This document shows positions 1-64,000 of a DNA stretch of 64,000 nt, one piece after another. Both the position numbers and the translations under genes were made by a program. The stretch's first letter is position 1. Every line of letters begins with the position of its first letter. The notes beneath the pieces are model-generated. The model did not search any database. It was not told the DNA's origin and worked only from the letters and a program-made list of their open reading frames with translations. The DNA is from an uncultured Brevibacillus sp. GTDB lineage: Bacteria > Bacillota > Bacilli > Brevibacillales > Brevibacillaceae. The DNA lies in NCBI GenBank assembly GCA_946402065.1, contig CAMIVR010000006.1, positions 1 through 64,000 of the forward strand. Direction: 5' to 3'.

Positions 1-840
1 CCCTTCTCCGCCGAACAGGTTGGTGCCGCCGAGGACAACCGCCGCGATGGCATCGAGCTCAGAGCCTGTACCGGAGTTGGGCGAACCGGTCGACAGGCGG
101 GAGGCGAGAATCACCCCGGCGATCGCCATGATCGCACCGCCGAGCGCATACACGCCCGTTTTCACCCAGACGACATTGATTCCACACAGTCTCGCTGCTT
201 CTTCGTTGTCGCCGATCGTGTAGACATAGCGGCCAAACCGGGTATGCGTGAGCAAAACATGTCCAAGAATCACGACGATCACCATGATGATGACCGGAAT
301 CGGAACAGGTCCGATATAGCCGCGGCCAAGCGCCCGGAAGGCAGAATCGGTAACGGCGATCGGATTTCCCTGAGTGTAGACGAACGCGAGTCCGCTAAGA
401 ATCGTCGTCATCCCGAGCGTCACGATGAACGGCGGGATTTTTTGCGTCGAGACAGCCGTTCCGATGAACAAACCGATGATTCCGCCGAGTACAATCGTCA
501 GCAGCACGGCCAGCGGAATCGGCACGCCGGCGACAATCAAGCCGCTGACGGCGACACCGCTGACGGCAATTTGCGACCCGGCGCTCAAATCGATCCCCCC
601 GGTGATGATGATGAACGTCATGCCGACAGCCATGATGCAGAGAACCGTCGCTTGACGGGTGACGTTGATCAAGTTATCGAGTGTCAGGAAATCTGTCGTG
701 ACCATGGACAAAATGACAAACAGAAGCACGAGTCCGACCATTGTGCTGCCCTTATCAAAAATGAGGTAAAGCGTATCTTTCCAGTTGGCTTGCTTCCTGT
801 CTTGGGCAACCTCAAGACTTGCTGCGTTATCTTTAGGCAC
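1..840 (-). CDS. rbsC: Ribose-type ABC importer permease (partial, C-terminus off window)
   Basis: Membrane permease of a CUT2 (ribose/galactose-type) ABC importer. About 279 residues are visible; the rest lies beyond the left edge. The GTG start at 840-838 follows a G-rich site (GGGGGTGGGG) and overlaps the rbsA stop by 8 nt, so the two are translationally coupled. The family signature GGIDLSAGS sits at residues 81-89 and hydrophobic segments follow. It is the last visible gene of the operon that starts with the LacI-type regulator. The family is certain; ribose as the substrate is inferred from the ribokinase in the same unit. Confidence 0.9.
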   Translation of the reverse strand, partial: MPKDNAASLEVAQDRKQANWKDTLYLIFDKGSTMVGLVLLFVILSMVTTDFLTLDNLINVTRQATVLCIMAVGMTFIIITGGIDLSAGSQIAVSGVAVSGLIVAGVPIPLAVLLTIVLGGIIGLFIGTAVSTQKIPPFIVTLGMTTILSGLAFVYTQGNPIAVTDSAFRALGRGYIGPVPIPVIIMVIVVILGHVLLTHTRFGRYVYTIGDNEEAARLCGINVVWVKTGVYALGGAIMAIAGVILASRLSTGSPNSGTGSELDAIAAVVLGGTNLFGGEG

Positions 841-2335
841 GTACCCCACCCCCAAACGCGAGTTTCAAAATGTTGTCAGGCGTTATCGCTTCCTTGTCGA
901 GAATCCCGGCAATCGCACCTTCGCGCATGACAATGGCCCGGTCGCTCATCCCGACGATTTCCGGTATTTCCGAAGAAATCATAATGATGCCTACCCCTTG
1001 CCCGGCAAGCTGGCTGATTTGGGCAAAAATTTCCGCCTTTGCTCCGACATCTACGCCGCGGCACGGCTCATCGAGAATGAGAATGCGCGGTTCCTGGATG
1101 ATCCAGCGGGACAAGATCGCTTTTTGCTGGTTTCCTCCACTCAAGGTGGAAATGGGCTGCTCCAGGGTGGCCGTTTTGATGTTCAGCTTCTTTTTGTACT
1201 CTTCCGCTACTTGTTTTTCCGCCTTTTTGTTGATCAACAGGTAGCTGACGTATTTTTTCAGGTTGGACATCGTAATGTTGGCACGAACGCTCTGCTTGAG
1301 GGCCAAACCTGTTTCTTTGCGGTTTTCCGTGACAAAGCCGATGCCTAAGCGAATGGCGTCGCTCGGCTTGGCAATCTCCACCTTTTTCCCGTCGATGAAG
1401 ATTTCGCCTTTGTCTTTTTTCAGCATTCCGAAGATGGTTTGGGCAATTTCTGTCCGGCCGGCGCCGACCAATCCGGCGATCCCGAGAATTTCCCCGCGGC
1501 GCAATTCAAAGCTGATATCCCTGATCACTTTGTTCTTGGTCAGATTTTCCACCCGCAGAATCGGCTTGCCCAGCTCGACCTCGGCTTTGTTGAAGTAGTC
1601 CGTCACTTTGCGGTTCACCATTAATTCGACGAGGCTGTCGACGCTTTTCACTTCACTCATCGGCAGTGTTTTGATATGCTGTCCATCGCGCAGGACAGTG
1701 ACGGTATCGCAGATGCGGAAGATTTCATCCATCCTGTGGGAGATGTAGAGAATGCTGACGCCTTTTTGCTTCAACTCCTCAACCAGCGAGAGCAGCACCT
1801 CTGTCTCTCGTTCCGATAGCGACGAGGTCGGCTCATCCATGATCAATATCTTCGCGTTTTGCGAGATGGCCCGGGCGATTTCGACCATTTGCTTTTGTGC
1901 AATGCTGATGTTTTTCACCAACTGCTTCGGGTTGATGTCGATTTGCAAGGACGAAAAAATCTCTGCAGCCGCCTTGTTCATTTTCTTCCAGTCGATCAGT
2001 CCCAGCCGCGTCGTCGGTTGTGTTCCGAGAAAGACGTTTTCCGCCACGGTTTGAAACTTGGCGACATTCAATTCCTGATAGATGCAGTGAATGCCCAGTT
2101 TTTTCGAGAGCTTGGGGTCCATCTGTTCGATTTGATTGCCCTGAAAGGTAATGGTGCCGCTTGTTTTCGAATAGGCACCTGTCAAAATTTTGATCAAGGT
2201 GGACTTACCCGCCCCGTTTTCGCCGACCAATGCGTGCACACTGCCCGGATGGACAGTCAAGGAAACATCAGAGAGCGCTTTTACTCCGGAAAATTCCTTG
2301 CAGATGTTTTTTAACTCCAGAATTGGCGAATCCAA
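833..2335 (-). CDS. rbsA: Ribose-type ABC importer ATPase with two nucleotide-binding domains
   Basis: Cytoplasmic ATPase that powers sugar uptake through the RbsC-type permease. It has two fused ABC domains. The first has Walker A GENGAGKST at residues 38-46. The second has the degenerate P-loop GLVGAGRTE near residue 285 and the signature LSGGNQQK near 400; this asymmetry is usual for RbsA/MglA. I chose TTG at 2335-2333 (500 aa) because AGGAGGG lies about 8 nt before it. An ATG at 2353 would place that ribosome site inside the coding sequence. The gene follows rbsB after about 146 nt containing a strong hairpin and overlaps rbsC by 8 nt. Confidence 0.93.
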   Translation of the reverse strand: MDSPILELKNICKEFSGVKALSDVSLTVHPGSVHALVGENGAGKSTLIKILTGAYSKTSGTITFQGNQIEQMDPKLSKKLGIHCIYQELNVAKFQTVAENVFLGTQPTTRLGLIDWKKMNKAAAEIFSSLQIDINPKQLVKNISIAQKQMVEIARAISQNAKILIMDEPTSSLSERETEVLLSLVEELKQKGVSILYISHRMDEIFRICDTVTVLRDGQHIKTLPMSEVKSVDSLVELMVNRKVTDYFNKAEVELGKPILRVENLTKNKVIRDISFELRRGEILGIAGLVGAGRTEIAQTIFGMLKKDKGEIFIDGKKVEIAKPSDAIRLGIGFVTENRKETGLALKQSVRANITMSNLKKYVSYLLINKKAEKQVAEEYKKKLNIKTATLEQPISTLSGGNQQKAILSRWIIQEPRILILDEPCRGVDVGAKAEIFAQISQLAGQGVGIIMISSEIPEIVGMSDRAIVMREGAIAGILDKEAITPDNILKLAFGGGVRA

Positions 2336-2396
2336 CAGATACCCTCCTCTCATAGCGAAAGCTTTTCGTGGTGATCGTCCGTTGTCCCGGAAGGAA

Positions 2397-2447
2397 CCCC
2401 AAAAGGTGACCGGAGTGCCGCAATCGCGTTCCGGTCCCTTTTTGGGG
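2397..2447 (-). promoter_or_regulatory. Intercistronic hairpin between binding protein and ATPase genes
   Basis: An 18-base arm (CCCCAAAAGGTGACCGGA at 2397-2414) pairs, with one bulge, with 2430-2447 around a 15-nt loop. No U-run follows on the minus strand. It is therefore better read as an mRNA-stabilising or processing element that lets the binding protein be made in excess over ATPase and permease, as known in other binding-protein operons. Partial termination cannot be excluded. Confidence 0.6.
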
Positions 2448-2481
2448 CCCCTTCATGAAGCGGGAAGGGACCCGGGCGCAA

Positions 2482-3465
2482 TTATTTTTTGAAGTACTCA
2501 TCTACGTTGGATTTGTCCATGAGCAGTACGGGGATGCTGATGTTTTTATCAAGTGTTTTGCCGTTGATCGCTTCGATGGCCGCTTTTACCGCTTCTTCCC
2601 CGATTTTTTCCGGCTGCTGCTGGATCATCGCGAGAATTTTGCCTTCGCGGATACCTTCTGCCGCTTCCGGCGTCACGTCAAAGCCGACGATTTTGGTGTT
2701 CGTTTGTTTGGCCGAGTCAAGAGCGGCGAGAGCACCGAGGACGCTGTTTTCTGCCGTAGCGTAGATGTAGTTGACATCTGGGTTTGCCTGCAGGATGTTT
2801 TCCACGGTAGCCATCGATTTTTCGCGGTCATAGCCCGGTTGGTCGTTGAGAATGGTTACGCCTTTGACATTGCTGAGCACTTCTTTGAAGCCGCGCAGGC
2901 GCTCTTTCTGTACGAAGGATTGAACGTGTGTAACGACGGCTATTTTGACGTCTTTGCCGTCGGCTTCAATCTGTTTTTTCAAGTATTCGCCGATTTGTTT
3001 GCCCGCTTCGTAGTTTTCTGTTCCGATAAATGTATCGACCTTGTCGCTAGGCACGACGGAGTCCGCCGTAATGACCGGGATGCCTTTGGCTTTTGCTTCC
3101 TCCACGACCGGTACGACGCCGGCGTTGTCGACGGCCAGCACGATCAGGCCGTTCACGCCTTTTTGCATGTAGTCCTCAATCGCCGATACTTGCTTGGCGA
3201 GATCGAGGTTCGGGTCGTTGACGAGCAGCTTGACGCCTGCTTCTTCTGCCGCTTTTTTCATTCCCTTGTCGATGTCGATAAAAAACTGGTGGCGAAGCGT
3301 TGCCGTCGTGACGCCGATCGTAATCTCTTTTTTGGCGTCGCCCGCAGAAGCAGGCGCGCTTGTTTCAGGCTGTTTCTCTGCCGTGTTGGTGCCGGAGCCG
3401 CCGCCACAGCCTGCCAGTGCCAGTACCAAAGCCGCTGTTGCCAAGATTGAAGCTTTTTTGAACAT
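2482..3465 (-). CDS. Sugar ABC importer substrate-binding lipoprotein
   Basis: Extracellular sugar-binding lipoprotein of the Peripla_BP_4 (RbsB-like) family, 327 aa. The N-terminus is a lipoprotein signal peptide ending LALAGC, with Cys20 as the lipidation site, followed by a Gly/Thr-rich linker. The mature domain starts near residue 48 with KEITIGVTTATLRHQF and keeps RbsB-like blocks such as IVGFDVTPEAAEGI near 240. It lies 53 nt after the M20 deacylase and precedes rbsA. The ligand cannot be read from sequence. The gene order binding protein, ATPase, permease differs from classical rbsDACB, so a ribose-containing derivative is as likely as free ribose. Confidence 0.9.
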   Translation of the reverse strand: MFKKASILATAALVLALAGCGGGSGTNTAEKQPETSAPASAGDAKKEITIGVTTATLRHQFFIDIDKGMKKAAEEAGVKLLVNDPNLDLAKQVSAIEDYMQKGVNGLIVLAVDNAGVVPVVEEAKAKGIPVITADSVVPSDKVDTFIGTENYEAGKQIGEYLKKQIEADGKDVKIAVVTHVQSFVQKERLRGFKEVLSNVKGVTILNDQPGYDREKSMATVENILQANPDVNYIYATAENSVLGALAALDSAKQTNTKIVGFDVTPEAAEGIREGKILAMIQQQPEKIGEEAVKAAIEAINGKTLDKNISIPVLLMDKSNVDEYFKK

Positions 3466-3518
3466 TTCTCATAACCCCCATTGTCTTTGGATGATGTTTG
3501 ACCTTTCTGCTTGTATCG

Positions 3519-4793
3519 TTAGGAGTCGATACCACACCAGGAAATGATAAAGCTCGCATAAACCTCGATCAGCGTCAGGAACTGATCAATCGGAACGGAT
3601 TCATCGATGCAATGGCACTGGCGGGGATCGCCGCAGCCGAGGATAATCGTAGGAATATTGGCAAAACCGGCAAGCAGGCGGGCGTCACAACCGGCAGGCA
3701 TCCCTTCAATGACGACGTCCTGTTGTAAAATGCCGCCAAGCACTTGCCTGATTTCCTGAATGAACGGATGCGTCAAAGGCGTTTCAAAAGGAAAGCCTTC
3801 CTGATAAACCGTTACCTGTGGCGGATGTGCCTGCAGCCATTCGTCGCCTTTGACAACGCTGTCAATTGCGGCCAGCACGTCACCGTGTATGCGCTCGCGC
3901 GTAGCCGCGTACGATTCCCGCGGGTTCGGCTGATAGTGCAGACACGTCTTGAGCGTGCACGAGCCGGGAACGACAGATCCGGCAATGCCGCCTTTGATCT
4001 CGCCGAGGTTGATCGTCGGACCAGGGAGCAGCGGGTGTCGCTCCGTCATCAGCCAGCGATGCTCCAGCTCTTTGAGCGACTGGTAGATTTTGATCGCTTT
4101 GTCGATCGCGTTGACACCTTCCCAAAGCTGGCTGGAGTGCAGGCTTTTGCCCTCGACCGTAATCTCGTGGAACAAAAAGCCCATGTGTGCCGGCTGGATG
4201 TGCAGCTGCGTCGGTTCGCCGACGATCGCCGCATCGGCGGTGTAGCCGCGTTCGACACAAGCCAGCGTACCGTTGCCGCCGCCTTCTTCATCGACGACGG
4301 ACTGAATGATCAGATCTCCCTTGAGCCGAATGCCCAGGGTGTGGATCACTTGTGCGGCCATCATCATCGCTGCGAGCGATCCTTTCATATCGGTCGAGCC
4401 CAAGCCGTAGAGCACATTTCCTTTTACTGCTCCCGAGAACGGGTCGTCCGCCCATTTGCTGCGGTCGCCGAACGGCATCGTATCGACATGTCCGTTGAGG
4501 ATGAGCGATCTGCCGCCGCCCGTGCCTTTTAACGTACCGACAACGTTGGGTCGGCCTTCGTTGCTGTGGCCGAGATTGGCGCCGGGGTATTTTTTAATTT
4601 TTTCATCGTCGACCAGAAACTCGTCGATCTGAAAGCCGAGCTGCTCCAGCTTTTCTTTGATGATGGCTTGTCCGGCCTGTTCATTCCCGCCAAGTACGCC
4701 GTGTCCGATGACTTGTGTGTCGGTTTGAACCAGGCGGGACAAAAAGCTGATATACTCTTCCTTGTTTTGCAATACCGTCTCTTTCACCTGCAT
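3519..4793 (-). CDS. M20 family deacylase/peptidase (ArgE/DapE-like)
   Basis: Zinc-dependent amidohydrolase of the M20 family, 424 aa, which removes acyl or aminoacyl groups from amides. Visible catalytic features are NGHVDT at residues 100-105 (metal His102, Asp104), STDMKGS around Asp135, and VDEEGGG with the catalytic Glu pair at 169-170. The central lid domain spans about 195-310. ATG at 4793 is taken as the start; the ribosome site (GAGTGGTG) is weak, and an in-frame GTG at 4805 is possible. It sits inside a sugar-import operon between the amidotransferase-like gene and the binding protein. That suggests the imported compound carries an N-acyl or amide group; this is inference. Confidence 0.85.
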   Translation of the reverse strand: MQVKETVLQNKEEYISFLSRLVQTDTQVIGHGVLGGNEQAGQAIIKEKLEQLGFQIDEFLVDDEKIKKYPGANLGHSNEGRPNVVGTLKGTGGGRSLILNGHVDTMPFGDRSKWADDPFSGAVKGNVLYGLGSTDMKGSLAAMMMAAQVIHTLGIRLKGDLIIQSVVDEEGGGNGTLACVERGYTADAAIVGEPTQLHIQPAHMGFLFHEITVEGKSLHSSQLWEGVNAIDKAIKIYQSLKELEHRWLMTERHPLLPGPTINLGEIKGGIAGSVVPGSCTLKTCLHYQPNPRESYAATRERIHGDVLAAIDSVVKGDEWLQAHPPQVTVYQEGFPFETPLTHPFIQEIRQVLGGILQQDVVIEGMPAGCDARLLAGFANIPTIILGCGDPRQCHCIDESVPIDQFLTLIEVYASFIISWCGIDS

Positions 4794-4836
4794 GCATATC
4801 ACCACTCTTTTGTCATGTCAGTTCAAATGCCTGATC

Positions 4837-5571
4837 TTACCGCTTGATATGCTCGAGAATGCGGGCCCACAGCGTCTGATAGTGCTCCCACTCCATGAAT
4901 TCCTTCGGCCCCCAATGCGGCGCGCAATCGCTGGCAAAGCACGCTGTTTTGCCTTTGCCGTATTGGCCTGTGACGATAAACGGATCATTGTCGATGCTGA
5001 CCAATACGTCCGCACCGGCTTTCGCCGTGAAGCGATTGTAGCCGAGGAAGCGCGGCCAGTCGCCCAAGCCTTCTGTAATCGCATGCGCTTTGACTGTATG
5101 CGGCTGTACGCCCTGCGGTTTTTCCACGCGGTCATCGACATCCATCAGCTCAACAGGGAGCACGTCGGCGAGAACCGTATTTTTGTAGTTGGCTTTGCCT
5201 TCAATGCCCATAAACGACAGGTAGCCGCCGATCATCATGAAACCGCCGCCGCGTGCGACGTATTCGCGGATCAGCTCAAGGCTGTTCGGAATGATCTCCA
5301 TTTGATAGAAGGTCGCGTTTTGCAAGAGGAACGTATTGCTGCCGATATCACTCAGCACAATCGCATCGTACTTTTCCAGCTCTTCCAGCGTCTTCGGAAA
5401 ACGCACCTGCACTTCGTGTGCCGGCATGTAATCGACGTCGACGTTCGCGTTGCGCAGGCACTGGAGCAAATACGTCGCGCCTTCCTCGTACTTGGTCGAA
5501 GTAAAGCTGTCATACCCTTTCGTATGGATCATATGAATGACCCACGATTCACCAACAAACAATACTTTCAC
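4837..5571 (-). CDS. PF07090-type glutamine amidotransferase-like protein
   Basis: A 244-aa cytoplasmic protein of the GATase1_like/ThuA-related group. The N-terminus MKVLFVGESWVIHMIHTKG is typical of the family. The core has strand-loop elements YDAIVLSDIGSN (about 75-86) and YVARGGGFMMIGGYLSF (about 115-131), and the C-terminus has CFASDCAPHWGP. I start it at GTG 5571-5569, preceded by AGAGAGGTG; the open frame extends upstream only with sequence antisense-like to rbsK. No member reaction is known to me. ThuA-like relatives act in sugar catabolism, which fits the neighbouring ribokinase (22 nt upstream) and sugar importer. Confidence 0.75.
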   Translation of the reverse strand: MKVLFVGESWVIHMIHTKGYDSFTSTKYEEGATYLLQCLRNANVDVDYMPAHEVQVRFPKTLEELEKYDAIVLSDIGSNTFLLQNATFYQMEIIPNSLELIREYVARGGGFMMIGGYLSFMGIEGKANYKNTVLADVLPVELMDVDDRVEKPQGVQPHTVKAHAITEGLGDWPRFLGYNRFTAKAGADVLVSIDNDPFIVTGQYGKGKTACFASDCAPHWGPKEFMEWEHYQTLWARILEHIKR

Positions 5572-5593
5572 AGCGAAACACCTCTCTGTCGTT

Positions 5594-6517
5594 TTATTTG
5601 CATTCCAAGTGGCAGGTTTCAGCAAAGCGCAGCACTTCTTCCAGCGTCGGCATGCCCAGTTGGGCACCAAACTTGCTGACCGCCAGCGCTGCAACTTTAT
5701 TGGCAAACGCGATGACCTCGGCCTGCGGCTTGCCGATGCCGAGCGCGTATGTGAGCCCGGCATTGAAGGCATCGCCCGCTCCGGTCGTATCGACGACAGG
5801 TACGCGATAGCTGCCTACTCGCTGCAATGCCTGGCCGCTCGTTTTGTAGGCGACTCCCTCTGCCCCCAGTGTGGTGATGACCGTCCGCACGCCTTGGGCC
5901 AACAGTGCATCGATCCCTTTTTCCAGCTCCGGTTCGCCGTCAGCGAGAATCGCCAGCTCGGTTTCGTTCGGCGTCAAGTAATCGATACAGGCCAGCAGTT
6001 CACCCGGAAGCTTTTGGGCCGGGGCCGGGTTCAAAATCACTGTTTTCCCCAGCCGCTTCGCTACCTGTGACACATAGCAGACGGTTTCCAGGGGAATTTC
6101 CATCTGCAGCAGGACAAAATCGGCCTGTTTGATCATATCTATGTGGGCGTCGATGTCTTCTTTTGTGCAGTAAGCATTTGCTCCCGGGACGACGACGATG
6201 CTGTTTTCTTCTTCGGTCAACAGGATAAACGCTGTTCCCGTGCTGCTCGATTCAATCGTTTTCACTGCGGTTTTGTCCACACCGGCGGATTCGAGCGAGT
6301 TGACCAGCTCATCCGCGAAGAAGTCCTTGCCGACACTGCCGATCAGCGATACCTCCGCGCCAAGTCGGGCGAGCGCTACTGCTTGATTGGCCCCTTTCCC
6401 GCCCGGTACAAACTGCATGCTTTTGCCCAGAATCGTTTCTCCCATGACAGGCGGTCGTGCTGCCTGTACAACCAAATCCATGTTCAAGCTTCCTATTACG
6501 ACGATTTTTGGCCTCAC
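5594..6517 (-). CDS. rbsK: Ribokinase (PfkB family)
   Basis: ATP-dependent sugar kinase converting D-ribose (or a close furanose) to the 5-phosphate; 307 aa, normal for the family. Visible signatures are the substrate motif GGKGANQAVALARLG near residues 39-53 and the PfkB signature DTTGAGDAFNAG near 249-260, with the catalytic Asp in GAGD. The GTG start at 6517 has GGAG upstream. It lies 79 nt after the LacI-type regulator and 22 nt before the amidotransferase-like gene, so it belongs to the same transcript. It is the best evidence that the operon handles a ribose moiety. Confidence 0.93.
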   Translation of the reverse strand: MRPKIVVIGSLNMDLVVQAARPPVMGETILGKSMQFVPGGKGANQAVALARLGAEVSLIGSVGKDFFADELVNSLESAGVDKTAVKTIESSSTGTAFILLTEEENSIVVVPGANAYCTKEDIDAHIDMIKQADFVLLQMEIPLETVCYVSQVAKRLGKTVILNPAPAQKLPGELLACIDYLTPNETELAILADGEPELEKGIDALLAQGVRTVITTLGAEGVAYKTSGQALQRVGSYRVPVVDTTGAGDAFNAGLTYALGIGKPQAEVIAFANKVAALAVSKFGAQLGMPTLEEVLRFAETCHLECK

Positions 6518-6596
6518 TTTTCAAGTACTCCTTCTGTAGAAAACGTCTTGTCGGGTTTATAAGACTGGAGCTGATCGTTTTGACCGACCGTTTATG

Positions 6597-7604
6597 TCAG
6601 GTCTGCATCGGTTTGCTGGTCGAGTCTCTGACAATCAGCGAGACGTCCAGTTCGATCACTTCATGATGGTTCGAGGATTGGTTGATGCGCTCAATTAGCT
6701 TGTGGGCTGCCAATTCTCCGATCTGGTAGATCGGCTGGGCGATCGTCGTCAGCTCGGGCTGGGTGATTTGCGTCAGGTTCACGCCGTCAAATCCGCAGAC
6801 AGCCACTTGCCCAGGTACGGCAATGCCTTTTTTGTGCAAGCTCTTTAACACGCCGACAGCCATCAGGTCATTGCCAGCAAAAACGCCGTCGACGTCAGGA
6901 TGCTTAGCCAGCAATTCATCTGCCGCCTGCATGCCTCCCTCGATGGTGAAATACCCTGGAACCTGCAAAGTCGGTGAATACCAGGGAAATGTCCTGGCCA
7001 CAGCTTCATAGCCTTCCAGCCGTTCTCTTGCTGTGATCAGCTCCTGCGGCCCGTAGACGTGGGCAATTTTTTTACAGCCTACCGACAGCAAATGCTGCAC
7101 GGCTGCCCGCGCCCCATCGGCATTGTTGACCCGAATGACGCAGCCGGCGCCTGTAATCGGCGTGCGGTCCAGCACGACGAACGGAATCCGGGATTCTTCC
7201 ATCCGCTCGACATCCTCCTGAACCAGGTTGTTGGTCGCAAAAATAATCCCGTCGACGTACTTCTGCTTCAATACTTCGATGTACGAGCGCTCTTTTACAC
7301 CCAGATCGTCAGAGTTGCACAGAATGACCGTAAAACCGTTCTGTTTTGCCACATCCTCTACACCTCTGGCCAAACCGGGGAAGAATGGATTGGAAATATC
7401 GGGCAGAATTAACGCAAGCGTCTTCGTCCGTTTACCCGCCAATCCGCGAGCTACCTGGTTGGGCTCAAATTGCAATTGCTTCATCGCTCTTTTCACTTTT
7501 TGCTCGGTTTCGCTGTTCACGTACCCCTTTTGATTCATGACCCGCGAAACGGTCGCAACGGAAACACCGGCTAGCTTCGCCACATCCCTGATCGTTGCAG
7601 CCAT
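6597..7604 (-). CDS. LacI family transcriptional regulator of the sugar operon
   Basis: DNA-binding repressor, 335 aa, with an N-terminal LacI helix-turn-helix (TIRDVAKLAGVSVATVSRVM, residues 4-23), a hinge and a periplasmic-binding-protein-like effector domain (TLALILPDISNPFFPGL onward). It is most like RbsR/CcpA-type members. Start ATG 7604 is preceded by GGTGGTGAA; an in-frame GTG at 7619 is the alternative. It is the first gene of the operon, and matching palindromes lie between it and its promoter. It therefore probably represses itself and all downstream genes until ribose or a derivative binds. Confidence 0.92.
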   Translation of the reverse strand: MAATIRDVAKLAGVSVATVSRVMNQKGYVNSETEQKVKRAMKQLQFEPNQVARGLAGKRTKTLALILPDISNPFFPGLARGVEDVAKQNGFTVILCNSDDLGVKERSYIEVLKQKYVDGIIFATNNLVQEDVERMEESRIPFVVLDRTPITGAGCVIRVNNADGARAAVQHLLSVGCKKIAHVYGPQELITARERLEGYEAVARTFPWYSPTLQVPGYFTIEGGMQAADELLAKHPDVDGVFAGNDLMAVGVLKSLHKKGIAVPGQVAVCGFDGVNLTQITQPELTTIAQPIYQIGELAAHKLIERINQSSNHHEVIELDVSLIVRDSTSKPMQT

Positions 7605-7638
7605 TCGATTCTTCACCACCGGATATTTGCAACCGATG

Positions 7639-7705
7639 TGTAACCGGTTACATAAATGTTAGAAAAAAATGGTTACAACTGAAATTTAGTTTGTGTAACC
7701 GGTTT
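7639..7705 (-). promoter_or_regulatory. LacI/cre-type operator cluster
   Basis: The perfect 14-bp palindrome TGTAACCGGTTACA lies at 7639-7652. A half-site TGGTTACA is at 7670-7677, and a near-perfect copy TGTAACCGGTTT is at 7694-7705, directly downstream of the -10 box. The sequence also fits the CcpA cre consensus TGWNANCGNTNWCA, so it may serve the encoded regulator, CcpA, or both. Confidence 0.75.
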
Positions 7706-7710
7706 CTCAT

Positions 7711-7739
7711 AGAATACTTTGACTTTTATGTCTTGTCAA
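7711..7739 (-). promoter_or_regulatory. Sigma-A promoter of the sugar operon
   Basis: On the minus strand, -35 TTGACA (7739-7734), a 17-nt spacer and -10 TATTCT (7716-7711). The start point would fall inside the operator at 7694-7705, the usual geometry for LacI-type repression. The leader to the regulator start is about 100 nt. Confidence 0.75.
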
Positions 7740-7917
7740 TATAGCGTTTACATTCTAATCATTTTTTCATTTGTGCCGATTCTTGTTCTTGCTGTATGAA
7801 CGGTATTTGATCAATCATTTCAGCTCGTTGACAGAAACTCTCTTGCATAATTTCACCAGAAATGACAAAGACCATAGGTATACGTTTGCCCGAATTAAAG
7901 CGAAGAAGGAGACTGTC

Positions 7918-8673
7918 ATGTTGAAACGCGGCCTGCAAGCAATTATCCTCATCAGCTCCCTACTCCCGGTTCTTCTCTACACAACGACAACGCATGCGCT
8001 GCTGAAAAAGGACCGCAAGTACTACGAAGCGCGCGGTGAAGTAGTCTGGGAAGTACCGACACAGCAAAAAGTAATGGCACTGACGTTTGATGACGGCCCC
8101 AATCCCAATTACACACCGCAGATTTTACAATTGCTCAAGCAGTACAAGGCGAGGGCGACATTCTTCCTCGTCGGTTCCCGCGTGAAAAGCTACCCGGACA
8201 TTGCTCGTCGAGCGGCACAGGAAGGGCATGAATTGGCCAACCATACGTTTCGACACCCATACATGAAACGGCTGTCGGCCGAAGGGATCCGCGAAGAAAT
8301 ACTCAAAACACAGCAAATGATTACCGACGCGACCGGACAAAAGCCGCACCTGTTTCGACCGCCAGGCGGCTATTACAACGATCGGGTTGTCAATACGGCA
8401 AAGCAGGAAGGGTTCTTGGTGGTCATGTGGTCCTGGCACCAGGATACGCGTGACTGGACTGACCCCGGCGTGCGGAGGATCGTCAACAAAGTGTTGAAAA
8501 ATGCCCGCCCCGGAGACATCGTTTTGTTCCACGATCACGGCGGCGACCGCCAGCAAACTGTAAACGCGCTCAAAGAAATACTGCCAGAGTTGAAACGCCA
8601 GGGCTACAAATTTGTCACGGTCTCCGAACTGCTCAAACTGCGCAATCAATTTCCCGTAAATCGCACAGATTAA
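7918..8673 (+). CDS. Secreted polysaccharide deacetylase (NodB/CE4)
   Basis: Extracytoplasmic metal-dependent deacetylase acting on N-acetyl groups of cell-wall or other glycans; 251 aa. The N-terminus is a signal peptide (about residues 1-27, ending THA). All five CE4 motifs are visible: TFDDGP (catalytic and metal Asp), HTFRHP (metal His pair), RPPGG, DTRDW and LFHDHGG. The ATG at 7918 follows AGAAGGAG by 7 nt, which excludes the longer open frame upstream. It stands alone, divergent from the LacI operon, with a hairpin directly after the stop. Peptidoglycan N-acetylglucosamine is the likeliest substrate by family. Confidence 0.92.
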   Translation: MLKRGLQAIILISSLLPVLLYTTTTHALLKKDRKYYEARGEVVWEVPTQQKVMALTFDDGPNPNYTPQILQLLKQYKARATFFLVGSRVKSYPDIARRAAQEGHELANHTFRHPYMKRLSAEGIREEILKTQQMITDATGQKPHLFRPPGGYYNDRVVNTAKQEGFLVVMWSWHQDTRDWTDPGVRRIVNKVLKNARPGDIVLFHDHGGDRQQTVNALKEILPELKRQGYKFVTVSELLKLRNQFPVNRTD

Positions 8674-8674
8674 T

Positions 8675-8701
8675 CCGGACAGGCGTAACGCCTTGGTCCG
8701 G
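8675..8701 (+). terminator. Hairpin after polysaccharide deacetylase
   Basis: CCGGAC (8675-8680) pairs with GTCCGG, with an inner AGGCG/CGCCT stem, directly after the TAA. Only a weakly T-rich tail follows (GTTCCTCGTCTT), so termination is probable but not strong. Confidence 0.55.
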
Positions 8702-8745
8702 TTCCTCGTCTTATGGATGACACTATTTGAGATGAGGTTTGGAAT

Positions 8746-9696
8746 GTGAACAAGACAATGTTTTCCTTCATGTTTTTTGCCGCCACTGCCATTCTGGCTG
8801 CCCCGGCACAAGCCTACAGCCCGAAATCCTTGCCAACTGACCCTCAACCGGAACAAGTCGTTATGGCTGAAAAGAACCATTTGCCAGAGGTCGGCATCGT
8901 ACCCGCCAGCACCTCAATGCAGACTCAGCTCGAGCAACTGCTCAACGGCTTGGCTCCAACCACTCCGACAGAAGCCGTCACAACCTGGATAAACGGCGTG
9001 AAAAAGCGAAATGCCGCCCTCCAATACGCCGTCATGTCGCCCGAGCTGCAAAAGCAAAACCTCCCTGTTTTCAGTGAAGCGAATTGGACAACAGGCAGTT
9101 CCAGCCCCTGGCACGATCATGAAAAAATCATCAAAAGCACAAAGCTGAGCGAGACTGCCTGGGAGTTTCTCGTGCAGTTTGAGCTCGACTCCTCGACAGG
9201 TCTGTATGCCGTTGCAACCGACCGGGTAACCGTGCAAAAACGGGATGACCACTGGTTTATCACCGGGATCAAAGGCGTTTCGTCCGATGCAAAGCTCAGT
9301 CAACATCACGTGACGCTGCCTAGCGGGGAACAGCTGTCGGATAATGAAGTGCCGGCAGTCTACCAAAATGTCAGCCTGATGCTCAGGACTTTTGGCATAG
9401 CGAGCTCCGGCGATCCGGTGGCGAATTTGGTTACATACTACCAGGAAGGTCAGCCCAAAGTTCTCAGCCGTCAAGAACTGTCGCTCCCATCAGGCAAAGC
9501 TGCACTGATTGAAGTTGCTGATGCAATAAAGCCCGATTCATCGCAAACGCAATACTACCTCATCATCTGGCGCGATTATCCTAACCGTGATGACATGAAA
9601 CTCGCCTATACGATCATCGCATCGAGCGAGAACAAGCAGACGGATGTGAAATCAGTACTGCTGGACATCGCAAAAAAGTGGGAACTGCCGCGCTAG
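8746..9696 (+). CDS. Secreted protein of unknown function
   Basis: A 316-aa protein that I do not recognise. Residues 1-23 form a signal peptide ending PAQA, followed by a Pro-rich stretch. The rest is a soluble, mixed alpha/beta-looking sequence with several Trp-containing blocks (DHWFITGIKG near 165; QYYLIIWRDYP near 268). Start is GTG 8746 with GAGG about 10 nt upstream; the overlapping ATG at 8744 is followed at once by a stop. It follows the deacetylase by 72 nt on the same strand and ends inside a strong terminator. A cell-surface or stress role would be a guess. Confidence 0.75.
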   Translation: MNKTMFSFMFFAATAILAAPAQAYSPKSLPTDPQPEQVVMAEKNHLPEVGIVPASTSMQTQLEQLLNGLAPTTPTEAVTTWINGVKKRNAALQYAVMSPELQKQNLPVFSEANWTTGSSSPWHDHEKIIKSTKLSETAWEFLVQFELDSSTGLYAVATDRVTVQKRDDHWFITGIKGVSSDAKLSQHHVTLPSGEQLSDNEVPAVYQNVSLMLRTFGIASSGDPVANLVTYYQEGQPKVLSRQELSLPSGKAALIEVADAIKPDSSQTQYYLIIWRDYPNRDDMKLAYTIIASSENKQTDVKSVLLDIAKKWELPR

Positions 9697-9714
9697 CTGG
9701 CATCCCACTTTTTT
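9672..9714 (+). terminator. Bidirectional intrinsic terminator overlapping the end of the secreted-protein gene
   Basis: AAAAAAGTGGGA (9672-9683) pairs perfectly with TCCCACTTTTTT (9703-9714) around a 19-nt loop that contains the TAG stop. T-runs on both strands make it functional in either direction. Confidence 0.85.
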
Positions 9715-9771
9715 CATGAGCTTTATGCCAATTTTTGTCCCACTTTTGCTTATGAAAAGGGCACTGTCTTT

Positions 9772-9780
9772 TGGTATGAT
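9772..9780 (+). promoter_or_regulatory. Extended -10 promoter of the coiled-coil gene
   Basis: TGG-TATGAT forms a TGn extended -10 about 40 nt before the TTG start at 9820. No good -35 lies at 16-18 nt; TTGCTT is 23 nt upstream. The match rests on the extended -10 alone. Confidence 0.45.
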
Positions 9781-9819
9781 AACTGTATCAACATATAGTC
9801 TAGTGAAGGAGGGATTGTT

Positions 9820-11990
<2,171 letters not shown>

Positions 11991-12020
11991 GACGCGGCAA
12001 GACTATCCTCTTTCTTCCTG

Positions 12021-13016
12021 CTAACTGCTTTCTGTTATCAGATGACAGCGCAAGTGATGGGTTTGACCGAGCTGAGTCATCGCCGGCGTCACGCTTTCGC
12101 ACACGCTCAAGCGCTTTGGACAGCGCGTATAGAACGGGCATCCCCGATGCTTTTCGTAAGGACTTGGCGGGTCGCCGTCAAGCGTAATCCGCTGGCGCGT
12201 CCCTTCCAGATCAAGTCGCGGGACTGCGGACAACAGCGCCTGTGTATAGGGATGACCTGGCTGGTCAAAAATTTCCGCCGTCTTGCCGATTTCCACGATG
12301 CGGCCGAGATACATGACTGCAACACGGTCAGAGATGTACTTGACGACAGACAGATCGTGGGAAATAAAGATCAGCGACAGGTTGAACTCCTGCTTCAAAT
12401 CCTCCAGCAGGTTCAAAATATGCGCCTGAACCGATACGTCGAGCGCGCTGACCGGCTCATCGGCGATCAGCAATTTCGGTTTGACGGCAATCGCCCGGGC
12501 GATGCAGATGCGCTGTCTTTGCCCGCCGCTGAACGCTTTCGGATACTTGTCTTTGTCATTGGCGTTCAGCCCGACACGCACCAGCAAATAATCGATGTAT
12601 TCATTCAACTCGCTCTCCGTCTGGCAAATTCCGTGAAAGCGAATCGTCTCCGCCAGCATTTCCCGTACCGTCATCCGTGGATTGAGCGAGGAATACGGAT
12701 CCTGAAATACCATTTGCATGTTTTTGCGCATGCTTCGCAGGCTTTTCTGGTCGTAGGCTGTAATGTCCTCGCCAAGGAATTTGATCGTACCTTCCGTGGG
12801 CTCGTATAACCGCATCAGCGTTCGGCTCAACGTGCTTTTGCCGCAACCGCTCTCGCCGACCAGTCCAAGCGTTTCGCCGGCTTGCAGCGAGAACGACGCT
12901 TCATCCACTGCGTAGAGCGAAGCGCTGTTCCGTTTAAACAGCCGATCCAGCCAGGTGCTCGACTTGCGGTATTCCTTGCGCAGTCCCTGTACTTCCAAAA
13001 TCGTCGTCATCGCCAT
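12021..13016 (-). CDS. Peptide-type ABC importer ATPase (DppF/OppF-like)
   Basis: Second of two ATPases of an oligopeptide/nickel-type importer, 331 aa. Walker A GESGCGKST lies near residue 53, the Q-loop is in MVFQDPYSSLNP, the ABC signature is FSGGQRQR and Walker B is LLIADEPVSALD. The C-terminal oligopeptide extension ends in a Cys-rich segment (GCPFYTRCP) that in related proteins can bind an iron-sulfur cluster. ATG 13016 is chosen because AAGGG lies 8 nt upstream; it overlaps the OppD-like gene by 10 nt. glpK follows 169 nt later in the same direction. Confidence 0.9.
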   Translation of the reverse strand: MAMTTILEVQGLRKEYRKSSTWLDRLFKRNSASLYAVDEASFSLQAGETLGLVGESGCGKSTLSRTLMRLYEPTEGTIKFLGEDITAYDQKSLRSMRKNMQMVFQDPYSSLNPRMTVREMLAETIRFHGICQTESELNEYIDYLLVRVGLNANDKDKYPKAFSGGQRQRICIARAIAVKPKLLIADEPVSALDVSVQAHILNLLEDLKQEFNLSLIFISHDLSVVKYISDRVAVMYLGRIVEIGKTAEIFDQPGHPYTQALLSAVPRLDLEGTRQRITLDGDPPSPYEKHRGCPFYTRCPKRLSVCESVTPAMTQLGQTHHLRCHLITESS

Positions 13017-13990
13017 TCGCACACCCTTTCGTGATGGAAGCAGGCCGACCAATGTCCGGGGGCGACTTCCCGCAATTGCGTTTGCTCGTTCAGCCTGCAC
13101 TCGTCGCTGGCGAATGCGCAGCGTGCGCGGAACGGACAGCCCTGCAGCGGTTCGGTCATCACCGGCAGCGAACCGGGGATGCCTTCAAGCTTTTCATTCG
13201 ATTCAATCCGCGGCACTGACCGGATCAGTCCGAGTGTGTATGCGTGGCGCGGGGAGTGAAACAAGTCGGCCGTCGTCGCCGTCTCCATCACCTTGCCTGC
13301 ATACAGGACGATCACGCGGTCGCACATCTCCGCCACGACGCCGAGGTTGTGTGTGACGATCAATATCCCCATCCCAAGGCGCTGCTGAATATCCTTCATC
13401 AGCTTCAATACCTGGTCCTGCACGGTCACATCCAGCGCCGTCGTCGGCTCGTCAGCCAAGAGCAGCTTGGGGTTGCAGGCGATAGCCAGGGCAATCATTA
13501 CCCGTTGGCGCATGCCGCCGCTCATTTGGTGCGGGTATTCGCTGATACGTTTTTCCGGAGAGGGGATTCCGACCTGGCGCAGCAGCTCGACGGCGCGTTC
13601 CCGTGCGGCCTGCCTGGACATTTGCTGATGGGTCAACAACGTCTCGACGATTTGATCGCCTACCCGATACACTGGATCGAGCGAGCTCATCGGATCCTGC
13701 AGCACCATCCCGATCTGCTTGCCGCGAATCTGCTGCATTGCCTTTGGCGAATGGGCGAGCAAGTTCTCCCCTTCGAACCGAATCGCGCCCTTCAGCACTT
13801 TTCCCTGCGGCTTGGGCAGCAGCTGCAGGATCGAGCGGCAGGTAATGCTTTTGCCGCTGCCGCTCTCGCCGACCAAGCCGACCGTCTCCCCGTGGTTGAC
13901 GTGAAAGGTGACGTCATTGACCGCGTATACTTTCCTCTGTTTGCTTTCGAGGACGACCTCCAATTGATCGACTTCGAGTAATGGCTTCAT
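13007..13990 (-). CDS. Peptide-type ABC importer ATPase (DppD/OppD-like)
   Basis: First ATPase of the importer, 327 aa. Visible: Walker A GESGSGKS near residue 40, [12 protein letters not shown], the signature MSGGMRQR, Walker [13 protein letters not shown], and the Cys-containing C-terminal block [10 protein letters not shown]. It begins 88 nt after the OppC-like permease and overlaps the next ATPase by 10 nt. Gene order (binding protein, B, C, D, F) is canonical for this importer class. Confidence 0.9.
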
Positions 13991-14078
13991 CCTGATCGAC
14001 TCCTACACAGTTAGCTTGGCAAAACGTTCTTCGTCAGCAGAGCAGAGCAAGATCAGCTCCTGTCCGCTTTGCAAACCT

Positions 14079-14948
14079 TTACTGGTTTTCGATTTTTTCT
14101 GCCAGTCCGTCGCCCAGCAAGCTAAAGCCAAGCCCGGTGACGACAATCGCCAGACCGGGGAAGGTCGCCATCCACCAGGCGTTGACGATGTAGTTGCGCC
14201 CTTCGGCAATCATCGAGCCCCATTCGGCCGCTGGCGGTTGTACGCCCAATCCGAGGAAGCTGAGCGAGGCCCCGAGCAGAATGCACAGCACGACGTCGGA
14301 CATGGCGAAAACAATCGCCGGCGAGACGACGTTGGGCAGTACGTGACGGAACAGAATTCGTCCGTGGCCAAAGCCGATGCTGCGCGCTGCCATAATGTAT
14401 TCCTGCTGCTTGACGACCAGCACCTCGGAACGCACGATCCGCGCGTACGAGCTCCAGCCGACGATAAAAATCGCAATGTACATATTGACCAGTCCAGGTC
14501 CGAGAATGGAAATAATCGCGATGATCAAGACCATAAAAGGAAAGCTGATGACAATATCGACCAGCCGCATCATCACCGTATTGAACCAGCCGCCAAAGTA
14601 GCCGGAGAGCAATCCGATCAGCGTGCCGAATATAAGCGGTACAATCACGGCGATGACGCCGATCTGCAAGTCGACGCGCCCGGCGTAAAGCATCCGGGTA
14701 AAAATATCCCGGCCAAAGTTGTCCGTCCCGAACAAATGCGCAGCGCTCGGCTTTTGCAGCACCTGTGTCAAATCGTTGGTATTCGGCTCATAGGGTGAGA
14801 CGAGCGGAGCGCAGACGGAAAGCAGAATGACGAGCAGGACGAGTGCGAGACCCCAACCGATTTTGCTATTGACGGACAGTCTGGAGAACAAGCGCGAGCG
14901 GACGCTTCTGGCCGACTGTTTGGGAAGTGTTTGCTGTAGCTGTGCCAT
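14079..14948 (-). CDS. Peptide-type ABC importer permease (DppC/OppC-like)
   Basis: Inner-membrane permease, 289 aa, with an N-terminal OppC_N segment and a BPD_transp_1 domain. The EAA-loop region reads EYIMAARSIGFGHGRILFRHVLPN (residues about 190-213). The ATG at 14948 has a clear GGAGGAG. It lies 9 nt after the OppB-like gene. Its partner ATPases follow after an 88-nt gap in which I see no gene. Confidence 0.9.
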   Translation of the reverse strand: MAQLQQTLPKQSARSVRSRLFSRLSVNSKIGWGLALVLLVILLSVCAPLVSPYEPNTNDLTQVLQKPSAAHLFGTDNFGRDIFTRMLYAGRVDLQIGVIAVIVPLIFGTLIGLLSGYFGGWFNTVMMRLVDIVISFPFMVLIIAIISILGPGLVNMYIAIFIVGWSSYARIVRSEVLVVKQQEYIMAARSIGFGHGRILFRHVLPNVVSPAIVFAMSDVVLCILLGASLSFLGLGVQPPAAEWGSMIAEGRNYIVNAWWMATFPGLAIVVTGLGFSLLGDGLAEKIENQ

Positions 14949-14957
14949 ATTCTCCTC

Positions 14958-15908
14958 CTATTCCAAATCGACCCGCGGATCGAGCACAGAGTAACATAGA
15001 TCGGTCAGCAGATTGACGACAATGACGAGTACGGCAAAGACCAGCACCAGTCCCTGGATGACCGGATAATCCCTGGCGAGAATCGAATTGATCAACAGCT
15101 GCCCCAAACCCGGTACGGAAAACACCGTTTCGATGACGACCGAACCGCCGAGCAGCCAGCCGATATTAACCCCAAGAATCGTGACGGTGCCGCTAATAGC
15201 ATTGCGCAGGACATGCTTGAGCAGCACGCTGCCTTCACGCAGCCCCCTGGCCCGAGCTGCCTCGATATACTCTGCCGAAAGCACATTGATGATCTTGCTG
15301 CGCAGCGGACGGGTAAGTACCGGCGCGAGCGATAAAGAAATCGTCAGCGCGGGTAAAAACAAGTAGTAAATGTGTGCGAAGAAGTTCTTCCCGTAACCGG
15401 AGACGGGGAACAGCTTCAGCTTGATGCTCAGAAGCAGCATCAACAGGATGCCGATCCAGAAAGAAGGCAACGCCAGTCCGACAATCGACATCGTGCGAAA
15501 GCTGTTATCGAGCAGCGTGTCTCTTTTCAAAGCTGACCATAAAGCCACCGGAATGCTGATCAGCAAGCTCAGCAGGGAAGCGTAGATGATCAGAAAAAAG
15601 CTGACGCCCAAGCGCTCTCCAATCAGGGAGTTCACCGATGCTTTCATCAGGATGGAATCGCCCAGATCGCCGTGGAGCAGATTCTTGAGAAAAATCGCAT
15701 ACTGATCGACAAGCGGTTTATCCAATCCCATTTGCGCCGTTAACTGCCTTACATTTTCCGGGGTGGCCCGGGGGCCCAGCATAATCGTCGCCGGGTCGCC
15801 GGGAATGAGGTGGATGATCAAAAAGGAAACGATGGAGATGCCAAACACAACCGGCAGGAGTTGTATGATCCGCTGTAAAATGAAACTTGCGCGTACGATG
15901 GGGATCAC
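14958..15908 (-). CDS. Peptide-type ABC importer permease (DppB/OppB-like)
   Basis: Inner-membrane permease, 316 aa, six predicted membrane helices. The N-terminus has the typical HLIPGDPATIMLG block, and the EAA-loop region is EYIEAARARGLREGSVLLKH near residue 215. The best start is GTG 15908, but AAAGAGG abuts it with almost no spacing. Translation is probably coupled to the binding-protein gene, whose stop is 5 nt upstream. Confidence 0.88.
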   Translation of the reverse strand: MIPIVRASFILQRIIQLLPVVFGISIVSFLIIHLIPGDPATIMLGPRATPENVRQLTAQMGLDKPLVDQYAIFLKNLLHGDLGDSILMKASVNSLIGERLGVSFFLIIYASLLSLLISIPVALWSALKRDTLLDNSFRTMSIVGLALPSFWIGILLMLLLSIKLKLFPVSGYGKNFFAHIYYLFLPALTISLSLAPVLTRPLRSKIINVLSAEYIEAARARGLREGSVLLKHVLRNAISGTVTILGVNIGWLLGGSVVIETVFSVPGLGQLLINSILARDYPVIQGLVLVFAVLVIVVNLLTDLCYSVLDPRVDLE

Positions 15909-15913
15909 CCTCT

Positions 15914-17527
15914 TTATTTATTCAGCCAGACATCCTCCAGGCGATAATTGCCCGTGGTCATCACTTTGAAGCCTTTTACGTTTGTCGATGTCGCATAGGA
16001 GCTTGGTTGTTCAAACAGGAAAATAAACGGTGCGTCGTCTTTGACGATTTTCTGGATTTCCGCATACATCTCTTTCCGTTTTGCTTCATCCAGTTCACCT
16101 CTGGCCTTCACTGCCAATTCATCCACCTGCGGATTTTTGTATCCGGTAAAGAACGAATGCATTCCGCCGTCAGAGACAACCTCGTAGGTAGTCAGCTCAT
16201 CCGGATCGATAACGTCACTGGTTACATAGCCTGCTGCGATTTCGTATTTCATCGCGTTCAGGTTTTCTTCTTTCGTCCCTGGCTCAAGCTGGGCAATTTC
16301 GGCATCGATGCCGATCTCGGCGAGCTCCTGCTTGATGATGATCGCCAACTGGCGGTAGATTTCATTCCCGGAGTTAATCGTCAGCGTCGTTTTAAAGCCG
16401 TTCGGTCGCGTCGACTCCGCCATCAATTGCTTTGCTTTGGCGATGTCGTATTCATAGGCCGGCAGCTTGTCGTCATAGTAGAGCACGCGCGGCAGGTACG
16501 AGGTTGCCGGTCTGCCGTTACCGAGCAGCACGGTTTGAATAATCGCATTGCGGTCGACCGCGTAGTTCATCGCCTGACGGATTTTCGGATCCGTAAACGG
16601 TTCCTTGGTCGTATTGATGTGGATCAGATTGATGCCGGCTAACGGGTCGAGCTGGACGTTGACGTTGGAGCTGGATTTCAACGACTCGATAGAGCTGTAC
16701 GGCACATCGGAAGCGACGTCGATCTCGTCGGCACTCAGCTTGAGCAGGCGCGTCGTGTCTTCAGGCTCCTGGGTAAACTCGATGCCGTCCAGATACGGCT
16801 TGCCTTTTTGCCAGTAGTCCGGGTTTTTCTTGAACGTCATTTTTTGCCCGCGCAGCCACTGTTCGAATACGAATGGGCCTGAGCCGATCGGGTTGTTGGC
16901 CAAATAATCCTTGCCTTTTTCCAAAACGACCTTCTCGGGAACGATCGACGCGGCGAACAGGGCGAGATTGGAGAGCATCGGCGCGTACGGTTCGTTTGTC
17001 TTGATCGTCACCTGATTTTCACCCGTAATCTCTACGGAGGCGATGCTTGTATACAGCCAGTTCCAGTTCGAATCTTTCCCGCGGGCGCGATCGAGCGAGA
17101 ACTTGACATCTTCTGCCGTCACGGGCATGCCGTTGTGGAACTTTACATCCTTGCGCAGATTAAAGACGAAGCTCTTGCCGTCGGGCGAAATCGTCCAGTC
17201 CGTTGCCAGTCCCGGCTCGTAGCTGTTGCCGTCGGGAGCCACGCGAACGAGTGTGTCGTAGATGAGCAGGACGGTCCAAATCGACAGGTTCTCCAGCGGC
17301 ATGATCGGATCGAGATTGACTGCATCCTGGGTGCGGGCGAAGCGCAAAATTCCGCCCGGCTTCGGCGTATCCTGCCCCTGTGCCGCCTGCTGACCATCCG
17401 CTGGCTGACCGCCTGATGGAGCAGGCGAGCTGCTCTCTTCAGTGGAGCACGCTACAGTCCCGGCCACAAGCAACACGGACAACAGTGTAAAAAGGCCCTT
17501 GGTCATACGTTTTTTCACATGAATCAT
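15914..17527 (-). CDS. Family 5 extracellular solute-binding lipoprotein
   Basis: Ligand-binding lipoprotein of the oligopeptide/nickel class (SBP_bac_5), 537 aa. The signal peptide ends in a lipobox-like TVAC at Cys27, followed by a Ser/Pro/Gln linker. The mature domain begins GGILRFARTQDAVNLDPI and contains KFHNGMPVTAEDVKFSLDRA near 125-144. ATG 17527 follows GGGGGAACGTC. The gene opens the importer-glpK unit and has its own promoter and leader terminator 60-170 nt upstream. The substrate is not readable; the setting between glpP and glpK suggests a glycerol-containing compound or a peptide regulated together with glycerol use. Confidence 0.88.
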   Translation of the reverse strand: MIHVKKRMTKGLFTLLSVLLVAGTVACSTEESSSPAPSGGQPADGQQAAQGQDTPKPGGILRFARTQDAVNLDPIMPLENLSIWTVLLIYDTLVRVAPDGNSYEPGLATDWTISPDGKSFVFNLRKDVKFHNGMPVTAEDVKFSLDRARGKDSNWNWLYTSIASVEITGENQVTIKTNEPYAPMLSNLALFAASIVPEKVVLEKGKDYLANNPIGSGPFVFEQWLRGQKMTFKKNPDYWQKGKPYLDGIEFTQEPEDTTRLLKLSADEIDVASDVPYSSIESLKSSSNVNVQLDPLAGINLIHINTTKEPFTDPKIRQAMNYAVDRNAIIQTVLLGNGRPATSYLPRVLYYDDKLPAYEYDIAKAKQLMAESTRPNGFKTTLTINSGNEIYRQLAIIIKQELAEIGIDAEIAQLEPGTKEENLNAMKYEIAAGYVTSDVIDPDELTTYEVVSDGGMHSFFTGYKNPQVDELAVKARGELDEAKRKEMYAEIQKIVKDDAPFIFLFEQPSSYATSTNVKGFKVMTTGNYRLEDVWLNK

Positions 17528-17585
17528 GACGTTCCCCCTACTGTCTTTTTTGAGATGTAAAGCGTTTTCATCTGGCCGATAAATA

Positions 17586-17633
17586 GAAAAACACCCCAAC
17601 AACCTTTTCTGTTGAAAAGGTTAGAAGGGGTGT
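17586..17633 (-). terminator. Leader terminator of the importer-glpK operon
   Basis: Minus-strand hairpin: outer stem ACACCCC/GGGGTGT (17633-17627 with 17597-17591), small internal loop, inner stem AACCTTTTC/GAAAAGGTT, then TTTTTC. It is a complete intrinsic terminator about 40 nt downstream of the predicted start point and before the binding-protein gene. It therefore acts as an attenuator for that operon (or ends glpP read-through). GlpP is the obvious candidate antiterminator. Confidence 0.82.
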
Positions 17634-17675
17634 CTCTTATACTCTACCCGACCGAAACTATGCTATTTCTCTAAT

Positions 17676-17703
17676 AGTATAATTATTCAAACAAGCTTGT
17701 CAA
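17676..17703 (-). promoter_or_regulatory. Sigma-A promoter of the importer-glpK operon
   Basis: Minus strand: -35 TTGACA (17703-17698), 16-nt spacer, -10 TATACT (17681-17676). It abuts the glpP stop codon. Downstream leader sequence CGGTCGGG followed by AAGAGACACC resembles the corresponding part of the glpD leader. Confidence 0.8.
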
Positions 17704-18252
17704 TCAGTGATTTTGCCACAAATCGATGTGCCCGACCGAGACGGCATGCGCTCCGGCGGCGATCACTGCCTCTACTTCACTGCGCTGGTCGACAAGCCCG
17801 CCGGTAATAATCTTGATGCCAAGCGGCTCAAGCTGAGCGTGCAGGTGAGTGATCACCTTGGGGACGATGCCCGGCAGCACCTCGACGTAGTCAGGTCTGA
17901 CCTCTTGCGCCGTCTTCACGATATTGCGCAGCGAGACGGAATCAATCGCAAAAAAGCGCAAAATCGTGCCGAGCGAATGAGCCCGGGCAATCGGTATCAA
18001 TGATTTTCGCGTCGTAATAATCCCGGACGGCTTGATCTCGCGGGCGAGAAACTCAATCGCTGCCTCTTCTTCCTTTAAGCCTTTGACCAAATCAATATGG
18101 AGATACCATTCCTTCCCGTGTGCGTGCATCATTTTGGCTATGTTTTTCAACTGGCTCAACGTGCATTCAAGAATGAAAAACGTGTCCACTTCCGTACGCA
18201 GCCCCTTGTCAATCTCCTTTAAAGAACGAACGGCGGCGATGATTTGCCTCAT
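17704..18252 (-). CDS. glpP: Glycerol-3-phosphate responsive antiterminator GlpP
   Basis: RNA-binding antiterminator of glycerol genes, a TIM-barrel-like protein of 182 aa. Family blocks are visible: TFFILECTLSQLKNI, HIDLVKGL near residue 52, GIITTRKSLI near 78, DYVEVLPGIVPKVI near 121-134 and IITGGLVDQRSEVEAVIAAGAHAVSVG at the end. In B. subtilis GlpP with glycerol 3-phosphate lets RNA polymerase pass leader terminators of glp genes. The start is ATG 18252; AAGGGG lies rather far upstream. It follows glpD by 77 AT-rich nt that may hold its own promoter. Both neighbouring operons have leader terminators. Confidence 0.92.
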   Translation of the reverse strand: MRQIIAAVRSLKEIDKGLRTEVDTFFILECTLSQLKNIAKMMHAHGKEWYLHIDLVKGLKEEEAAIEFLAREIKPSGIITTRKSLIPIARAHSLGTILRFFAIDSVSLRNIVKTAQEVRPDYVEVLPGIVPKVITHLHAQLEPLGIKIITGGLVDQRSEVEAVIAAGAHAVSVGHIDLWQNH

Positions 18253-18329
18253 GTTATCCGGGTGCCCCTTCTGCCATAAAATAGTTATGTTTAAATATTA
18301 AATATTTTAGCATAAGTGAAACACTTCCT

Positions 18330-20006
18330 CTACCTGTGTCCAGCCGCAAACGTCGCTTCCTGATACAACTGCAGGGCCCGCCTGCTCTCTTCCTGCTTTT
18401 CCCGTACTGACCAGCGGTGTTTTTCCGCCAGAAAGGCAATCACCTGGTCCATGCAGGCAAGGTATAGCTCCGGGTAGAAGAACAGAAATCCGGAGCGACG
18501 GATGAGAAAATCGTCACTGCGACAAATCATCTCCTGATCCCATGCGTACTCCAGCTCAGCCTGAATCAGCCGCTGTACTGACAACGCCGCCTTGGGCTGA
18601 TGTGACCCCGGCGAAATGCGGGCGAGGATGTTCTCGGCCGAGCAACCGTAGGTAAACACCAATCGATTGGCCTGCTGCTCGGGAACGCCCAGCGCGAGCG
18701 CCTTTTGCATCAAGCTGTCGGCCAGCTTGCGGTACTCGCCCGGACCCGCTCCACCGCCCCCGACGATCGCCGAGTGGTCGGTCTGGCACGGGCCGAAGCG
18801 GCGGCGTTCGTCTTTGTACAGTTGTGCGGCGATGAGATCGACGACCTTTTGCGCCATTTTGCGAAAGCCGGTCAGCTTGCCGCCGGCGATCGTGATCAGG
18901 CCCGAGGGAGCGAGGAAAATCTCGTCCTTGCGGGATAGCTCCGACGGCCCTTTGCCCTCCTGATAAATCAAAGGCCGCAAGCCGACCCAGCTCGATTTCA
19001 CGTCTGCAGCAGTCAGCTTTGCAGCAGGACAGAGGGCGTTGACGGCGGCGAGCAAATAGTCGCGATCCTCATCCGTAGCCAGCGGATGGTCGATATTGTC
19101 CTGGTAGACCGTATCGGTCGTGCCGACGTAGACGATCTCTCCGCGCGGAATGGCAAATACCATCCGCCCGTCGTTCGTGTCGAAGTAGAGCGATTGACTG
19201 ATCGGCAGGCGGGCTTTCGGGATGACGATGTGCACGCCTTTGGTCAAATACAGCCGCTTCCCCTGCTTCGATTTGTCCTTCTCGCGCAAGCTGTCCACCC
19301 ACGGACCAGTCGCGTTGACGATCTTTTTGGCTCTGAGCAGGTGCTCTTTGCCACTGCACAGATCGGTGACGTAGGCTCCTTCAATATGGCCGTTGACGTA
19401 ATAAAACCGGGTCACTTCCGCGTAATTGCTGACCGTGGCTCCCTTGGCTACGGCCGAGCGGACAATATCCAGCGTCAGGCGGGCGTCGTCCGTCATGTAC
19501 TCGACGTACATGCCGCCGCCGAGCATTCCTTCCTGTGCGAGCAGCGGCTCACGGCCTGCCGTAGCTGCCCGGGAAAGCATCGTCCGCCGCTCGTGCGCCT
19601 TGACGCCTGCCAGCCAATCGTACAGCCACAGTCCGATGGACGTGCTGAACGGCCCGAGCGATCCTCCTTTGTACATCGGCAACAGCATCCGCAGCGGATG
19701 CACCAGATGGGGTGCTAGCCGATGCAGCAGCGCCCGCTCTTTCCCCACTTCACGCACGAGCTTGACCTCGCCTTGCTTGAGGTAGCGCAATCCGCCGTGA
19801 ATCAGCTTGGTCGAACGGCTGCTGGTCCCAAAACCAAAGTCCTTCTTTTCCACCAAGCCCACCTGTAAACCGCGCAGCGCGGCATCCCAGGCAATCCCTG
19901 CTCCGGTAATGCCGCCTCCGACGATGAGCACATCAAGCTGCCTTTCCGCCATCTGCTCCAGGCATGCCGCCCGGTTTGCTGCGGAAAACGAATCGGATAC
20001 ACTCAC
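18330..20006 (-). CDS. glpD: Aerobic glycerol-3-phosphate dehydrogenase
   Basis: FAD enzyme oxidising sn-glycerol 3-phosphate to dihydroxyacetone phosphate and passing electrons to menaquinone at the membrane; 558 aa. The FAD-binding motif VLIVGGGITGAGIAWDAAL is at about residues 26-44, followed by GTSSRSTKLIHGGLRYL near 61. The C-terminal DAO_C domain is present. GTG 20006 is chosen because GGGGGATGG lies just upstream; an ATG at 20030 would put that site inside the gene. It is preceded by a promoter and a leader terminator and followed by glpP. Confidence 0.95.
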   Translation of the reverse strand: MSVSDSFSAANRAACLEQMAERQLDVLIVGGGITGAGIAWDAALRGLQVGLVEKKDFGFGTSSRSTKLIHGGLRYLKQGEVKLVREVGKERALLHRLAPHLVHPLRMLLPMYKGGSLGPFSTSIGLWLYDWLAGVKAHERRTMLSRAATAGREPLLAQEGMLGGGMYVEYMTDDARLTLDIVRSAVAKGATVSNYAEVTRFYYVNGHIEGAYVTDLCSGKEHLLRAKKIVNATGPWVDSLREKDKSKQGKRLYLTKGVHIVIPKARLPISQSLYFDTNDGRMVFAIPRGEIVYVGTTDTVYQDNIDHPLATDEDRDYLLAAVNALCPAAKLTAADVKSSWVGLRPLIYQEGKGPSELSRKDEIFLAPSGLITIAGGKLTGFRKMAQKVVDLIAAQLYKDERRRFGPCQTDHSAIVGGGGAGPGEYRKLADSLMQKALALGVPEQQANRLVFTYGCSAENILARISPGSHQPKAALSVQRLIQAELEYAWDQEMICRSDDFLIRRSGFLFFYPELYLACMDQVIAFLAEKHRWSVREKQEESRRALQLYQEATFAAGHR

Positions 20007-20104
20007 AAAACCATCCCCCATATCATGCAAATGACAATAAGCCTATTGATCCCGATTTGGAAAACGCGGCAGCGCCAGGCTTTTGGCACAGCGATTGACC
20101 AAAA

Positions 20105-20158
20105 GAAAAAAGACCACAACATTCCAAAGCAGCATGTACCTTGAAATACTGTGGTCTT
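20105..20158 (-). terminator. Leader terminator of glpD (GlpP-type attenuator)
   Basis: Minus-strand hairpin with outer stem AAGACCACA/TGTGGTCTT and inner stem ATTTCAAGG/CTTTGGAAT (two G-U pairs), loop TACATGCTG, then TTTTTTC. It lies about 40 nt after the predicted start point and 100 nt before glpD. This is the layout of the B. subtilis glpD leader, where GlpP prevents termination. Confidence 0.88.
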
Positions 20159-20196
20159 CTCCTGATCTCTGACCGCAAAAATCTTTTATTACCTGT

Positions 20197-20225
20197 AGAC
20201 TATGCTTTTTTTATCCGTTCGTCAA
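20197..20225 (-). promoter_or_regulatory. Sigma-A promoter of glpD
   Basis: Minus strand: -35 TTGACG (20225-20220), 17-nt spacer, -10 TAGTCT (20202-20197). The leader then reads GCGGTCAGAGATCAGGAGAA into the terminator stem. Confidence 0.7.
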
Positions 20226-20522
20226 CCATTTTTCCACAGCAGCGTTTTTTCGCTTTCGTCAAATAATTCCTTTCCGATAAAAAATGTTGCACCACATCTG
20301 TTTTGGTTATATATTTTTACTTGTACTAAAAATTAAATACGTCATTCCTCATCGCCGAACACGATGAGGTAGAGGTCGCTCAAGAGCTACGCACACTAAA
20401 ATATCCAACGCAAAAAAAGCGCTGATCGAACCTATGACTCGACTTTTGTGATTTCAATATTAGTTTATATAACTTTTGTTTATATCATTTTTATAGAGAC
20501 GTTTTATCAAGCAATTCACCAA
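20226..20522 (+). other. AT-rich gap with a possible gene remnant
   Basis: No complete gene. A short plus-strand open stretch (20338-20425) reads TSFLIAEHDEVEVAQELRTL and ends KYPTQKKR, with a stop just before it and no start codon. It looks like the tail of a lost gene but is too short to identify. CCTCATCG/CGATGAGG (20347-20370) can form a small hairpin. Confidence 0.3.
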
Positions 20523-21080
20523 CTATTTTTCTGTAGTTGATTCTATAACCCAATTAGTCCCTTGTTTTGATTTTTTAGCAATCAGAACTACTTTAACTGA
20601 CTTACCCTCCCCTTCATTTCGTTGAAAGAGAACGATTGTTTTTGTGATATCACGATTAACTAAAACAATTGGAACCAGATCGCCCTTCTGACGAACAGAA
20701 TTAACGGAATTGGTAAGGGAATCTAAGTAATTTGATTTATCAGCTTCCGACATAGATACTGTAATTTCCTCGGTATTAAACCAGTCAAAAAATCTCCAGT
20801 CATTTCGGTTTAAGTCGAACTTGTTCAAAGATTCGTTCCAAGATTTATCAAGTTTCTTTTGTATATCAGATCCTACCATATGTAGTAGCGGGCTTTTCTT
20901 ATTATTCCCTTTAATGTCATTATCACCCTTTTGGATATTGTTGTTAATATTTTGTATGGGACTGTAAGCATAAGTTTTATCAAATTTATTTGAAGGAATA
21001 AAACCTAGAAATACAATGGGTAACAAGATGGCAGAAAGTACTATTTGGAAAAGGAATCTCAATGAACCTCGAATATACAT
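20523..21080 (-). CDS. AT-rich secreted or membrane-anchored protein of unknown function
   Basis: A 185-aa protein starting at ATG 21080 after GGGGGAGAG. One N-terminal hydrophobic segment (residues about 6-28) acts as signal or anchor. An Asn-rich linker and a soluble domain follow, with LDKSWNESLNKFDLNRNDW and a C-terminal VVLIAKKSKQGTNWVIEST. The base composition is much lower in GC than the glp genes, so it was probably acquired. I do not recognise the family. It stands alone between the glpD promoter region and a gene-poor stretch. Confidence 0.7.
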   Translation of the reverse strand: MYIRGSLRFLFQIVLSAILLPIVFLGFIPSNKFDKTYAYSPIQNINNNIQKGDNDIKGNNKKSPLLHMVGSDIQKKLDKSWNESLNKFDLNRNDWRFFDWFNTEEITVSMSEADKSNYLDSLTNSVNSVRQKGDLVPIVLVNRDITKTIVLFQRNEGEGKSVKVVLIAKKSKQGTNWVIESTTEK

Positions 21081-21128
21081 AAATATAACTCTCCCCCTCT
21101 TCGTATTGTAACTTAACTTTCGCACCAT

Positions 21129-21982
21129 AAAAATCGGTCTATCTCTTGAGATTCTAGTTTAGCAGTTACAGTTAAAGGCAAAAAACGTGGATTGACCGGG
21201 AAACACCTTTCTTGTTTGGTATCACGGAAGTGTCGAGCAACCATGCAAACAAGGAATTGTTTGTACCCCTATATATACTACACCATTATACCGCACGCTG
21301 CCGAAGAACACATGCCCGACACTCCCGGCTCAATAATCGTCGAGACAGTCTGTGGGTTACCAGAGAAACTGGGGTTCATCCACTATTGCTACAAGTCGCA
21401 GGAATAGCTGGCGATTCTCAGCATCGATCTGGCAGTCGATGCAATAGAAATTGGTACGAATCTATGACATGCGATGGAGCATTGAGACGTTTTCCGAATT
21501 TTCCGAGTTTCACGAGTTTTCCGATAGCTATCTCTAGCTCGTTTCCGAGTTTCAAGGGCGTTCTTTCGGCATACTCATCAATCATACAACCGTGGAGTTC
21601 AGTCGTTATCTGGTAATGGAGTACGAACGCCGACAAGAAAGCTCACTATCTGACGAGGTTTATACATAGAATCTATCTCTTTCTCTTTGGTACTTGGATT
21701 ACCAGCAGTGATTTTTAGAGAATTCCATTCGGGATGGACCTCAAATATAGTTCATAGATTTTTGTTATAACAGTTTCAATAGAATACCGGAAGTTCGAGG
21801 AATCCACGCTTACAATGGTTTCAAAAGGACCAGTATCGTTCCGTTGGGGAAGTAGAATTTTAAGGAGTTTACTGGCAACTGGTAATGGAACCGTCGCCGC
21901 CAGGGAAAAGGATCGCATGGAATCAGTTACATCATCAGCGCCGACGCATACGATGTGGATAAAAGGACCATTACCAAAAGAG
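21129..21982. other. Gene-poor, probably rearranged stretch
   Basis: About 850 nt without a convincing gene. Open frames on both strands lack ribosome sites and recognisable domains. Examples are minus 21418-21636 and 21715-21999. The stretch has lower GC than the L,D-transpeptidase that follows. The 12-mer GTTTGTACCCCT at 21259-21270 recurs inverted at 36371-36382, next to the transposase fragment. That hints at, but does not prove, decayed insertion-element DNA. Confidence 0.4.
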
Positions 21983-22351
21983 GTGAGGAAGATTCCCAAT
22001 TACAGCATTCTGATCAGCATCTCAAAACTACGCCTGTATCTCTATGACGGCACGCGACTGGCAGGGACGTATCCCGTTGCCCTGGGCAAAATCGCTACCG
22101 CGACACCGCACGGCGATTTTACGATTGTCAGCAAGGTGCCCTACCCGAATTCCTATCCCGGCGGGCCGCTCTCGGTCTTCGGTACGTATTGGCTCGGGCT
22201 GAGCAAACCGCATTACGGCATCCACGGCACGAACAACCCGTCCTCCATCGGCAAGTACGTCTCGCATGGCTGCATCCGCATGTACAATCAGGACGTCGAT
22301 CATTTGGCTCAGCTGGTGCCCATCGGAACGCCGGTCAAGATCCGCCCTTAG
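21983..22351 (+). CDS. L,D-transpeptidase (YkuD domain), 5' end uncertain
   Basis: Small single-domain YkuD protein that forms 3-3 cross-links or attaches groups in peptidoglycan. The domain runs from [18 protein letters not shown] to the C-terminus, with [20 protein letters not shown] holding the catalytic His and Cys. Relatives normally start MPxYSI. Here the codon at that point is ATT and the nearest candidate is GTG 21983, with only AAAAGAG upstream. The frame stays open back to 21815 through lower-GC sequence unlike the family. The native start has probably been replaced at a junction; function is possible only if an alternative start works. Confidence 0.75.
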
Positions 22352-22379
22352 CCAGCTTCGTTCGTGCTGCAGCACATGT

Positions 22380-22943
22380 CTAGTCCGTCTGCTCCTTCGC
22401 TTTTTGCCGCTCGCGAAAACGGCGCACTTTCAGCAAATTCCCGCAGCACTTGTCATCACACCAGCGTTTGGCGCGATTGCGGCTCTCGTCAAAAAAGACC
22501 CAGCGGCAGTCGTCATTGTCACAAATCTTGATGCGCCGTCTATCTTCCTCTGTGATCAGCTTGGCGAAGGAGAGGGCGATTTGCCCGATCATCCACGGCC
22601 AACCGTGTGCCGGTGTAACCTGCTCCAGCCGATATTCCGCTGCATCGGTTTGCACCAGTTGTGAGTGGGCAGGCACTTGCTGCATGGCTTGATTCAACAG
22701 CTCTATATCGCCCTCACCGAGTGGCCGCCCCTCGACCAGTGCCTCAACCATTGCCCGCATTCGTTCGCGCAGTTCAACCAAGCCAAGCCGGGTCGCGGCA
22801 TCAGGCTCCGGAACGGAGTCCCCGCCCCAGTGTGTTAGAAACTCTTTCATCCAAACCGGGTTGTCCAGCCTATTTTCCCGCCTGCCTGAACCACGCCAGT
22901 CGCGCCAATCGCTGTTAAGGAAATCGATACATAAAAATTCCAT
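22380..22943 (-). CDS. CGNR zinc-finger (ABATE domain) protein, putative regulator
   Basis: A 187-aa protein with an N-terminal ABATE-type domain (FLCIDFLNSDWRDW onward) and a C-terminal CGNR zinc finger. The finger reads CDNDDCRWVFFDESRN, then AKRWCDDKCCGNLLKVRRFR, so the four Cys pattern is complete and the CGN motif is intact. ATG 22943 has AGGAGG 7 nt upstream. Proteins of this kind are thought to bind DNA as stress-responsive regulators. A perfect palindrome about 70 nt upstream may be its own operator. It is convergent with the L,D-transpeptidase and divergent from the DinB-like gene. Confidence 0.85.
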   Translation of the reverse strand: MEFLCIDFLNSDWRDWRGSGRRENRLDNPVWMKEFLTHWGGDSVPEPDAATRLGLVELRERMRAMVEALVEGRPLGEGDIELLNQAMQQVPAHSQLVQTDAAEYRLEQVTPAHGWPWMIGQIALSFAKLITEEDRRRIKICDNDDCRWVFFDESRNRAKRWCDDKCCGNLLKVRRFRERQKAKEQTD

Positions 22944-23010
22944 GTTATAGCCTCCTGCAAATGCCTTGACCGTTCCCACCAGTATATGGTAATCTCTTTG
23001 TAACTACCGT

Positions 23011-23028
23011 TAACGATTTAGATCGTTA
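23011..23028 (-). promoter_or_regulatory. Palindromic operator upstream of the CGNR gene
   Basis: TAACGAT-TTAG-ATCGTTA is a perfect 7-bp inverted repeat with a 4-nt spacer, 70-85 nt upstream of the CGNR start. A TTGACG overlaps its far side. It looks like a dimer-binding operator, possibly autoregulatory. Confidence 0.5.
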
Positions 23029-23098
23029 CACACGTCAATCAGTGATTCTCCGCTATGCCCATTATATCCCCCTTATCCGTCAATCGGTAGTTGCTTCA

Positions 23099-23178
23099 GG
23101 ATTTTGCAAAATCCGCTTCCACTCGCCACCGGGTACAATGGCTGATCGGAAGTCGCTCTATGGATTTTTGCAAAATTC
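23099..23178 (+). promoter_or_regulatory. Two copies of a GGATTTTGCAAAAT palindrome before the DinB-like gene
   Basis: GGATTTTGCAAAATCC (23099-23114) is a perfect 16-bp palindrome. GGATTTTTGCAAAATTC (23162-23178) is a one-base-expanded copy that ends 7 nt before the ribosome site. A TACAAT -10-like box lies between them. The pair could be operators for one regulator. Confidence 0.4.
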
Positions 23179-23201
23179 TCACTTGAGAGGAGGCGCTCTA
23201 C

Positions 23202-23696
23202 ATGAATCGCATTGAATTTTTGCTGCATCAACTGGACCATGCTTACGACAAGGAAGGCTGGTTTCCCCCGCTGGAAAAGGTGCTGACAGGCGTTACCGCT
23301 GCCCAGGCAAACTGGCGGGCGACAGGCGAAGCCGCCAATACGATCTGGGAGACCGTCAACCACCTGCTTTACTACAAGGAACGGGACGTAGGGCGGTTAA
23401 AAGGGGTTGAAACAGCTAATACGGTGAGTACGAACGACGATACGTTTGCCGGGGCAGGCCGGTCAGACGATGAAGATGCCTGGCAAACAACAGTCGCCCG
23501 CGTCAGAGCTGTCCATCAAGAGCTTCGCGAACTGCTCGCCGGGCAGGCAGACGAAGCTTTTGACCGAGCGGTGGGCAATTCTACGTTGGGCATCATCGTC
23601 AGCAACCTGATCATGCACGATGTAAATCACACCGGACAAATCGTCCAAATCCGCAAGCTGCAAGGATCGTGGCCGGCGAGAACTGCTTACGAATAA
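23202..23696 (+). CDS. DinB/YfiT-like putative metalloenzyme
   Basis: A 164-aa four-helix-bundle protein of the DinB_2 group. Candidate metal ligands are His in VNHLLYY near residue 50 and the HDVNHTGQ pair near 138-142. That is the usual triad of family members that act as metal-dependent thiol transferases or hydrolases; some are merely damage-inducible with unknown substrate. ATG 23202 follows GAGAGGAGG. Two GGATTTTGCAAAAT-type palindromes sit upstream, and a 200-nt foldback element follows the stop. Confidence 0.85.
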   Translation: MNRIEFLLHQLDHAYDKEGWFPPLEKVLTGVTAAQANWRATGEAANTIWETVNHLLYYKERDVGRLKGVETANTVSTNDDTFAGAGRSDDEDAWQTTVARVRAVHQELRELLAGQADEAFDRAVGNSTLGIIVSNLIMHDVNHTGQIVQIRKLQGSWPARTAYE

Positions 23697-23727
23697 AAAG
23701 CGATATGTCCACGGGCTGTCGTGGTGG

Positions 23728-23929
23728 GAGAGAAAAAGAGGATGGGCTTACGTTCGTTGCGACTTTTGCAAGGAAGCTAACACCGTTCGGCTCCGCTCCA
23801 AAAACGGCACGCCGACCAAATTCCGAAGAAGATGATTCATCCGGAAAGTTGGTCTATAAAGCCGTGCCGTTTTTTCCGCTCCGCCTGGGCTAAGCCGCAA
23901 AGGCCTTAAGCCCATTCCTCTTTTCTCTC
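23728..23929. other. 200-nt foldback element (structured RNA or MITE-like repeat)
   Basis: Nested inverted repeats without a gene. The outer arms are 23728-23750 and 23906-23929 (GAGAGAAAAAGAGG against its near-complement, with GGGCTTA). Middle arms are 23788-23816 and 23851-23886 (CTCCGCTCC..AAAACGGCACG). A small inner hairpin lies at 23821-23846 (TTCCG/CGGAA). Between outer and middle arms the two sides match poorly, giving an internal bubble, so the whole would fold into one long bulged rod about 200 nt long. No T-run follows on either side. Confidence 0.6.
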
Positions 23930-24143
23930 TCGGGGCGACTGAGCAGCATCAACGTGGGAAAAGAATAAACGCCAAAACCGTTCAAGACAGCATGTTCGGG
24001 TAATGGAAAGATCAAAAAGCCATTTGGAATTACTACTGTTTATTCGTGAACAACGGTCGCTGAGTTCCACCGATTTTTCCACATCCTGAGCAACCCGCAA
24101 AATCCACTGCCAGGGAATCGCCAAAAAACGTCCCTCCCCCGGT
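23930..24143. other. Gap without recognised gene
   Basis: No credible coding sequence or terminator is seen between the foldback element and the histidine phosphatase stop. A minus-strand open frame continues through it but has no ribosome site or family match. Confidence 0.3.
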
Positions 24144-24806
24144 TCAGGTCGCTGTATCGCTATCGCCTGAGCGCAAATGGGCGGTTTCATTTATTTGCAG
24201 CCAGCGAACCTGCTGTTTTTCATTGAACTGCATGATCGATATGCCGGTGTTGCTCTGCTCCAACCGGCGGTAGGCGTGAAACGGTATCTGCAGGGAACCG
24301 GCGATAAACAGCCGATTAAACGTATTGTGGGCCACGACCAGCACACTCCCGGCGGCGTCTCTGTGCCGACTGTCGCCTGTGTGCTTTTCGTTATGCTCGC
24401 GGAAAAACGAGTTGGCTCGCTGATACACCTCCTTTGCCGTTTCACCGGTTAGCCCGCACCGCACGACTGCCGGATTGGCCAGCCATGCCGCCCATTCCTC
24501 TCCATAGGAAAGCATGATTTCGTCTCTGGTCAGTCCTTCCCATCGGCCGAAGTCGATTTCCACGAGGCGTTCGTCCGTGGCGACAGACAGCCCGTGCAGC
24601 GCGGCAATCGCCTCTGCCGTCTCACGCGCCCGCTGCAACGGAGAAGCGTACACCGCAGCGAAGCGAACCTCGCGCAGTGCTGCGGCAGCGAGCGCCGCCT
24701 GCGTTCGTCCTGATTCCGACAGCGGAACATCCGTTCTGCCGCAGTACCGGTCTCCATCTGCATTCCACGTCGTCTGCCCGTGTCGGAGCAGATAAAAACG
24801 CGTCAT
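24144..24806 (-). CDS. Histidine phosphatase family protein (phosphoglycerate mutase-like)
   Basis: A 220-aa member of the branch-2-like histidine phosphatase (PhoE/CobC) group that removes phosphate from small metabolites. The catalytic motif LRHGQTTWN is at residues 7-15 (nucleophile His9). Arg and Glu partners are in SPLQRARETAEAIA (about 55-68) and EIDFGRWEG (about 82-90); the second catalytic His is in VVAHNTFNR near 158. ATG 24806 follows AAAGGAGG. The gene stands next to a sugar-kinase remnant on the same strand; the true substrate is unknown. Confidence 0.88.
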   Translation of the reverse strand: MTRFYLLRHGQTTWNADGDRYCGRTDVPLSESGRTQAALAAAALREVRFAAVYASPLQRARETAEAIAALHGLSVATDERLVEIDFGRWEGLTRDEIMLSYGEEWAAWLANPAVVRCGLTGETAKEVYQRANSFFREHNEKHTGDSRHRDAAGSVLVVAHNTFNRLFIAGSLQIPFHAYRRLEQSNTGISIMQFNEKQQVRWLQINETAHLRSGDSDTAT

Positions 24807-24827
24807 TCCTGTTCGCCTCCTTTATAG

Positions 24828-25170
24828 TTACAAGTACCCCAGCTCTGCCAGGCGCTCGACAAACTGCCGGTAGCGCTCGTCATACGGTGCAGCCAGTCCG
24901 TCCGGCTCGACCGTTTTTTCCAAGTGGATCATTGCACCAGCGGCCTCGCCCAGACTGGCGAAGCCTGTCTGCGAAGCGGCAATAACCGCCGCTCCGACCG
25001 CTCCCTCCACGGCCCTCGTCCTGCCGATCGGCTTTTGCAGCACATTGCTGCGGATGGTTAGCCACGTCTCGCTCAGACTCCCGCCGCCCGCCGTATAGAC
25101 GGTGCGCACGCGTTCACCCGACATCGCTTCGATCAGCTCGTACGACAGGCGCCAGGTTTTTGCTGACGAT
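24828..25170 (-). pseudogene. C-terminal remnant of an FGGY sugar kinase
   Basis: The minus-strand frame reads TWRLSYELIEAMSGERVRTV, then YTAGGGSLSETWLTIRSN, LQKPIGRTRAVEGAVGAA and on to LAELGYL. It matches the last quarter of xylulokinase/gluconokinase-type FGGY proteins, including the TGGGS-type loop and the conserved Glu-Gly-Ala helix. The N-terminal three quarters, with the catalytic Asp, are absent. Upstream, the sequence joins a different small open frame with its own ribosome site. An internal ATG (25124) could give a 98-aa product but not an active kinase. Confidence 0.8.
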
Positions 25171-25230
25171 TTTCTTGCTGGAACAAGCGAGCTCCGCTTT
25201 TGCTCCTGTTGATTGCGTATTCAAGCTCAT
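25114..25230 (-). CDS. Possible 38-aa open frame fused across the kinase junction
   Basis: ATG 25230 has a good AAAGGAG site. The product starts MSLNTQSTGAKAELACSSKK, then runs into the kinase remnant out of frame and stops at 25114. It is probably the surviving start of a gene whose body was deleted when the kinase fragment was joined. I doubt that it is functional. Confidence 0.25.
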   Translation of the reverse strand: MSLNTQSTGAKAELACSSKKIVSKNLAPVVRADRSDVG

Positions 25231-25287
25231 CCTGCTCCTTTCCTCTTTTTTACAGGGAAAATTCTGCTTTATTATGCTTGCGACTAA

Positions 25288-25318
25288 AAAAGACGCCAGC
25301 GTTAACCAGCGTCCGACA
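25288..25318 (-). terminator. Terminator of the csiD-gab-importer operon
   Basis: On the minus strand GACGC...GCGTC (25313-25309 with 25296-25292), with the loop TGGTTAACGCTG, is followed by TTTTTTAGTC. It lies 22 nt after the last permease stop and closes the eight-gene unit. Confidence 0.75.
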
Positions 25319-25339
25319 AGACAGCGTTTCTCTGTTATG

Positions 25340-26110
25340 CTATTTTGCATTTCTCCCGGCCTGCGTAATCCCCGGCGCCAACAGAAAGATCGCAGCCGTT
25401 ACGACAATCAGCAGTGATGAAACCACCGCAATCGTCGGGTCAACCTGCGTACGCATGTTTTCCCACATGACGATCGGCAGTGTTTTCGTTTTGGCTCCGG
25501 CGATGAATATGCTGACAACGACTTCATCCAGCGAGGTAATGAAGGCGAACAAGGCGCTGGCGACAACGGACGTCCGAATCAAGGGCAGCGTCACTTTAAA
25601 GAACGCGCCGAGATGATTGGAGCCAAGGCTCAGGGCAGCCAGCTCGAGATTTTTGTCGATTCCCTTCAAACTGGCCAAAACCGTCACAAAGACGATCGGA
25701 ATAGCCAATATGGAATGGGCCAGGACGAGTCCAATCAGCGTATTGGTCAGCTTGAACCCGGCAAACGAATGGTACATGGCGATTCCGACGACAACTACCG
25801 GGATAATCATCGGGGCCACCATGGCATTCATGAAGATTTTTTTCCCGGGAAACTCCAGCTTGTTCAGAGCCAGCGCCGCCATAATCCCCAGTGCGGTGGA
25901 CACGATTGCCGTAAACAGCGCAACCGTGAGACTGCGGCCAAGCCCTACGGTCCACTGGTCATTCGTCAGAAAGTTCGCATACCACTTGGTCGAGTAGGAT
26001 TCAGGCGGAAAATTGAAAGCGACCTCCCCGCTGAACGACAAGGGAATCATCACCAGTATCGGGGCGATCATCAATATCAGCATGACAGCAACAAACAGGC
26101 GCAGCCACAT
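25340..26110 (-). CDS. Polyamine/omega-amino acid ABC importer permease (PotC-like), copy 1
   Basis: Inner-membrane permease, 256 aa, six predicted helices. The EAA-loop LELAALSLGSNHLGAFFKVT is near residues 163-182, and FITSLDEVVVSIFIAG near 203 is typical of PotC. Its ATG directly abuts the TAA of the PotB-like gene. It is the last gene of the unit started by csiD. A close paralogue (36813-37592) has the same length and layout. Confidence 0.92.
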   Translation of the reverse strand: MWLRLFVAVMLILMIAPILVMIPLSFSGEVAFNFPPESYSTKWYANFLTNDQWTVGLGRSLTVALFTAIVSTALGIMAALALNKLEFPGKKIFMNAMVAPMIIPVVVVGIAMYHSFAGFKLTNTLIGLVLAHSILAIPIVFVTVLASLKGIDKNLELAALSLGSNHLGAFFKVTLPLIRTSVVASALFAFITSLDEVVVSIFIAGAKTKTLPIVMWENMRTQVDPTIAVVSSLLIVVTAAIFLLAPGITQAGRNAK

Positions 26111-27010
26111 TTAATTGTCCCCCTTCAGCATCGGAGATAGGCGGGAGAGCGAATACGCCACCCCCAGCAGGATAAAGGTGGTTACGAGCAGCAGCAGAGA
26201 CAGTGCCGCTGCCAGATTCCAGTTCAAGGTCATCTGGATGTTTTCCTGAATCAGCTTGGAAATCATCGTGTCCTGCTGCCCGCCCAGCAGTGCCGGAGTA
26301 ATAAAATACCCCAATCCCAGGACAAACACGATCAGGGAACCGGACATCACACCGGGCAAGGAGAGCGGCACAAACACGTGAAACAGCGCCTGCCGCGGTC
26401 TTGCGCCCAGCCCCATTGCCGCTTGCATCAAACGGCGGTCGATCCCTTCCATGACTGCATACAGACTCAGGATCATGTAGGGCAGCAGTATGTGGGTCAT
26501 CCCGATGGTCACTCCGATTGAATTGTAGAGCAGCTTGAGCGGTTCGGCTGCCAAGCCGATTGCCTGCAGGAATTTATTGATGATGCCGTGATCTTGCAAA
26601 ATAATCGTCCATGAAAAGGTACGGACCAGCAGGCTGATCCACAACGTAATCATGATCGTGCCCATGATCACTTTTTTCCACTTCACTGAATGCATCACAA
26701 CCAGTAAATAAGCAATGGGATATGCCAGTACAAGTGTAGCCACCGTGACGATAAACGACGTCTTTAGCGTAATCCACAGCACCTGCAAATAGAGTGTATT
26801 CGTTAGCACCTCAGTGACGTACTTCAAGGTAAAGCCGTTTTTATCGTACACGCTTAACGCCAGTACACTTGCCAGCGAATAGTACAGCAGTACCAGCGTG
26901 TAGAGCAGCGGAATCAGCAGCAGCAGCCACTTTAACCAGGAAATGTTTACGGCCCGGGAGACAGAGGGCACGCGCTGCAATGCCACTTCCTCTGTCTTCA
27001 ATTCATGCAT
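26111..27010 (-). CDS. Polyamine/omega-amino acid ABC importer permease (PotB-like), copy 1
   Basis: Inner-membrane permease, 299 aa. A charged N-terminal tail (about 25 residues) precedes the first helix. The EAA-loop region is LMQAAMGLGARPRQALFHVF near 195-214, and it keeps the family block LPGVMSGSLIVFVLGLGYFI. It pairs with the PotC-like protein to form the channel. It begins 20 nt after the binding-protein gene. Confidence 0.92.
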   Translation of the reverse strand: MHELKTEEVALQRVPSVSRAVNISWLKWLLLLIPLLYTLVLLYYSLASVLALSVYDKNGFTLKYVTEVLTNTLYLQVLWITLKTSFIVTVATLVLAYPIAYLLVVMHSVKWKKVIMGTIMITLWISLLVRTFSWTIILQDHGIINKFLQAIGLAAEPLKLLYNSIGVTIGMTHILLPYMILSLYAVMEGIDRRLMQAAMGLGARPRQALFHVFVPLSLPGVMSGSLIVFVLGLGYFITPALLGGQQDTMISKLIQENIQMTLNWNLAAALSLLLLVTTFILLGVAYSLSRLSPMLKGDN

Positions 27011-27030
27011 ATGTCTCCCTCCTCATGCTC

Positions 27031-28116
27031 CTATTTCAGCAGCCAGGTGTTGAATTTCTCATTGACCTGGTCGAAATTGTCAGCCCAGTATTGAATGTTA
27101 ATCAACACTTGTGATTTTTTGCTTTCGTCCGTTTGACCCAGACGCTGGACGACTTCCGCAGGCAGCAGGGGAATCGCCTTCGAATTGGTCGGAGCGTAAT
27201 CGATCAGCTTGGAGTACTCCGCTTGCGGCTGTGGCTTGGAGACGTACGCGATGAACTTTTGCGCCAGTTCCTTGTTCGGTGCGCCTTTCGGAATGACCCA
27301 TGAGGTCGACATCCCCAATGCCTGGTTAAATTCGTTGTCGATCTTGGCCCCCTGAGCGCTGAGAGCAGAGACGCGGCCGTTCCAGGCAGCAGCGACGGCG
27401 ACTTCCTTGGTCGAGAGCAATTGCGGCGGCTGCGCTCCGGCATCCCACCATACTTTGATGTCTTTCTTGATCTTGTCCAGGCTTTTCAAGGCGCGATCGA
27501 CATCGAGCGGATACAGCTTGTCAGGCTCGACTCCGTCGGCGAGCAGGGCCGATTCCAGCGTGCCCATCGGGTTTTTATAGAGGGAGCGAGGTCCGGGGAA
27601 CTTTTGCGTATCCCAGAAATCTGCCCACGTCTTCGGATGGTTGTCCTTGCCAAACAGCTCGGTATTATAGGCAATATTCGTAAAATACAGCTCCTGGCCG
27701 ATCGAATAGTCCGTTACCAGCTCCGGATAGACGCCGTCCTTGTCGATGATGCTGTAATCGAGCTTTTCCAGCAGTCCTTCCTTTGCCAGCCGCAGTGCGA
27801 CATCGCTGTCAGAGTTGACGACATCCCACTCGGTCGTGCCGCTGACCACCATCGCCTTCAGCTTGCCGACATCGGTCGGCGAGACGACGATTACTTTGAC
27901 GTTGTTTTCCTTTTCAAACGGCTCGTACTGCGATTTCTTCGCCGCATCAGACGACGCGCCGCCCCAGTCGACGACGACAAGCTCTTTTGAAGCGGTGGCT
28001 GAGCCGCCGCCCGTATCTCCTCCCGCAGTCTGCGCCGACTGCTCTCCCGAACCGCACGCCGCAAGCGTCGCTCCTACTGCCAGCGTAAGCGCTGCCAATT
28101 TCACCTTTTGTTTCAT
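27031..28116 (-). CDS. Polyamine/omega-amino acid binding lipoprotein (PotD-like), copy 1
   Basis: Extracellular binding lipoprotein of the SBP_bac_8/PotD type, 361 aa. The signal peptide ends LAAC (Cys21). Mature blocks are ELVVVDWGGASSDAAKKS near 46, KPKTWADFW-type LFGKDNHPKTWADFWDTQKF near 140, and DKIKKDIKVWWDAGAQPPQL near 200. The last is shared almost word for word with the copy-2 protein at 38512-39618. Gene context with gabT, gabD and csiD points to 5-aminovalerate, GABA or a diamine as ligand, not spermidine; that is inference. Confidence 0.9.
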   Translation of the reverse strand: MKQKVKLAALTLAVGATLAACGSGEQSAQTAGGDTGGGSATASKELVVVDWGGASSDAAKKSQYEPFEKENNVKVIVVSPTDVGKLKAMVVSGTTEWDVVNSDSDVALRLAKEGLLEKLDYSIIDKDGVYPELVTDYSIGQELYFTNIAYNTELFGKDNHPKTWADFWDTQKFPGPRSLYKNPMGTLESALLADGVEPDKLYPLDVDRALKSLDKIKKDIKVWWDAGAQPPQLLSTKEVAVAAAWNGRVSALSAQGAKIDNEFNQALGMSTSWVIPKGAPNKELAQKFIAYVSKPQPQAEYSKLIDYAPTNSKAIPLLPAEVVQRLGQTDESKKSQVLINIQYWADNFDQVNEKFNTWLLK

Positions 28117-28183
28117 TAGATCGTCCCCCTTATCGTTTTTGCTTTCGTTCAGGATTTATGTGAAATGCTCATTTGATGCGTGC

Positions 28184-29269
28184 TTACGTTTCTGCCGGAA
28201 CAAGCGTGGCGTCCTTGCTGTTCCAGCCGACACAAATCTCCTCCCCGACGGACAGCATCTCTGTGTGGCGCGTTGACGCCTTGATGGTCATTTCTTCTCC
28301 GTACGACGTTTCAGCTTTTACCTTGACAGAGTCACCTACATAAATTTTTTCGCGTACAATCACGTGGAGGATGTTTTCATAGGCTCCAGCCTCATCAGTC
28401 AACTGAACATTCTCCGGCCGTACGGCAATGTATACGTCCTTGCTGCTTAACGACTGCTCGGCAAGCGCATAGAAGCTGCGGCTGTTATCGCCAGCCAGCT
28501 TGACGACCAGCTTTTCGCCTTCAGTTGCGGTAATCTGTCCGACCAGCAGGTTAATCTCGCCGATAAACTCTGCGACGAACTTGTTGCGCGGCTTTTGATA
28601 GATTTCCTCCGGTGAAGAAATCTGCTCGATCCTGCCCCGGTTCATCACGCAGACACGGTCAGACATGACCAGTGCCTCTTCCTGATCATGAGTGACACTG
28701 ATCGTCGTAATGCCGAGCTTTTCCTGAATGTGCTTGATTTCCAGCTGCATTTTTTCGCGCAAATTTTTATCCAGCGCTCCCAGCGGCTCGTCCAATAAGA
28801 GCAGCGGCGGATTGAACACGATCGCTCGCGCCAGCGCGACCCGCTGCTGCTGCCCACCGCTCAACTGGCTCGGATAGCGGTCGGCAAAGTCAGCGAGGTG
28901 GACCAATTGCAGAATGTTTCGCACTCTTTCCCTAATCTGATCTTTATCAATCTTCCGAATTTTTAGCGGGTAGGCAATGTTGTCGGCGACGGTCATATGC
29001 GGGAAGAGCGCATAGTTTTGAAACAACATGCCTATGTCGCGCTCATACGGCTTCTTCTTCGTAATGTCCTGATTGTTTAGACGAATCGACCCGTCGCTGA
29101 GCTCCTCAAAACCGGCGATCAGCTTCAGCAAAGAGGTTTTGCCGGAGCCGGACGGGCCTAAAATGGTTAAAAACTCACCTTTCTTTACCTCAAGGTTGAC
29201 ACTGTCAACGGCTTTTACCCGCTTGTAATACTTCGTCGCTGCTTGCAAGGCGAGATGAGTTTCATTCAT
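28184..29269 (-). CDS. Polyamine/omega-amino acid ABC importer ATPase (PotA-like), copy 1
   Basis: ATPase of the importer, 361 aa. Walker A is GPSGSGKTS near residue 38, the signature LSGGQQQRVALARAI near 134, and Walker B LLLLDEPLGALD. A C-terminal TOBE_2 regulatory domain spans about 275-350. It follows gabT by 3 nt, so the catabolic and transport genes are one transcript. It precedes its binding protein, an order repeated in the copy-2 operon. Confidence 0.92.
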   Translation of the reverse strand: MNETHLALQAATKYYKRVKAVDSVNLEVKKGEFLTILGPSGSGKTSLLKLIAGFEELSDGSIRLNNQDITKKKPYERDIGMLFQNYALFPHMTVADNIAYPLKIRKIDKDQIRERVRNILQLVHLADFADRYPSQLSGGQQQRVALARAIVFNPPLLLLDEPLGALDKNLREKMQLEIKHIQEKLGITTISVTHDQEEALVMSDRVCVMNRGRIEQISSPEEIYQKPRNKFVAEFIGEINLLVGQITATEGEKLVVKLAGDNSRSFYALAEQSLSSKDVYIAVRPENVQLTDEAGAYENILHVIVREKIYVGDSVKVKAETSYGEEMTIKASTRHTEMLSVGEEICVGWNSKDATLVPAET

Positions 29270-29272
29270 CTG

Positions 29273-30625
29273 CTACACTCCTTCTCCTTGCTTTTGCACA
29301 CTGGCGATGACCCCTTCGAGGATATCCAGACCTTTGTCCAGCTGCTCATCCGTAATGACGAGCGGCGGCAAGAAGCGCAGGATATTACCGTTCAACCCGG
29401 CACTCAACCCGATCAAACCGTGCTTCCAGCACAGCTGGACAATCTCTGCCGTCGCCTGCTGGGCCGGCTCCTTCGTCCGGCGGTCCGTCACGAGCTCCAT
29501 GGCAACCATCGCTCCGAGTCCGCGTACATCGCCGATGAGGGGATACTTCAGCTGCATTTCTGCAAAACGGCTCAGCATGCGCTCCCCAATGACCTGCGCT
29601 CGCCAGACGAGGTTCTCTTCTGCGATCACGTCAAGCACAGCCATCCCGGCAACGCAAGACATCGGACTGCCGGCGAACGTACCGCCTAACTGTCCCGCAG
29701 CGGAAGCGTCCATCAATTCGGCCCGGCCTGTAACAGCACTGAGCGGCATCCCGGCGGCGATCGACTTCGACGACACCATGATATCGGCGGCTACGCCAAA
29801 GTGCTCCATCGCAAACAGCTTGCCGGTGCGGGCAAAACCGGTCTGAATCTCATCGGCAATCATCAGGATGCCGTATTTGTCGCACAATTTTCTGATCCCC
29901 TGGACAAAATTGGCTGACGGCACGACGAACCCGCCTTCTCCCTGCACCGGTTCCATAATAATCGCTGCGACATCCTCCGCCGCCACTTCCCCGAGGAAAA
30001 ACTCTTCAATCCGACGCAGCACCTGCGCATCGACAGCATCCGGGGACATCTCCTCGGCGTCGCGGTAGTAATACGGATAAGGAATTTTGTACGTGTCCGG
30101 CGCAAAAGGACCAAAGCGGAATTTATACGGCTTGACCTTGCTCGTCAGCGACATCGTCATCAAGGTGCGGCCATGATAGCCGCGGGTAAAGGACAGGATC
30201 GACTTCCGGCCTGTAGCCGCACGGGCGATTTTGACGGCATTTTCGACCGCTTCGGCACCGCTGTTGACAAACATCGTCTTTTTGGCAAAATCTCCCGGCG
30301 TGGCTGCATTCAAGCGCTCCGCCAAACTGACGTAGCTGTCGTAGGGCAGGACATGAAAACAGGTATGGATAAACTGCGCGGCTTGCTCCTGCAGGGCCTT
30401 GACCACTTTGGGATGGCAGTGGCCGATGTTTTGAATTCCGATTCCGCCGGCAAAATCGATGTAGGTGTTGCCGTCTACATCGGTAATCAGCGCTCCTTGG
30501 GCCGCTTGTACGTAAAGCGGAGTGATGTTATACGGGCCGACCGGGACTGCCTGATGTCTGCGTGCATGCAGCGCTTGCGACTTTGTCCCCGGAATCGTCG
30601 CAGTGTTTTGTTGCGAAGTGCTCAT
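29273..30625 (-). CDS. gabT: 4-aminobutyrate / 5-aminovalerate transaminase
   Basis: Class III PLP-dependent aminotransferase, 450 aa, moving the omega-amino group of GABA or 5-aminovalerate to 2-oxoglutarate. Family blocks are visible: DFAGGIGIQNIGHCHPKVV near 56, the PLP phosphate loop NSGAEAVENAVKIAR near 121, YHGRT near 150, EPVQGEGG near 222, DEIQTGFARTG near 253 and the Schiff-base Lys in SSKSIAAGMP near 283. It sits between gabD (43 nt upstream) and the importer ATPase. CsiD and LhgO in the same unit argue that 5-aminovalerate from lysine or cadaverine is a natural substrate. Confidence 0.93.
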   Translation of the reverse strand: MSTSQQNTATIPGTKSQALHARRHQAVPVGPYNITPLYVQAAQGALITDVDGNTYIDFAGGIGIQNIGHCHPKVVKALQEQAAQFIHTCFHVLPYDSYVSLAERLNAATPGDFAKKTMFVNSGAEAVENAVKIARAATGRKSILSFTRGYHGRTLMTMSLTSKVKPYKFRFGPFAPDTYKIPYPYYYRDAEEMSPDAVDAQVLRRIEEFFLGEVAAEDVAAIIMEPVQGEGGFVVPSANFVQGIRKLCDKYGILMIADEIQTGFARTGKLFAMEHFGVAADIMVSSKSIAAGMPLSAVTGRAELMDASAAGQLGGTFAGSPMSCVAGMAVLDVIAEENLVWRAQVIGERMLSRFAEMQLKYPLIGDVRGLGAMVAMELVTDRRTKEPAQQATAEIVQLCWKHGLIGLSAGLNGNILRFLPPLVITDEQLDKGLDILEGVIASVQKQGEGV

Positions 30626-30668
30626 GATCTTACCCCTCCATTTTCGTTTTGTTTGCCACCGACTTCCG

Positions 30669-32135
30669 TTACGCTTTGATCGTAATCGTCTTGACCGAAG
30701 TGAAAAACTCCATCGCAGCTCTTCCCTGCTCGCGTGAATGGGAGCTGGATTCCTTCATCCCGCCAAACGGCGCTTGCAGCTCCACGCCTGAGCTTTCCCC
30801 GTTTACCCGGATCATCCCGGCGTCCATTTCCTGGATGTAGTTCATCATTTCATCCAGCCGATTGGTAAAAATCGACGCGCTCAAGCCGTAGCGCACATCG
30901 TTGGCTACTTCCAGCGCTTGCTGGAGATTGTCCACTTTCAGCAAAGCCAGGACCGGACCGAAAATCTCGTCCTGGGCAATCGACATGCCAGGCTCGACGT
31001 CTTCAAACAAGGTCGGGGCGATGTAGTAGCCTTCCGCCAATGCCCCCTCTGTCAGCGCTTCCCCGCCAAGCACCAGTGTCGCGCCTTCTGCCTTGCCCCG
31101 CTCAATGGCGGCAAGCACGCTGTGAAACTGGTTTTTCGAGGCGACCGGACCCATGTACGAGTCGGCTTCCAGCCCATTCGCGACGCGGATGCTGCGGATT
31201 TTTTCGATCACTTTTTCCCGGAACGCGGCGTACACCTCCTTCACTACGATAGCGCGACTGGTCGCTGTGCATTTTTGCCCCGACGACTTCATGCTGCCGC
31301 TCACCGTCAGCTCCGCAGCCAGCTCGAGATCTGCGCTCTCCGTGACGATCACCGGGTTTTTGCCGCCCATCTCCAGCTGGTACTTGCCGCCGCGAGCCAG
31401 CACCTTGGCTGCGATGATGCTGCCGACGGCATTGGAGCCGGTGAAGCTGACCGCTTTTACGTCGGGATGCTCACTGAGCACGTTGCCGATGACCGAGCCT
31501 GAGCCGCTGACGAGATTGACCACACCCGGCGGGAATCCGGCATCGATAAAGCACTTGATGACCTGAATCGCCGTCACGGTCGTTTCCAGGGCCGGCTTGA
31601 TCACGACGGTGTTGCCGTAGACGAGCGCTGGCGCCATTTTCCATACGGGAATCGCGACCGGGAAATTCCACGGCGTGATCAAACCGACGACGCCGAGCGG
31701 CACGCGGGACGTAAACAGCAGCGCCCCTTCGTCACTCGAGGGAATGACCTCGCCTACCGCACGCAAGCCTTCAGATGCGTAGTAGCGCAAGATCGCTACC
31801 GCCCGCGCCGTTTCCCCCTTGGCCTCGACCAGCGTTTTGCCCATTTCCCGGGTCATCGTCTCCGCGATTTGATCCAATCGCTGTTCGAGAATGTCGGCTG
31901 TCTTGCGCAGATATTCGCCGCGGGTCGGGCCGGCGAGTTTCCGCCAGCCCTCCGCAGCCGCTTTTGCCGCAGCTACAGCTTGATCCACGTCCTCCTTTGT
32001 CGACAGCGGTACATACCCGACTACCTCCCGTTTGTCAGCAGGGTTGAGGCTTGCTTCGACATCGCCTGAGCCCGCGTCCAGCCAACTGCCGTTTATCACG
32101 TTTTGGTAGGTGTTGTTTGCTGTTTTCATAGACAT
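30669..32135 (-). CDS. gabD: Succinate/glutarate-semialdehyde dehydrogenase
   Basis: NAD(P)-dependent aldehyde dehydrogenase, 488 aa. Visible: the cofactor motif FTGSNAVGS near 230, the general-base Glu in LEMGGKNP near 256, the nucleophile Cys in [11 protein letters not shown] near 290, and [11 protein letters not shown] near 390. ATG 32135 is chosen because AAGGGGGG lies just before it; the open frame extends 15 codons further without a site. It oxidises the semialdehyde made by GabT. It is more like the ketoglutarate-semialdehyde subgroup of Firmicutes than E. coli GabD, so exact chain length is open. Confidence 0.88.
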
Positions 32136-32193
32136 TGCTGCCCCCCTTACCTTTGTTCCTGAAAGAATTTTCTTGTCCATCGTCCATCTCTGC

Positions 32194-33420
32194 TCAAGAT
32201 ATAGCGTACACCCTGCGAAGCCTGGCGAGCTCTACCGTGCGCTCCGCCACCGTTCGGCCAATCATGATCGATGCCGTAGCTGCCGGCGAAGGAGCATTGC
32301 ACACGTGAATGCTGTTTTTCCCTTCGATGATATGGAAGTCATCGACCAGACTGCCGTCGGGCTTCAACGCTTGTGCCCGCACTCCGGCTGCTGCCGGGAC
32401 GAGATCGTCGGCCTGGATTTCCGGGATCAACTGCTGCAGGCTTTTGACAAAGGCCGCCTTGCTGAATGAACGGACCATCTCTTCCATGCCCTCTTTCCAG
32501 TAGGTGCCCGCCAGCTTCCAAAAGCCGGGGTAAGTCATAATTTCGGAAAAATCCTTCAGGTTGAAATCGGTTTTGCGATACCCTTCCCGTTTCAAGCTGA
32601 GCACGGCATTCGGTCCAGCCTCGACATGCCCGCCGATCATCCGGGTAAAATGCACCCCTAAAAACGGGAAGGCCGGATTCGGTACGGGATAGATCAGATG
32701 CTTGACGAGATAGCGCTTCTCCGGCTTGAGCTCGTAGTATTCGCCGCGAAAGGGCACGATCTTCATATCCGTCTGCACACCGCTGTTCCTGGCGACCCGG
32801 TCGCTGTGCAGTCCTGAGCAATTGATCAGAAAGCGGGCGTGAAACGAACCGCGATTCGTTTCAATCGTCACCCCGCCGCCTGTTTCCGCGACCTTTTCCA
32901 CGCGCGTGCTGAGCTGCAAATCTCCACCGTGTCGGGCAATGATCGCGGCAAATGTCTCACATACCTGCTTGTAGTTGACGATTCCGGCCATCGGCACGCG
33001 GATGGCGGCCAGACCGTTGACGTGCGGTTCGATTTCTTTTAATTCGCCTGCGCTGATCTTGCTAATGCCCAACCCGTTTGCCAGACCGCGCTCCAGCAAA
33101 TTATCCAGTAGCGGCAGCTCTTCCGGTTTGGTGGCGGTGATCACCTTGCCGCAAATCTCATGCTCAATGCCGTGCTCGCGGCAAAACTCCACCATCGCCT
33201 GGCTGCCTTCCCGGGCGAACTTCGCCTTGAAGCTGCCCGGTTTGTAGTAAATGCCGGAATGAATGACACCGCTGTTGTGACCCGTCTGGTGTTTTGCCCA
33301 GCTGTCTTCCTTCTCCAAAACCAGTATGGTCGCCTGTGGATTTCGCTGGCACAAGGCCATTCCTGTGGCGAGTCCGACAATCCCTCCGCCCACAATGGCA
33401 AAATCATACATCGCTGCCAC
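32194..33420 (-). CDS. lhgO: L-2-hydroxyglutarate dehydrogenase/oxidase
   Basis: FAD-dependent enzyme of the DAO superfamily, 408 aa, converting L-2-hydroxyglutarate to 2-oxoglutarate and feeding electrons to the membrane quinone pool. The dinucleotide motif [16 protein letters not shown] is at about 8-23, [12 protein letters not shown] near 48-59, and the C-terminal [14 protein letters not shown] near 375. It lies 14 nt after csiD and 58 nt before gabD. That is the same partner order as E. coli csiD-lhgO-gabD-gabT, and it makes the assignment secure. Confidence 0.94.
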
Positions 33421-33434
33421 TCCTCTCTCGCGCT

Positions 33435-34373
33435 CTACCGCTTGGCAAAGACACCACGTTGTCTCATCAACTCACGGTGCAGCTCCGGATTTTTTTCGAA
33501 AGCTGCGCGGCCATGCAGCCAAAACGTATTGTTCAGCATGACCAAATCGCCGATCGGCAGCGACAGCGCATGCGTAGCCGGGCTGTTTTCCATCGATTCG
33601 GACAGCTCTTTCAAGTAAATCGCCTGTTCAATCGTCTCCGGCTGGACGAATTGGTCGATAAAGCAGATGCAGGGCGCGTTGTTTTGGTCAAAGAATGTCT
33701 CGCGGTACACGACCTGCTCGACATTTTTGCTGGCAGGCGCTTTGTACAGGAATTTATACGAAGCCAACGGGTGCTTGCAGAACTTCTCCAGCTCTTCCCA
33801 ATCATCCAGATGCAAGAGACGCGACTCCCCGCCGACGGCATTTTTCTCATCCATTTTCATCATCAGCAGCCAGTCTGTCGGCTCATCGACGAACGTTCCA
33901 TCCGTGTGCAGGGTAAACAGACGGTAGGCTTGACGCAGGTACGAGTCGCTGTTGTCCGTATCCTTTACCGTAAACCGCGCGTAGAACGTGCCTGACATCG
34001 CATCGTGGTTCGGCAGCCCGACGAGATGGGTCAACGCCGTGGCGAATTTGACGTAATCTTCCGTATCGCTGGTCGTTCCCTGCACCCCAATGGTGAAGCC
34101 GCCTGTTTGCCGGTCGTGCAGGATGCCCCGGATCGCCTCGACGAACGATTGGCCAAACAAGTCGCGCATTTCCGCGGCCAGAATCAGCCGCATGAACGGT
34201 ACGTACTGCAGCCGCTGCGAGCCTTCGCCCTGCAGTGACGTGAAGAATTGACCGAGCAGCTCGCTGTTTAGCTCGATGTGATACAAGCGTTTGTGGTGCG
34301 GATGCGGTTTGATTTCGTAGCCTGCTTTCTTTTGAACAAAGCTCATGTGCGCTGCTTCTGTAACGATACTCAT
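33435..34373 (-). CDS. csiD: Glutarate 2-hydroxylase (CsiD/GlaH)
   Basis: Fe(II)/2-oxoglutarate dioxygenase, 312 aa, hydroxylating glutarate to L-2-hydroxyglutarate. Blocks shared with E. coli CsiD include DAMSGTFYARFTVKDTDNSD and SYLRQAYR, the metal motif LHTDGTFVDE (His and Asp of HxD near 155-157), LLHLDDWEELEKF, FIDQFVQPE, and the distal metal His and 2-oxoglutarate Arg in FWLHGRAAF near 290. ATG 34373 follows GGAGGG. It opens the operon behind a 230-nt leader. No CsiR-type repressor is adjacent. Confidence 0.95.
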   Translation of the reverse strand: MSIVTEAAHMSFVQKKAGYEIKPHPHHKRLYHIELNSELLGQFFTSLQGEGSQRLQYVPFMRLILAAEMRDLFGQSFVEAIRGILHDRQTGGFTIGVQGTTSDTEDYVKFATALTHLVGLPNHDAMSGTFYARFTVKDTDNSDSYLRQAYRLFTLHTDGTFVDEPTDWLLMMKMDEKNAVGGESRLLHLDDWEELEKFCKHPLASYKFLYKAPASKNVEQVVYRETFFDQNNAPCICFIDQFVQPETIEQAIYLKELSESMENSPATHALSLPIGDLVMLNNTFWLHGRAAFEKNPELHRELMRQRGVFAKR

Positions 34374-34423
34374 GAATAACCCTCCATCGTCATTGATTGT
34401 CATTTTTCCCGCTTCGCATAAAT

Positions 34424-34477
34424 AAAAAAGCCAGCTATATACACCCATGAGGATTCATGAGCGTCTATAACTGGCTT
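34424..34477 (-). terminator. Leader terminator upstream of csiD
   Basis: Minus strand: AAGCCAGTTATA pairs with TATAGCTGGCTT through a second stem (ACGCTCATGA with TCATGGGTGT-type G-U pairs), about 22 continuous pairs, followed by TTTTTTATTT. It lies about 130 nt downstream of the promoter and 50 nt before the csiD start, so transcription of the whole unit must pass it. Confidence 0.82.
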
Positions 34478-34612
34478 CGATCTACTTTTCCTCTCCGATC
34501 TCGCGGAGTTCAGAAGATTCGTCAGTGATTTTATTTACTTGAAGACTGAGATTGGTCATTCACCGCTCTCGAAAGGGCTAATCTTTCTGGGAGTGAATGT
34601 ATCGATAGAACC

Positions 34613-34641
34613 ATACTATATTGTTTTTAACTTTCTGTCAA
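34613..34641 (-). promoter_or_regulatory. Sigma-A promoter of the csiD operon
   Basis: Minus strand: -35 TTGACA (34641-34636), 17-nt spacer, -10 TAGTAT (34618-34613; TATAGT overlaps it). The 8-bp inverted copies GAGTGAAT (34591-34598) and ATTCACTC (34643-34650) bracket the promoter, suggesting a regulator bound on both sides. Confidence 0.75.
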
Positions 34642-34755
34642 TATTCACTCTATCAGTGTCTGACCATTCAAAACCTATTACCTTTTTTCCAATCTGTTTT
34701 TTGAACTACCTATAAATTTTAACGATTGATTTTAATGCTAACATAGGAATACAAT

Positions 34756-35307
34756 TTACTTTGCTTCTTTCATAATTTTTAGCATTTTGTCTATCAAATC
34801 AGAATATATTCGCACATTATCTTTTTCGTCCAGATCGTGAACATTAATGCTTTTCGATAATCTTATTAATTCTGTAAATTCTTGTTTTCTTTCTTTAAGA
34901 TTGCTTATATTTTTATTTTGCACTACACTTTGTAACTTACTTGTATAATTAACTATATCATTTAATAAATTATAAATTTTTGATTGGAGCATCGGATGTA
35001 CAATTGGATGTTTGCTGTTTTTTTCAGCCCTTTGAATAACAGAAAATTCATACGTATCGTTTTTTAAAAACCCATCAATTCTTCCTTTCAAGTATGCAAT
35101 CTCGGTATCATTTGAAACACTTGAACTTAAGTCAAGTATTTCCGATAATTCAAAAAGTTCAGCAGAATACCTGTAATAAAATATGTCGTGAGAGATAGAA
35201 TACAAATCTGATTCACAGGAAGAAGATGTAATTACAGATTGATTGTTAGTACAAGAAACTAGAAACATTGAAAAAATAAAAATGAAACTAAAAGCCATCT
35301 TGTTCAT
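34756..35307 (-). CDS. AT-rich lipoprotein of unknown function
   Basis: A 183-aa protein starting at ATG 35307, 7 nt after GGAGG; the nearer ATG at 35313 is too close. The signal peptide ends LVSC, a good lipobox with Cys near 19. The mature part is helical and rich in Ser, Asn and Lys, with no family I recognise. Composition is far more AT-rich than the csiD and importer operons on either side, so it belongs to an acquired island. It follows a broken gene and a 20-bp perfect hairpin. Confidence 0.75.
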   Translation of the reverse strand: MNKMAFSFIFIFSMFLVSCTNNQSVITSSSCESDLYSISHDIFYYRYSAELFELSEILDLSSSVSNDTEIAYLKGRIDGFLKNDTYEFSVIQRAEKNSKHPIVHPMLQSKIYNLLNDIVNYTSKLQSVVQNKNISNLKERKQEFTELIRLSKSINVHDLDEKDNVRIYSDLIDKMLKIMKEAK

Positions 35308-35322
35308 TAACATACCTCCAGC

Positions 35323-35371
35323 CTAATAACAAGTAGCAAGAGTATGGATACCTCTTGCTACTTGTTATTAG
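35323..35371 (-). promoter_or_regulatory. Perfect 20-bp intercistronic hairpin
   Basis: CTAATAACAAGTAGCAAGAG (35323-35342) is the exact inverse complement of 35352-35371, loop 9 nt. On the minus strand it sits between the broken gene and the lipoprotein, and the lipoprotein ribosome site begins right after it. The T-run lies on the plus side only. It may terminate leftover plus-strand transcription or modulate lipoprotein translation. Confidence 0.6.
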
Positions 35372-35385
35372 TTTTTAATCCAGGA

Positions 35386-35800
35386 TTAAGGAATTCTAAG
35401 AGAGTTAGTATCACTAATTTCCCAATTTGCTTCTGAAGATGTTGTTGTGACCGAATACGTTATCGAGCCCGATACTACGTTCATTCCTTGACCCCATGTA
35501 ATGGCCGCTGTACCAGTTGTTGACTTGTTATTAATGTTATAAGTATGCGTGTACTTTGCCCCAAATTTTGCTGACGTTCCAAATTTCTTAGGCGTAACTT
35601 TCACAATGTCGTAATGTGTTGAATAGGAAATTGGTCGAGAATCAAATATGTTAAATAGAACCGTACCCTGTGATGAATAGTCAGCATTCTTCAGTTTGCT
35701 ATTATACTCGTCATCAATAGCATAATCATAGTATTCAAATTTACTTGGATCAAACATAATTCCAAGAACATCATAAGAAGCTGGTTGGTCCTCGACACCG
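35386..35800 (-). pseudogene. 3' part of an AT-rich gene, cut by the transposase fragment
   Basis: The frame reads VEDQPASYDVLGIMFDPSKF, then YYDYAIDDEYNSKL and on to ISDTNSLRIP. It stays open upstream past the internal ATG at 35757 and meets transposase sequence in another frame at about 35800. The beta-rich C-terminal half (YTHTYNINNKSTTGTAAITW) resembles secreted or surface proteins but no family is certain. The 5' half, including any signal peptide, is missing. Translation from 35757 would give 123 aa. Confidence 0.65.
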
Positions 35801-36343
35801 TTTAAACATAATAAAGTCCGGGTTTTCTACTGTTTCGCATCTCGGCCCATCGTGCCTTGCGCCAATCGTTTCCGTGACTTGAAGTGGTTGCCCGTTTTGG
35901 GCCTGCAGAGCGACATGCAGCTTAATCGCAACCCGTTCTCCATGAAAGGGAGCCAAAGGCGTACGGGTTTTCCCCACGGTTATGGTAGTGGAGTCAATCA
36001 GCAGCAATTCTTTGGGAAAAGCAAGTTTTCGCCGGGTTTCCCGGTTGCATTTACGAACAAGCCATTTAAAAAGTTCTTTAAACACCTCAAACGGTACATC
36101 TGCCGCCTTCCCTGAAAAACAGGAATAGTGAACTTCAAGTAAGCCATTGCTGGCAGCACGATCCACGCCAGGACGATAACCCGACCATTCTTCACTAGCT
36201 GCGGCACACCAATACTTCAATAAATGATATACGGTAAATTTTCGAGCCGTATCTACATATCCGACGGCTTGGACAGCGAGCGCAACTTCTTCGGGCGTTA
36301 GCACGGATTGAAGGATGAATGGAATCGTGTTAGACTTTTTCAC
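35771..36343 (-). pseudogene. Truncated IS4-family transposase (IS4Bsu1/IS5377-like)
   Basis: The N-terminal half of a DDE transposase. The block LLIDSTTITVGKTRTPLA carries the first catalytic Asp. FHGERVAIKLHV and ETIGARHDGP follow as in Bacillus/Geobacillus IS4 relatives. Identity ends after ENPDFIM, where VEDRA is expected. The frame then runs 10 codons into foreign DNA and stops, so the second Asp and catalytic Glu are gone. The element cannot move. The GTG start at 36343 is intact; upstream 36344-36450 should hold the left terminal region. Confidence 0.85.
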
Positions 36344-36751
36344 GGAGTCGTCACCTTTTGGTTTGTTTGTAGGGGTACAAACATTTTACCGGGTTGACGG
36401 CTTTTTTTCTACCATTTAATGGTTAATCAACAGGCCTGGTTGTACGTATTAGTTTTGGGGGATTTTATTCGGACAAAAATCTAAAAGTCTCTCTCCTTCA
36501 AAGGTGTGGAAGCGTATTATTGGTATTGAAGAGAATCAGAAATCGGATAGTTTGAACTTGTCAAGGTTGCGTCCCTAGTTAGGAGAAGTAGTGAGGACTG
36601 AAGATTGGGAAGTAAAGAAAGAAGGGGATACAAACAGATACATCACTAAGACAAATTATTAATCGATCAAAGGAATCGCTGATAATGAAATTATTATGGT
36701 TGAAATCGTACATCAAACAATACGACAAAGAAAAATGCTCCCGATATCGTC
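36344..36751. other. Transposon flank and gene-free gap
   Basis: No supported gene. GTTTGTAGGGGTACAAAC (36365-36382) is a near-palindrome close to the transposase start and may belong to an insertion-sequence end. The rest is AT-rich with broken frames on both strands up to the terminator at 36752. Confidence 0.4.
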
Positions 36752-36784
36752 AAAAAAGGCGCCAGCCCGGGCTGACACCTTTTA
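36752..36784 (-). terminator. Terminator of the second importer operon
   Basis: AAGGTGTCAGCCCGGGCTGGCGCCTT on the minus strand is one stem broken by two G-U pairs, with T-runs on both sides, 29 nt after the last permease stop. It is a strong bidirectional intrinsic terminator. Confidence 0.85.
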
Positions 36785-36812
36785 TGCGACAATCCCTTTG
36801 CTCGACCAGCCA

Positions 36813-37592
36813 TCAACTCTCCTGTTTCACCTGTGCATTGCGCGACGATACCCAAGACTGCGTGAAAAACAGGACGATCGTCAGGCCGATGAGAATCGCC
36901 GAAACAGCCGCGATCGTCGGATTTACCTGAGTGCGGAGATTTTCCCACATCACGATCGGCAGCGTCTTCGTCCGCGATCCTGCCAGGAACAGCGAGACGA
37001 CCACCTCATCGAGCGACGTAATGAAGGCAAACAATGCACCAGACAGCACGGCTGGGCGGATCAACGGCAGCGTCACTTTGAAAAACGTACCGATCGGAGT
37101 GGAGCCCAGTCCCAGCGAAGCGAGCTCGAGATTGCGATCCATCCCTTGCAGCCCCGCCGTGACGGTCACAAACACGATCGGAATGGCCAGGATCGTATGG
37201 GCCATCACCAGACCGAGCAGGCTGTTGGTCAGCTTCATCGGTGCGAAGGAATGATACAGGGCGATCGCGACGACGATGACCGGAATCACCATCGGTGCGA
37301 CCATGAGCGACATGAACGCCTTTTTGCCCCAGAACTGCAGGCGGTTCATCGCCACAGCCGCCATGATTCCCAGAATGGTTGCGACGATGGCTGTCAGGAC
37401 GGCAACGGTCAGACTGCGAACCAGTCCTTCCACCCACTCTTGATTGCTAAAAAAGCTGTCGTACCATTTCAGTGAGTACCCCGGCGGAGGAAATTCAAAA
37501 AAGCCGATCGATGTAAAGGATAGCGGGATCACGACCAAAATGGGAGCAATCAAGGCAAAGAGAATGAGACCAACCACGATTTTCAGCCACAT
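36813..37592 (-). CDS. Polyamine-type ABC importer permease (PotC-like), copy 2
   Basis: A 259-aa permease closely similar to the copy-1 PotC-like protein along its length (for example WYDSFFSNQEWVEGL and FITSLDEVVVSLFLAG). The EAA loop is LELASLGLGSTPIGTFFKVT. It begins 1 nt after the PotB-like stop and ends just before a strong terminator. The two operons arose by duplication and now have different promoters. Confidence 0.92.
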   Translation of the reverse strand: MWLKIVVGLILFALIAPILVVIPLSFTSIGFFEFPPPGYSLKWYDSFFSNQEWVEGLVRSLTVAVLTAIVATILGIMAAVAMNRLQFWGKKAFMSLMVAPMVIPVIVVAIALYHSFAPMKLTNSLLGLVMAHTILAIPIVFVTVTAGLQGMDRNLELASLGLGSTPIGTFFKVTLPLIRPAVLSGALFAFITSLDEVVVSLFLAGSRTKTLPIVMWENLRTQVNPTIAAVSAILIGLTIVLFFTQSWVSSRNAQVKQES

Positions 37593-37593
37593 C

Positions 37594-38496
37594 CTATTTG
37601 ACCTCCTTCAGGACCGGGCTGTTCTTTGTCAGCAGGAAAGCCAGGAAGAGCAGCAGCATCGTCACGACAAAGAGTACGAGGGCAATGGCGGAAGCCAGAT
37701 TCCAGTTAAGGGTAGTGCTGATGTTGTCTTGAATCAGCATGGAGATCATCATGTCGTTTGCGCCGCCAAGCAAGGCCGGGGTAATAAAGTAGCCGATCCC
37801 CATGACGAAGACGAGCAGCGAGCCAGACATCACGCCCGGCAGAGACAGCGGGAAAAAGATTTGCGCGAATGCTTTCCACGGCCGCGCTCCGAGGCCCTCT
37901 GCCGCTTGCAGCAGCCGGCGATCAATCCCCTCCATGACAGAGTACAGACTGAGAACCATGTACGGCAGCAGGACATGCGTCATCCCGATAATGACCCCGG
38001 TCGTGTTGTACAGAAGCGGAAGCGGTTTGTCGATCAAGCCGATGCCGAGCAAGATCTTGTTGATTACACCCTGTTCCTGCAGCAAGACGGTCCAGGCAAA
38101 CGTCCGCACGAGCAGGCTGATCCAAAACGGGATGAGCACGGCGGCGAAGATCGCTTTTTTCCACCCGGCCGATTCGATCTTGACCAGCAGATACGCCACC
38201 GGATACGCGAAAATCAATACGAAAACGGTCACGAGAAACGCGATCTTCAGCGTCAGCCAGAGCACTTCCAAATAAATCGGCGTGGAGAAAATCCGCTCCA
38301 GGTATTCCAGGGTGAAGCCGTTTTTGCCAAAGATGCTCAGTTTAAACAGGCCGAGCATGGAAAAGACCAATAAAAAGAGGATGTACGCTAACGGCAAAAA
38401 CAAGAGTAGCCATTGTAATCCTTTGATGCGCATGATCTGATAGGCGGGGGAAACCCGCTTAGCAGGTCCCCCGGCTGCAACTCTTGCTTCCATCAT
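37594..38496 (-). CDS. Polyamine-type ABC importer permease (PotB-like), copy 2
   Basis: A 300-aa permease. The EAA loop LLQAAEGLGARPWKAFAQIF lies near 194-213, and LPGVMSGSLLVFVMGIGYFI is shared with copy 1. A 30-residue cytoplasmic tail precedes the first helix. It follows the binding-protein gene by 15 nt. Confidence 0.92.
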   Translation of the reverse strand: MMEARVAAGGPAKRVSPAYQIMRIKGLQWLLLFLPLAYILFLLVFSMLGLFKLSIFGKNGFTLEYLERIFSTPIYLEVLWLTLKIAFLVTVFVLIFAYPVAYLLVKIESAGWKKAIFAAVLIPFWISLLVRTFAWTVLLQEQGVINKILLGIGLIDKPLPLLYNTTGVIIGMTHVLLPYMVLSLYSVMEGIDRRLLQAAEGLGARPWKAFAQIFFPLSLPGVMSGSLLVFVMGIGYFITPALLGGANDMMISMLIQDNISTTLNWNLASAIALVLFVVTMLLLFLAFLLTKNSPVLKEVK

Positions 38497-38511
38497 TGTT
38501 TACCTCCCCGA

Positions 38512-39618
38512 TTATTTTTTCAGCAGCCACTGTTGAAAACGCTCGTTTACCGAATCGAAATTGTCTACCCACCAGGCAGCATCGATGTAAATTTGCTTTT
38601 TCAGGTTTTCCGGCGATTGCCCCAGACGGTCTTTCGCATCCTGTGGCAAGAGATCGATTGCCTTCTGGTTGGCAGGCGCATAGTCAATGTTCGTCGAGAA
38701 GGCTACCTGCTGTTCCGGTGCAATGTCAAAATCGATGAATTTCATCGCCAAATCTTTGTTTTTCGAGCCTTTCGGAATGACCCAGACGTTCGCTGCGACA
38801 AGCCCTTGGTTGTATTCCAAATCGACAGGTCCGCCCTGCGTCTTGGCATCGGTAATCCGGCCATTCCACGCTGCCGACAGCGGCACTTCACCTGTAGCCA
38901 GCAGTTGCGGAGGCTGGGCGCCGGCGTTCCACCACACTTTTACATCGCCCTTGATTTTGTCCAGGCTCTTGAAGGCGCGGTCGACATCGAGCGGATACAG
39001 CTCTTCCGGTTTGACCCCATCGGCCAAGAGCGCTGCTTCCAGTGTCCAGGTCGGCGATTTGTAGAAGGAACGCGCGCCCGGGTATGTTTTCGTATCCCAG
39101 AATTCGGCCCAGCTCTTCGGATGGTTGTCTGTGGAGAATGCTTTCGTGTTGTAGCCGATAACCGTTGAGAAGAGACTTGATGCGATGCCGTAGTCAAACA
39201 CCAGGTTGTCCGGAATGCCATCTTTGTGAATCACGTTGTAATCGAGCTTCTCCAGCATGCCTTCCCGGCCGGCGCGGATAGCGAAGTCGGTATCGACGCT
39301 GACGACATCCCATTCTACGCTGCCAGTCTCAACCATCGCTTTAAACTTGCCGTAGTCGGTCGGTGACACAACCGTGATTTTGACGCCGTATTTTTTCTCA
39401 AACGGTTCAAAGCTGGCCTTTTTATGAGCATCTGTATAGGCGCCGCCCCAGTCGACGACGACGAGCTCTTTGCCGGCATCGCCGGAAGCTGCCGGCGCTT
39501 CGCTGCTGCCGTTCGTTTCGTTGTTATTGGCTGGTGCCGATGTTTCTCCGCCGCCGCACGCCGTCAGGCTGACAGCCAGTAAAAAGGAAAGTGACAGAGT
39601 GGATAGTTTTTTGATCAT
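38512..39618 (-). CDS. Polyamine-type binding lipoprotein (PotD-like), copy 2
   Basis: A 368-aa binding lipoprotein; the signal peptide ends LTAC (Cys21), then an Asn/Ser/Ala linker. Blocks in common with copy 1 are ELVVVDWGGAYTDAHKKASF, DKIKGDVKVWWNAGAQPPQL and the C-terminal VNERFQQWLLKK. ATG 39618 follows GGGGAGAAG; the longer open frame has no site. The two proteins differ in the segment around EGMLEKLDYNVIHKDGIPDN, so ligand preference may have diverged. Being under sigma-54 control ties it to a specific inducer. Confidence 0.9.
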   Translation of the reverse strand: MIKKLSTLSLSFLLAVSLTACGGGETSAPANNNETNGSSEAPAASGDAGKELVVVDWGGAYTDAHKKASFEPFEKKYGVKITVVSPTDYGKFKAMVETGSVEWDVVSVDTDFAIRAGREGMLEKLDYNVIHKDGIPDNLVFDYGIASSLFSTVIGYNTKAFSTDNHPKSWAEFWDTKTYPGARSFYKSPTWTLEAALLADGVKPEELYPLDVDRAFKSLDKIKGDVKVWWNAGAQPPQLLATGEVPLSAAWNGRITDAKTQGGPVDLEYNQGLVAANVWVIPKGSKNKDLAMKFIDFDIAPEQQVAFSTNIDYAPANQKAIDLLPQDAKDRLGQSPENLKKQIYIDAAWWVDNFDSVNERFQQWLLKK

Positions 39619-39697
39619 GGCGATTCTTCTCCCCTTAGCCTGTATATTCTGTTTGTTTCTGTCGATGCTCGGCCGGCTCAGACTCATCTCGCCTTGC

Positions 39698-40792
39698 TTA
39701 CGCTTCATCCTGCAGCAGCGTTGCTTCCTGGCCATTCCAGCCCAACACCATCTCTCGCTCATAGGTGATCAGATTAGATTGGTAGGCAGGTACCTTCACC
39801 AGGATTTCCTGCTCTGTAGCCGTTTTCATTTTCAGCTTGATCGCTTCTCCGACGTAGATCGTCTGCAGCAATTTCGCCTTCAGCGTGTTTTGGAATCGCG
39901 TTTCATCCGAGGCAATCTGAATATTCTCCGGCCGAATGGCAATGAGTGCCTGTCTGTTCTGCAGATCACGATGGAAGTCATCGGTTTCGACGCTTGCCAC
40001 CGCTTGGTCGAGCAGCTTGATGTTCGTTTGATTGCCTTCAAAACCGGCAATCTGACACGGAATCAGGTTGATTTCGCCGATGAACTCGGCGACGAAGCGG
40101 TTTTTCGGCTTCTTGTACAACTGCTCAGGTGTGTCAATTTGCTCGATCCGGCCTTGATTCATGACACAGATGCGGTCTGACATCGTCAGGGCTTCCTCCT
40201 GGTCATGCGTCACACTGACTGTCGTAATGCCGACCTGTTCCTGAATCTGCTTGATTTCCAGCTGCATCTGCTGGCGCAAGTTTTTGTCCAAAGCGCCAAG
40301 CGGCTCGTCCAGCAAGAGAATCGGCGGATTGAAGACGATCGCCCGGGCCAGTGCGACGCGCTGCTGTTGTCCACCGCTCAACTGCTTCGGGTAGCGCGAA
40401 CCGTATTCACCGAGATGGACGAGCCTGAGAATGTTTTCGACCAGCTTCTTTGTCTCGTCTTTGGGAACCTTGCGCAGACGAAGCGGATAGGCGATGTTGT
40501 CGAACACGGTCATATGCGGAAACAGGGCGTAATTTTGAAACAGCATCCCGATGTTTCGCTCGTACGCTTTCTTTTTCGTGATGTCCTGATCATTTAAGCG
40601 AATGCTACCCTCGCTAAGCTCCTCAAAACCGGCGATCAGCTTCAGCAGCGAAGTTTTGCCGGAACCGCTTGGTCCCAATATGGTGAGAAACTCCCCCTTG
40701 TTGACGTCCATGCTGACATTGTCAACCGCCCGAAATTTTTTATAGTACTTGGTAGCGTTAACAATTGACAAGCTATCCCCTAACGCCATCAT
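39698..40792 (-). CDS. Polyamine-type ABC importer ATPase (PotA-like), copy 2
   Basis: A 364-aa ATPase with Walker A GPSGSGKTS, the signature LSGGQQQRVALARAI, Walker B ILLLDEPLGALD and a C-terminal TOBE domain. The first 240 residues are nearly the same as copy 1; the TOBE part is diverged. It is the first gene of the second operon, about 115 nt downstream of the -24/-12 promoter, with GGGGGG just before the two ATG codons. Confidence 0.92.
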   Translation of the reverse strand: MMALGDSLSIVNATKYYKKFRAVDNVSMDVNKGEFLTILGPSGSGKTSLLKLIAGFEELSEGSIRLNDQDITKKKAYERNIGMLFQNYALFPHMTVFDNIAYPLRLRKVPKDETKKLVENILRLVHLGEYGSRYPKQLSGGQQQRVALARAIVFNPPILLLDEPLGALDKNLRQQMQLEIKQIQEQVGITTVSVTHDQEEALTMSDRICVMNQGRIEQIDTPEQLYKKPKNRFVAEFIGEINLIPCQIAGFEGNQTNIKLLDQAVASVETDDFHRDLQNRQALIAIRPENIQIASDETRFQNTLKAKLLQTIYVGEAIKLKMKTATEQEILVKVPAYQSNLITYEREMVLGWNGQEATLLQDEA

Positions 40793-40907
40793 TTACCCCC
40801 CTGTTCTTTTTCAAAATTCTCTGCAGGTACTTTTTCTGTGCGTCTGACGGAGAGGAGTAGACTTCATCAGCCGTTGTCACCTTGATTTCGTCTCTACTCC
40901 GTCATCA

Positions 40908-40924
40908 AGCAAGTGTTGTGCCAA
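40908..40924 (-). promoter_or_regulatory. Sigma-54 promoter of the second importer operon
   Basis: Minus strand TTGGCACAACACTTGCT: GG at -24 and GC at -12 exactly 10 nt apart, fitting TGGCAC-N5-TTGC in full. It faces the PotA-like gene and is fed by the activator encoded next door. Confidence 0.9.
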
Positions 40925-41033
40925 CCCGATAACACACGCCCCTGCACAGCCAGACATGCACAACTATTCTTTTTTAAATACTGTTTCGCCCGTCGCTCCT
41001 CGGTTTTACCCTTGAAACATGGTGATAATTGAA

Positions 41034-41051
41034 AATATTCACTCTTGAATA
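41034..41051 (-). promoter_or_regulatory. Putative upstream activator site of the second importer operon
   Basis: AATATTCACTC overlaps the inverted repeat TATTC-N6-GAATA (41036-41051); a further TTATTCAG follows at 41057. The site is 110-130 nt upstream of the sigma-54 promoter, a usual distance for an enhancer. The half-site GTGAATATT recurs at 42535 and, inverted, at the csiD promoter. Confidence 0.55.
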
Positions 41052-41100
41052 GAAATTATTCAGTTCTGACCATGATTGTCTCGCTATGCAAACCACCTTG

Positions 41101-42468
41101 CTAAAACGTGCTTTTGTATTTCTTCAGCTTGCGCACGACCGTTGGTTGGCTGATGCCGAGATACTTCGCCATTTCAATCGTATTGCGGCATTTTTCGTAC
41201 GCTTTTTTCATCAGATTCGCTTCGTATTCGTCGAGCAGCTCCGGCAGCGTCTTCGCCTTGTCGCCGCCGAATTCCGATACCCCTTCAAGCAAAATATGTT
41301 TAGGCAAATGCTCTTTGCGAATAACCGGATCGTCGGTGATCAGGATGAGCCGTTCGATCATGTTTTCCAGCTCCCTGACATTGCCCGGCCAGCTGTAGTT
41401 GAGCAAGCAATTCAGCGCCTCCTGGTGAAGCTCGGCCTGCTTATTGTACAGATGGTTGTAGCGCATCATAAAGTCGAGAATCATGCTGAGCAAGTCCTCC
41501 TGCCGTTCACGCAGCGGCGGGATATGCAGTGGAATGACCGACAGGCGGAAATACAGGTCCTGGCGGAATTCACCGGCGGCCACTTTGCCCTCCAATTCCA
41601 CATTGGTCGCAGCAATCAGCCGAAAATCAACGCTGCGCGGCTTGTTTTCGCCTACGCGGAAAAACTTTTTCTCCTGAATCAGGGTCAGCAGCTTCACTTG
41701 CAAATTCAGCGGCAGCTCGCCGATCTCATCCAGAAACAACGTCCCGTCCTGTGCCGCTTCCACCAATCCCGTGCTGCCTTTGGGATTGGCTCCGGTAAAG
41801 GCACCGGGCGCATAGCCGAACAGCTCCGACTCCAGCAAGGCATCCGGGATGCTGCCGCAGTTAATTTCGACGAGCGCCCCGGTCCGCTTGCTCTGGTGGT
41901 GAATGTATTTGGCGATGACGTTTTTGCCCACGCCGGATTCGCCCGTCAGCAGGATCGTCGTATTGAACTTGGAGACCTTTTCGGCAGAATCGAGAATTTT
42001 GATGATTTTGGGGCTGGTCGCGATAATCCCCTCGCGCTTTTTCTTGTTGATGCTCATTTCCAGCATTTCTTTGCGGATTTTTTGGATCTCATGCTCCATC
42101 TGGGTGACGTATTCGCGGAGATTGACCAATTCCGTGACATCGTGGGCATAGGTCACGACGAATTTAATCTGCTGCCGGTCATCGTAAATAATTTTGCCGG
42201 TCACCAAAAATTTATGGCCTAGCTTCGTTTCCTGGATCAAGGTCTGACTCTTTTTCGTCGCGAGAATTTTTCGTACGACGGAAGGGTAAAAGACGCGTTC
42301 ACGCTCCAGCTCCATCACCGTCCGCCCGAGAATTTCTTCCCGCTTCATGCCGTAAAAATGCTCGATGACTTTGTTCGTGTACAGGATAACCCCGCTCGCA
42401 TCCGTAATCAGTACATCGCTGTGAAGATGGTCGACGATTTCTTCCCAATCCCATAATGGCGTAGACAT
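41101..42468 (-). CDS. Sigma-54-dependent activator with PAS domain
   Basis: Bacterial enhancer-binding protein of 455 aa. An N-terminal PAS sensor spans about 12-115 ([20 protein letters not shown]). A short coiled coil (120-142) leads to the AAA+ domain with Walker A GESGVGKN (176-183), the sigma-54 contact loop GAFTGA (222-227), Walker [11 protein letters not shown] near 242, and the R-finger region [18 protein letters not shown]. The C-terminal Fis-type helix-turn-helix is [23 protein letters not shown] 42468 follows AAAGGAAG. It lies between the two sigma-54 promoters it presumably serves. Confidence 0.95.
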
Positions 42469-42534
42469 CGTTCACTTCCTTTACTTTTTTCAGGCTTGTG
42501 AAATTATGCGTATATTTAATGAATTGTAACATAA

Positions 42535-42580
42535 GTGAATATTTCTGATACAGTATTAAATAATTTTTATTCAGAATTAA
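42535..42580 (+). promoter_or_regulatory. Putative upstream activator sites of the amidohydrolase gene
   Basis: GTGAATATT (42535-42543) and TTATTCAGAATTAA (42567-42580) lie 115-160 nt upstream of the -24/-12 promoter. They repeat the half-sites found upstream of the second importer operon. Confidence 0.5.
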
Positions 42581-42693
42581 ATAATCCCTTTGCCTAGCCG
42601 CTCTGTCAAAGGGCTTGCAGCTTTATTCGCTCACGATCTATACAGATGTGAATAACGTTTTTCCCACGGGTTGCCGATCGCGGCCTTCAGCAT

Positions 42694-42709
42694 TGGCACA
42701 GAGCTTGCT
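42694..42709 (+). promoter_or_regulatory. Sigma-54 promoter of the amidohydrolase gene
   Basis: TGGCACAGAGCTTGCT fits the -24/-12 consensus completely, with GG and GC 10 nt apart. It lies 110 nt upstream of the M20 amidohydrolase start. Confidence 0.9.
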
Positions 42710-42818
42710 TGTGGCTATTAGTGCAGCTGCGGTACAAACCTTGCTTCAAGACGGAGATGAGAGAAGCAGCATTCCAACGTGATCGTCACGAACTTAACAG
42801 GAGAGGAAGTAAGCAAAG

Positions 42819-44399
42819 ATGATACCACAAGAGAAACAATCCGTAATGAACTGGGTCGAGGAAAATAAGCGAGCGTTGTCGGACTGGAACCAGATCATCT
42901 GGCACTACGGGGAAACTGCCTGGCGTGAATACCGCTCAGCAGCTTGGTATGTCGAGCGTCTGCGGGCAGAAGGCTTTACCGTGGAAGAAGGCAGCGCCGG
43001 CATGCCGACAGCATTTTGCGCCACGTGGAGCAACGGCAATGGTCCCGTCATCGGCGGCTACGCAGAATACGACGCTGTCCCGGGCAACTGTCAGGCAGCT
43101 GATACAGTAGAGCGTCCACGCGATGGCCTGAGCAAGTACGCAGGGGGCCATACCGATCCGCACTCCGCACTGGGCATCGGTTCACTGGGCGGTTTTCTGG
43201 CGGCAAAAGCCGTTATGGAAAAATACAATCTGAAAGGGACGCTGAAATTTTTAGGCGAACCTGCGGAAAAAGTACGCGGGTCCAAACCGATTCACGCTGC
43301 CAAAGGGTATTACGACGACATGGATGCGGCGATCAGCTTTCACCCGTTCTACATGCTGCCCCTCTGCAATACGACGAACTGGAACACGCATTGCGCCGTC
43401 GCCTACGCGGTCATCTACACTTTCACCTGCGACCAGCCACAGACGTGGGGCTCGACAAACGACGACAGCCCGATCCCCGCTTCCCATGCCGCTGCCAGGG
43501 CACCAGGGGCAACCGATGCCGTCGTAACGATGTACACCCTGTCCAAGATGTACCGCGAGCATATGCTCTCCAACAGCATGGGCTGGTCAATGAACGAAAC
43601 GATTCTCAACGCCGGACAGGCGACTGCCGACAACATTCCTGCGCAAATGGCGCAAATCCAGTATTTCATCCGCGTCCCGGACATCGACATGGCGGAAAAC
43701 GTCATGCGCATTCTCGATCAAAACGCCGAGAGTGCTGCCCGCGCGGCACACTGCAGCGTGAAGCGCGAATGGGTAGCCAAATCGCGTTACGGGTTGGCTA
43801 ACCATACGATGGCTGATGTGACGTATCAAAATCTGGTTTTGGCCGGCGCACCGAAGTTCGAAGGGAAAGCGATTGAATACGCACAGGAAATCCAGCGCAA
43901 TCTGGGCTTGGAACCGATGGACAAACCGTATCTGGAAGCGGTTGAGACACTGATCGAGCCGCAGGAAGCAGAACGCCTGCTGCGTGAGACACTGCCTGCC
44001 TGGCAGGAGCACTTCACTTCCGATGACTACACGGAATACTGCTGGCACGCTCCGACCGTGCGCCTCTACATCGGCAGACCGGCGTTGAAATCTCCGAAAC
44101 CGGGCTACAGCTATCCGGCATGGGTGATGAACGCGCTGGGCGGCATCCGCGAATGCATCGATCCGATGATCGTCTCTGCTTCCAAAACGATCGGCCTGAC
44201 GATCGTCGACTTGCTGACCCAGCCTGACCTGCTGCAAAAAGCGAAAGACGAGTTTGTCGAGCGCACGGGCGGCGGCATCAACGGAAAAAAATGGATCGCG
44301 CCGCTCTGCGATTACGAACCACCGATTCACTTCCGCTGGCCTGAATACGTAACGACCGAGCGCGGGAAAAATCAGTGGGTCATTCCTGCGGCAGAATAG
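42819..44399 (+). CDS. M20 amidohydrolase (AbgB-like)
   Basis: A 526-aa metal-dependent amidohydrolase of the M20D/AbgB group, which cleaves amide bonds such as p-aminobenzoyl-glutamate or N-acyl amino acids. Visible: VIGGYAEYDAVPG near 78-90, GGHTDPHSALG near 110-120 (metal His and Asp), EPAEKVRGSKP near 147 (catalytic Glu) and SFHPF near 174. ATG 42819 follows AGGAGAGG. It is longer than AbgB (about 480) because of a C-terminal extension after about 480. Its sigma-54 promoter and divergent activator link it to the second importer, so it probably processes the imported compound. Confidence 0.88.
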   Translation: MIPQEKQSVMNWVEENKRALSDWNQIIWHYGETAWREYRSAAWYVERLRAEGFTVEEGSAGMPTAFCATWSNGNGPVIGGYAEYDAVPGNCQAADTVERPRDGLSKYAGGHTDPHSALGIGSLGGFLAAKAVMEKYNLKGTLKFLGEPAEKVRGSKPIHAAKGYYDDMDAAISFHPFYMLPLCNTTNWNTHCAVAYAVIYTFTCDQPQTWGSTNDDSPIPASHAAARAPGATDAVVTMYTLSKMYREHMLSNSMGWSMNETILNAGQATADNIPAQMAQIQYFIRVPDIDMAENVMRILDQNAESAARAAHCSVKREWVAKSRYGLANHTMADVTYQNLVLAGAPKFEGKAIEYAQEIQRNLGLEPMDKPYLEAVETLIEPQEAERLLRETLPAWQEHFTSDDYTEYCWHAPTVRLYIGRPALKSPKPGYSYPAWVMNALGGIRECIDPMIVSASKTIGLTIVDLLTQPDLLQKAKDEFVERTGGGINGKKWIAPLCDYEPPIHFRWPEYVTTERGKNQWVIPAAE

Positions 44400-44411
44400 A
44401 AACCAAGAAAG

Positions 44412-44438
44412 AAGAGGTGCCCGAGAGCACCTCTTTTC
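44412..44438 (+). terminator. Terminator of the amidohydrolase gene
   Basis: AAGAGGTGC/GCACCTCTT with loop CCGAGA, then TTCG; 12 nt after the stop. It can also serve the convergent response-regulator gene. Confidence 0.85.
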
Positions 44439-44500
44439 GTGTGTTGCAGATCAGCTTCTTCTGCCCAGTATTGGATTCATTCGCGCAAATCTGTCAACTT

Positions 44501-45646
44501 CTAAGACGATTCACTGCGCTTCCAGTGATCGTACCAGAAAGCAATATCCGGATTGACCTGCGCATCCAGCTCCTGCTCCCATCGTAATGACAAAAGCCAA
44601 AACTGTTCTTCGACTGCCGCCCGATTCCCTAGCGCATCATACAGCTTCATCAGGCTGAAATAGCTCGCTTCTTCCAGCGGATACAACTGTTGCATGCGCT
44701 GATTCACGTGAATGGCAGCCTCCAGATTTCCTTCCTCCATGTAAAACGCGCTCACATTTTCCGCATGGCCCAGATACAACCGCCGCAGCCGTTCCCGTTC
44801 ATGCTCTGCCCAAAGGAAGTCGTAGTTGCCCAAGTAATCGCCCTTGTACATGTCCAGCACCTGCTCGTGCTCGTCAATAGTTTGCCTGGTCGGAACACTG
44901 AGCTGCTTGAGGTGCGCTTCCCACTCTTCCGTATCGACCTTTGCCGATCCGGTGGTCAGTTTGTAGCCTGCCTCCAAATTCCCCTTGCTGATCGAAACAT
45001 CTCCCAGACCGTTGCGCTTCAGTGTTTGCCGAATTAAATAGATTGTCGTATATAACTGCGTAACCCCTTTGGTTATATCGCAATCCGGCCACAAGAGCTC
45101 AATCAACGATTCCTTGTCGACGACCCGGTTGCGGTTATGCAGCAAATAGGCAAACAGCTCCAGTGACTTGGCTGTACGCCATTTAATAATGTGGGGCTCT
45201 TTGTCCGGCAATTCCAGCTTTATTTGGTTAAAGCAGCTGATCACAACCGGTCGCTCGTTTTCTTGCGCTTTTTCCGGCTCTGCTGCAATTTTCCCTTTCA
45301 GTCGCTCCATTGTTTTCTGCAATCGTTCCAGTTGGACCGGCTTCATCACGTAATCCAGTGCGCAGAGCTCAAACGCATCCACCGCATACCGATCATAACC
45401 CGTCACAAAGACAATCTCTGCTCCCGGCACACACGCCTGCAGCTGCTCGCCAATCTCCAGTCCGCTAATCTCCGGCATGTTAATATCCAAAAACACGACG
45501 TCAGGCTTTTGCACTTGTGCGATCTCGACCGCCTCGAGCGGATCTGAATACGTTCCGATGACTTCCACACCGCCAATGTCACGTTCCAGCATTTTTTTCA
45601 GATGCATCAATGGCAAGTGTTCATCGTCGATTAGCATTGCTCTCAT
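44501..45646 (-). CDS. Response regulator with winged helix and BTAD domains, copy 1
   Basis: A 381-aa regulator of the REC/SARP-like class. The receiver domain starts MRAMLIDDEHLPL, with phospho-acceptor Asp54 in VFLDINMPEISG and the switch Lys in YVMKPVQ. An OmpR-like winged helix follows (KSLELFAYLLHNRNRVVDKE and QLYTTIYLIRQTLK, about 160-240), then the helical BTAD domain (about 250-375). ATG 45646 is chosen for GTAGGGGAAA upstream. Its paralogue at 56077-57219 shares the whole layout. Between them lie the surface protein and the double-kinase sensor, the likely partners. Confidence 0.92.
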   Translation of the reverse strand: MRAMLIDDEHLPLMHLKKMLERDIGGVEVIGTYSDPLEAVEIAQVQKPDVVFLDINMPEISGLEIGEQLQACVPGAEIVFVTGYDRYAVDAFELCALDYVMKPVQLERLQKTMERLKGKIAAEPEKAQENERPVVISCFNQIKLELPDKEPHIIKWRTAKSLELFAYLLHNRNRVVDKESLIELLWPDCDITKGVTQLYTTIYLIRQTLKRNGLGDVSISKGNLEAGYKLTTGSAKVDTEEWEAHLKQLSVPTRQTIDEHEQVLDMYKGDYLGNYDFLWAEHERERLRRLYLGHAENVSAFYMEEGNLEAAIHVNQRMQQLYPLEEASYFSLMKLYDALGNRAAVEEQFWLLSLRWEQELDAQVNPDIAFWYDHWKRSESS

Positions 45647-45882
45647 CGGATTTCCCCTACCCCACCAGTAATTCTCCATGTAAATGGCTATGTCTCCGCG
45701 GCTCATGTCTTGTCTCTCCTATTAGTCTATCATCAATTTACATGTTGTCCACAGCTTGGGAGCAGGAAAGAACGACGATTCCCCGATAAAAAAATTACCC
45801 CGTCACAAATGTCGAGGCAATCCATCTAACAAGTTGATTAAATTGGAAAAATCCATAGTATCCTGCAGATACCTTTTCCATG

Positions 45883-46191
45883 TCACTGAAGGACCGAATC
45901 GCTTGAGGGTACATCGGGCAATTTTGTTCCTTCACTCCACGCAATGGTTGTCGGTTTAAAATCCGCCTCATCCCTGAGCCTTCCCCTGAGTGGCGCCGAT
46001 GTTGCGAGAATGGTCGGCATCTGCGCGCGTAAATGCCTTTTACCGGTCGTCATTGCCATCGGCGTAATCGCAAATCTATCATATACGAGTCCGGACATCC
46101 CTGCCGGTTCCCGATGTACCTGATCTGATGTTGTTGCTGTTATTTGCAAATATTCTGTGGTGCCTGCAGAATCATACATCCTGGCGATCAT
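45883..46191 (-). CDS. Possible small protein downstream of the 42-nt motif
   Basis: A 102-aa open frame starting MIARMYDSAGTTEYLQITAT, about 60 nt downstream of the promoter-like motif and reading toward the response regulator. The ribosome site is poor and no family is recognised. The sequence looks protein-like (VYDRFAITPMAMTTGKRHLR) but could be a decayed fragment. Confidence 0.25.
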   Translation of the reverse strand: MIARMYDSAGTTEYLQITATTSDQVHREPAGMSGLVYDRFAITPMAMTTGKRHLRAQMPTILATSAPLRGRLRDEADFKPTTIAWSEGTKLPDVPSSDSVLQ

Positions 46192-46248
46192 TTCGCATCG
46201 TTGCTGTTATCAGGATAAGATAAGGGAATGTATCACTTCTGCGATCTA

Positions 46249-46290
46249 TTCATAAGTATAACAAACGTATTTGAACAAAACCTATACAAC
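46249..46290 (-). promoter_or_regulatory. 42-nt promoter-like motif, copy A
   Basis: Starts TTCATAAGTATAACAAAC and ends AAAACCTATACAAC on the plus strand. Read on the minus strand it offers an extended -10 TGTTATACT with a conserved upstream block GTTGTATAGGTTTT. Copy B at 52523-52564 has the same length and the same two blocks. This copy points toward the small open frame and response regulator copy 1. Confidence 0.6.
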
Positions 46291-46327
46291 TTTGTTTTCC
46301 CCTCAGCTTCCTTGCATTTCATGGAAA

Positions 46328-46367
46328 ATGGGGCATCCCCAAGCCTTTCGACTTTTGGGAATGCCCC
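46328..46367 (-). terminator. Terminator of the surface protein gene
   Basis: GGGGCATCCCCAAG (46330-46343) pairs with CTTTTGGGAATGCCCC across the loop CCTTTCGA; on the minus strand ATTTTCC follows. It lies about 50 nt after the stop of the surface-protein gene. Confidence 0.75.
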
Positions 46368-46417
46368 CTTCATGACTGTACTTTTGGCAGTACGTGATTG
46401 CTCTGCTCTTTCCAGCC

Positions 46418-49400
46418 TTACGGTTGGTCAGAGAAGAACCGGATGGAAGCCTCCTCAATATCGCTAAACGCCCAATGGCTTCTGCTTACGTCCGGCCATC
46501 TTTGCTGCGTAATATTGGATTGCGGCTTCAGGTTGAACAATCGGTTGAGGATTGTCACCGCTTCTGCGCGAGTCAAGACTTTCTGTGGCTGGAACGTACC
46601 GTCTGGATATCCTGCCATTATCCCCGCTTTATTAACGGCAGCAATAATGCCGCTCGCCCAATACTGTTCGGTGACATCAGAGAAGCCGGCAAGCGCTCCA
46701 TCATCGCTCAATTTCAGATAGTTGAAGATGATCGCTGCCATCTCGCCGCGGGTAATGTTGCCGTTCGGTTTGAAATTACCGTCCAGATAGCCGTTCATCA
46801 AGCCGGCATTTCTCACCTGCTCGATCGCGTTGGCCGCCCAGAAGCTGTTTGGCACATCCAGGAATCCTCCGCCATTCTGAGATTTTGACTTTACAGCCCC
46901 GATATTTACGAGTATCGATGCCATTTCTGCACGGGTGACACCCTTGTCCGGGCGGAATTTCCCATCGGGATAGCCGTTCATATAGCCTTTTTTATGCTCT
47001 CCGCCGGAATTGCCGTTTCCTGATGAACCGGTACCGCTGTTGCTGCCCGTGCTATTGCTGTTGTTGCCGAAAATATGGCCGCTTGTCTGGTTTTCGTCGC
47101 GATCCCGGCTCTTGCTGCCCCCGCCAGAGCCAGACGAACCGGTTTTGCGCAGATTGCTTCTCGCTTCTTTCAAGTCAGCCAGTGCCTTGTCGACTTCTGC
47201 TTGGGTAGCCTTCGGATCGGCCAGGACATCCTTTGCTTTCTCCAATGCCTTCTGCAAAGCTTTCCAGCTGGAGGAGGTGTAGTCGTCTTCGTCCAGGTTC
47301 TCATCCTTGATCTGGTCTACTTTGTTCTGCAGCTTGCTCTTGTCTACGTCTTTATCGATGTGAGTCAGCTCTTGTCTGGCTTTTTTCAGAGCAGCCAGAA
47401 CGGCGTCGACTTCATCTTGGGTCGCTTTCGGATCAGCAAGGACTTCCCTTGCTTTTTCCAGCGCTTTTTGCAGCGCCTTCCAGCTTGCTGCGGTGTAATC
47501 ATCCTCGTTCAGGTTCTCATCATCGATTTGATCGACTTTGTCGTACAGCTTTGACTTGTCGACCGGGTTGTTTACATCGATCAAGCCTTGTCTGGCTTTT
47601 TTCAAGGCGGCCAGCGCTTTATCTACCTCGGCCTGGGTGGCTTTCGGATCAGCCAGTACTTTGTTTGCTTGCTCCAATGCGTCCTGCAGGGCTTGCCAGC
47701 TCGCTTTGGTGTAGTCTTCTGCCACCAGGTTCTCGCCGTCGATTTCATCGACTTTGGCTTGCAGCTTGGTCTTGTCGACAGGGGTGGTTGCTTCTTTCAA
47801 ATTTTGTCTGGCTTTTTTCAATTCAGCAAGCGCCTTGTCTACCTCGGCTTGGGTTGCCTTTGGGTCGGCAAGTACTTTGCTTGCTTTTTCCAATGCATCC
47901 TGCAATGCTTGCCAGCTTGCTTCTGTATATTTTTCTGCTGACAGGTTTTCAGCCGCGATTTCATCTACTTTTGCTTTTAGCTTGGATTTGTCTACTACGG
48001 AAGAGACCTTTTCCAGGCCATCGTACGCTTTTTTCAAAACAGACAGCGCTACGTCTACTTCAGCTTGCGTCGCGGTTGGATCTTTTAGCACGGCATCCGC
48101 TTGTTGCAACGCCTTTTCCAGTTCTGCCCAGCTTTCGCTTGTATAATCATTAGAAACAAGATTCTCGCTGTGAATTTGATCTACTTTAGCTTGCAAAGTT
48201 GTCTTGTCGACAGAAGGAATTGGTGGCGTCTTTGTTGTTACTTTCAGGTCTTTGGTTTTGACTGCTTTCTGGCCACCTTTGGTAGCGGTCACTTCAATGA
48301 TGTAGTCGCCGAGTGCCAGATTCTTGTCTGGCGTAAAGCTCCATGTTCCGTCAGTTGCGAGCATGATTCCTGAATCTGCCACAACCTCGTTTGTTCCGCG
48401 TTTTTTAATGACAACTTGTACCGTAGAACCGGCTTCAGCTTTACCTGCAATTTCCGGTTTCAATTCAGTTACGGTTTGTTGGCTGGGTTTACTAATCTCA
48501 AGCGCTGCTGCGAATGGATTTTCTGCTTCTTTTGTAAAGGAAGTGACCGGGGTTGCATGTTTACCTGTCAAGTTGCCTGTGCCGTCATACTTCACTGTTA
48601 CTTTTTTATCCGTTACCTCTGTTCCTGTTGGCAATGTAAGGATTAATTTTTTCGGATTCGTTGAGTCAAAAGTAATATCATTAATGTTTACTACTGTATC
48701 ACCAACGGTAATGGTAAAGCCGCTTAGATCCGTCAATGCTACTTCTTGATCGAAATTCAGTGTAATCTGATTGCTGCCTCCAACAGTTTGCGTAAGCGTT
48801 ACGCTCGTTGGAGCTGGTGCCCGCAATGCCGCGATTTTTGCAGTTAATTCAGCCAATGCTTTGGCTACTTCTTCGGGAGTTGCGTCTGGCTTATCTAACA
48901 CTGCCTGTCCCGCTGTTAAAGCTGTTTGTAGAGCCGCCCAGGTTTCAGGTGTGTAGTCTGCTTCATTTAGAGTCTTTGCGTCAGTCACTTTGGCTTGCAG
49001 CTTGGATTTGTCTACAACTGTTATTGGTTTGGTTTTCGTTGCAGTCAAGCCACCTTTTTTAGCTTTTACTTCAATGGTGTAGGTGCCGTTTGCCAAATCG
49101 ACATTTGGTACGAATTTCCAATTCCCGTTAGGATCAACGGTTGCCTCTCCACCTGCTCCTGTCACTTCATTTCCATCTTTATCTCGAATAACGACGCTAA
49201 CCGTAGAACCAGCCTCTACTTCACCCGCAATTTCCGGTTTCGGCACTGCTACTGTTTCTACGCTCGGTGCTGTAATTTTCAATGCCGAAGTGAATGGATC
49301 TTCCGCATCTCTATTGCTAAACGCTGCGACTGGCTCATCGTTTGTTCCTTTTAAACTTCCATTACCGCTATAGGAAACGGTAACTTTTTTCCCTGTTACA

Positions 49401-52135
49401 TCGTCTGGTAATGAGACAAGGATGTTTTTCGAATTGCCTGGATCTACTTTAACGTCATTATCTGTTAGTGTTACTTGCACACCATCGACAGTAATGGTCA
49501 GGCCGTTTGCATTTTCCACTTTCACTGTCTTGTCGAATGATAACGTTAATTGCTTGTTTCCTGTCAGAACAATGCTTTCCAGTTCTGGTGCTGCGAATCG
49601 TATGACCTTCTTCGCACTTAACGAAAATTTTGCATCGCCTGGCATACCACCGTATTCAATGATGTAGCCTTGAACACCAGCGTTAGTAGGTGCATAATCA
49701 TTCCATTGTCCTGCTGTATCGCCCGGACCGTAAATATGAGCTACATATTCGCCAGCATTATTATAGTTATTAGGTTCACCAGTTTGCCAGTTATTATATC
49801 TACCGTTAACTGGACTACCGTTAACTGGACTACCATTTACTACTACTACATAGCCTTTATAGAATTGTTGACCTTTACCACCATCTTCCAATCCCTCAGG
49901 TCCTGTTACCCAACGCCAATCACCATTTTTTACAGGTTCATTAGCCCCAGGATTATTATAATCAAGACGTTCAATATCTGCTGCGCCAAGCCAGCCAAGA
50001 CCTTGTGTTTTCTCTTTTACAAACTCATTTTCTTCTCGACTTGTAATGGTGACAAGATAACCCTTGCGACCGAAATATGATTTATTTTCTGCTTCGGCTT
50101 TTGCAGCATGCCAAGTAATACTTGCACCTTTGTTACTATATTCATAGAAATGTCCCTCAAAAGCTACCGCACTGCCAAGCGTGAATGAAATCTGTCGATC
50201 GGTTGTATCGGTAGATGTTGTTGAGAATGTGACACTCTGTAAAGCTTTTTCATAATCTTCAATAGTAGCCGGAACAGCCCCCTTATTTTTCAAGGTTAAT
50301 ACACCGTTAGCAGAATTGTATGTTCCTTCAATCTTGTCAGTATCCGTGAATGCCAGCATGTCCCCTGCTACGAAATTATCAATCACAACGGTTGCACCAG
50401 TTAAATCATTTTCATAGCCAGTTAACACTGTTGCATCGAGTTTTACATTTGCGTCAACTGGAACTGCTGTTTTCCCATACATTGTTTTTCCTGCGGATGT
50501 CGTAATCGCTGGATCAGTTGGTATAACTTGGGGTGCTTTCAAACCTGCTCTCGCTTGCGTTAATTTATTTAGTGCTGCTGTTACCTCTGATTTATTTTTA
50601 TCCGCATCTTTCAATATAGCTTCTGCCTCGCCCAAAGCTTGTACAAATGGTGCCCAACTTTCGGCAGTATAATCTCCTTGCTGCAAGTTCGCAGCACCAA
50701 TCACTTCTGTTTCCAGTTCCTTTTTATCAACGTATTTCACAAATGTAAAGTAACTGCCATTAGCCAAATCTGCACTATTTAGTGTTGCTTTGCCATTCGT
50801 TGTTGAAAACACTTTAGTAGCTGCTGTTGGGAAGTTTGCATCTGTGTCGTTGATAAACAAGTAAATGGTGTAATCCACATCATTGGCACCATCTACCTGT
50901 AGTACAATTTGCTGATCCACCCAATCGTCGCTTTTCTCAACTTTATAAACACGTCCCATTATTTTCGCTGATTTTGTCGAGTCATTTGTGTATTTCAGCC
51001 CTGTTGGTAAACCGCTATTTGCAATTTCGGTTGTGAATTCTTTTGGGCCCGCATTGTCACTAAATGTGAAGAACGTTTTATCAGCTGTGAATTCGTCTGA
51101 TGCGGAGTTTTCAGCGTTTGATGCTGCAATGTCGTCAAGAGCAATCGTTACATTCGCATCTACATCAGCCGATTTTGATTGTTTTTGCTTTAAGGCACTT
51201 GCGTCGTCACGACCAATACCGGTAATGCGATTACCGTAACCATCATTTTTCTCGACAGTCCACATGTTCGTTGTCCCATCGCTGGCTACATAGTCGGTTG
51301 CATTGCCATTATCGGCCTTCAGTGTTACCCCATACTTTAAAGCGAGATAACTGTTTATCCGATTGATCTCATCTTCAGTCAATGTTTTGTTCTCATCAAA
51401 GACGATTAATTCCGGGAAGTGTCCATTTAGTGGGTGCCCTCCTTTACTATTTTCCCCCAGTTTTAACGTACGAGTGCCTAATTTATCTGTAAAGCTTCCA
51501 TTCTTACCTTTAGTTACTCCATTCTCCCAAGCTGTTTGTGTTTGAGGAGAGGCTGCCAATAACCTTAGATTATCGGAAAATCGGTCCCTTGGTCCATTTA
51601 ACTGATAATTGGGTTCAACTTGAGTGGGGTTTTCACTCGTATAAATACTCAAAGTCTGGTTGCCGTCTTCACCAAAAAACATTTGAGTTTGTTGAGCCGG
51701 TGCGGGTGGGGGTTCTGGCACAGTCGAAAATAAAGCAGTCCCGATAGTGTTATGCTTTGCTATACCGAAAATCTCTTGTACCTTCATTCGCGTATATTCG
51801 TCGCCAACCATCTTCCCATTGCCAGCAAAATTAATAGTTGGATTGAAGTTTGCAAGGCTCATATCACGCGTAATACCATTTCTGGTTTCATCAGTAGTAA
51901 ACTTTTTTCCTGTTGTTTGATCTGTCCAAGTAGTAACTTTGTCGTCGGCTCCAATCGCTACACCAACACTTGCTTTTAACCATAATGCCGCACCTTCGAC
52001 CCCACCTGGCGCTGGCTCAGCCGCCTTCACTACCTGCGGCGCAAACGCAGCAGGAAAACCGCCTGCTACGACAACAAGCACAAGCAGCAGCAGCAACTGC
52101 TTCTTCCAAAAAAACGTGCCGTTTCTCGCAAACAT
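46418..52135 (-). CDS. Giant SLH-anchored surface protein with C-type-lectin-like and FIVAR domains
   Basis: A 1905-aa exported protein. Order: signal peptide (about 1-39); LamG-like/DUF8202 region starting EGAALWLKASVG (45-260); FIVAR unit (468-530); C-type-lectin-like domain (about 665-828) with WHAAKAEAE, GDWRWVTG, GEPNNYNN (an EPN sugar-binding motif) and QWND; Ig/SwmB-like domains (840-1035 and 1110-1300) around a second FIVAR unit (1040-1105); five tandem FIVAR units (1308-1668); a Ser/Gly/Asn linker; three SLH repeats (about 1710-1900) with GYPDGKFRPDKGVTRAE. SLH repeats bind pyruvylated secondary cell-wall polymer, so the protein sits on the cell wall. The lectin and FIVAR parts suggest glycan binding or adhesion. 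Confidence 0.92.
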   Translation of the reverse strand: MFARNGTFFWKKQLLLLLVLVVVAGGFPAAFAPQVVKAAEPAPGGVEGAALWLKASVGVAIGADDKVTTWTDQTTGKKFTTDETRNGITRDMSLANFNPTINFAGNGKMVGDEYTRMKVQEIFGIAKHNTIGTALFSTVPEPPPAPAQQTQMFFGEDGNQTLSIYTSENPTQVEPNYQLNGPRDRFSDNLRLLAASPQTQTAWENGVTKGKNGSFTDKLGTRTLKLGENSKGGHPLNGHFPELIVFDENKTLTEDEINRINSYLALKYGVTLKADNGNATDYVASDGTTNMWTVEKNDGYGNRITGIGRDDASALKQKQSKSADVDANVTIALDDIAASNAENSASDEFTADKTFFTFSDNAGPKEFTTEIANSGLPTGLKYTNDSTKSAKIMGRVYKVEKSDDWVDQQIVLQVDGANDVDYTIYLFINDTDANFPTAATKVFSTTNGKATLNSADLANGSYFTFVKYVDKKELETEVIGAANLQQGDYTAESWAPFVQALGEAEAILKDADKNKSEVTAALNKLTQARAGLKAPQVIPTDPAITTSAGKTMYGKTAVPVDANVKLDATVLTGYENDLTGATVVIDNFVAGDMLAFTDTDKIEGTYNSANGVLTLKNKGAVPATIEDYEKALQSVTFSTTSTDTTDRQISFTLGSAVAFEGHFYEYSNKGASITWHAAKAEAENKSYFGRKGYLVTITSREENEFVKEKTQGLGWLGAADIERLDYNNPGANEPVKNGDWRWVTGPEGLEDGGKGQQFYKGYVVVVNGSPVNGSPVNGRYNNWQTGEPNNYNNAGEYVAHIYGPGDTAGQWNDYAPTNAGVQGYIIEYGGMPGDAKFSLSAKKVIRFAAPELESIVLTGNKQLTLSFDKTVKVENANGLTITVDGVQVTLTDNDVKVDPGNSKNILVSLPDDVTGKKVTVSYSGNGSLKGTNDEPVAAFSNRDAEDPFTSALKITAPSVETVAVPKPEIAGEVEAGSTVSVVIRDKDGNEVTGAGGEATVDPNGNWKFVPNVDLANGTYTIEVKAKKGGLTATKTKPITVVDKSKLQAKVTDAKTLNEADYTPETWAALQTALTAGQAVLDKPDATPEEVAKALAELTAKIAALRAPAPTSVTLTQTVGGSNQITLNFDQEVALTDLSGFTITVGDTVVNINDITFDSTNPKKLILTLPTGTEVTDKKVTVKYDGTGNLTGKHATPVTSFTKEAENPFAAALEISKPSQQTVTELKPEIAGKAEAGSTVQVVIKKRGTNEVVADSGIMLATDGTWSFTPDKNLALGDYIIEVTATKGGQKAVKTKDLKVTTKTPPIPSVDKTTLQAKVDQIHSENLVSNDYTSESWAELEKALQQADAVLKDPTATQAEVDVALSVLKKAYDGLEKVSSVVDKSKLKAKVDEIAAENLSAEKYTEASWQALQDALEKASKVLADPKATQAEVDKALAELKKARQNLKEATTPVDKTKLQAKVDEIDGENLVAEDYTKASWQALQDALEQANKVLADPKATQAEVDKALAALKKARQGLIDVNNPVDKSKLYDKVDQIDDENLNEDDYTAASWKALQKALEKAREVLADPKATQDEVDAVLAALKKARQELTHIDKDVDKSKLQNKVDQIKDENLDEDDYTSSSWKALQKALEKAKDVLADPKATQAEVDKALADLKEARSNLRKTGSSGSGGGSKSRDRDENQTSGHIFGNNSNSTGSNSGTGSSGNGNSGGEHKKGYMNGYPDGKFRPDKGVTRAEMASILVNIGAVKSKSQNGGGFLDVPNSFWAANAIEQVRNAGLMNGYLDGNFKPNGNITRGEMAAIIFNYLKLSDDGALAGFSDVTEQYWASGIIAAVNKAGIMAGYPDGTFQPQKVLTRAEAVTILNRLFNLKPQSNITQQRWPDVSRSHWAFSDIEEASIRFFSDQP
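47132..48211 (-). repeat. Five tandem 216-bp FIVAR repeats
   Basis: Units start at 48211, 47995, 47779, 47563 and 47347 (minus strand) with an exact 216-bp (72-residue) period, each opening VDK and containing VLADPKATQAEVD-type helices. Perfect periodicity and high identity point to recent tandem duplication, so copy number may vary between strains. Confidence 0.9.
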
Positions 52136-52280
52136 AATCTCTCATCTCCCTCTCATGTTCTTTTTCATCTGCACGTCATTTTCAGCGTGCAATTCTATTT
52201 GTGTTATACATAGCTTGTCTACACCTCAAATACAAATACCTCCCCTTCCCGTAATCCATTTCATATCAAATGACAGAACA

Positions 52281-52372
52281 TTAGAAAACTTGGCTACGCC
52301 AAGCCTTTCGGCGTAGCCTTAGTTGCGCTTATGTCGATAAGAATTTTTATAAATTCTTATCGACCAAAAAAC
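52281..52372. repeat. 92-nt two-hairpin repeat, copy 1
   Basis: Starts TTAGAAAACTTGG. Hairpin 1 is GGCTACGCC/GGCGTAGCC (52292-52318) and hairpin 2 is the 13-bp palindrome TCGATAAGAATTT/AAATTCTTATCGA (52334-52363, loop TTAT); it ends CCAAAAAAC. Copy 2 at 55948-56039 is identical except for one base. Hairpin 1 alone recurs inverted at 58262-58302. Confidence 0.92.
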
Positions 52373-52522
52373 CACAATTCCTCCTACTTACTAGCAAACA
52401 GTTTTTCAAAAACTTGCAACCCAAAAACCCCCAGCCTATCGCCCATAAACCTCCCTTAAAAAGAAATAAATAATCCCAGAAAACCAGCATAATTCGACAA
52501 AAATTCCCTCTAATGCAGTCCT

Positions 52523-52564
52523 TTCATAAGTGTAACAAGCCAACCTTTCCAAAACCTATACAAC
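52523..52564 (-). promoter_or_regulatory. 42-nt promoter-like motif, copy B (surface protein gene)
   Basis: Shares TTCATAAGT, TAACAA and AAAACCTATACAAC with copy A at the same spacing. On the minus strand it gives an extended -10 TGTTACACT. It is the best promoter candidate for the giant surface protein. Confidence 0.6.
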
Positions 52565-52738
52565 CGATTTGCTCCCAAACAAACCGCCAAAAACCTCGAC
52601 TCCGTTTTTCAAGCCAATATTTATGCGCTCTTTCTCCACCCAATCGCCAAGAATCCGCACATTACACCCTTCCCTTTTGCACATCATCCTCTCTTTGAAT
52701 GCAGGAAATTCGTCATTTTTCACGAATTTGTAAAAACC

Positions 52739-55700
52739 ATGATGACAAAATGGAAGCAACCACTCATTATCGGATTATTTCTTCTCATCCTTACCGGAAT
52801 TCGTCTCCTCTGGATTTCCTGTTTTTCGATTCCAGATCATCCCCAGGCCATCCAGGGTGTGCTCGACATGCGAAAATGGGATTTCACCACAAATGACATC
52901 ATCACCTTGAACGGCCAGTGGGAATTTTATCCTGAACATTTCCTTGAACCAACTTCACCCAACACGCCATCTATTGATCGGCACAAACAGTACATTCAAG
53001 TTCCGGGCAACTGGAAGGAAAGCTTTCGAACACCCCAAGAATTTTCTCCTTATCAATACGGCACGTACCGCTTGCGGATATTGCTGCCGCATGAAGACGC
53101 TCATTTGTCTTATGGAATCCGCCTGCAAAAGGTACGGTCCGCCTCGGCACTGTACGTAAATGGTACGCTGCTCGAGAAAATGGGGCAGCCGGCAGAAACG
53201 CTTGAGCAAAGCACGCTGCGAAGTGTCCCCTATACCGCCACATTTCGGGCCGATGGCGATGAGGTCGAGATCGTCCTTCACGTAGCAAACGCCGCTTACG
53301 GCGGAGAAGGCGGCATAGTCCGCTCGATACTATTCGGCAATGAACAAGCGCTTGCCGGCAAAACATGGCTTCCTGTCGCCATGCAATTGGTCGTCAGTGT
53401 CGTTCTGTTGATGCACGCCGGGTACGCAGGGATGATCTATCTGATCGGCTACCGGCAGAGGTCATTGCTGTACTTTTCCCTGTTGGTTATCAATACGATC
53501 TTTGCAATTCTGATCGATGACGACAAGCTGCTGCTCACCTGGCTGCCCATCAGCTATCCATGGGATGTCAAAATGCTCTATTTGACTTCTATCGGTACCA
53601 CTGCCTTTTTGATCCCGTTTATCAGGGAGCTCCATCCGGAAGCGCGAATCAACAAAGCTTATCGCTGGTTAATCGGGTTTTCTGCAGCATATGGGCTCTT
53701 TGTATTGCTCGCCCCTATAGGCTATGTGACAGCTACGAGATTCCTGCTTTTGCTCCTGGCTTTGGCAGCGATTGTATCCATTCCCGCGATGGCTCGACAT
53801 CTCGGCAGGAAGTTCCATAAAGACGCGATTTTTTTATACATGGGAGTATTCGCCGTCGTGGCGAATATCGGCTGGGCTGTCCTGAAAAACAAGGTTTTGC
53901 CCGACTTGAATTACTACCCGTTCGACATACTCGCAGCGTTCGTTGCGTTTGCCGCTTTCTGGTTTAAACGCTATCACCGCGCGTCGATCCGGACCGAACA
54001 TCTGGCCAGCCAGCTGCAAAAGGAAGACAAGCGAAAAGACGACTTTTTGGCGAACACCTCGCATGAACTGCGCAATCCGCTGCATGGCATCATGAATATC
54101 GCCCAAGCCGTGCTTGACAGCGAGCAAGACAAGATGGAGCTCGTCAATAAAAAAAGAATGGAGCTGCTGATCACCGTAGGGCGGCGAATGTCATTCATGC
54201 TGAACGATCTGCTCGACGTGACCCGCTTGAAGGAGAGCCGCATCCGGCTGCATGTGCAAGACGTTTTGGTACAATCCGCCGCCTCTGGCGTTGTCGATAT
54301 GCTTCGTTTCATGACAGATGACAAACCGGTCCGGCTGATTCTTGCCATCCCGGATACGTTTCCCAGCGTGAAGGCCGATGAGAATCGGCTTGTCCAGATT
54401 TTGTTCAATTTGACGCATAACGCAGTCAAGTACACGCTTGAAGGAAGCATCACGATCAGCGCGGGGATTCAGGATGGCAAAGCCTGCATCCATGTCACCG
54501 ACACGGGCATCGGGATGGACGAAGTGTTGCAACAACGCATTTTTGAGCCCTATAGACAAGGGGATTCCGGCATGACGGCGATTGGCGGCGGAATCGGACT
54601 CGGCCTGACGATATGCAAGGAACTGGTGGAACTGCACGGCGGAGTGCTGGAAGTTACGTCAGAGCCCGGTAAAGGCTCGCGATTCAGCTTTACGCTGCCA
54701 ATTGCCGATCCAGCCGCCCAACCGGATCTGCACACAGGTGAAGTTGCCGCAGCGGCAGAAGGAGTTGAACGACTCGAGAGTGTGCCGGCTGCATTTTCCG
54801 AAAGGGTGTCCGGTTCAAACGCTGCCGGATTCGAAACACGGGCAAAAATCCTGGCGGTGGATGATGATCCCGTCAATGTAAAAGTGCTGGACAGCATACT
54901 GTCGGCAGAAGGGTACACCATCGTCACTGCTACAAGCGGAAGGGAAGCGTTATCCCTGCTGAATACGGCGCACTGGAACCTGATCATTACCGATGTGATG
55001 ATGCCGCAAATGTCCGGCTTTGAATTAACACGGGTGATTCGCCAGACCTTTGCCATCTCCGAGCTCCCGATCCTGCTATTGACTGCTCGCAGCAATCCCG
55101 AAGACATTGCTGTCGGCTTTATGGCAGGTGCCAATGACTATCTGATTAAGCCAATGGATACATTGGAATTGAAATCTCGTGTGCGTTCGTTGATCGACCT
55201 CAAGCAGTCGGTGGAAGAACGCCTGCGGATGGAGGCTGCATGGCTGCAGGCACAAATCAAGCCGCACTTCTTCTTCAATACGTTAAATTCCATTGCCATC
55301 CTCAGCGAAATGGATACGCCGCGAATGAAAAAGCTGCTGGAGGATTTCAGCGCGTACTTGCAAAAAAGCTTTGATTTTCAAAATGCCGCGATCGTCATCC
55401 CGCTTGAGCGCGAGCTTGAGCTGGTTCGATCCTATTTGTCGATTGAACAGGAACGCTTCGGCGACAGGCTGCAAATCGTGTGGGACGTGGATGAAGCCAT
55501 TCATCTGAAGATCCCTCCCCTGTCCATTCAGCCGCTCGTCGAAAACGCCCTCGCTCACGGGATTCTGCAGCGATACGACGTCGGGACCTTGCTCATCCAA
55601 ATAACTGACCAGGGAGACTACGCCCACATCAGGATTGCCGATAACGGTGTGGGGATGAGCGAGGAGCGATTGGCAGAGTTGTTGGATAGTAAATCTTCCC

Positions 55701-55843
55701 GGCGGAAAGGGGTCGGGTTGTTCAATACAGACCGTCGTTTGCGGCAACTGTATGGTAAAGGTCTTGAGATTCAAAGCTCGCCCGATCAAGGGACGACGAT
55801 CTCCTTTCAAATTCCCAAGGAAACGTATGGAACTGTCCCATAA
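52739..55843 (+). CDS. Hybrid sensor with 7TMR-DISM input, HisKA kinase, receiver and LytS-type kinase
   Basis: A 1034-aa membrane sensor. Order: N-terminal membrane helix (about 8-30); extracellular galactose-binding-like 7TMR-DISM domain (NGQWEFYP near 58; about 40-200); seven-helix 7TMR-DISM region (about 210-410); HisKA with SHELRNP (His442) and HATPase ending [11 protein letters not shown] near 655; a receiver with [10 protein letters not shown] (about 705) and phospho-acceptor Asp752; then a LytS/YehU-type kinase with [10 protein letters not shown] (His843) and a second HATPase to the end. One chain thus holds two different kinase modules. The start at 52739 has no good ribosome site. 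The neighbouring regulator at 56077 is the likely output. Confidence 0.92.
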
Positions 55844-55947
55844 GTGTGCTATCGTTCGCAGCCACTTCCTTCTAAACAAACGGATGCCGATTTCCGATAG
55901 AAATAGAACAGGAGAATTACGTCATCTGGTACTGTGCTCATATTAGT

Positions 55948-56039
55948 TTAGAAAACTTGGCCACGCCAAGCCTTTCGGCGTAGCCTTAGTTGCGCTTATG
56001 TCGATAAGAATTTTTATAAATTCTTATCGACCAAAAAAC
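55948..56039. repeat. 92-nt two-hairpin repeat, copy 2
   Basis: Same as copy 1 except C for T in the first stem (GGCCACGCC), which weakens that hairpin; hairpin 2 is unchanged (56001-56030). It fills most of the 233-nt gap between the sensor stop and response regulator copy 2. Together the copies bracket the sensor gene, as direct repeats 3.67 kb apart. Confidence 0.92.
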
Positions 56040-56076
56040 ACTGACAACAAGAAAATCTCTCGAGGAGGGTGCTCCT

Positions 56077-57219
56077 GTGAAAGCCATATTGGTTGACGAT
56101 GAACAAATAGCATTGATCGGGCTTAAAAGAGCGATTGAGGGTTCAGTAAGCGGAATTGAGGTTATCGCTGCGTATTCGAATCCGGCTGAGGTAGTGACCG
56201 GCGTATTGGCGCATCGCCCAGATGTTGTGTTTCTGGACATCCACATGCCCAGGATTAACGGCTTACATCTTGGCAGGCAGATCCAGGCGGTCGTTCCCGG
56301 TACCGAAATTGTTTTTGTGACCGGGTATGACAAGTACGCCGTGCGGGCTTTTGAGCTTTATGCCTTGGACTACATTATGAAACCGGTACAAAGTGTGCGT
56401 TTGCATCAAACCATCATGCGGGTAATGGAGAAACGCAATGTAAAAGCAGCAAGAAAAGCTCGGGATGCGAACTCACCTTTGATTTGCTGTTTTCATCAGA
56501 TTCAGTTTAAGCTGCCGGGCATGGATGCCCAGGTCGTGAAATGGCGCACGAACAAGGCACAAGAGCTGTTTGCCTATTTGCTCCATCACCGGGATCGGAC
56601 AGTGAATCGCAGCGTATTGCTTGAACTGCTGTGGCCGGACCTTGAAGAGGCCAAAGCAGCCCAGCAGCTCTACACAACGATTTATCATATACGCCAGGCC
56701 TTGAAAACATTCAAGCTGGACATGATTTCAATCCTCAGCGGAGATTTGGAAGCCGGCTACAGACTAGAAATAAGGGAAGTGCGCGTGGACGCAGAGGAAT
56801 GGGAATCCAACATGAAGCAATTAAGTGTCCTTGATGCGAGCACGGTAGACGCATACGAGCATGCGTTGGGTTTATACAAAGGCGATTATCTCGGAATATA
56901 TGAGTACATATGGGCTGAACACGAACGCGAACGGTTGCGATTGCTATGGTTTTACCACATGAGAAAACTGGGTGAGTTTTACGAGCAGCACGGCTTTCCG
57001 GAAAAAGCCATCCAGACAAATCTCCGTATTCAACAAATGCTTCCGGACGAAGAAGATAGCTATTTCTCGCTGATGAAGCTTTACGATGCGATAGGCGACA
57101 AGATTGGTGTAGAAGAACAGTATCTGCTCCTCACAACCAGAATGGAACGGGATTTGGAGACGCCGGTTCGCGCTGACATCGCGAACTGGTATACAAGCTG
57201 GAAGTCGGATAGCATGTAA
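56077..57219 (+). CDS. Response regulator with winged helix and BTAD domains, copy 2
   Basis: A 380-aa paralogue of the regulator at 44501-45646. The receiver starts MKAILVDDEQIALIGLKRAI, with Asp54 in VFLDIHMPRING and the switch Lys in YIMKPVQ. The winged helix contains KAQELFAYLLHHRDRTVNRS and QLYTTIYHIRQALK, and BTAD ends at SWKSDSM. The ribosome site GAGGAGG (with start GTG 56077) lies just after repeat copy 2. It follows the sensor on the same strand and is its most likely phosphorylation target. Probable targets include the surface-protein gene; that is inference. Confidence 0.93.
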   Translation: MKAILVDDEQIALIGLKRAIEGSVSGIEVIAAYSNPAEVVTGVLAHRPDVVFLDIHMPRINGLHLGRQIQAVVPGTEIVFVTGYDKYAVRAFELYALDYIMKPVQSVRLHQTIMRVMEKRNVKAARKARDANSPLICCFHQIQFKLPGMDAQVVKWRTNKAQELFAYLLHHRDRTVNRSVLLELLWPDLEEAKAAQQLYTTIYHIRQALKTFKLDMISILSGDLEAGYRLEIREVRVDAEEWESNMKQLSVLDASTVDAYEHALGLYKGDYLGIYEYIWAEHERERLRLLWFYHMRKLGEFYEQHGFPEKAIQTNLRIQQMLPDEEDSYFSLMKLYDAIGDKIGVEEQYLLLTTRMERDLETPVRADIANWYTSWKSDSM

Positions 57220-57265
57220 ATTTAATCAGTATGGCGGTCAGCGCCATTTGAGGCTGACCTCGCTT

Positions 57266-58135
57266 CTAGTGAATATCGTGCTTCTTGAAGTTCCCGCCTC
57301 TAACTTCTGCAACGTCGTAGACCATAACAAAGGCACTCGGGTCAATTCCCTGGATGATTTCTTTCATTTTGCTTTCTTCCAATCGGTTAATGACACAAGT
57401 AATTTCTTTGAACTGTTCGTTGGAATATCCGCCTTGTACGAGATTATATGTAGCACTGCGCCCTAAGCGGTCGCGAATGGTCTCTACCATAATTTCGGGA
57501 TGTCTGGTAATGATCTTAAACGTTTTTGCGCCGCTCAAACCTTCTTCAACGATATGAATCACTTTAGAGGCGATAAAATAAGCAATACCTGACAAAATAG
57601 CCCCTTGAAGGCCGAACACGGTCGAGACGACGATAAACACGAACATGTTCAGAAATAAGATAAGATCACTTGTACCGAAAGGCAATTTTCGGGAAAGCAA
57701 CACAGCTAACATATCAATACCGTCCAATGCTCCGCCATTCCGTAAGGCCAGACCCATTCCAAAGCCGATAATAATCCCGCCGACGACGGTTACCAGTAGC
57801 GTATCGCCATCGATGATGGGCGAGATGTGATGCATAACGGCAGTGCCGACGGCCAGCGAGGCAATACCGAGCACAGAATAAATCGCAAAGCTTTTTCCGA
57901 TTTGCTTGTATCCCAGAAATATAAACGGGATATTCAGCACCGCGATCAAGAGTCCCAGCGGCAATCCGATAAGCTCTGATCCAACGATGCTCAGACCAGT
58001 CACACCGCCGTCGGATACGTTGTTCGGGATCAGTACGGCTTCAAGTCCATAGGCTGTTATAAATGCGCCGATTACTACAGCTAGTCCTCGCAAAACTTTT
58101 TTTAATACAGCAGGTTTTTTGTGCTCTGTCTTCAT
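57266..58135 (-). CDS. YitT family membrane protein (DUF2179)
   Basis: A 289-aa integral membrane protein with five to six predicted helices (residues about 12-180) and a C-terminal cytosolic DUF2179 domain (ITRHPEIMVETIRDRLGRSA to the end). Conserved YitT blocks IPNNVSDGGVTGLSIV and LRNGGALDGIDMLAVLL are present. Function in the family is unsettled; transport or small-ligand sensing is assumed. It is convergent with response regulator copy 2 and seems monocistronic. Confidence 0.9.
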   Translation of the reverse strand: MKTEHKKPAVLKKVLRGLAVVIGAFITAYGLEAVLIPNNVSDGGVTGLSIVGSELIGLPLGLLIAVLNIPFIFLGYKQIGKSFAIYSVLGIASLAVGTAVMHHISPIIDGDTLLVTVVGGIIIGFGMGLALRNGGALDGIDMLAVLLSRKLPFGTSDLILFLNMFVFIVVSTVFGLQGAILSGIAYFIASKVIHIVEEGLSGAKTFKIITRHPEIMVETIRDRLGRSATYNLVQGGYSNEQFKEITCVINRLEESKMKEIIQGIDPSAFVMVYDVAEVRGGNFKKHDIH

Positions 58136-58261
58136 TATAGCGACCTCTTTTCGTATTAGTCCCGCATCCTTGTTCTTATGTATTTATCACTGTCCAGTCA
58201 ACCATTTTATCGGCTGTGGGAGCCTTTTGCAAATCTGTCCACAAAAAACAGGAGCAGTATT

Positions 58262-58302
58262 GTGGCTACGCCAAACCTTTTGGCGTAGCCACGTTTTCTA
58301 AA
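58262..58302 (-). repeat. Inverted single-hairpin copy of the 92-nt repeat
   Basis: GTGGCTACGCC/GGCGTAGCCAC with loop AAACCTTTT, followed by GTTTTCTAAA, the inverse complement of the TTTAGAAAAC that opens the 92-nt copies. The second hairpin is absent. It lies between the YitT gene and the next operon. Confidence 0.8.
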
Positions 58303-58319
58303 GCTCTGTTTTCCATTCG

Positions 58320-58742
58320 TTATATAGTGGCAGCAATCAGATACGGCACGGCCTCCTCGGAAAAAGACAGTTTGCTTTCGCTCAAAATCGCCACATAAAA
58401 TCCATGGTTGTTCATACTGGTAAATCGCCACGGGGAGCTATATTTGTTCAAATCTAATGTCACTTCTTGAGGGCGAGCGATTGGAACCCTGGCGACCACC
58501 TTGGAATGAGATGGGCGAAAGCCCTGGCTTAATAAAGCCACATCCCATCCCGTCTCAATCTCTTCGATCAGTAAAGAGCTGTCTGTTGATGTTCGAATGT
58601 ACCCAAGCGGCACATGCAGCGTTAGCCGATTGATCTCCATGTCCGAGGGAATAGGAGCAATGTTAAAGGATACGAACATCTCGTTTCGATCCACAAAAAA
58701 TCGATTTGGAATGAAAAACATACATTTCTCCAGTGAGCTCAC
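58320..58742 (-). CDS. Small beta-rich protein, possibly DNRLRE-like
   Basis: A 140-aa protein with the pattern FVSFNIAPIPSDMEINRLTLHVPL near 24-47, a central TGWDVALLSQGF, and a C-terminal NNHGFYVAILSE. This pattern is reminiscent of DNRLRE-type beta-sandwich domains that occur in surface and phage-tail proteins. No signal peptide is present, and the ribosome site is only AAGGAGG about 8 nt before the ATG at 58742. It follows the glycosyltransferase by 26 nt on the same strand, so it belongs to the glycan operon. The family assignment is tentative. Confidence 0.6.
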   Translation of the reverse strand: MSSLEKCMFFIPNRFFVDRNEMFVSFNIAPIPSDMEINRLTLHVPLGYIRTSTDSSLLIEEIETGWDVALLSQGFRPSHSKVVARVPIARPQEVTLDLNKYSSPWRFTSMNNHGFYVAILSESKLSFSEEAVPYLIAATI

Positions 58743-58768
58743 CTTTTTGTCCTCCTTCCCTGGATTCG

Positions 58769-59749
58769 CTATGAAGAATAAATCGAGAGCAACCTCTCTG
58801 CGACAACATCGCTGGCATGATATTTTTCCACATAACGCCGCCCGCGTACGCCCGCTTTATAACGAAGCTCGGGATTTTCCAGAAGTTCTTTTATTTTCTC
58901 GTATATCGTATCGGGGTTGGTATTGATAATCGGCAGTTCGGCAGGAAACGATGGGACAAGATCATCGCGCACATAGGTTAACACCGGTTTGCCAAAGGCC
59001 ATTGCCTCAACGCTTAGCAAACCATACGAACCGCAAAGAATTTGGTCTATGATGATATCAGCATCCCGATACAGCTGGACGGCCTGTTGATGGTTTAGGT
59101 GCTGAACGCGGCGATAGCAAAAATCATAGTTTTCCTTTAGTTTTTCGATCGCCTGCTCAATGTGGACAGTTCCTTTGAACTCGGGATTGGTCGGAGCATG
59201 CAGAATGAGCGGTTTTGGTTTGGCAGGTGACGGGAAAGCAGGCGTAAATGGCGCCAAGTCAATAGCAATCGGCAAAACATGGACCTTTTCATAGTAAGGA
59301 GCCACATACGGGAGAACCTCATGATCCTGGACGATTGCTTCACTGATATACTTGCTAATCGTTGATAATTTTTCATGAATGATTTCATTTGGCGGTGAAT
59401 CACCGGTGTACACATATGGATTATTGATCCTGGCTTTGTCATGAAACCGTACATCGTTTCCCCAATGGTGCATGAACATTTTCTTGCCTTTTGCCTTAAT
59501 GAGCGGCAAATCGGCAAAATCCTGAAGAATAGAGCTGTTATAATGAAAGTGGAAAATGTCAAAGAAAGACAAAAGCTGCTTTGACGTATTGGTTAATTCA
59601 AGCGGAGTGGTATTGATGATATGTTCTTGGTACCCTAGATACGATTGGAAAATATTGTATCCCATTGAAATATATCCTCTTCGCTTCAAGGCACCGCTTA
59701 ATATCCCCATTTGTCCAGCTATCTCGATGATCCCGTGAAAAATCTTCAC
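58769..59749 (-). CDS. GT-B glycosyltransferase (family 1/4-like)
   Basis: A 326-aa glycosyltransferase. The N-terminal acceptor domain has GIIEIAGQMGILSGALKRRG, and the C-terminal domain has the nucleotide-sugar region DIIIDQILCGSYGLLSVEAM with the conserved Glu of the E-x7-E motif and AFGKPVLTYVRDDL. GTG 59749 is chosen because AAGGAGGGG lies 7 nt before it. It follows the oxidoreductase gene by about 124 nt and is the last enzyme of the glycan operon. Donor and acceptor cannot be read. Confidence 0.85.
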   Translation of the reverse strand: MKIFHGIIEIAGQMGILSGALKRRGYISMGYNIFQSYLGYQEHIINTTPLELTNTSKQLLSFFDIFHFHYNSSILQDFADLPLIKAKGKKMFMHHWGNDVRFHDKARINNPYVYTGDSPPNEIIHEKLSTISKYISEAIVQDHEVLPYVAPYYEKVHVLPIAIDLAPFTPAFPSPAKPKPLILHAPTNPEFKGTVHIEQAIEKLKENYDFCYRRVQHLNHQQAVQLYRDADIIIDQILCGSYGLLSVEAMAFGKPVLTYVRDDLVPSFPAELPIINTNPDTIYEKIKELLENPELRYKAGVRGRRYVEKYHASDVVAERLLSIYSS

Positions 59750-59873
59750 GAAGGAGCCCCTCCTTTCCAAAGCTGCGCTTTATTCAGCAGCAGAAACCGT
59801 AAGGCTATTAGCAGTTGGGAGCCAAGAAAATCTGCACCGTCAGTGACCAATACGGTTTCATGTCGCAACGGAA

Positions 59874-60947
59874 TCACCCTTGTAGCCCTTTCATACTTGC
59901 AGTCGAGAATGATGTAAGCGGCAAAGACACAGGTAGATTGATTAAGGCAGACTGGTATAATGCACAGATGATCTCAAACGGCCGTTTCCCCTCACGTGCA
60001 TCGCTTAAGACTCGCCTGTTACCTGAATGAATGGCGTCAATCAGATCTTGATACATCAGCTGGTGTTCATTTTGCTGTTTGACCATCGCTTCTGCAGCCT
60101 CGGATTGAAAAGGATCATCCGCGACGGACCAGCGAATGATTTGATCCAAAGACCTGCCGCCAATGGAAATCGTGCCTTTTTCACCAAACAAGGAAATTCC
60201 GTACTCCATATTCTTGGGGTAGGTAATCGTATTCGTCTCGATTATACCTACCGCTTTATTGGTAAAAGAGAGCATTCCTACGGCAACATCTTCTGTTTCC
60301 TTGGCGGACGATCCCTTGACAATTTGTCCCTGTACTTGCTGGACGTCACCTAAAAACCATTGCAATAAATCGATCAGATGAATCCCTTGATTGATCAGCA
60401 TTCCTCCGTCTTCCGCCCAGCTTCCCCTCCAGGGAGCAGCGGCGTAATACTCCGGTGCTCGGAAAATTCTCAGCGCAACGGCCCCTAAATAAAGTTTTCC
60501 TAGCGCCCCATGGTCAATATACTGTTTGATCTTCCTGATAATCGGACGGTAGCGCAATTGGTGGCAAACAAGCACATGCAGCTTCTGCGATTCCGCCAAA
60601 GCAATAATTTGATCGGCATCCTCGATGGAGAGCGCGATCGGCTTTTCCAGCACCACGTGTTTACCTGAATGCAGCGCCTCTAATGCAATGCGCGCATGTA
60701 AGCCGGAGCTTGTCGTAACAATCACTGCATCTATATCCGGCCGAGCCAGCAGCGCTTGGTATTCCCTGTATTTTATAAGAGATATTTCATTTCCTGTCTT
60801 CAATCGATACAGCCGTTCCAGCTCCTCCATTCTTGCGTCATACAAATCGCTGACTGCCGCTAATTCCGCCCCATTGCATTGGCTGATTGAGGTTATGTGA
60901 CGTTCGGAGATTCTGCCGCAACCGATCAGTCCAAAGCGAACGTTCAT
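59874..60947 (-). CDS. Gfo/Idh/MocA family oxidoreductase (WbpB/WlbA-like)
   Basis: A 357-aa NAD(P)-dependent sugar dehydrogenase. Rossmann motif GLIGCGRISERHI is at 6-18, the catalytic Lys in LEKPIALS near 95, and the C-terminal domain has HQLRYRP near 125 and GGMLINQGIHLIDLLQWFLG near 175. ATG 60947 follows GGAGGTG. It lies 1 nt after the DegT aminotransferase. With that enzyme and the UDP-sugar dehydrogenase it forms the trio that turns UDP-GlcNAc-uronate into a 3-amino sugar (oxidation at C3, then transamination). Confidence 0.9.
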   Translation of the reverse strand: MNVRFGLIGCGRISERHITSISQCNGAELAAVSDLYDARMEELERLYRLKTGNEISLIKYREYQALLARPDIDAVIVTTSSGLHARIALEALHSGKHVVLEKPIALSIEDADQIIALAESQKLHVLVCHQLRYRPIIRKIKQYIDHGALGKLYLGAVALRIFRAPEYYAAAPWRGSWAEDGGMLINQGIHLIDLLQWFLGDVQQVQGQIVKGSSAKETEDVAVGMLSFTNKAVGIIETNTITYPKNMEYGISLFGEKGTISIGGRSLDQIIRWSVADDPFQSEAAEAMVKQQNEHQLMYQDLIDAIHSGNRRVLSDAREGKRPFEIICALYQSALINLPVSLPLTSFSTASMKGLQG

Positions 60948-60948
60948 C

Positions 60949-62052
60949 TCACTCACCTCCAAAGCCAAGCAGTGTTTCAATCACCTGGTCCTGTTCTTCT
61001 CTACGTAAAAACGGACTCATCGGTATAGCAAACAAGCTGTTTGCCATCTCTTCGGCAACGGGAAAATCCCCCAGTTTATATCCCAGATGCTGGTAGGCAT
61101 TCTGCAAATGGAGCGGGCATGGATAATAGACACCTGTTTGGATGTGACAATCGTTAAAACGCTGCATCAGTGCAGCACGATTGGCAGCTTCCAGGCAAAA
61201 CAGGTGGTACGTATGCGTTCGCTCCTGCGTTTCAGGGGCAATGCGGAGAAAGGGAAGATGTGTAAGCTTTTCCCGATAATAGTTGGCCGCCTGCCGTCTT
61301 TGTTCATTCCATTCATCTATCTTCTCCAGGACAATAAGCAGGATCGCTGCGTGCAATTCATCCAGTCTGCTATTATAGCCGATCAGGTCATGGTAGTATT
61401 TTTTACTCCCTCCGTGATGGCGCAATTTTCGGCATAAAGCTGCTATCTCGTCATTGGAGGTGGCAATCATTCCACCGTCTCCCAATGTACTGAAGTTTTT
61501 CGTGGGAAAAAAGGAGAAACAGGCAACATCTCCCAGACTTCCAACCATTCGCCCTTTATACATAGCGCCAAATGCTTGGCATGCATCTTCAATGACGAGG
61601 AGATTATGTTTCCGAGCGATCGCTTGAAGCTCATCCATCTCAGCAGACTGTCCAAACAAATGGACAGGGATGATCGCTTTTGTTGCCGGGGTTATCTTTT
61701 CTTCTATCTTGCGGACATCGATATTGTAGCTTTGCCTGTCGATATCGACAAAAACCGGCGTAGCGCCGACATTTGAGACCGACTCCGCACTGGCAAAAAA
61801 AGTAAACGGAGTCGTTATGACTTCATCGCCCGGCCCGATACCTAACGCTCTTTGCGCAATGATCAGAGCATCCGTTCCGTTAGCCACTGTGATCACATGC
61901 CGGACGCCTAATTTTTTCGCAATTTTCTCCTCCAGTTCCGTTACTTTTGGACCGCTGATATAGTGACCGCTCTCAATTACCTGTTCGACTGCCGCCAGTA
62001 TCTCTGCTTTTATCGACTCAAATTGCCGTTTCAAAGCGACAAGAGAAATCAT
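60949..62052 (-). CDS. DegT/DnrJ/EryC1/StrS aminotransferase (WbpE-like)
   Basis: A 367-aa PLP enzyme transferring an amino group to a keto-sugar nucleotide. Blocks: GPKVTELEEKIAKKLGV near 34, NGTDALIIAQRALGIGPGDE near 58, EDACQAFGA near 158, and the PLP Lys in FFPTKNFSTLGDGG near 185. ATG 62052 follows GAGGTG; the open frame runs further upstream through the end of the previous gene without a site. The start is 2 nt from the stop of the CgeB-like gene, so expression is coupled. Confidence 0.93.
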   Translation of the reverse strand: MISLVALKRQFESIKAEILAAVEQVIESGHYISGPKVTELEEKIAKKLGVRHVITVANGTDALIIAQRALGIGPGDEVITTPFTFFASAESVSNVGATPVFVDIDRQSYNIDVRKIEEKITPATKAIIPVHLFGQSAEMDELQAIARKHNLLVIEDACQAFGAMYKGRMVGSLGDVACFSFFPTKNFSTLGDGGMIATSNDEIAALCRKLRHHGGSKKYYHDLIGYNSRLDELHAAILLIVLEKIDEWNEQRRQAANYYREKLTHLPFLRIAPETQERTHTYHLFCLEAANRAALMQRFNDCHIQTGVYYPCPLHLQNAYQHLGYKLGDFPVAEEMANSLFAIPMSPFLRREEQDQVIETLLGFGGE

Positions 62053-62053
62053 T

Positions 62054-63054
62054 TCAGAATACACCTCGTTTTCGTTGTAAAGCGTGTTCCAACTCATTCC
62101 ACACGTGTGCAAACCGCTTTCCATATGTGTGGTTCTCCAGGATATTTTTTCTGGCGTTCTGACCGATTCGATATCTTTTTTCCGGGTACTTTCCATAATA
62201 AGAAACCAGCTCGATCGTTTGCTCAGGGCTGTCACTCAATACAATTTCGACTCCGTCCTGAAACAGACGCAATAACTCCGTTGTTTTACTGGCAATCATA
62301 AAGGCTCCGGAACCTAATATCTCAAATGTGCGCTGCGACACCTGATCCTCGGCATTTTGTACCCCGAGCATAATCTTCGATCGATGATAGATTCCAGCCG
62401 TTTGTTTATAGGGAAGATAACCGTGGCACCATTCGTCAGGAAGTTCAATGCCAAACTGCCGCTGTAACAACTCCTTATCCTCCAACCAGCCAAATCCCCA
62501 AATATTTGTTTTGATGTTTGCTCGAACAAGCGGAAAAAGCAATTGCCGCAGACTTTGATAGCGAAAGGTTTCCTTGTGCAGATGCGTCGTCCCGATAAAG
62601 CAAATTTCATAGATCTCTGCGACGTCTTTTGGTTTGGATGGAAAAAGACGTGGATTACAGGCAAAGTTTAGATAGCTTGCCGCTAAACCCATCGAGCGAT
62701 AAAGCGGGACACAATCGGGATGAATCGTCCAGATCAGATCCGGTTTTATTCGCTGAATGAAGGGAACGGACCAGCCTTCATAGTGAATTTTGTCTTCTGT
62801 TGCCCAATATATATGCAACAAACGGTGCTTCCGGCATAATTCCGGCAGTAGATTAAGCGAGTCGCTGTGTAAAGGAAGATCACAACCGATCGTGACAAGG
62901 ACATCCGGTTTAAAATAAGCGATTCCCGCTTCAATCTCTTCCATATTCCAGGATGTCTGGTAGAATAGCTGATTGCCCAGCTGACACAAGGCATCTCCTA
63001 AACTATTCAGGTAAATAGAGCGATGATCCAAAAAAAAAACTTATATGTCCCCAT
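62054..63054 (-). CDS. CgeB-like glycosyltransferase, 5' end out of frame at a T10 tract
   Basis: GT-B protein resembling spore maturation protein CgeB. The body reads DHRSIYLNSLGDALCQLG, then PDVLVTIGCDLP, IYEICFIGTTH, YHRSKIMLGVQNAED and VSQRTFEILGSGAFMIASK, the usual CgeB order ending in a glycosyltransferase 4-like domain. A fine start, ATG 63054 with AGGAGGTG, encodes MGTYKFFF, but a run of ten T (63039-63030) puts it out of frame. Eight or eleven T would join it to LDHRSIYLNS. Without slippage only a TTG at 63031 inside the tract would give the 325-aa body. Confidence 0.8.
63030..63039 (-). repeat. Homopolymer T10 tract near the start of the CgeB-like gene
   Basis: Ten consecutive T on the coding strand (A on the plus strand) six codons after the ATG. 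Tracts of this length slip during replication or transcription, so the reading frame may switch on and off. Confidence 0.85.
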
Positions 63055-63077
63055 TTCACACCTCCTGATCGAATCGT

Positions 63078-64000
63078 TTAGATGTGAATGATATGCTTTG
63101 CTTCACTATGCCCTGTTACATTTCGGGTATCAATCACACATTTGCTGTGTTGTATCACAACATCCCACGGAATATTGGAATGGTCCACGAGAATCAGGGT
63201 GACATCAAATTTTGCTAAACTGTCAGGAGCTAACACAAACCGTTCGACTCCGTGCGGGATTACTCCCTGATAAACCGGATCATATACGGAAACAAGCATT
63301 TGTTTGTTTGCCATCAGCTCGATGACTTTTAAAGCAGCAGATTCGCGTATATCGTTAACATCCTTTTTATAGGTTAGGCCAATCACTCCGATCTTTGCCG
63401 AATCAGACTGGACCTGTAGTTTTGAAAGCTGCTGGACCACCTGACTTACGATAAAATGCGGCATAATCTCATTGATTAAACCTGCGCTTTGAATCATCGT
63501 TAACGGTACTCCCTCCCTCATCCCGACCCAGGATAAAAAGAAGGGATCGACAGGAATGCAGTGTCCGCCGATTCCCACACCGGGATAATAAGCGGTAAAT
63601 CCCATCGGTTTCGTCTTGGCTGCTTCTATTACTGCCCAAAGATTTATGTTCAGTTTTTTTGCTAAAAAATTCACTTCATTGATAAAAGAAATATTGATGA
63701 GTCGTTGGCTATTTTCCAGCATCTTTGTAAATTCCGCGACGCCGGGGGAAGAAACCGGCACAACCCGTTTAAACACACTTCCGTACAGTTGCTCCACTTT
63801 TTTTAAACATTCCTTGGTGACGCCGCTGACCACTTTCGGAATATCCTCAATCGAAATGGTCTTGTTTCCGGGATCGATCCGTTCCGGTGAATACCCGAGA
63901 AATAGATTTTCCCCTACTTTTAGAAGGCTATTTTCCACTAGCGGTTTCACAAGCTGTTCTGTTGTACCTGGGTATGTGGAGCTTTCCAATACGATGAGCT
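63078..64000 (-). CDS. UDP-sugar 6-dehydrogenase (WbpA/WecC-like, partial)
   Basis: The C-terminal 300 or so residues of a nucleotide-sugar dehydrogenase; the N-terminal Rossmann domain is beyond the right edge. Visible: ESSTYPGTTEQLV, GYSPERIDPGN, the substrate block FTKMLENSQRLINISFINE, the Cys nucleophile in GVGIGGHCIPVDP, and the C-terminal NAD-like domain GLTYKKDVNDIRESAAL. The block order fits the UDP-GlcNAc/UDP-ManNAc dehydrogenase group rather than UDP-glucose dehydrogenase. It ends 24 nt before the start codon of the CgeB-like gene, so it is upstream in the same operon. Confidence 0.92.
   Translation of the reverse strand, partial: LIVLESSTYPGTTEQLVKPLVENSLLKVGENLFLGYSPERIDPGNKTISIEDIPKVVSGVTKECLKKVEQLYGSVFKRVVPVSSPGVAEFTKMLENSQRLINISFINEVNFLAKKLNINLWAVIEAAKTKPMGFTAYYPGVGIGGHCIPVDPFFLSWVGMREGVPLTMIQSAGLINEIMPHFIVSQVVQQLSKLQVQSDSAKIGVIGLTYKKDVNDIRESAALKVIELMANKQMLVSVYDPVYQGVIPHGVERFVLAPDSLAKFDVTLILVDHSNIPWDVVIQHSKCVIDTRNVTGHSEAKHIIHI

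Follow-up and report, generated by a model that had tools for sequence, protein, structure and literature searches.

The operon that begins with csiD in an uncultured Brevibacillus sp. raises the question of why a leader of about 233 nt separates its promoter from its first gene, and what would allow RNA polymerase to pass through it. The window analyzed here is a stretch of 64,000 nucleotides, and on its minus strand the leader precedes eight codirectional genes, csiD, lhgO, gabD, gabT, and a four-gene ABC transporter, that end at a terminator. The original prediction of a structured leader of about 230 nt with a terminator, transcribed from a sigma-A promoter and controlling eight genes, agrees with these boundaries. 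The features are as follows, in order of transcription.

34613–34641, minus strand: sigma-A-type promoter TTGACA-17-TAGTAT (sequence match)
34557–34599, minus strand: 5′ hairpin, with helix P1 CATTCAC/GTGAATG, an asymmetric internal loop, helix P2 GAAAG/CTTTC, and loop AUUAGCC
34470–34527, minus strand: antiterminator, with helices AT1 ACUG/CAGU, AT2 AUCUUC/GUAGAU, and AT3 CUCCG/CGGAG (from a 77-sequence alignment)
34493–34508, minus strand: apical hairpin of AT3, CUCCG-CGAGAU-CGGAG, all five pairs of which covary on both sides
34420–34475, minus strand: intrinsic terminator of 22 pairs and a U-run (stem-loop 34475–34430, U-run to 34420)
33435–34373, minus strand: csiD (glaH), glutarate 2-hydroxylase (PF08943, 423 bits; NF002814, 454 bits, over cut-off)
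32194–33411, minus strand: lhgO, L-2-hydroxyglutarate oxidase (NF008726, 606 bits, over cut-off)
30669–32135, minus strand: gabD-like aldehyde dehydrogenase (PF00171; top NCBIfam model alpha-ketoglutaric semialdehyde dehydrogenase, over cut-off)
29273–30625, minus strand: gabT-like class III aminotransferase (PF00202; TIGR00700, over cut-off)
25340–29269, minus strand: PotABCD-like ABC transporter of four genes, named by resemblance to a paralogous set at 36813–40792 (ATPase 28184–29269, binding protein 27031–28116, permeases 26111–27010 and 25340–26110)
25291–25314, minus strand: operon-end terminator

The ATG start codon of csiD lies at 34373 behind a GGAGG ribosome-binding site at 34385–34381, which corrects the earlier placement. 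By context, the gabD-like protein is a glutarate semialdehyde dehydrogenase and the gabT-like protein a 5-aminovalerate aminotransferase. The paralogous transporter set, whose ATPase carries PF00005 and TOBE_2, is part of a second PotABCD-like system with a PAS/sigma-54 activator gene upstream (36813–42468); an apparent transposase fragment (35771–36343) and small orphan ORFs lie between csiD and this system.

In terms of folding, the intrinsic terminator sits between the promoter and the first gene, as in an attenuator, and has the 22 pairs originally described: a stem of 20 pairs about one 1×1 mismatch and two A-U pairs, with a calculated stability of −28 to −31 kcal/mol. Compared with shuffled sequences, folding of the complete leader is better by 4.4 sd; the 127 nt 5′ of the terminator, taken alone, show no gain over shuffles (z 0.17). 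The folding energy therefore belongs to the terminator, and it is covariation that has to carry the case for any further structure. The lack of excess stability in the region before the terminator is also what speaks for an ordinary terminator of upstream transcription, surrounded by chance folding and nothing regulatory. Such a terminator is at odds with the promoter that separates the element from the gene upstream, as well as with the two results that follow, covariation of an antiterminator and conservation before csiD, by which this explanation as stated is refuted; we regard it as highly improbable.

The CTCCG/CGGAG hairpin noted previously is real (34508–34493), although it is only the tip of a longer antiterminator, 34527–34470, in which AT1, AT2, and AT3 stack into a coaxial-looking three-helix hairpin. 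In an alignment of 77 leaders, fitted to a model that holds AT2 and AT3 and so favors both, standard pairs occupy 93.7% of the pair cells, and changes on both sides of a pair are found in 278 cells versus 79.5 in shuffles; when the partner strand is slid by 1–3 columns, pairing falls to 27–43%. AT1 is not among the model pairs, and its columns (1–5 with 81–85) are 93.5% paired, with AU/GC changes on both sides in the outer pairs. The comparative alignment of csiD leaders proposed at the outset thus yields covariation, and the effect is visible already in a ten-sequence MAFFT alignment. AT2 has one mismatch in the window. The terminator helix covaries as well, and its 5′ arm, GCCAGUU, doubles as the 3′ strand of AT1. 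Because AT1 takes the 5′ arm of the terminator, the antiterminator and the terminator are mutually exclusive, and this alternative use of the terminator arm is conserved. The comparative data strongly support assignment of the leader as a putative transcription attenuator.

The distribution of the leader was determined with two covariance models. Similar leaders precede csiD relatives in Brevibacillus fluminis, Ammoniphilus, several Aneurinibacillus, Alteribacillus, and genome G073, and Alteribacillus has a further copy before genes for an aldehyde dehydrogenase and an APC permease. Model R1, built from ten csiD leaders (alignment A2), recovered all three held-out Alteribacillus copies and also found new gene contexts. 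Model R2, built from 24 sequences and trained on glutarate-pathway and related leaders, matched at E ≤ 0.01 in 54 of 399 Bacilli genomes. Outside the training set, 36 of 44 matches precede genes of a coherent set: csiD (9), a CaiB-type CoA-transferase with glutaryl-CoA dehydrogenase, GcdH (19), gabT (3), GcdH (2), gabD (1), an APC permease (1), or DUF3870 (1); one more match stands before a TRAP transporter. In the same 399-genome sample, the leader is present before csiD in 16 of 16 clear-csiD genomes, so nonconservation in relatives, named at the outset as grounds for rejecting the leader, was not found; two extra csiD copies in G167 are without it. TTGACA lies 165–206 nt 5′ of the terminator in 10 of the 11 csiD leaders compared and, by eye, upstream of the Alteribacillus leaders too.

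A second copy of the leader is found in the Brevibacillus genome itself (G000:C43:17585–17685), before CaiB, GcdH, and DUF3870 genes. At this locus (L079, G000:C43:17100–21700), the leader copy is followed by a CaiB-type CoA-transferase, an acyl-CoA dehydrogenase, and DUF3870; the closest model of the transferase is succinate–glutarate CoA-transferase and the second-best model of the dehydrogenase is glutaryl-CoA dehydrogenase, both below the curated cut-off. Glutarate is a substrate of both csiD and the CoA-transferase.

Elements of this type were also seen in other surroundings. In seven Aneurinibacillus loci (L074, L075, L078, L115, L118, L138, and L141), the element precedes genes for a CxxC protein of about 50 residues (CISCG..LASWE) and an M3 oligoendopeptidase. 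At L072:396, L117:4259, L114:10615, and L025:6937, it precedes tiny cysteine-rich peptides, e.g., MCKKTGCGKCSNCPLANTKKEK. Weak R1 matches in L082, L084, L085, and L086 and R2 matches in L146, L149, L151, and L154 resemble plain terminators and were rejected. A search of the 4227 families of Rfam 15 gave no match at the gathering score and nothing credible at a relaxed threshold, in agreement with the earlier reading that hallmarks of T-box leaders and of lysine or glycine riboswitches are not visible. As judged from these sequence searches, the leader is widespread and uncatalogued, being absent from Rfam 15. The open-access literature, a scope that leaves most subscription journals outside, yielded no account of a riboswitch for csiD or glutarate or of antitermination involving glutarate, and such absence is no proof.

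The 5′ hairpin, an addition to the original prediction, is a second conserved hairpin close to the 5′ end of the transcript. By eye, its architecture is shared by about 30 leaders. In a structural search, 21 of 72 leaders have a best match that exceeds shuffles at p ≤ 0.05, where about 4 would be expected; this strict search did not score the window leader itself, and MAFFT aligned the helices out of register. In six loci (L125, L126, L135, L140, L144, and L145), the hairpin is missing and the promoter abuts AT1, from which we take the core of the element to be AT1-AT2-AT3 and the terminator. A loop–loop kissing interaction between the 5′ hairpin and AT3 fits the leader of L024; by eye, other leaders do not fit, and the interaction was rejected.

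What, then, would choose between the two structures? Ribosome stalling on a short leader ORF is one way, and the window does contain an ATG-led frame of 25 codons running into the hairpin (MTNLSLQVNKITDESSELREIGEEK), which is found in part in L108. However, frames of this kind are no commoner in the leaders (19 of 71) than in shuffles (21.8), those with a Shine–Dalgarno sequence are rarer (1 versus 5.05), and a frame would not fit into the several leaders whose core directly adjoins the promoter. With no excess of short ORFs over shuffles, leader-peptide control was rejected and is the least probable of the readings considered.

A second way is direct sensing by RNA, in which the leader alone binds glutarate or another pathway metabolite, the antiterminator hairpin is stabilized, the operon is turned on, and DUF3870 is merely co-regulated. 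A regulon with one metabolite in common, strong covariation, and a mutually exclusive architecture typical of expression platforms all fit a true riboswitch. Known aptamers differ from such leaders in having conserved unpaired nucleotides. Here, besides AT1 and the invariant GC before it (GCCAGU), only A76 is well conserved (90%) among unpaired positions, and the internal loops otherwise have low information content; this scarcity of conserved unpaired nucleotides is unlike a ligand-binding core, the core of the element often lacks the 5′ hairpin, and there is no Rfam match to a described family. The original alternative of riboswitch or attenuator is thereby narrowed: the attenuator stands on a conserved leader with covarying, exclusive structures, and the riboswitch is the less supported half, given the few conserved unpaired nucleotides and a protein family, DUF3870, that tracks the RNA. 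The suggested involvement of glutarate-pathway metabolites fits the regulon.

DUF3870 (PF12986) is a protein of about 105 residues; genes for it lie in about 40 of the loci examined and in 108 of the 399 Bacilli genomes. Of the 36 genomes that have a strong leader, 34 encode it, versus 74 of 363 others (Fisher p ∼2.5e-19, a value that includes phylogenetic dependence, as the genomes are not independent). In the case of the window operon, the DUF3870 gene is not adjacent but is located elsewhere in the genome. DUF3870 paralogs of other subfamilies, however, have an antiterminator/terminator leader directly downstream, followed by unrelated operons, which were named from reading the protein sequences: peptide ABC transporters (L163, in the same Brevibacillus genome, L165, L166, and L172), DppA-like peptidases (L170 and L171), a fumarylacetoacetase-type operon (L176), an M24 peptidase with a transporter (L164, also in this genome), and a branched-chain-type ABC transporter (L173). 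Model R2, trained without leaders of DUF3870 paralogs, matches just downstream of DUF3870 in L176 (44 bits) and L163 (36 bits), with weaker matches at the expected sites in L165, L168, L169, L171, and L181. Where DUF3870 and the gene after it are codirectional, a strong terminator stands between them in 9 of 16 cases, versus 9 of 100 other pairs (p 4e-5), and in a shuffle test antiterminator potential at those terminators reaches p < 0.05 in 3 of 12 versus 1 of 55 others, individually weak values. Nine DUF3870-adjacent hairpins have the same closed three-helix shape, with AT1 as GCUG/CAGC, ACUG/CAGU, or CAGC/GCUG.

Two further DUF3870 genes of the Brevibacillus genome, L163 (G000:C7) and L164 (G000:C100), are each followed by an antiterminator/terminator of this shape. 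An AUCC-type hairpin within the 5′ ends of the DUF3870 transcripts in L163, L165, and L172 resembles the 5′ hairpin seen before csiD and may be a further site for binding or autoregulation.

These associations bear directly on the rival explanations. For a riboswitch, same-shaped hairpins before peptide-transport and fumarylacetoacetase-type operons beside DUF3870 paralogs would require several unrelated ligands to be read by one scaffold. On the other side, profile search found no DUF3870 in three species of one genus (G221, G245, and G162), with no obvious substitute gene upstream of the leader, and these species (L134, L130, and L153, respectively) keep the leader, with most of its pairs, before a lone glutaryl-CoA dehydrogenase gene. 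The riboswitch stays a live rival because of this genus, and we consider it possible but rather unlikely. The same genus would also suit a different trans-acting antitermination factor, whether an RNA-binding protein, an RNA, or a tRNA, with DUF3870 linked for metabolic reasons only, and so would the DUF3870 genes in L167, L174, L177, and L178, which by eye have no adjoining leader. No other candidate gene recurs at the leader loci on inspection, there is no T-box match, and DUF3870 adjoins leaders across unrelated operons, all of which make such a factor improbable.

We favor DUF3870 acting together with a metabolite, on the grounds that the same RNA scaffold is used by operons for different substrates, whereas the DUF3870 proteins are not alike. 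RNA binding and antitermination by DUF3870, together with the identity of the coinducer, are what we infer from this pattern. We consider it somewhat more probable than not that DUF3870 proteins are antiterminators and that they stabilize the AT hairpins in the presence of a pathway metabolite, which in this case is probably glutarate. Without it, the growing transcript would fold the strong terminator and transcription would halt before csiD; the default state is predicted to be OFF, given that the terminator has by far the greater stability (−28 kcal/mol, versus −12 kcal/mol for the antiterminator), as expected for a catabolic operon, which must be induced. For expression, the upstream ACUG would pair with CAGU at the base of the terminator 5′ arm, closing AT1-AT2-AT3 and barring the terminator. 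DUF3870 would bind the AT hairpin in the presence of glutarate, probably the coinducer as the substrate that the csiD and CaiB-GcdH branches share, or of a neighboring metabolite, for example 5-aminovalerate or glutaryl-CoA. The 5′ hairpin, first to emerge, perhaps aids this binding, and the DUF3870-bound antiterminator would let RNA polymerase into the operon.

Several observations weigh against an antiterminator role for DUF3870: the genus that retains the leader without it, the four DUF3870 genes that lack an adjoining leader, and the fact that co-occurrence is also expected for an accessory enzyme of the pathway. Structural comparison lends no support to RNA binding, since neither sequence nor fold comparison with the PDB gave a significant match for DUF3870; its isoelectric points are about neutral, and it has no detectable homology to HutP. 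The sole paper found that names PF12986/DUF3870 describes a Bacteroides C-terminal domain (3kog; PMC4387736), to which the DUF3870 profile used here has no match. A wider reading, which we regard as evenly balanced, is that DUF3870 constitutes a new antiterminator family, responsive to metabolites and unrelated to HutP. Each paralog, of which some Bacilli have several in one genome, would then read the three-helix antiterminator ahead of the operon it controls, be it for glutarate, for peptide uptake, or for aromatic or branched-chain catabolism.

The leader combines a clear structure with a coherent regulon in Bacilli, that of glutarate and 5-aminovalerate in lower lysine degradation, and offers a testable function for DUF3870. 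If the proposal is true, a single family of small proteins accounts for attenuation at several catabolic and transport operons that are otherwise unrelated, and the DUF3870–leader pair is a candidate glutarate sensor. On the wider reading, DUF3870 genes could serve to predict many hidden regulons.

Among known systems, T-box leaders likewise join a 5′ stem-loop to an antiterminator/terminator in Bacilli, whereas csiD-type leaders give no Rfam T-box match, show no AGGGUGGNACCGCG bulge by eye, and precede catabolic genes. Transcriptional ON riboswitches and orphan candidates share the exclusive antiterminator/terminator, the metabolically coherent regulon, and the strong covariation; the leader here differs in its near absence of conserved unpaired nucleotides and in having no match in Rfam 15. 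RAT hairpins of the LicT/SacY (BglG) family overlap the 5′ arm of a terminator, and paralogous LicT/SacY systems use similar hairpins, both points of likeness to the leaders described here. The hairpin, however, is different, the protein is unrelated, and the DUF3870 system has no PTS domains; by eye, no RAT consensus and no paired ANTAR hexaloop hairpins (A1, G4) were found, the leader having one variable apical loop of 4–8 nt.

The hut operon of Bacillus subtilis, controlled by HutP, differs in its RNA, as the HutP site is composed of NAG repeats and the leader here is a three-helix hairpin. Homology of DUF3870 to HutP (PF09021), suspected by eye, was rejected at hhalign probabilities of 0.1–0.25%, permuted HutP included, and no HutP is among the matches listed by Foldseek. 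A divergent HutP-family protein of 138 residues, with 27% identity to the first canonical HutP in the alignment, is encoded in G046 (L186:1480–1893) with its own terminator-bearing leader downstream. Many DUF3870 paralogs, as candidate regulators, are encoded immediately ahead of the terminator region that precedes their operon, but this does not apply to the window operon; in the csiD case, unlike hut, the DUF3870 gene lies elsewhere in the genome. In both systems a pathway metabolite would be the inducer, as inferred for DUF3870 leaders, and the hutP-hutH arrangement of a small-protein gene, a terminator/antiterminator, and a catabolic operon is the same as that of DUF3870, leader, and operon.
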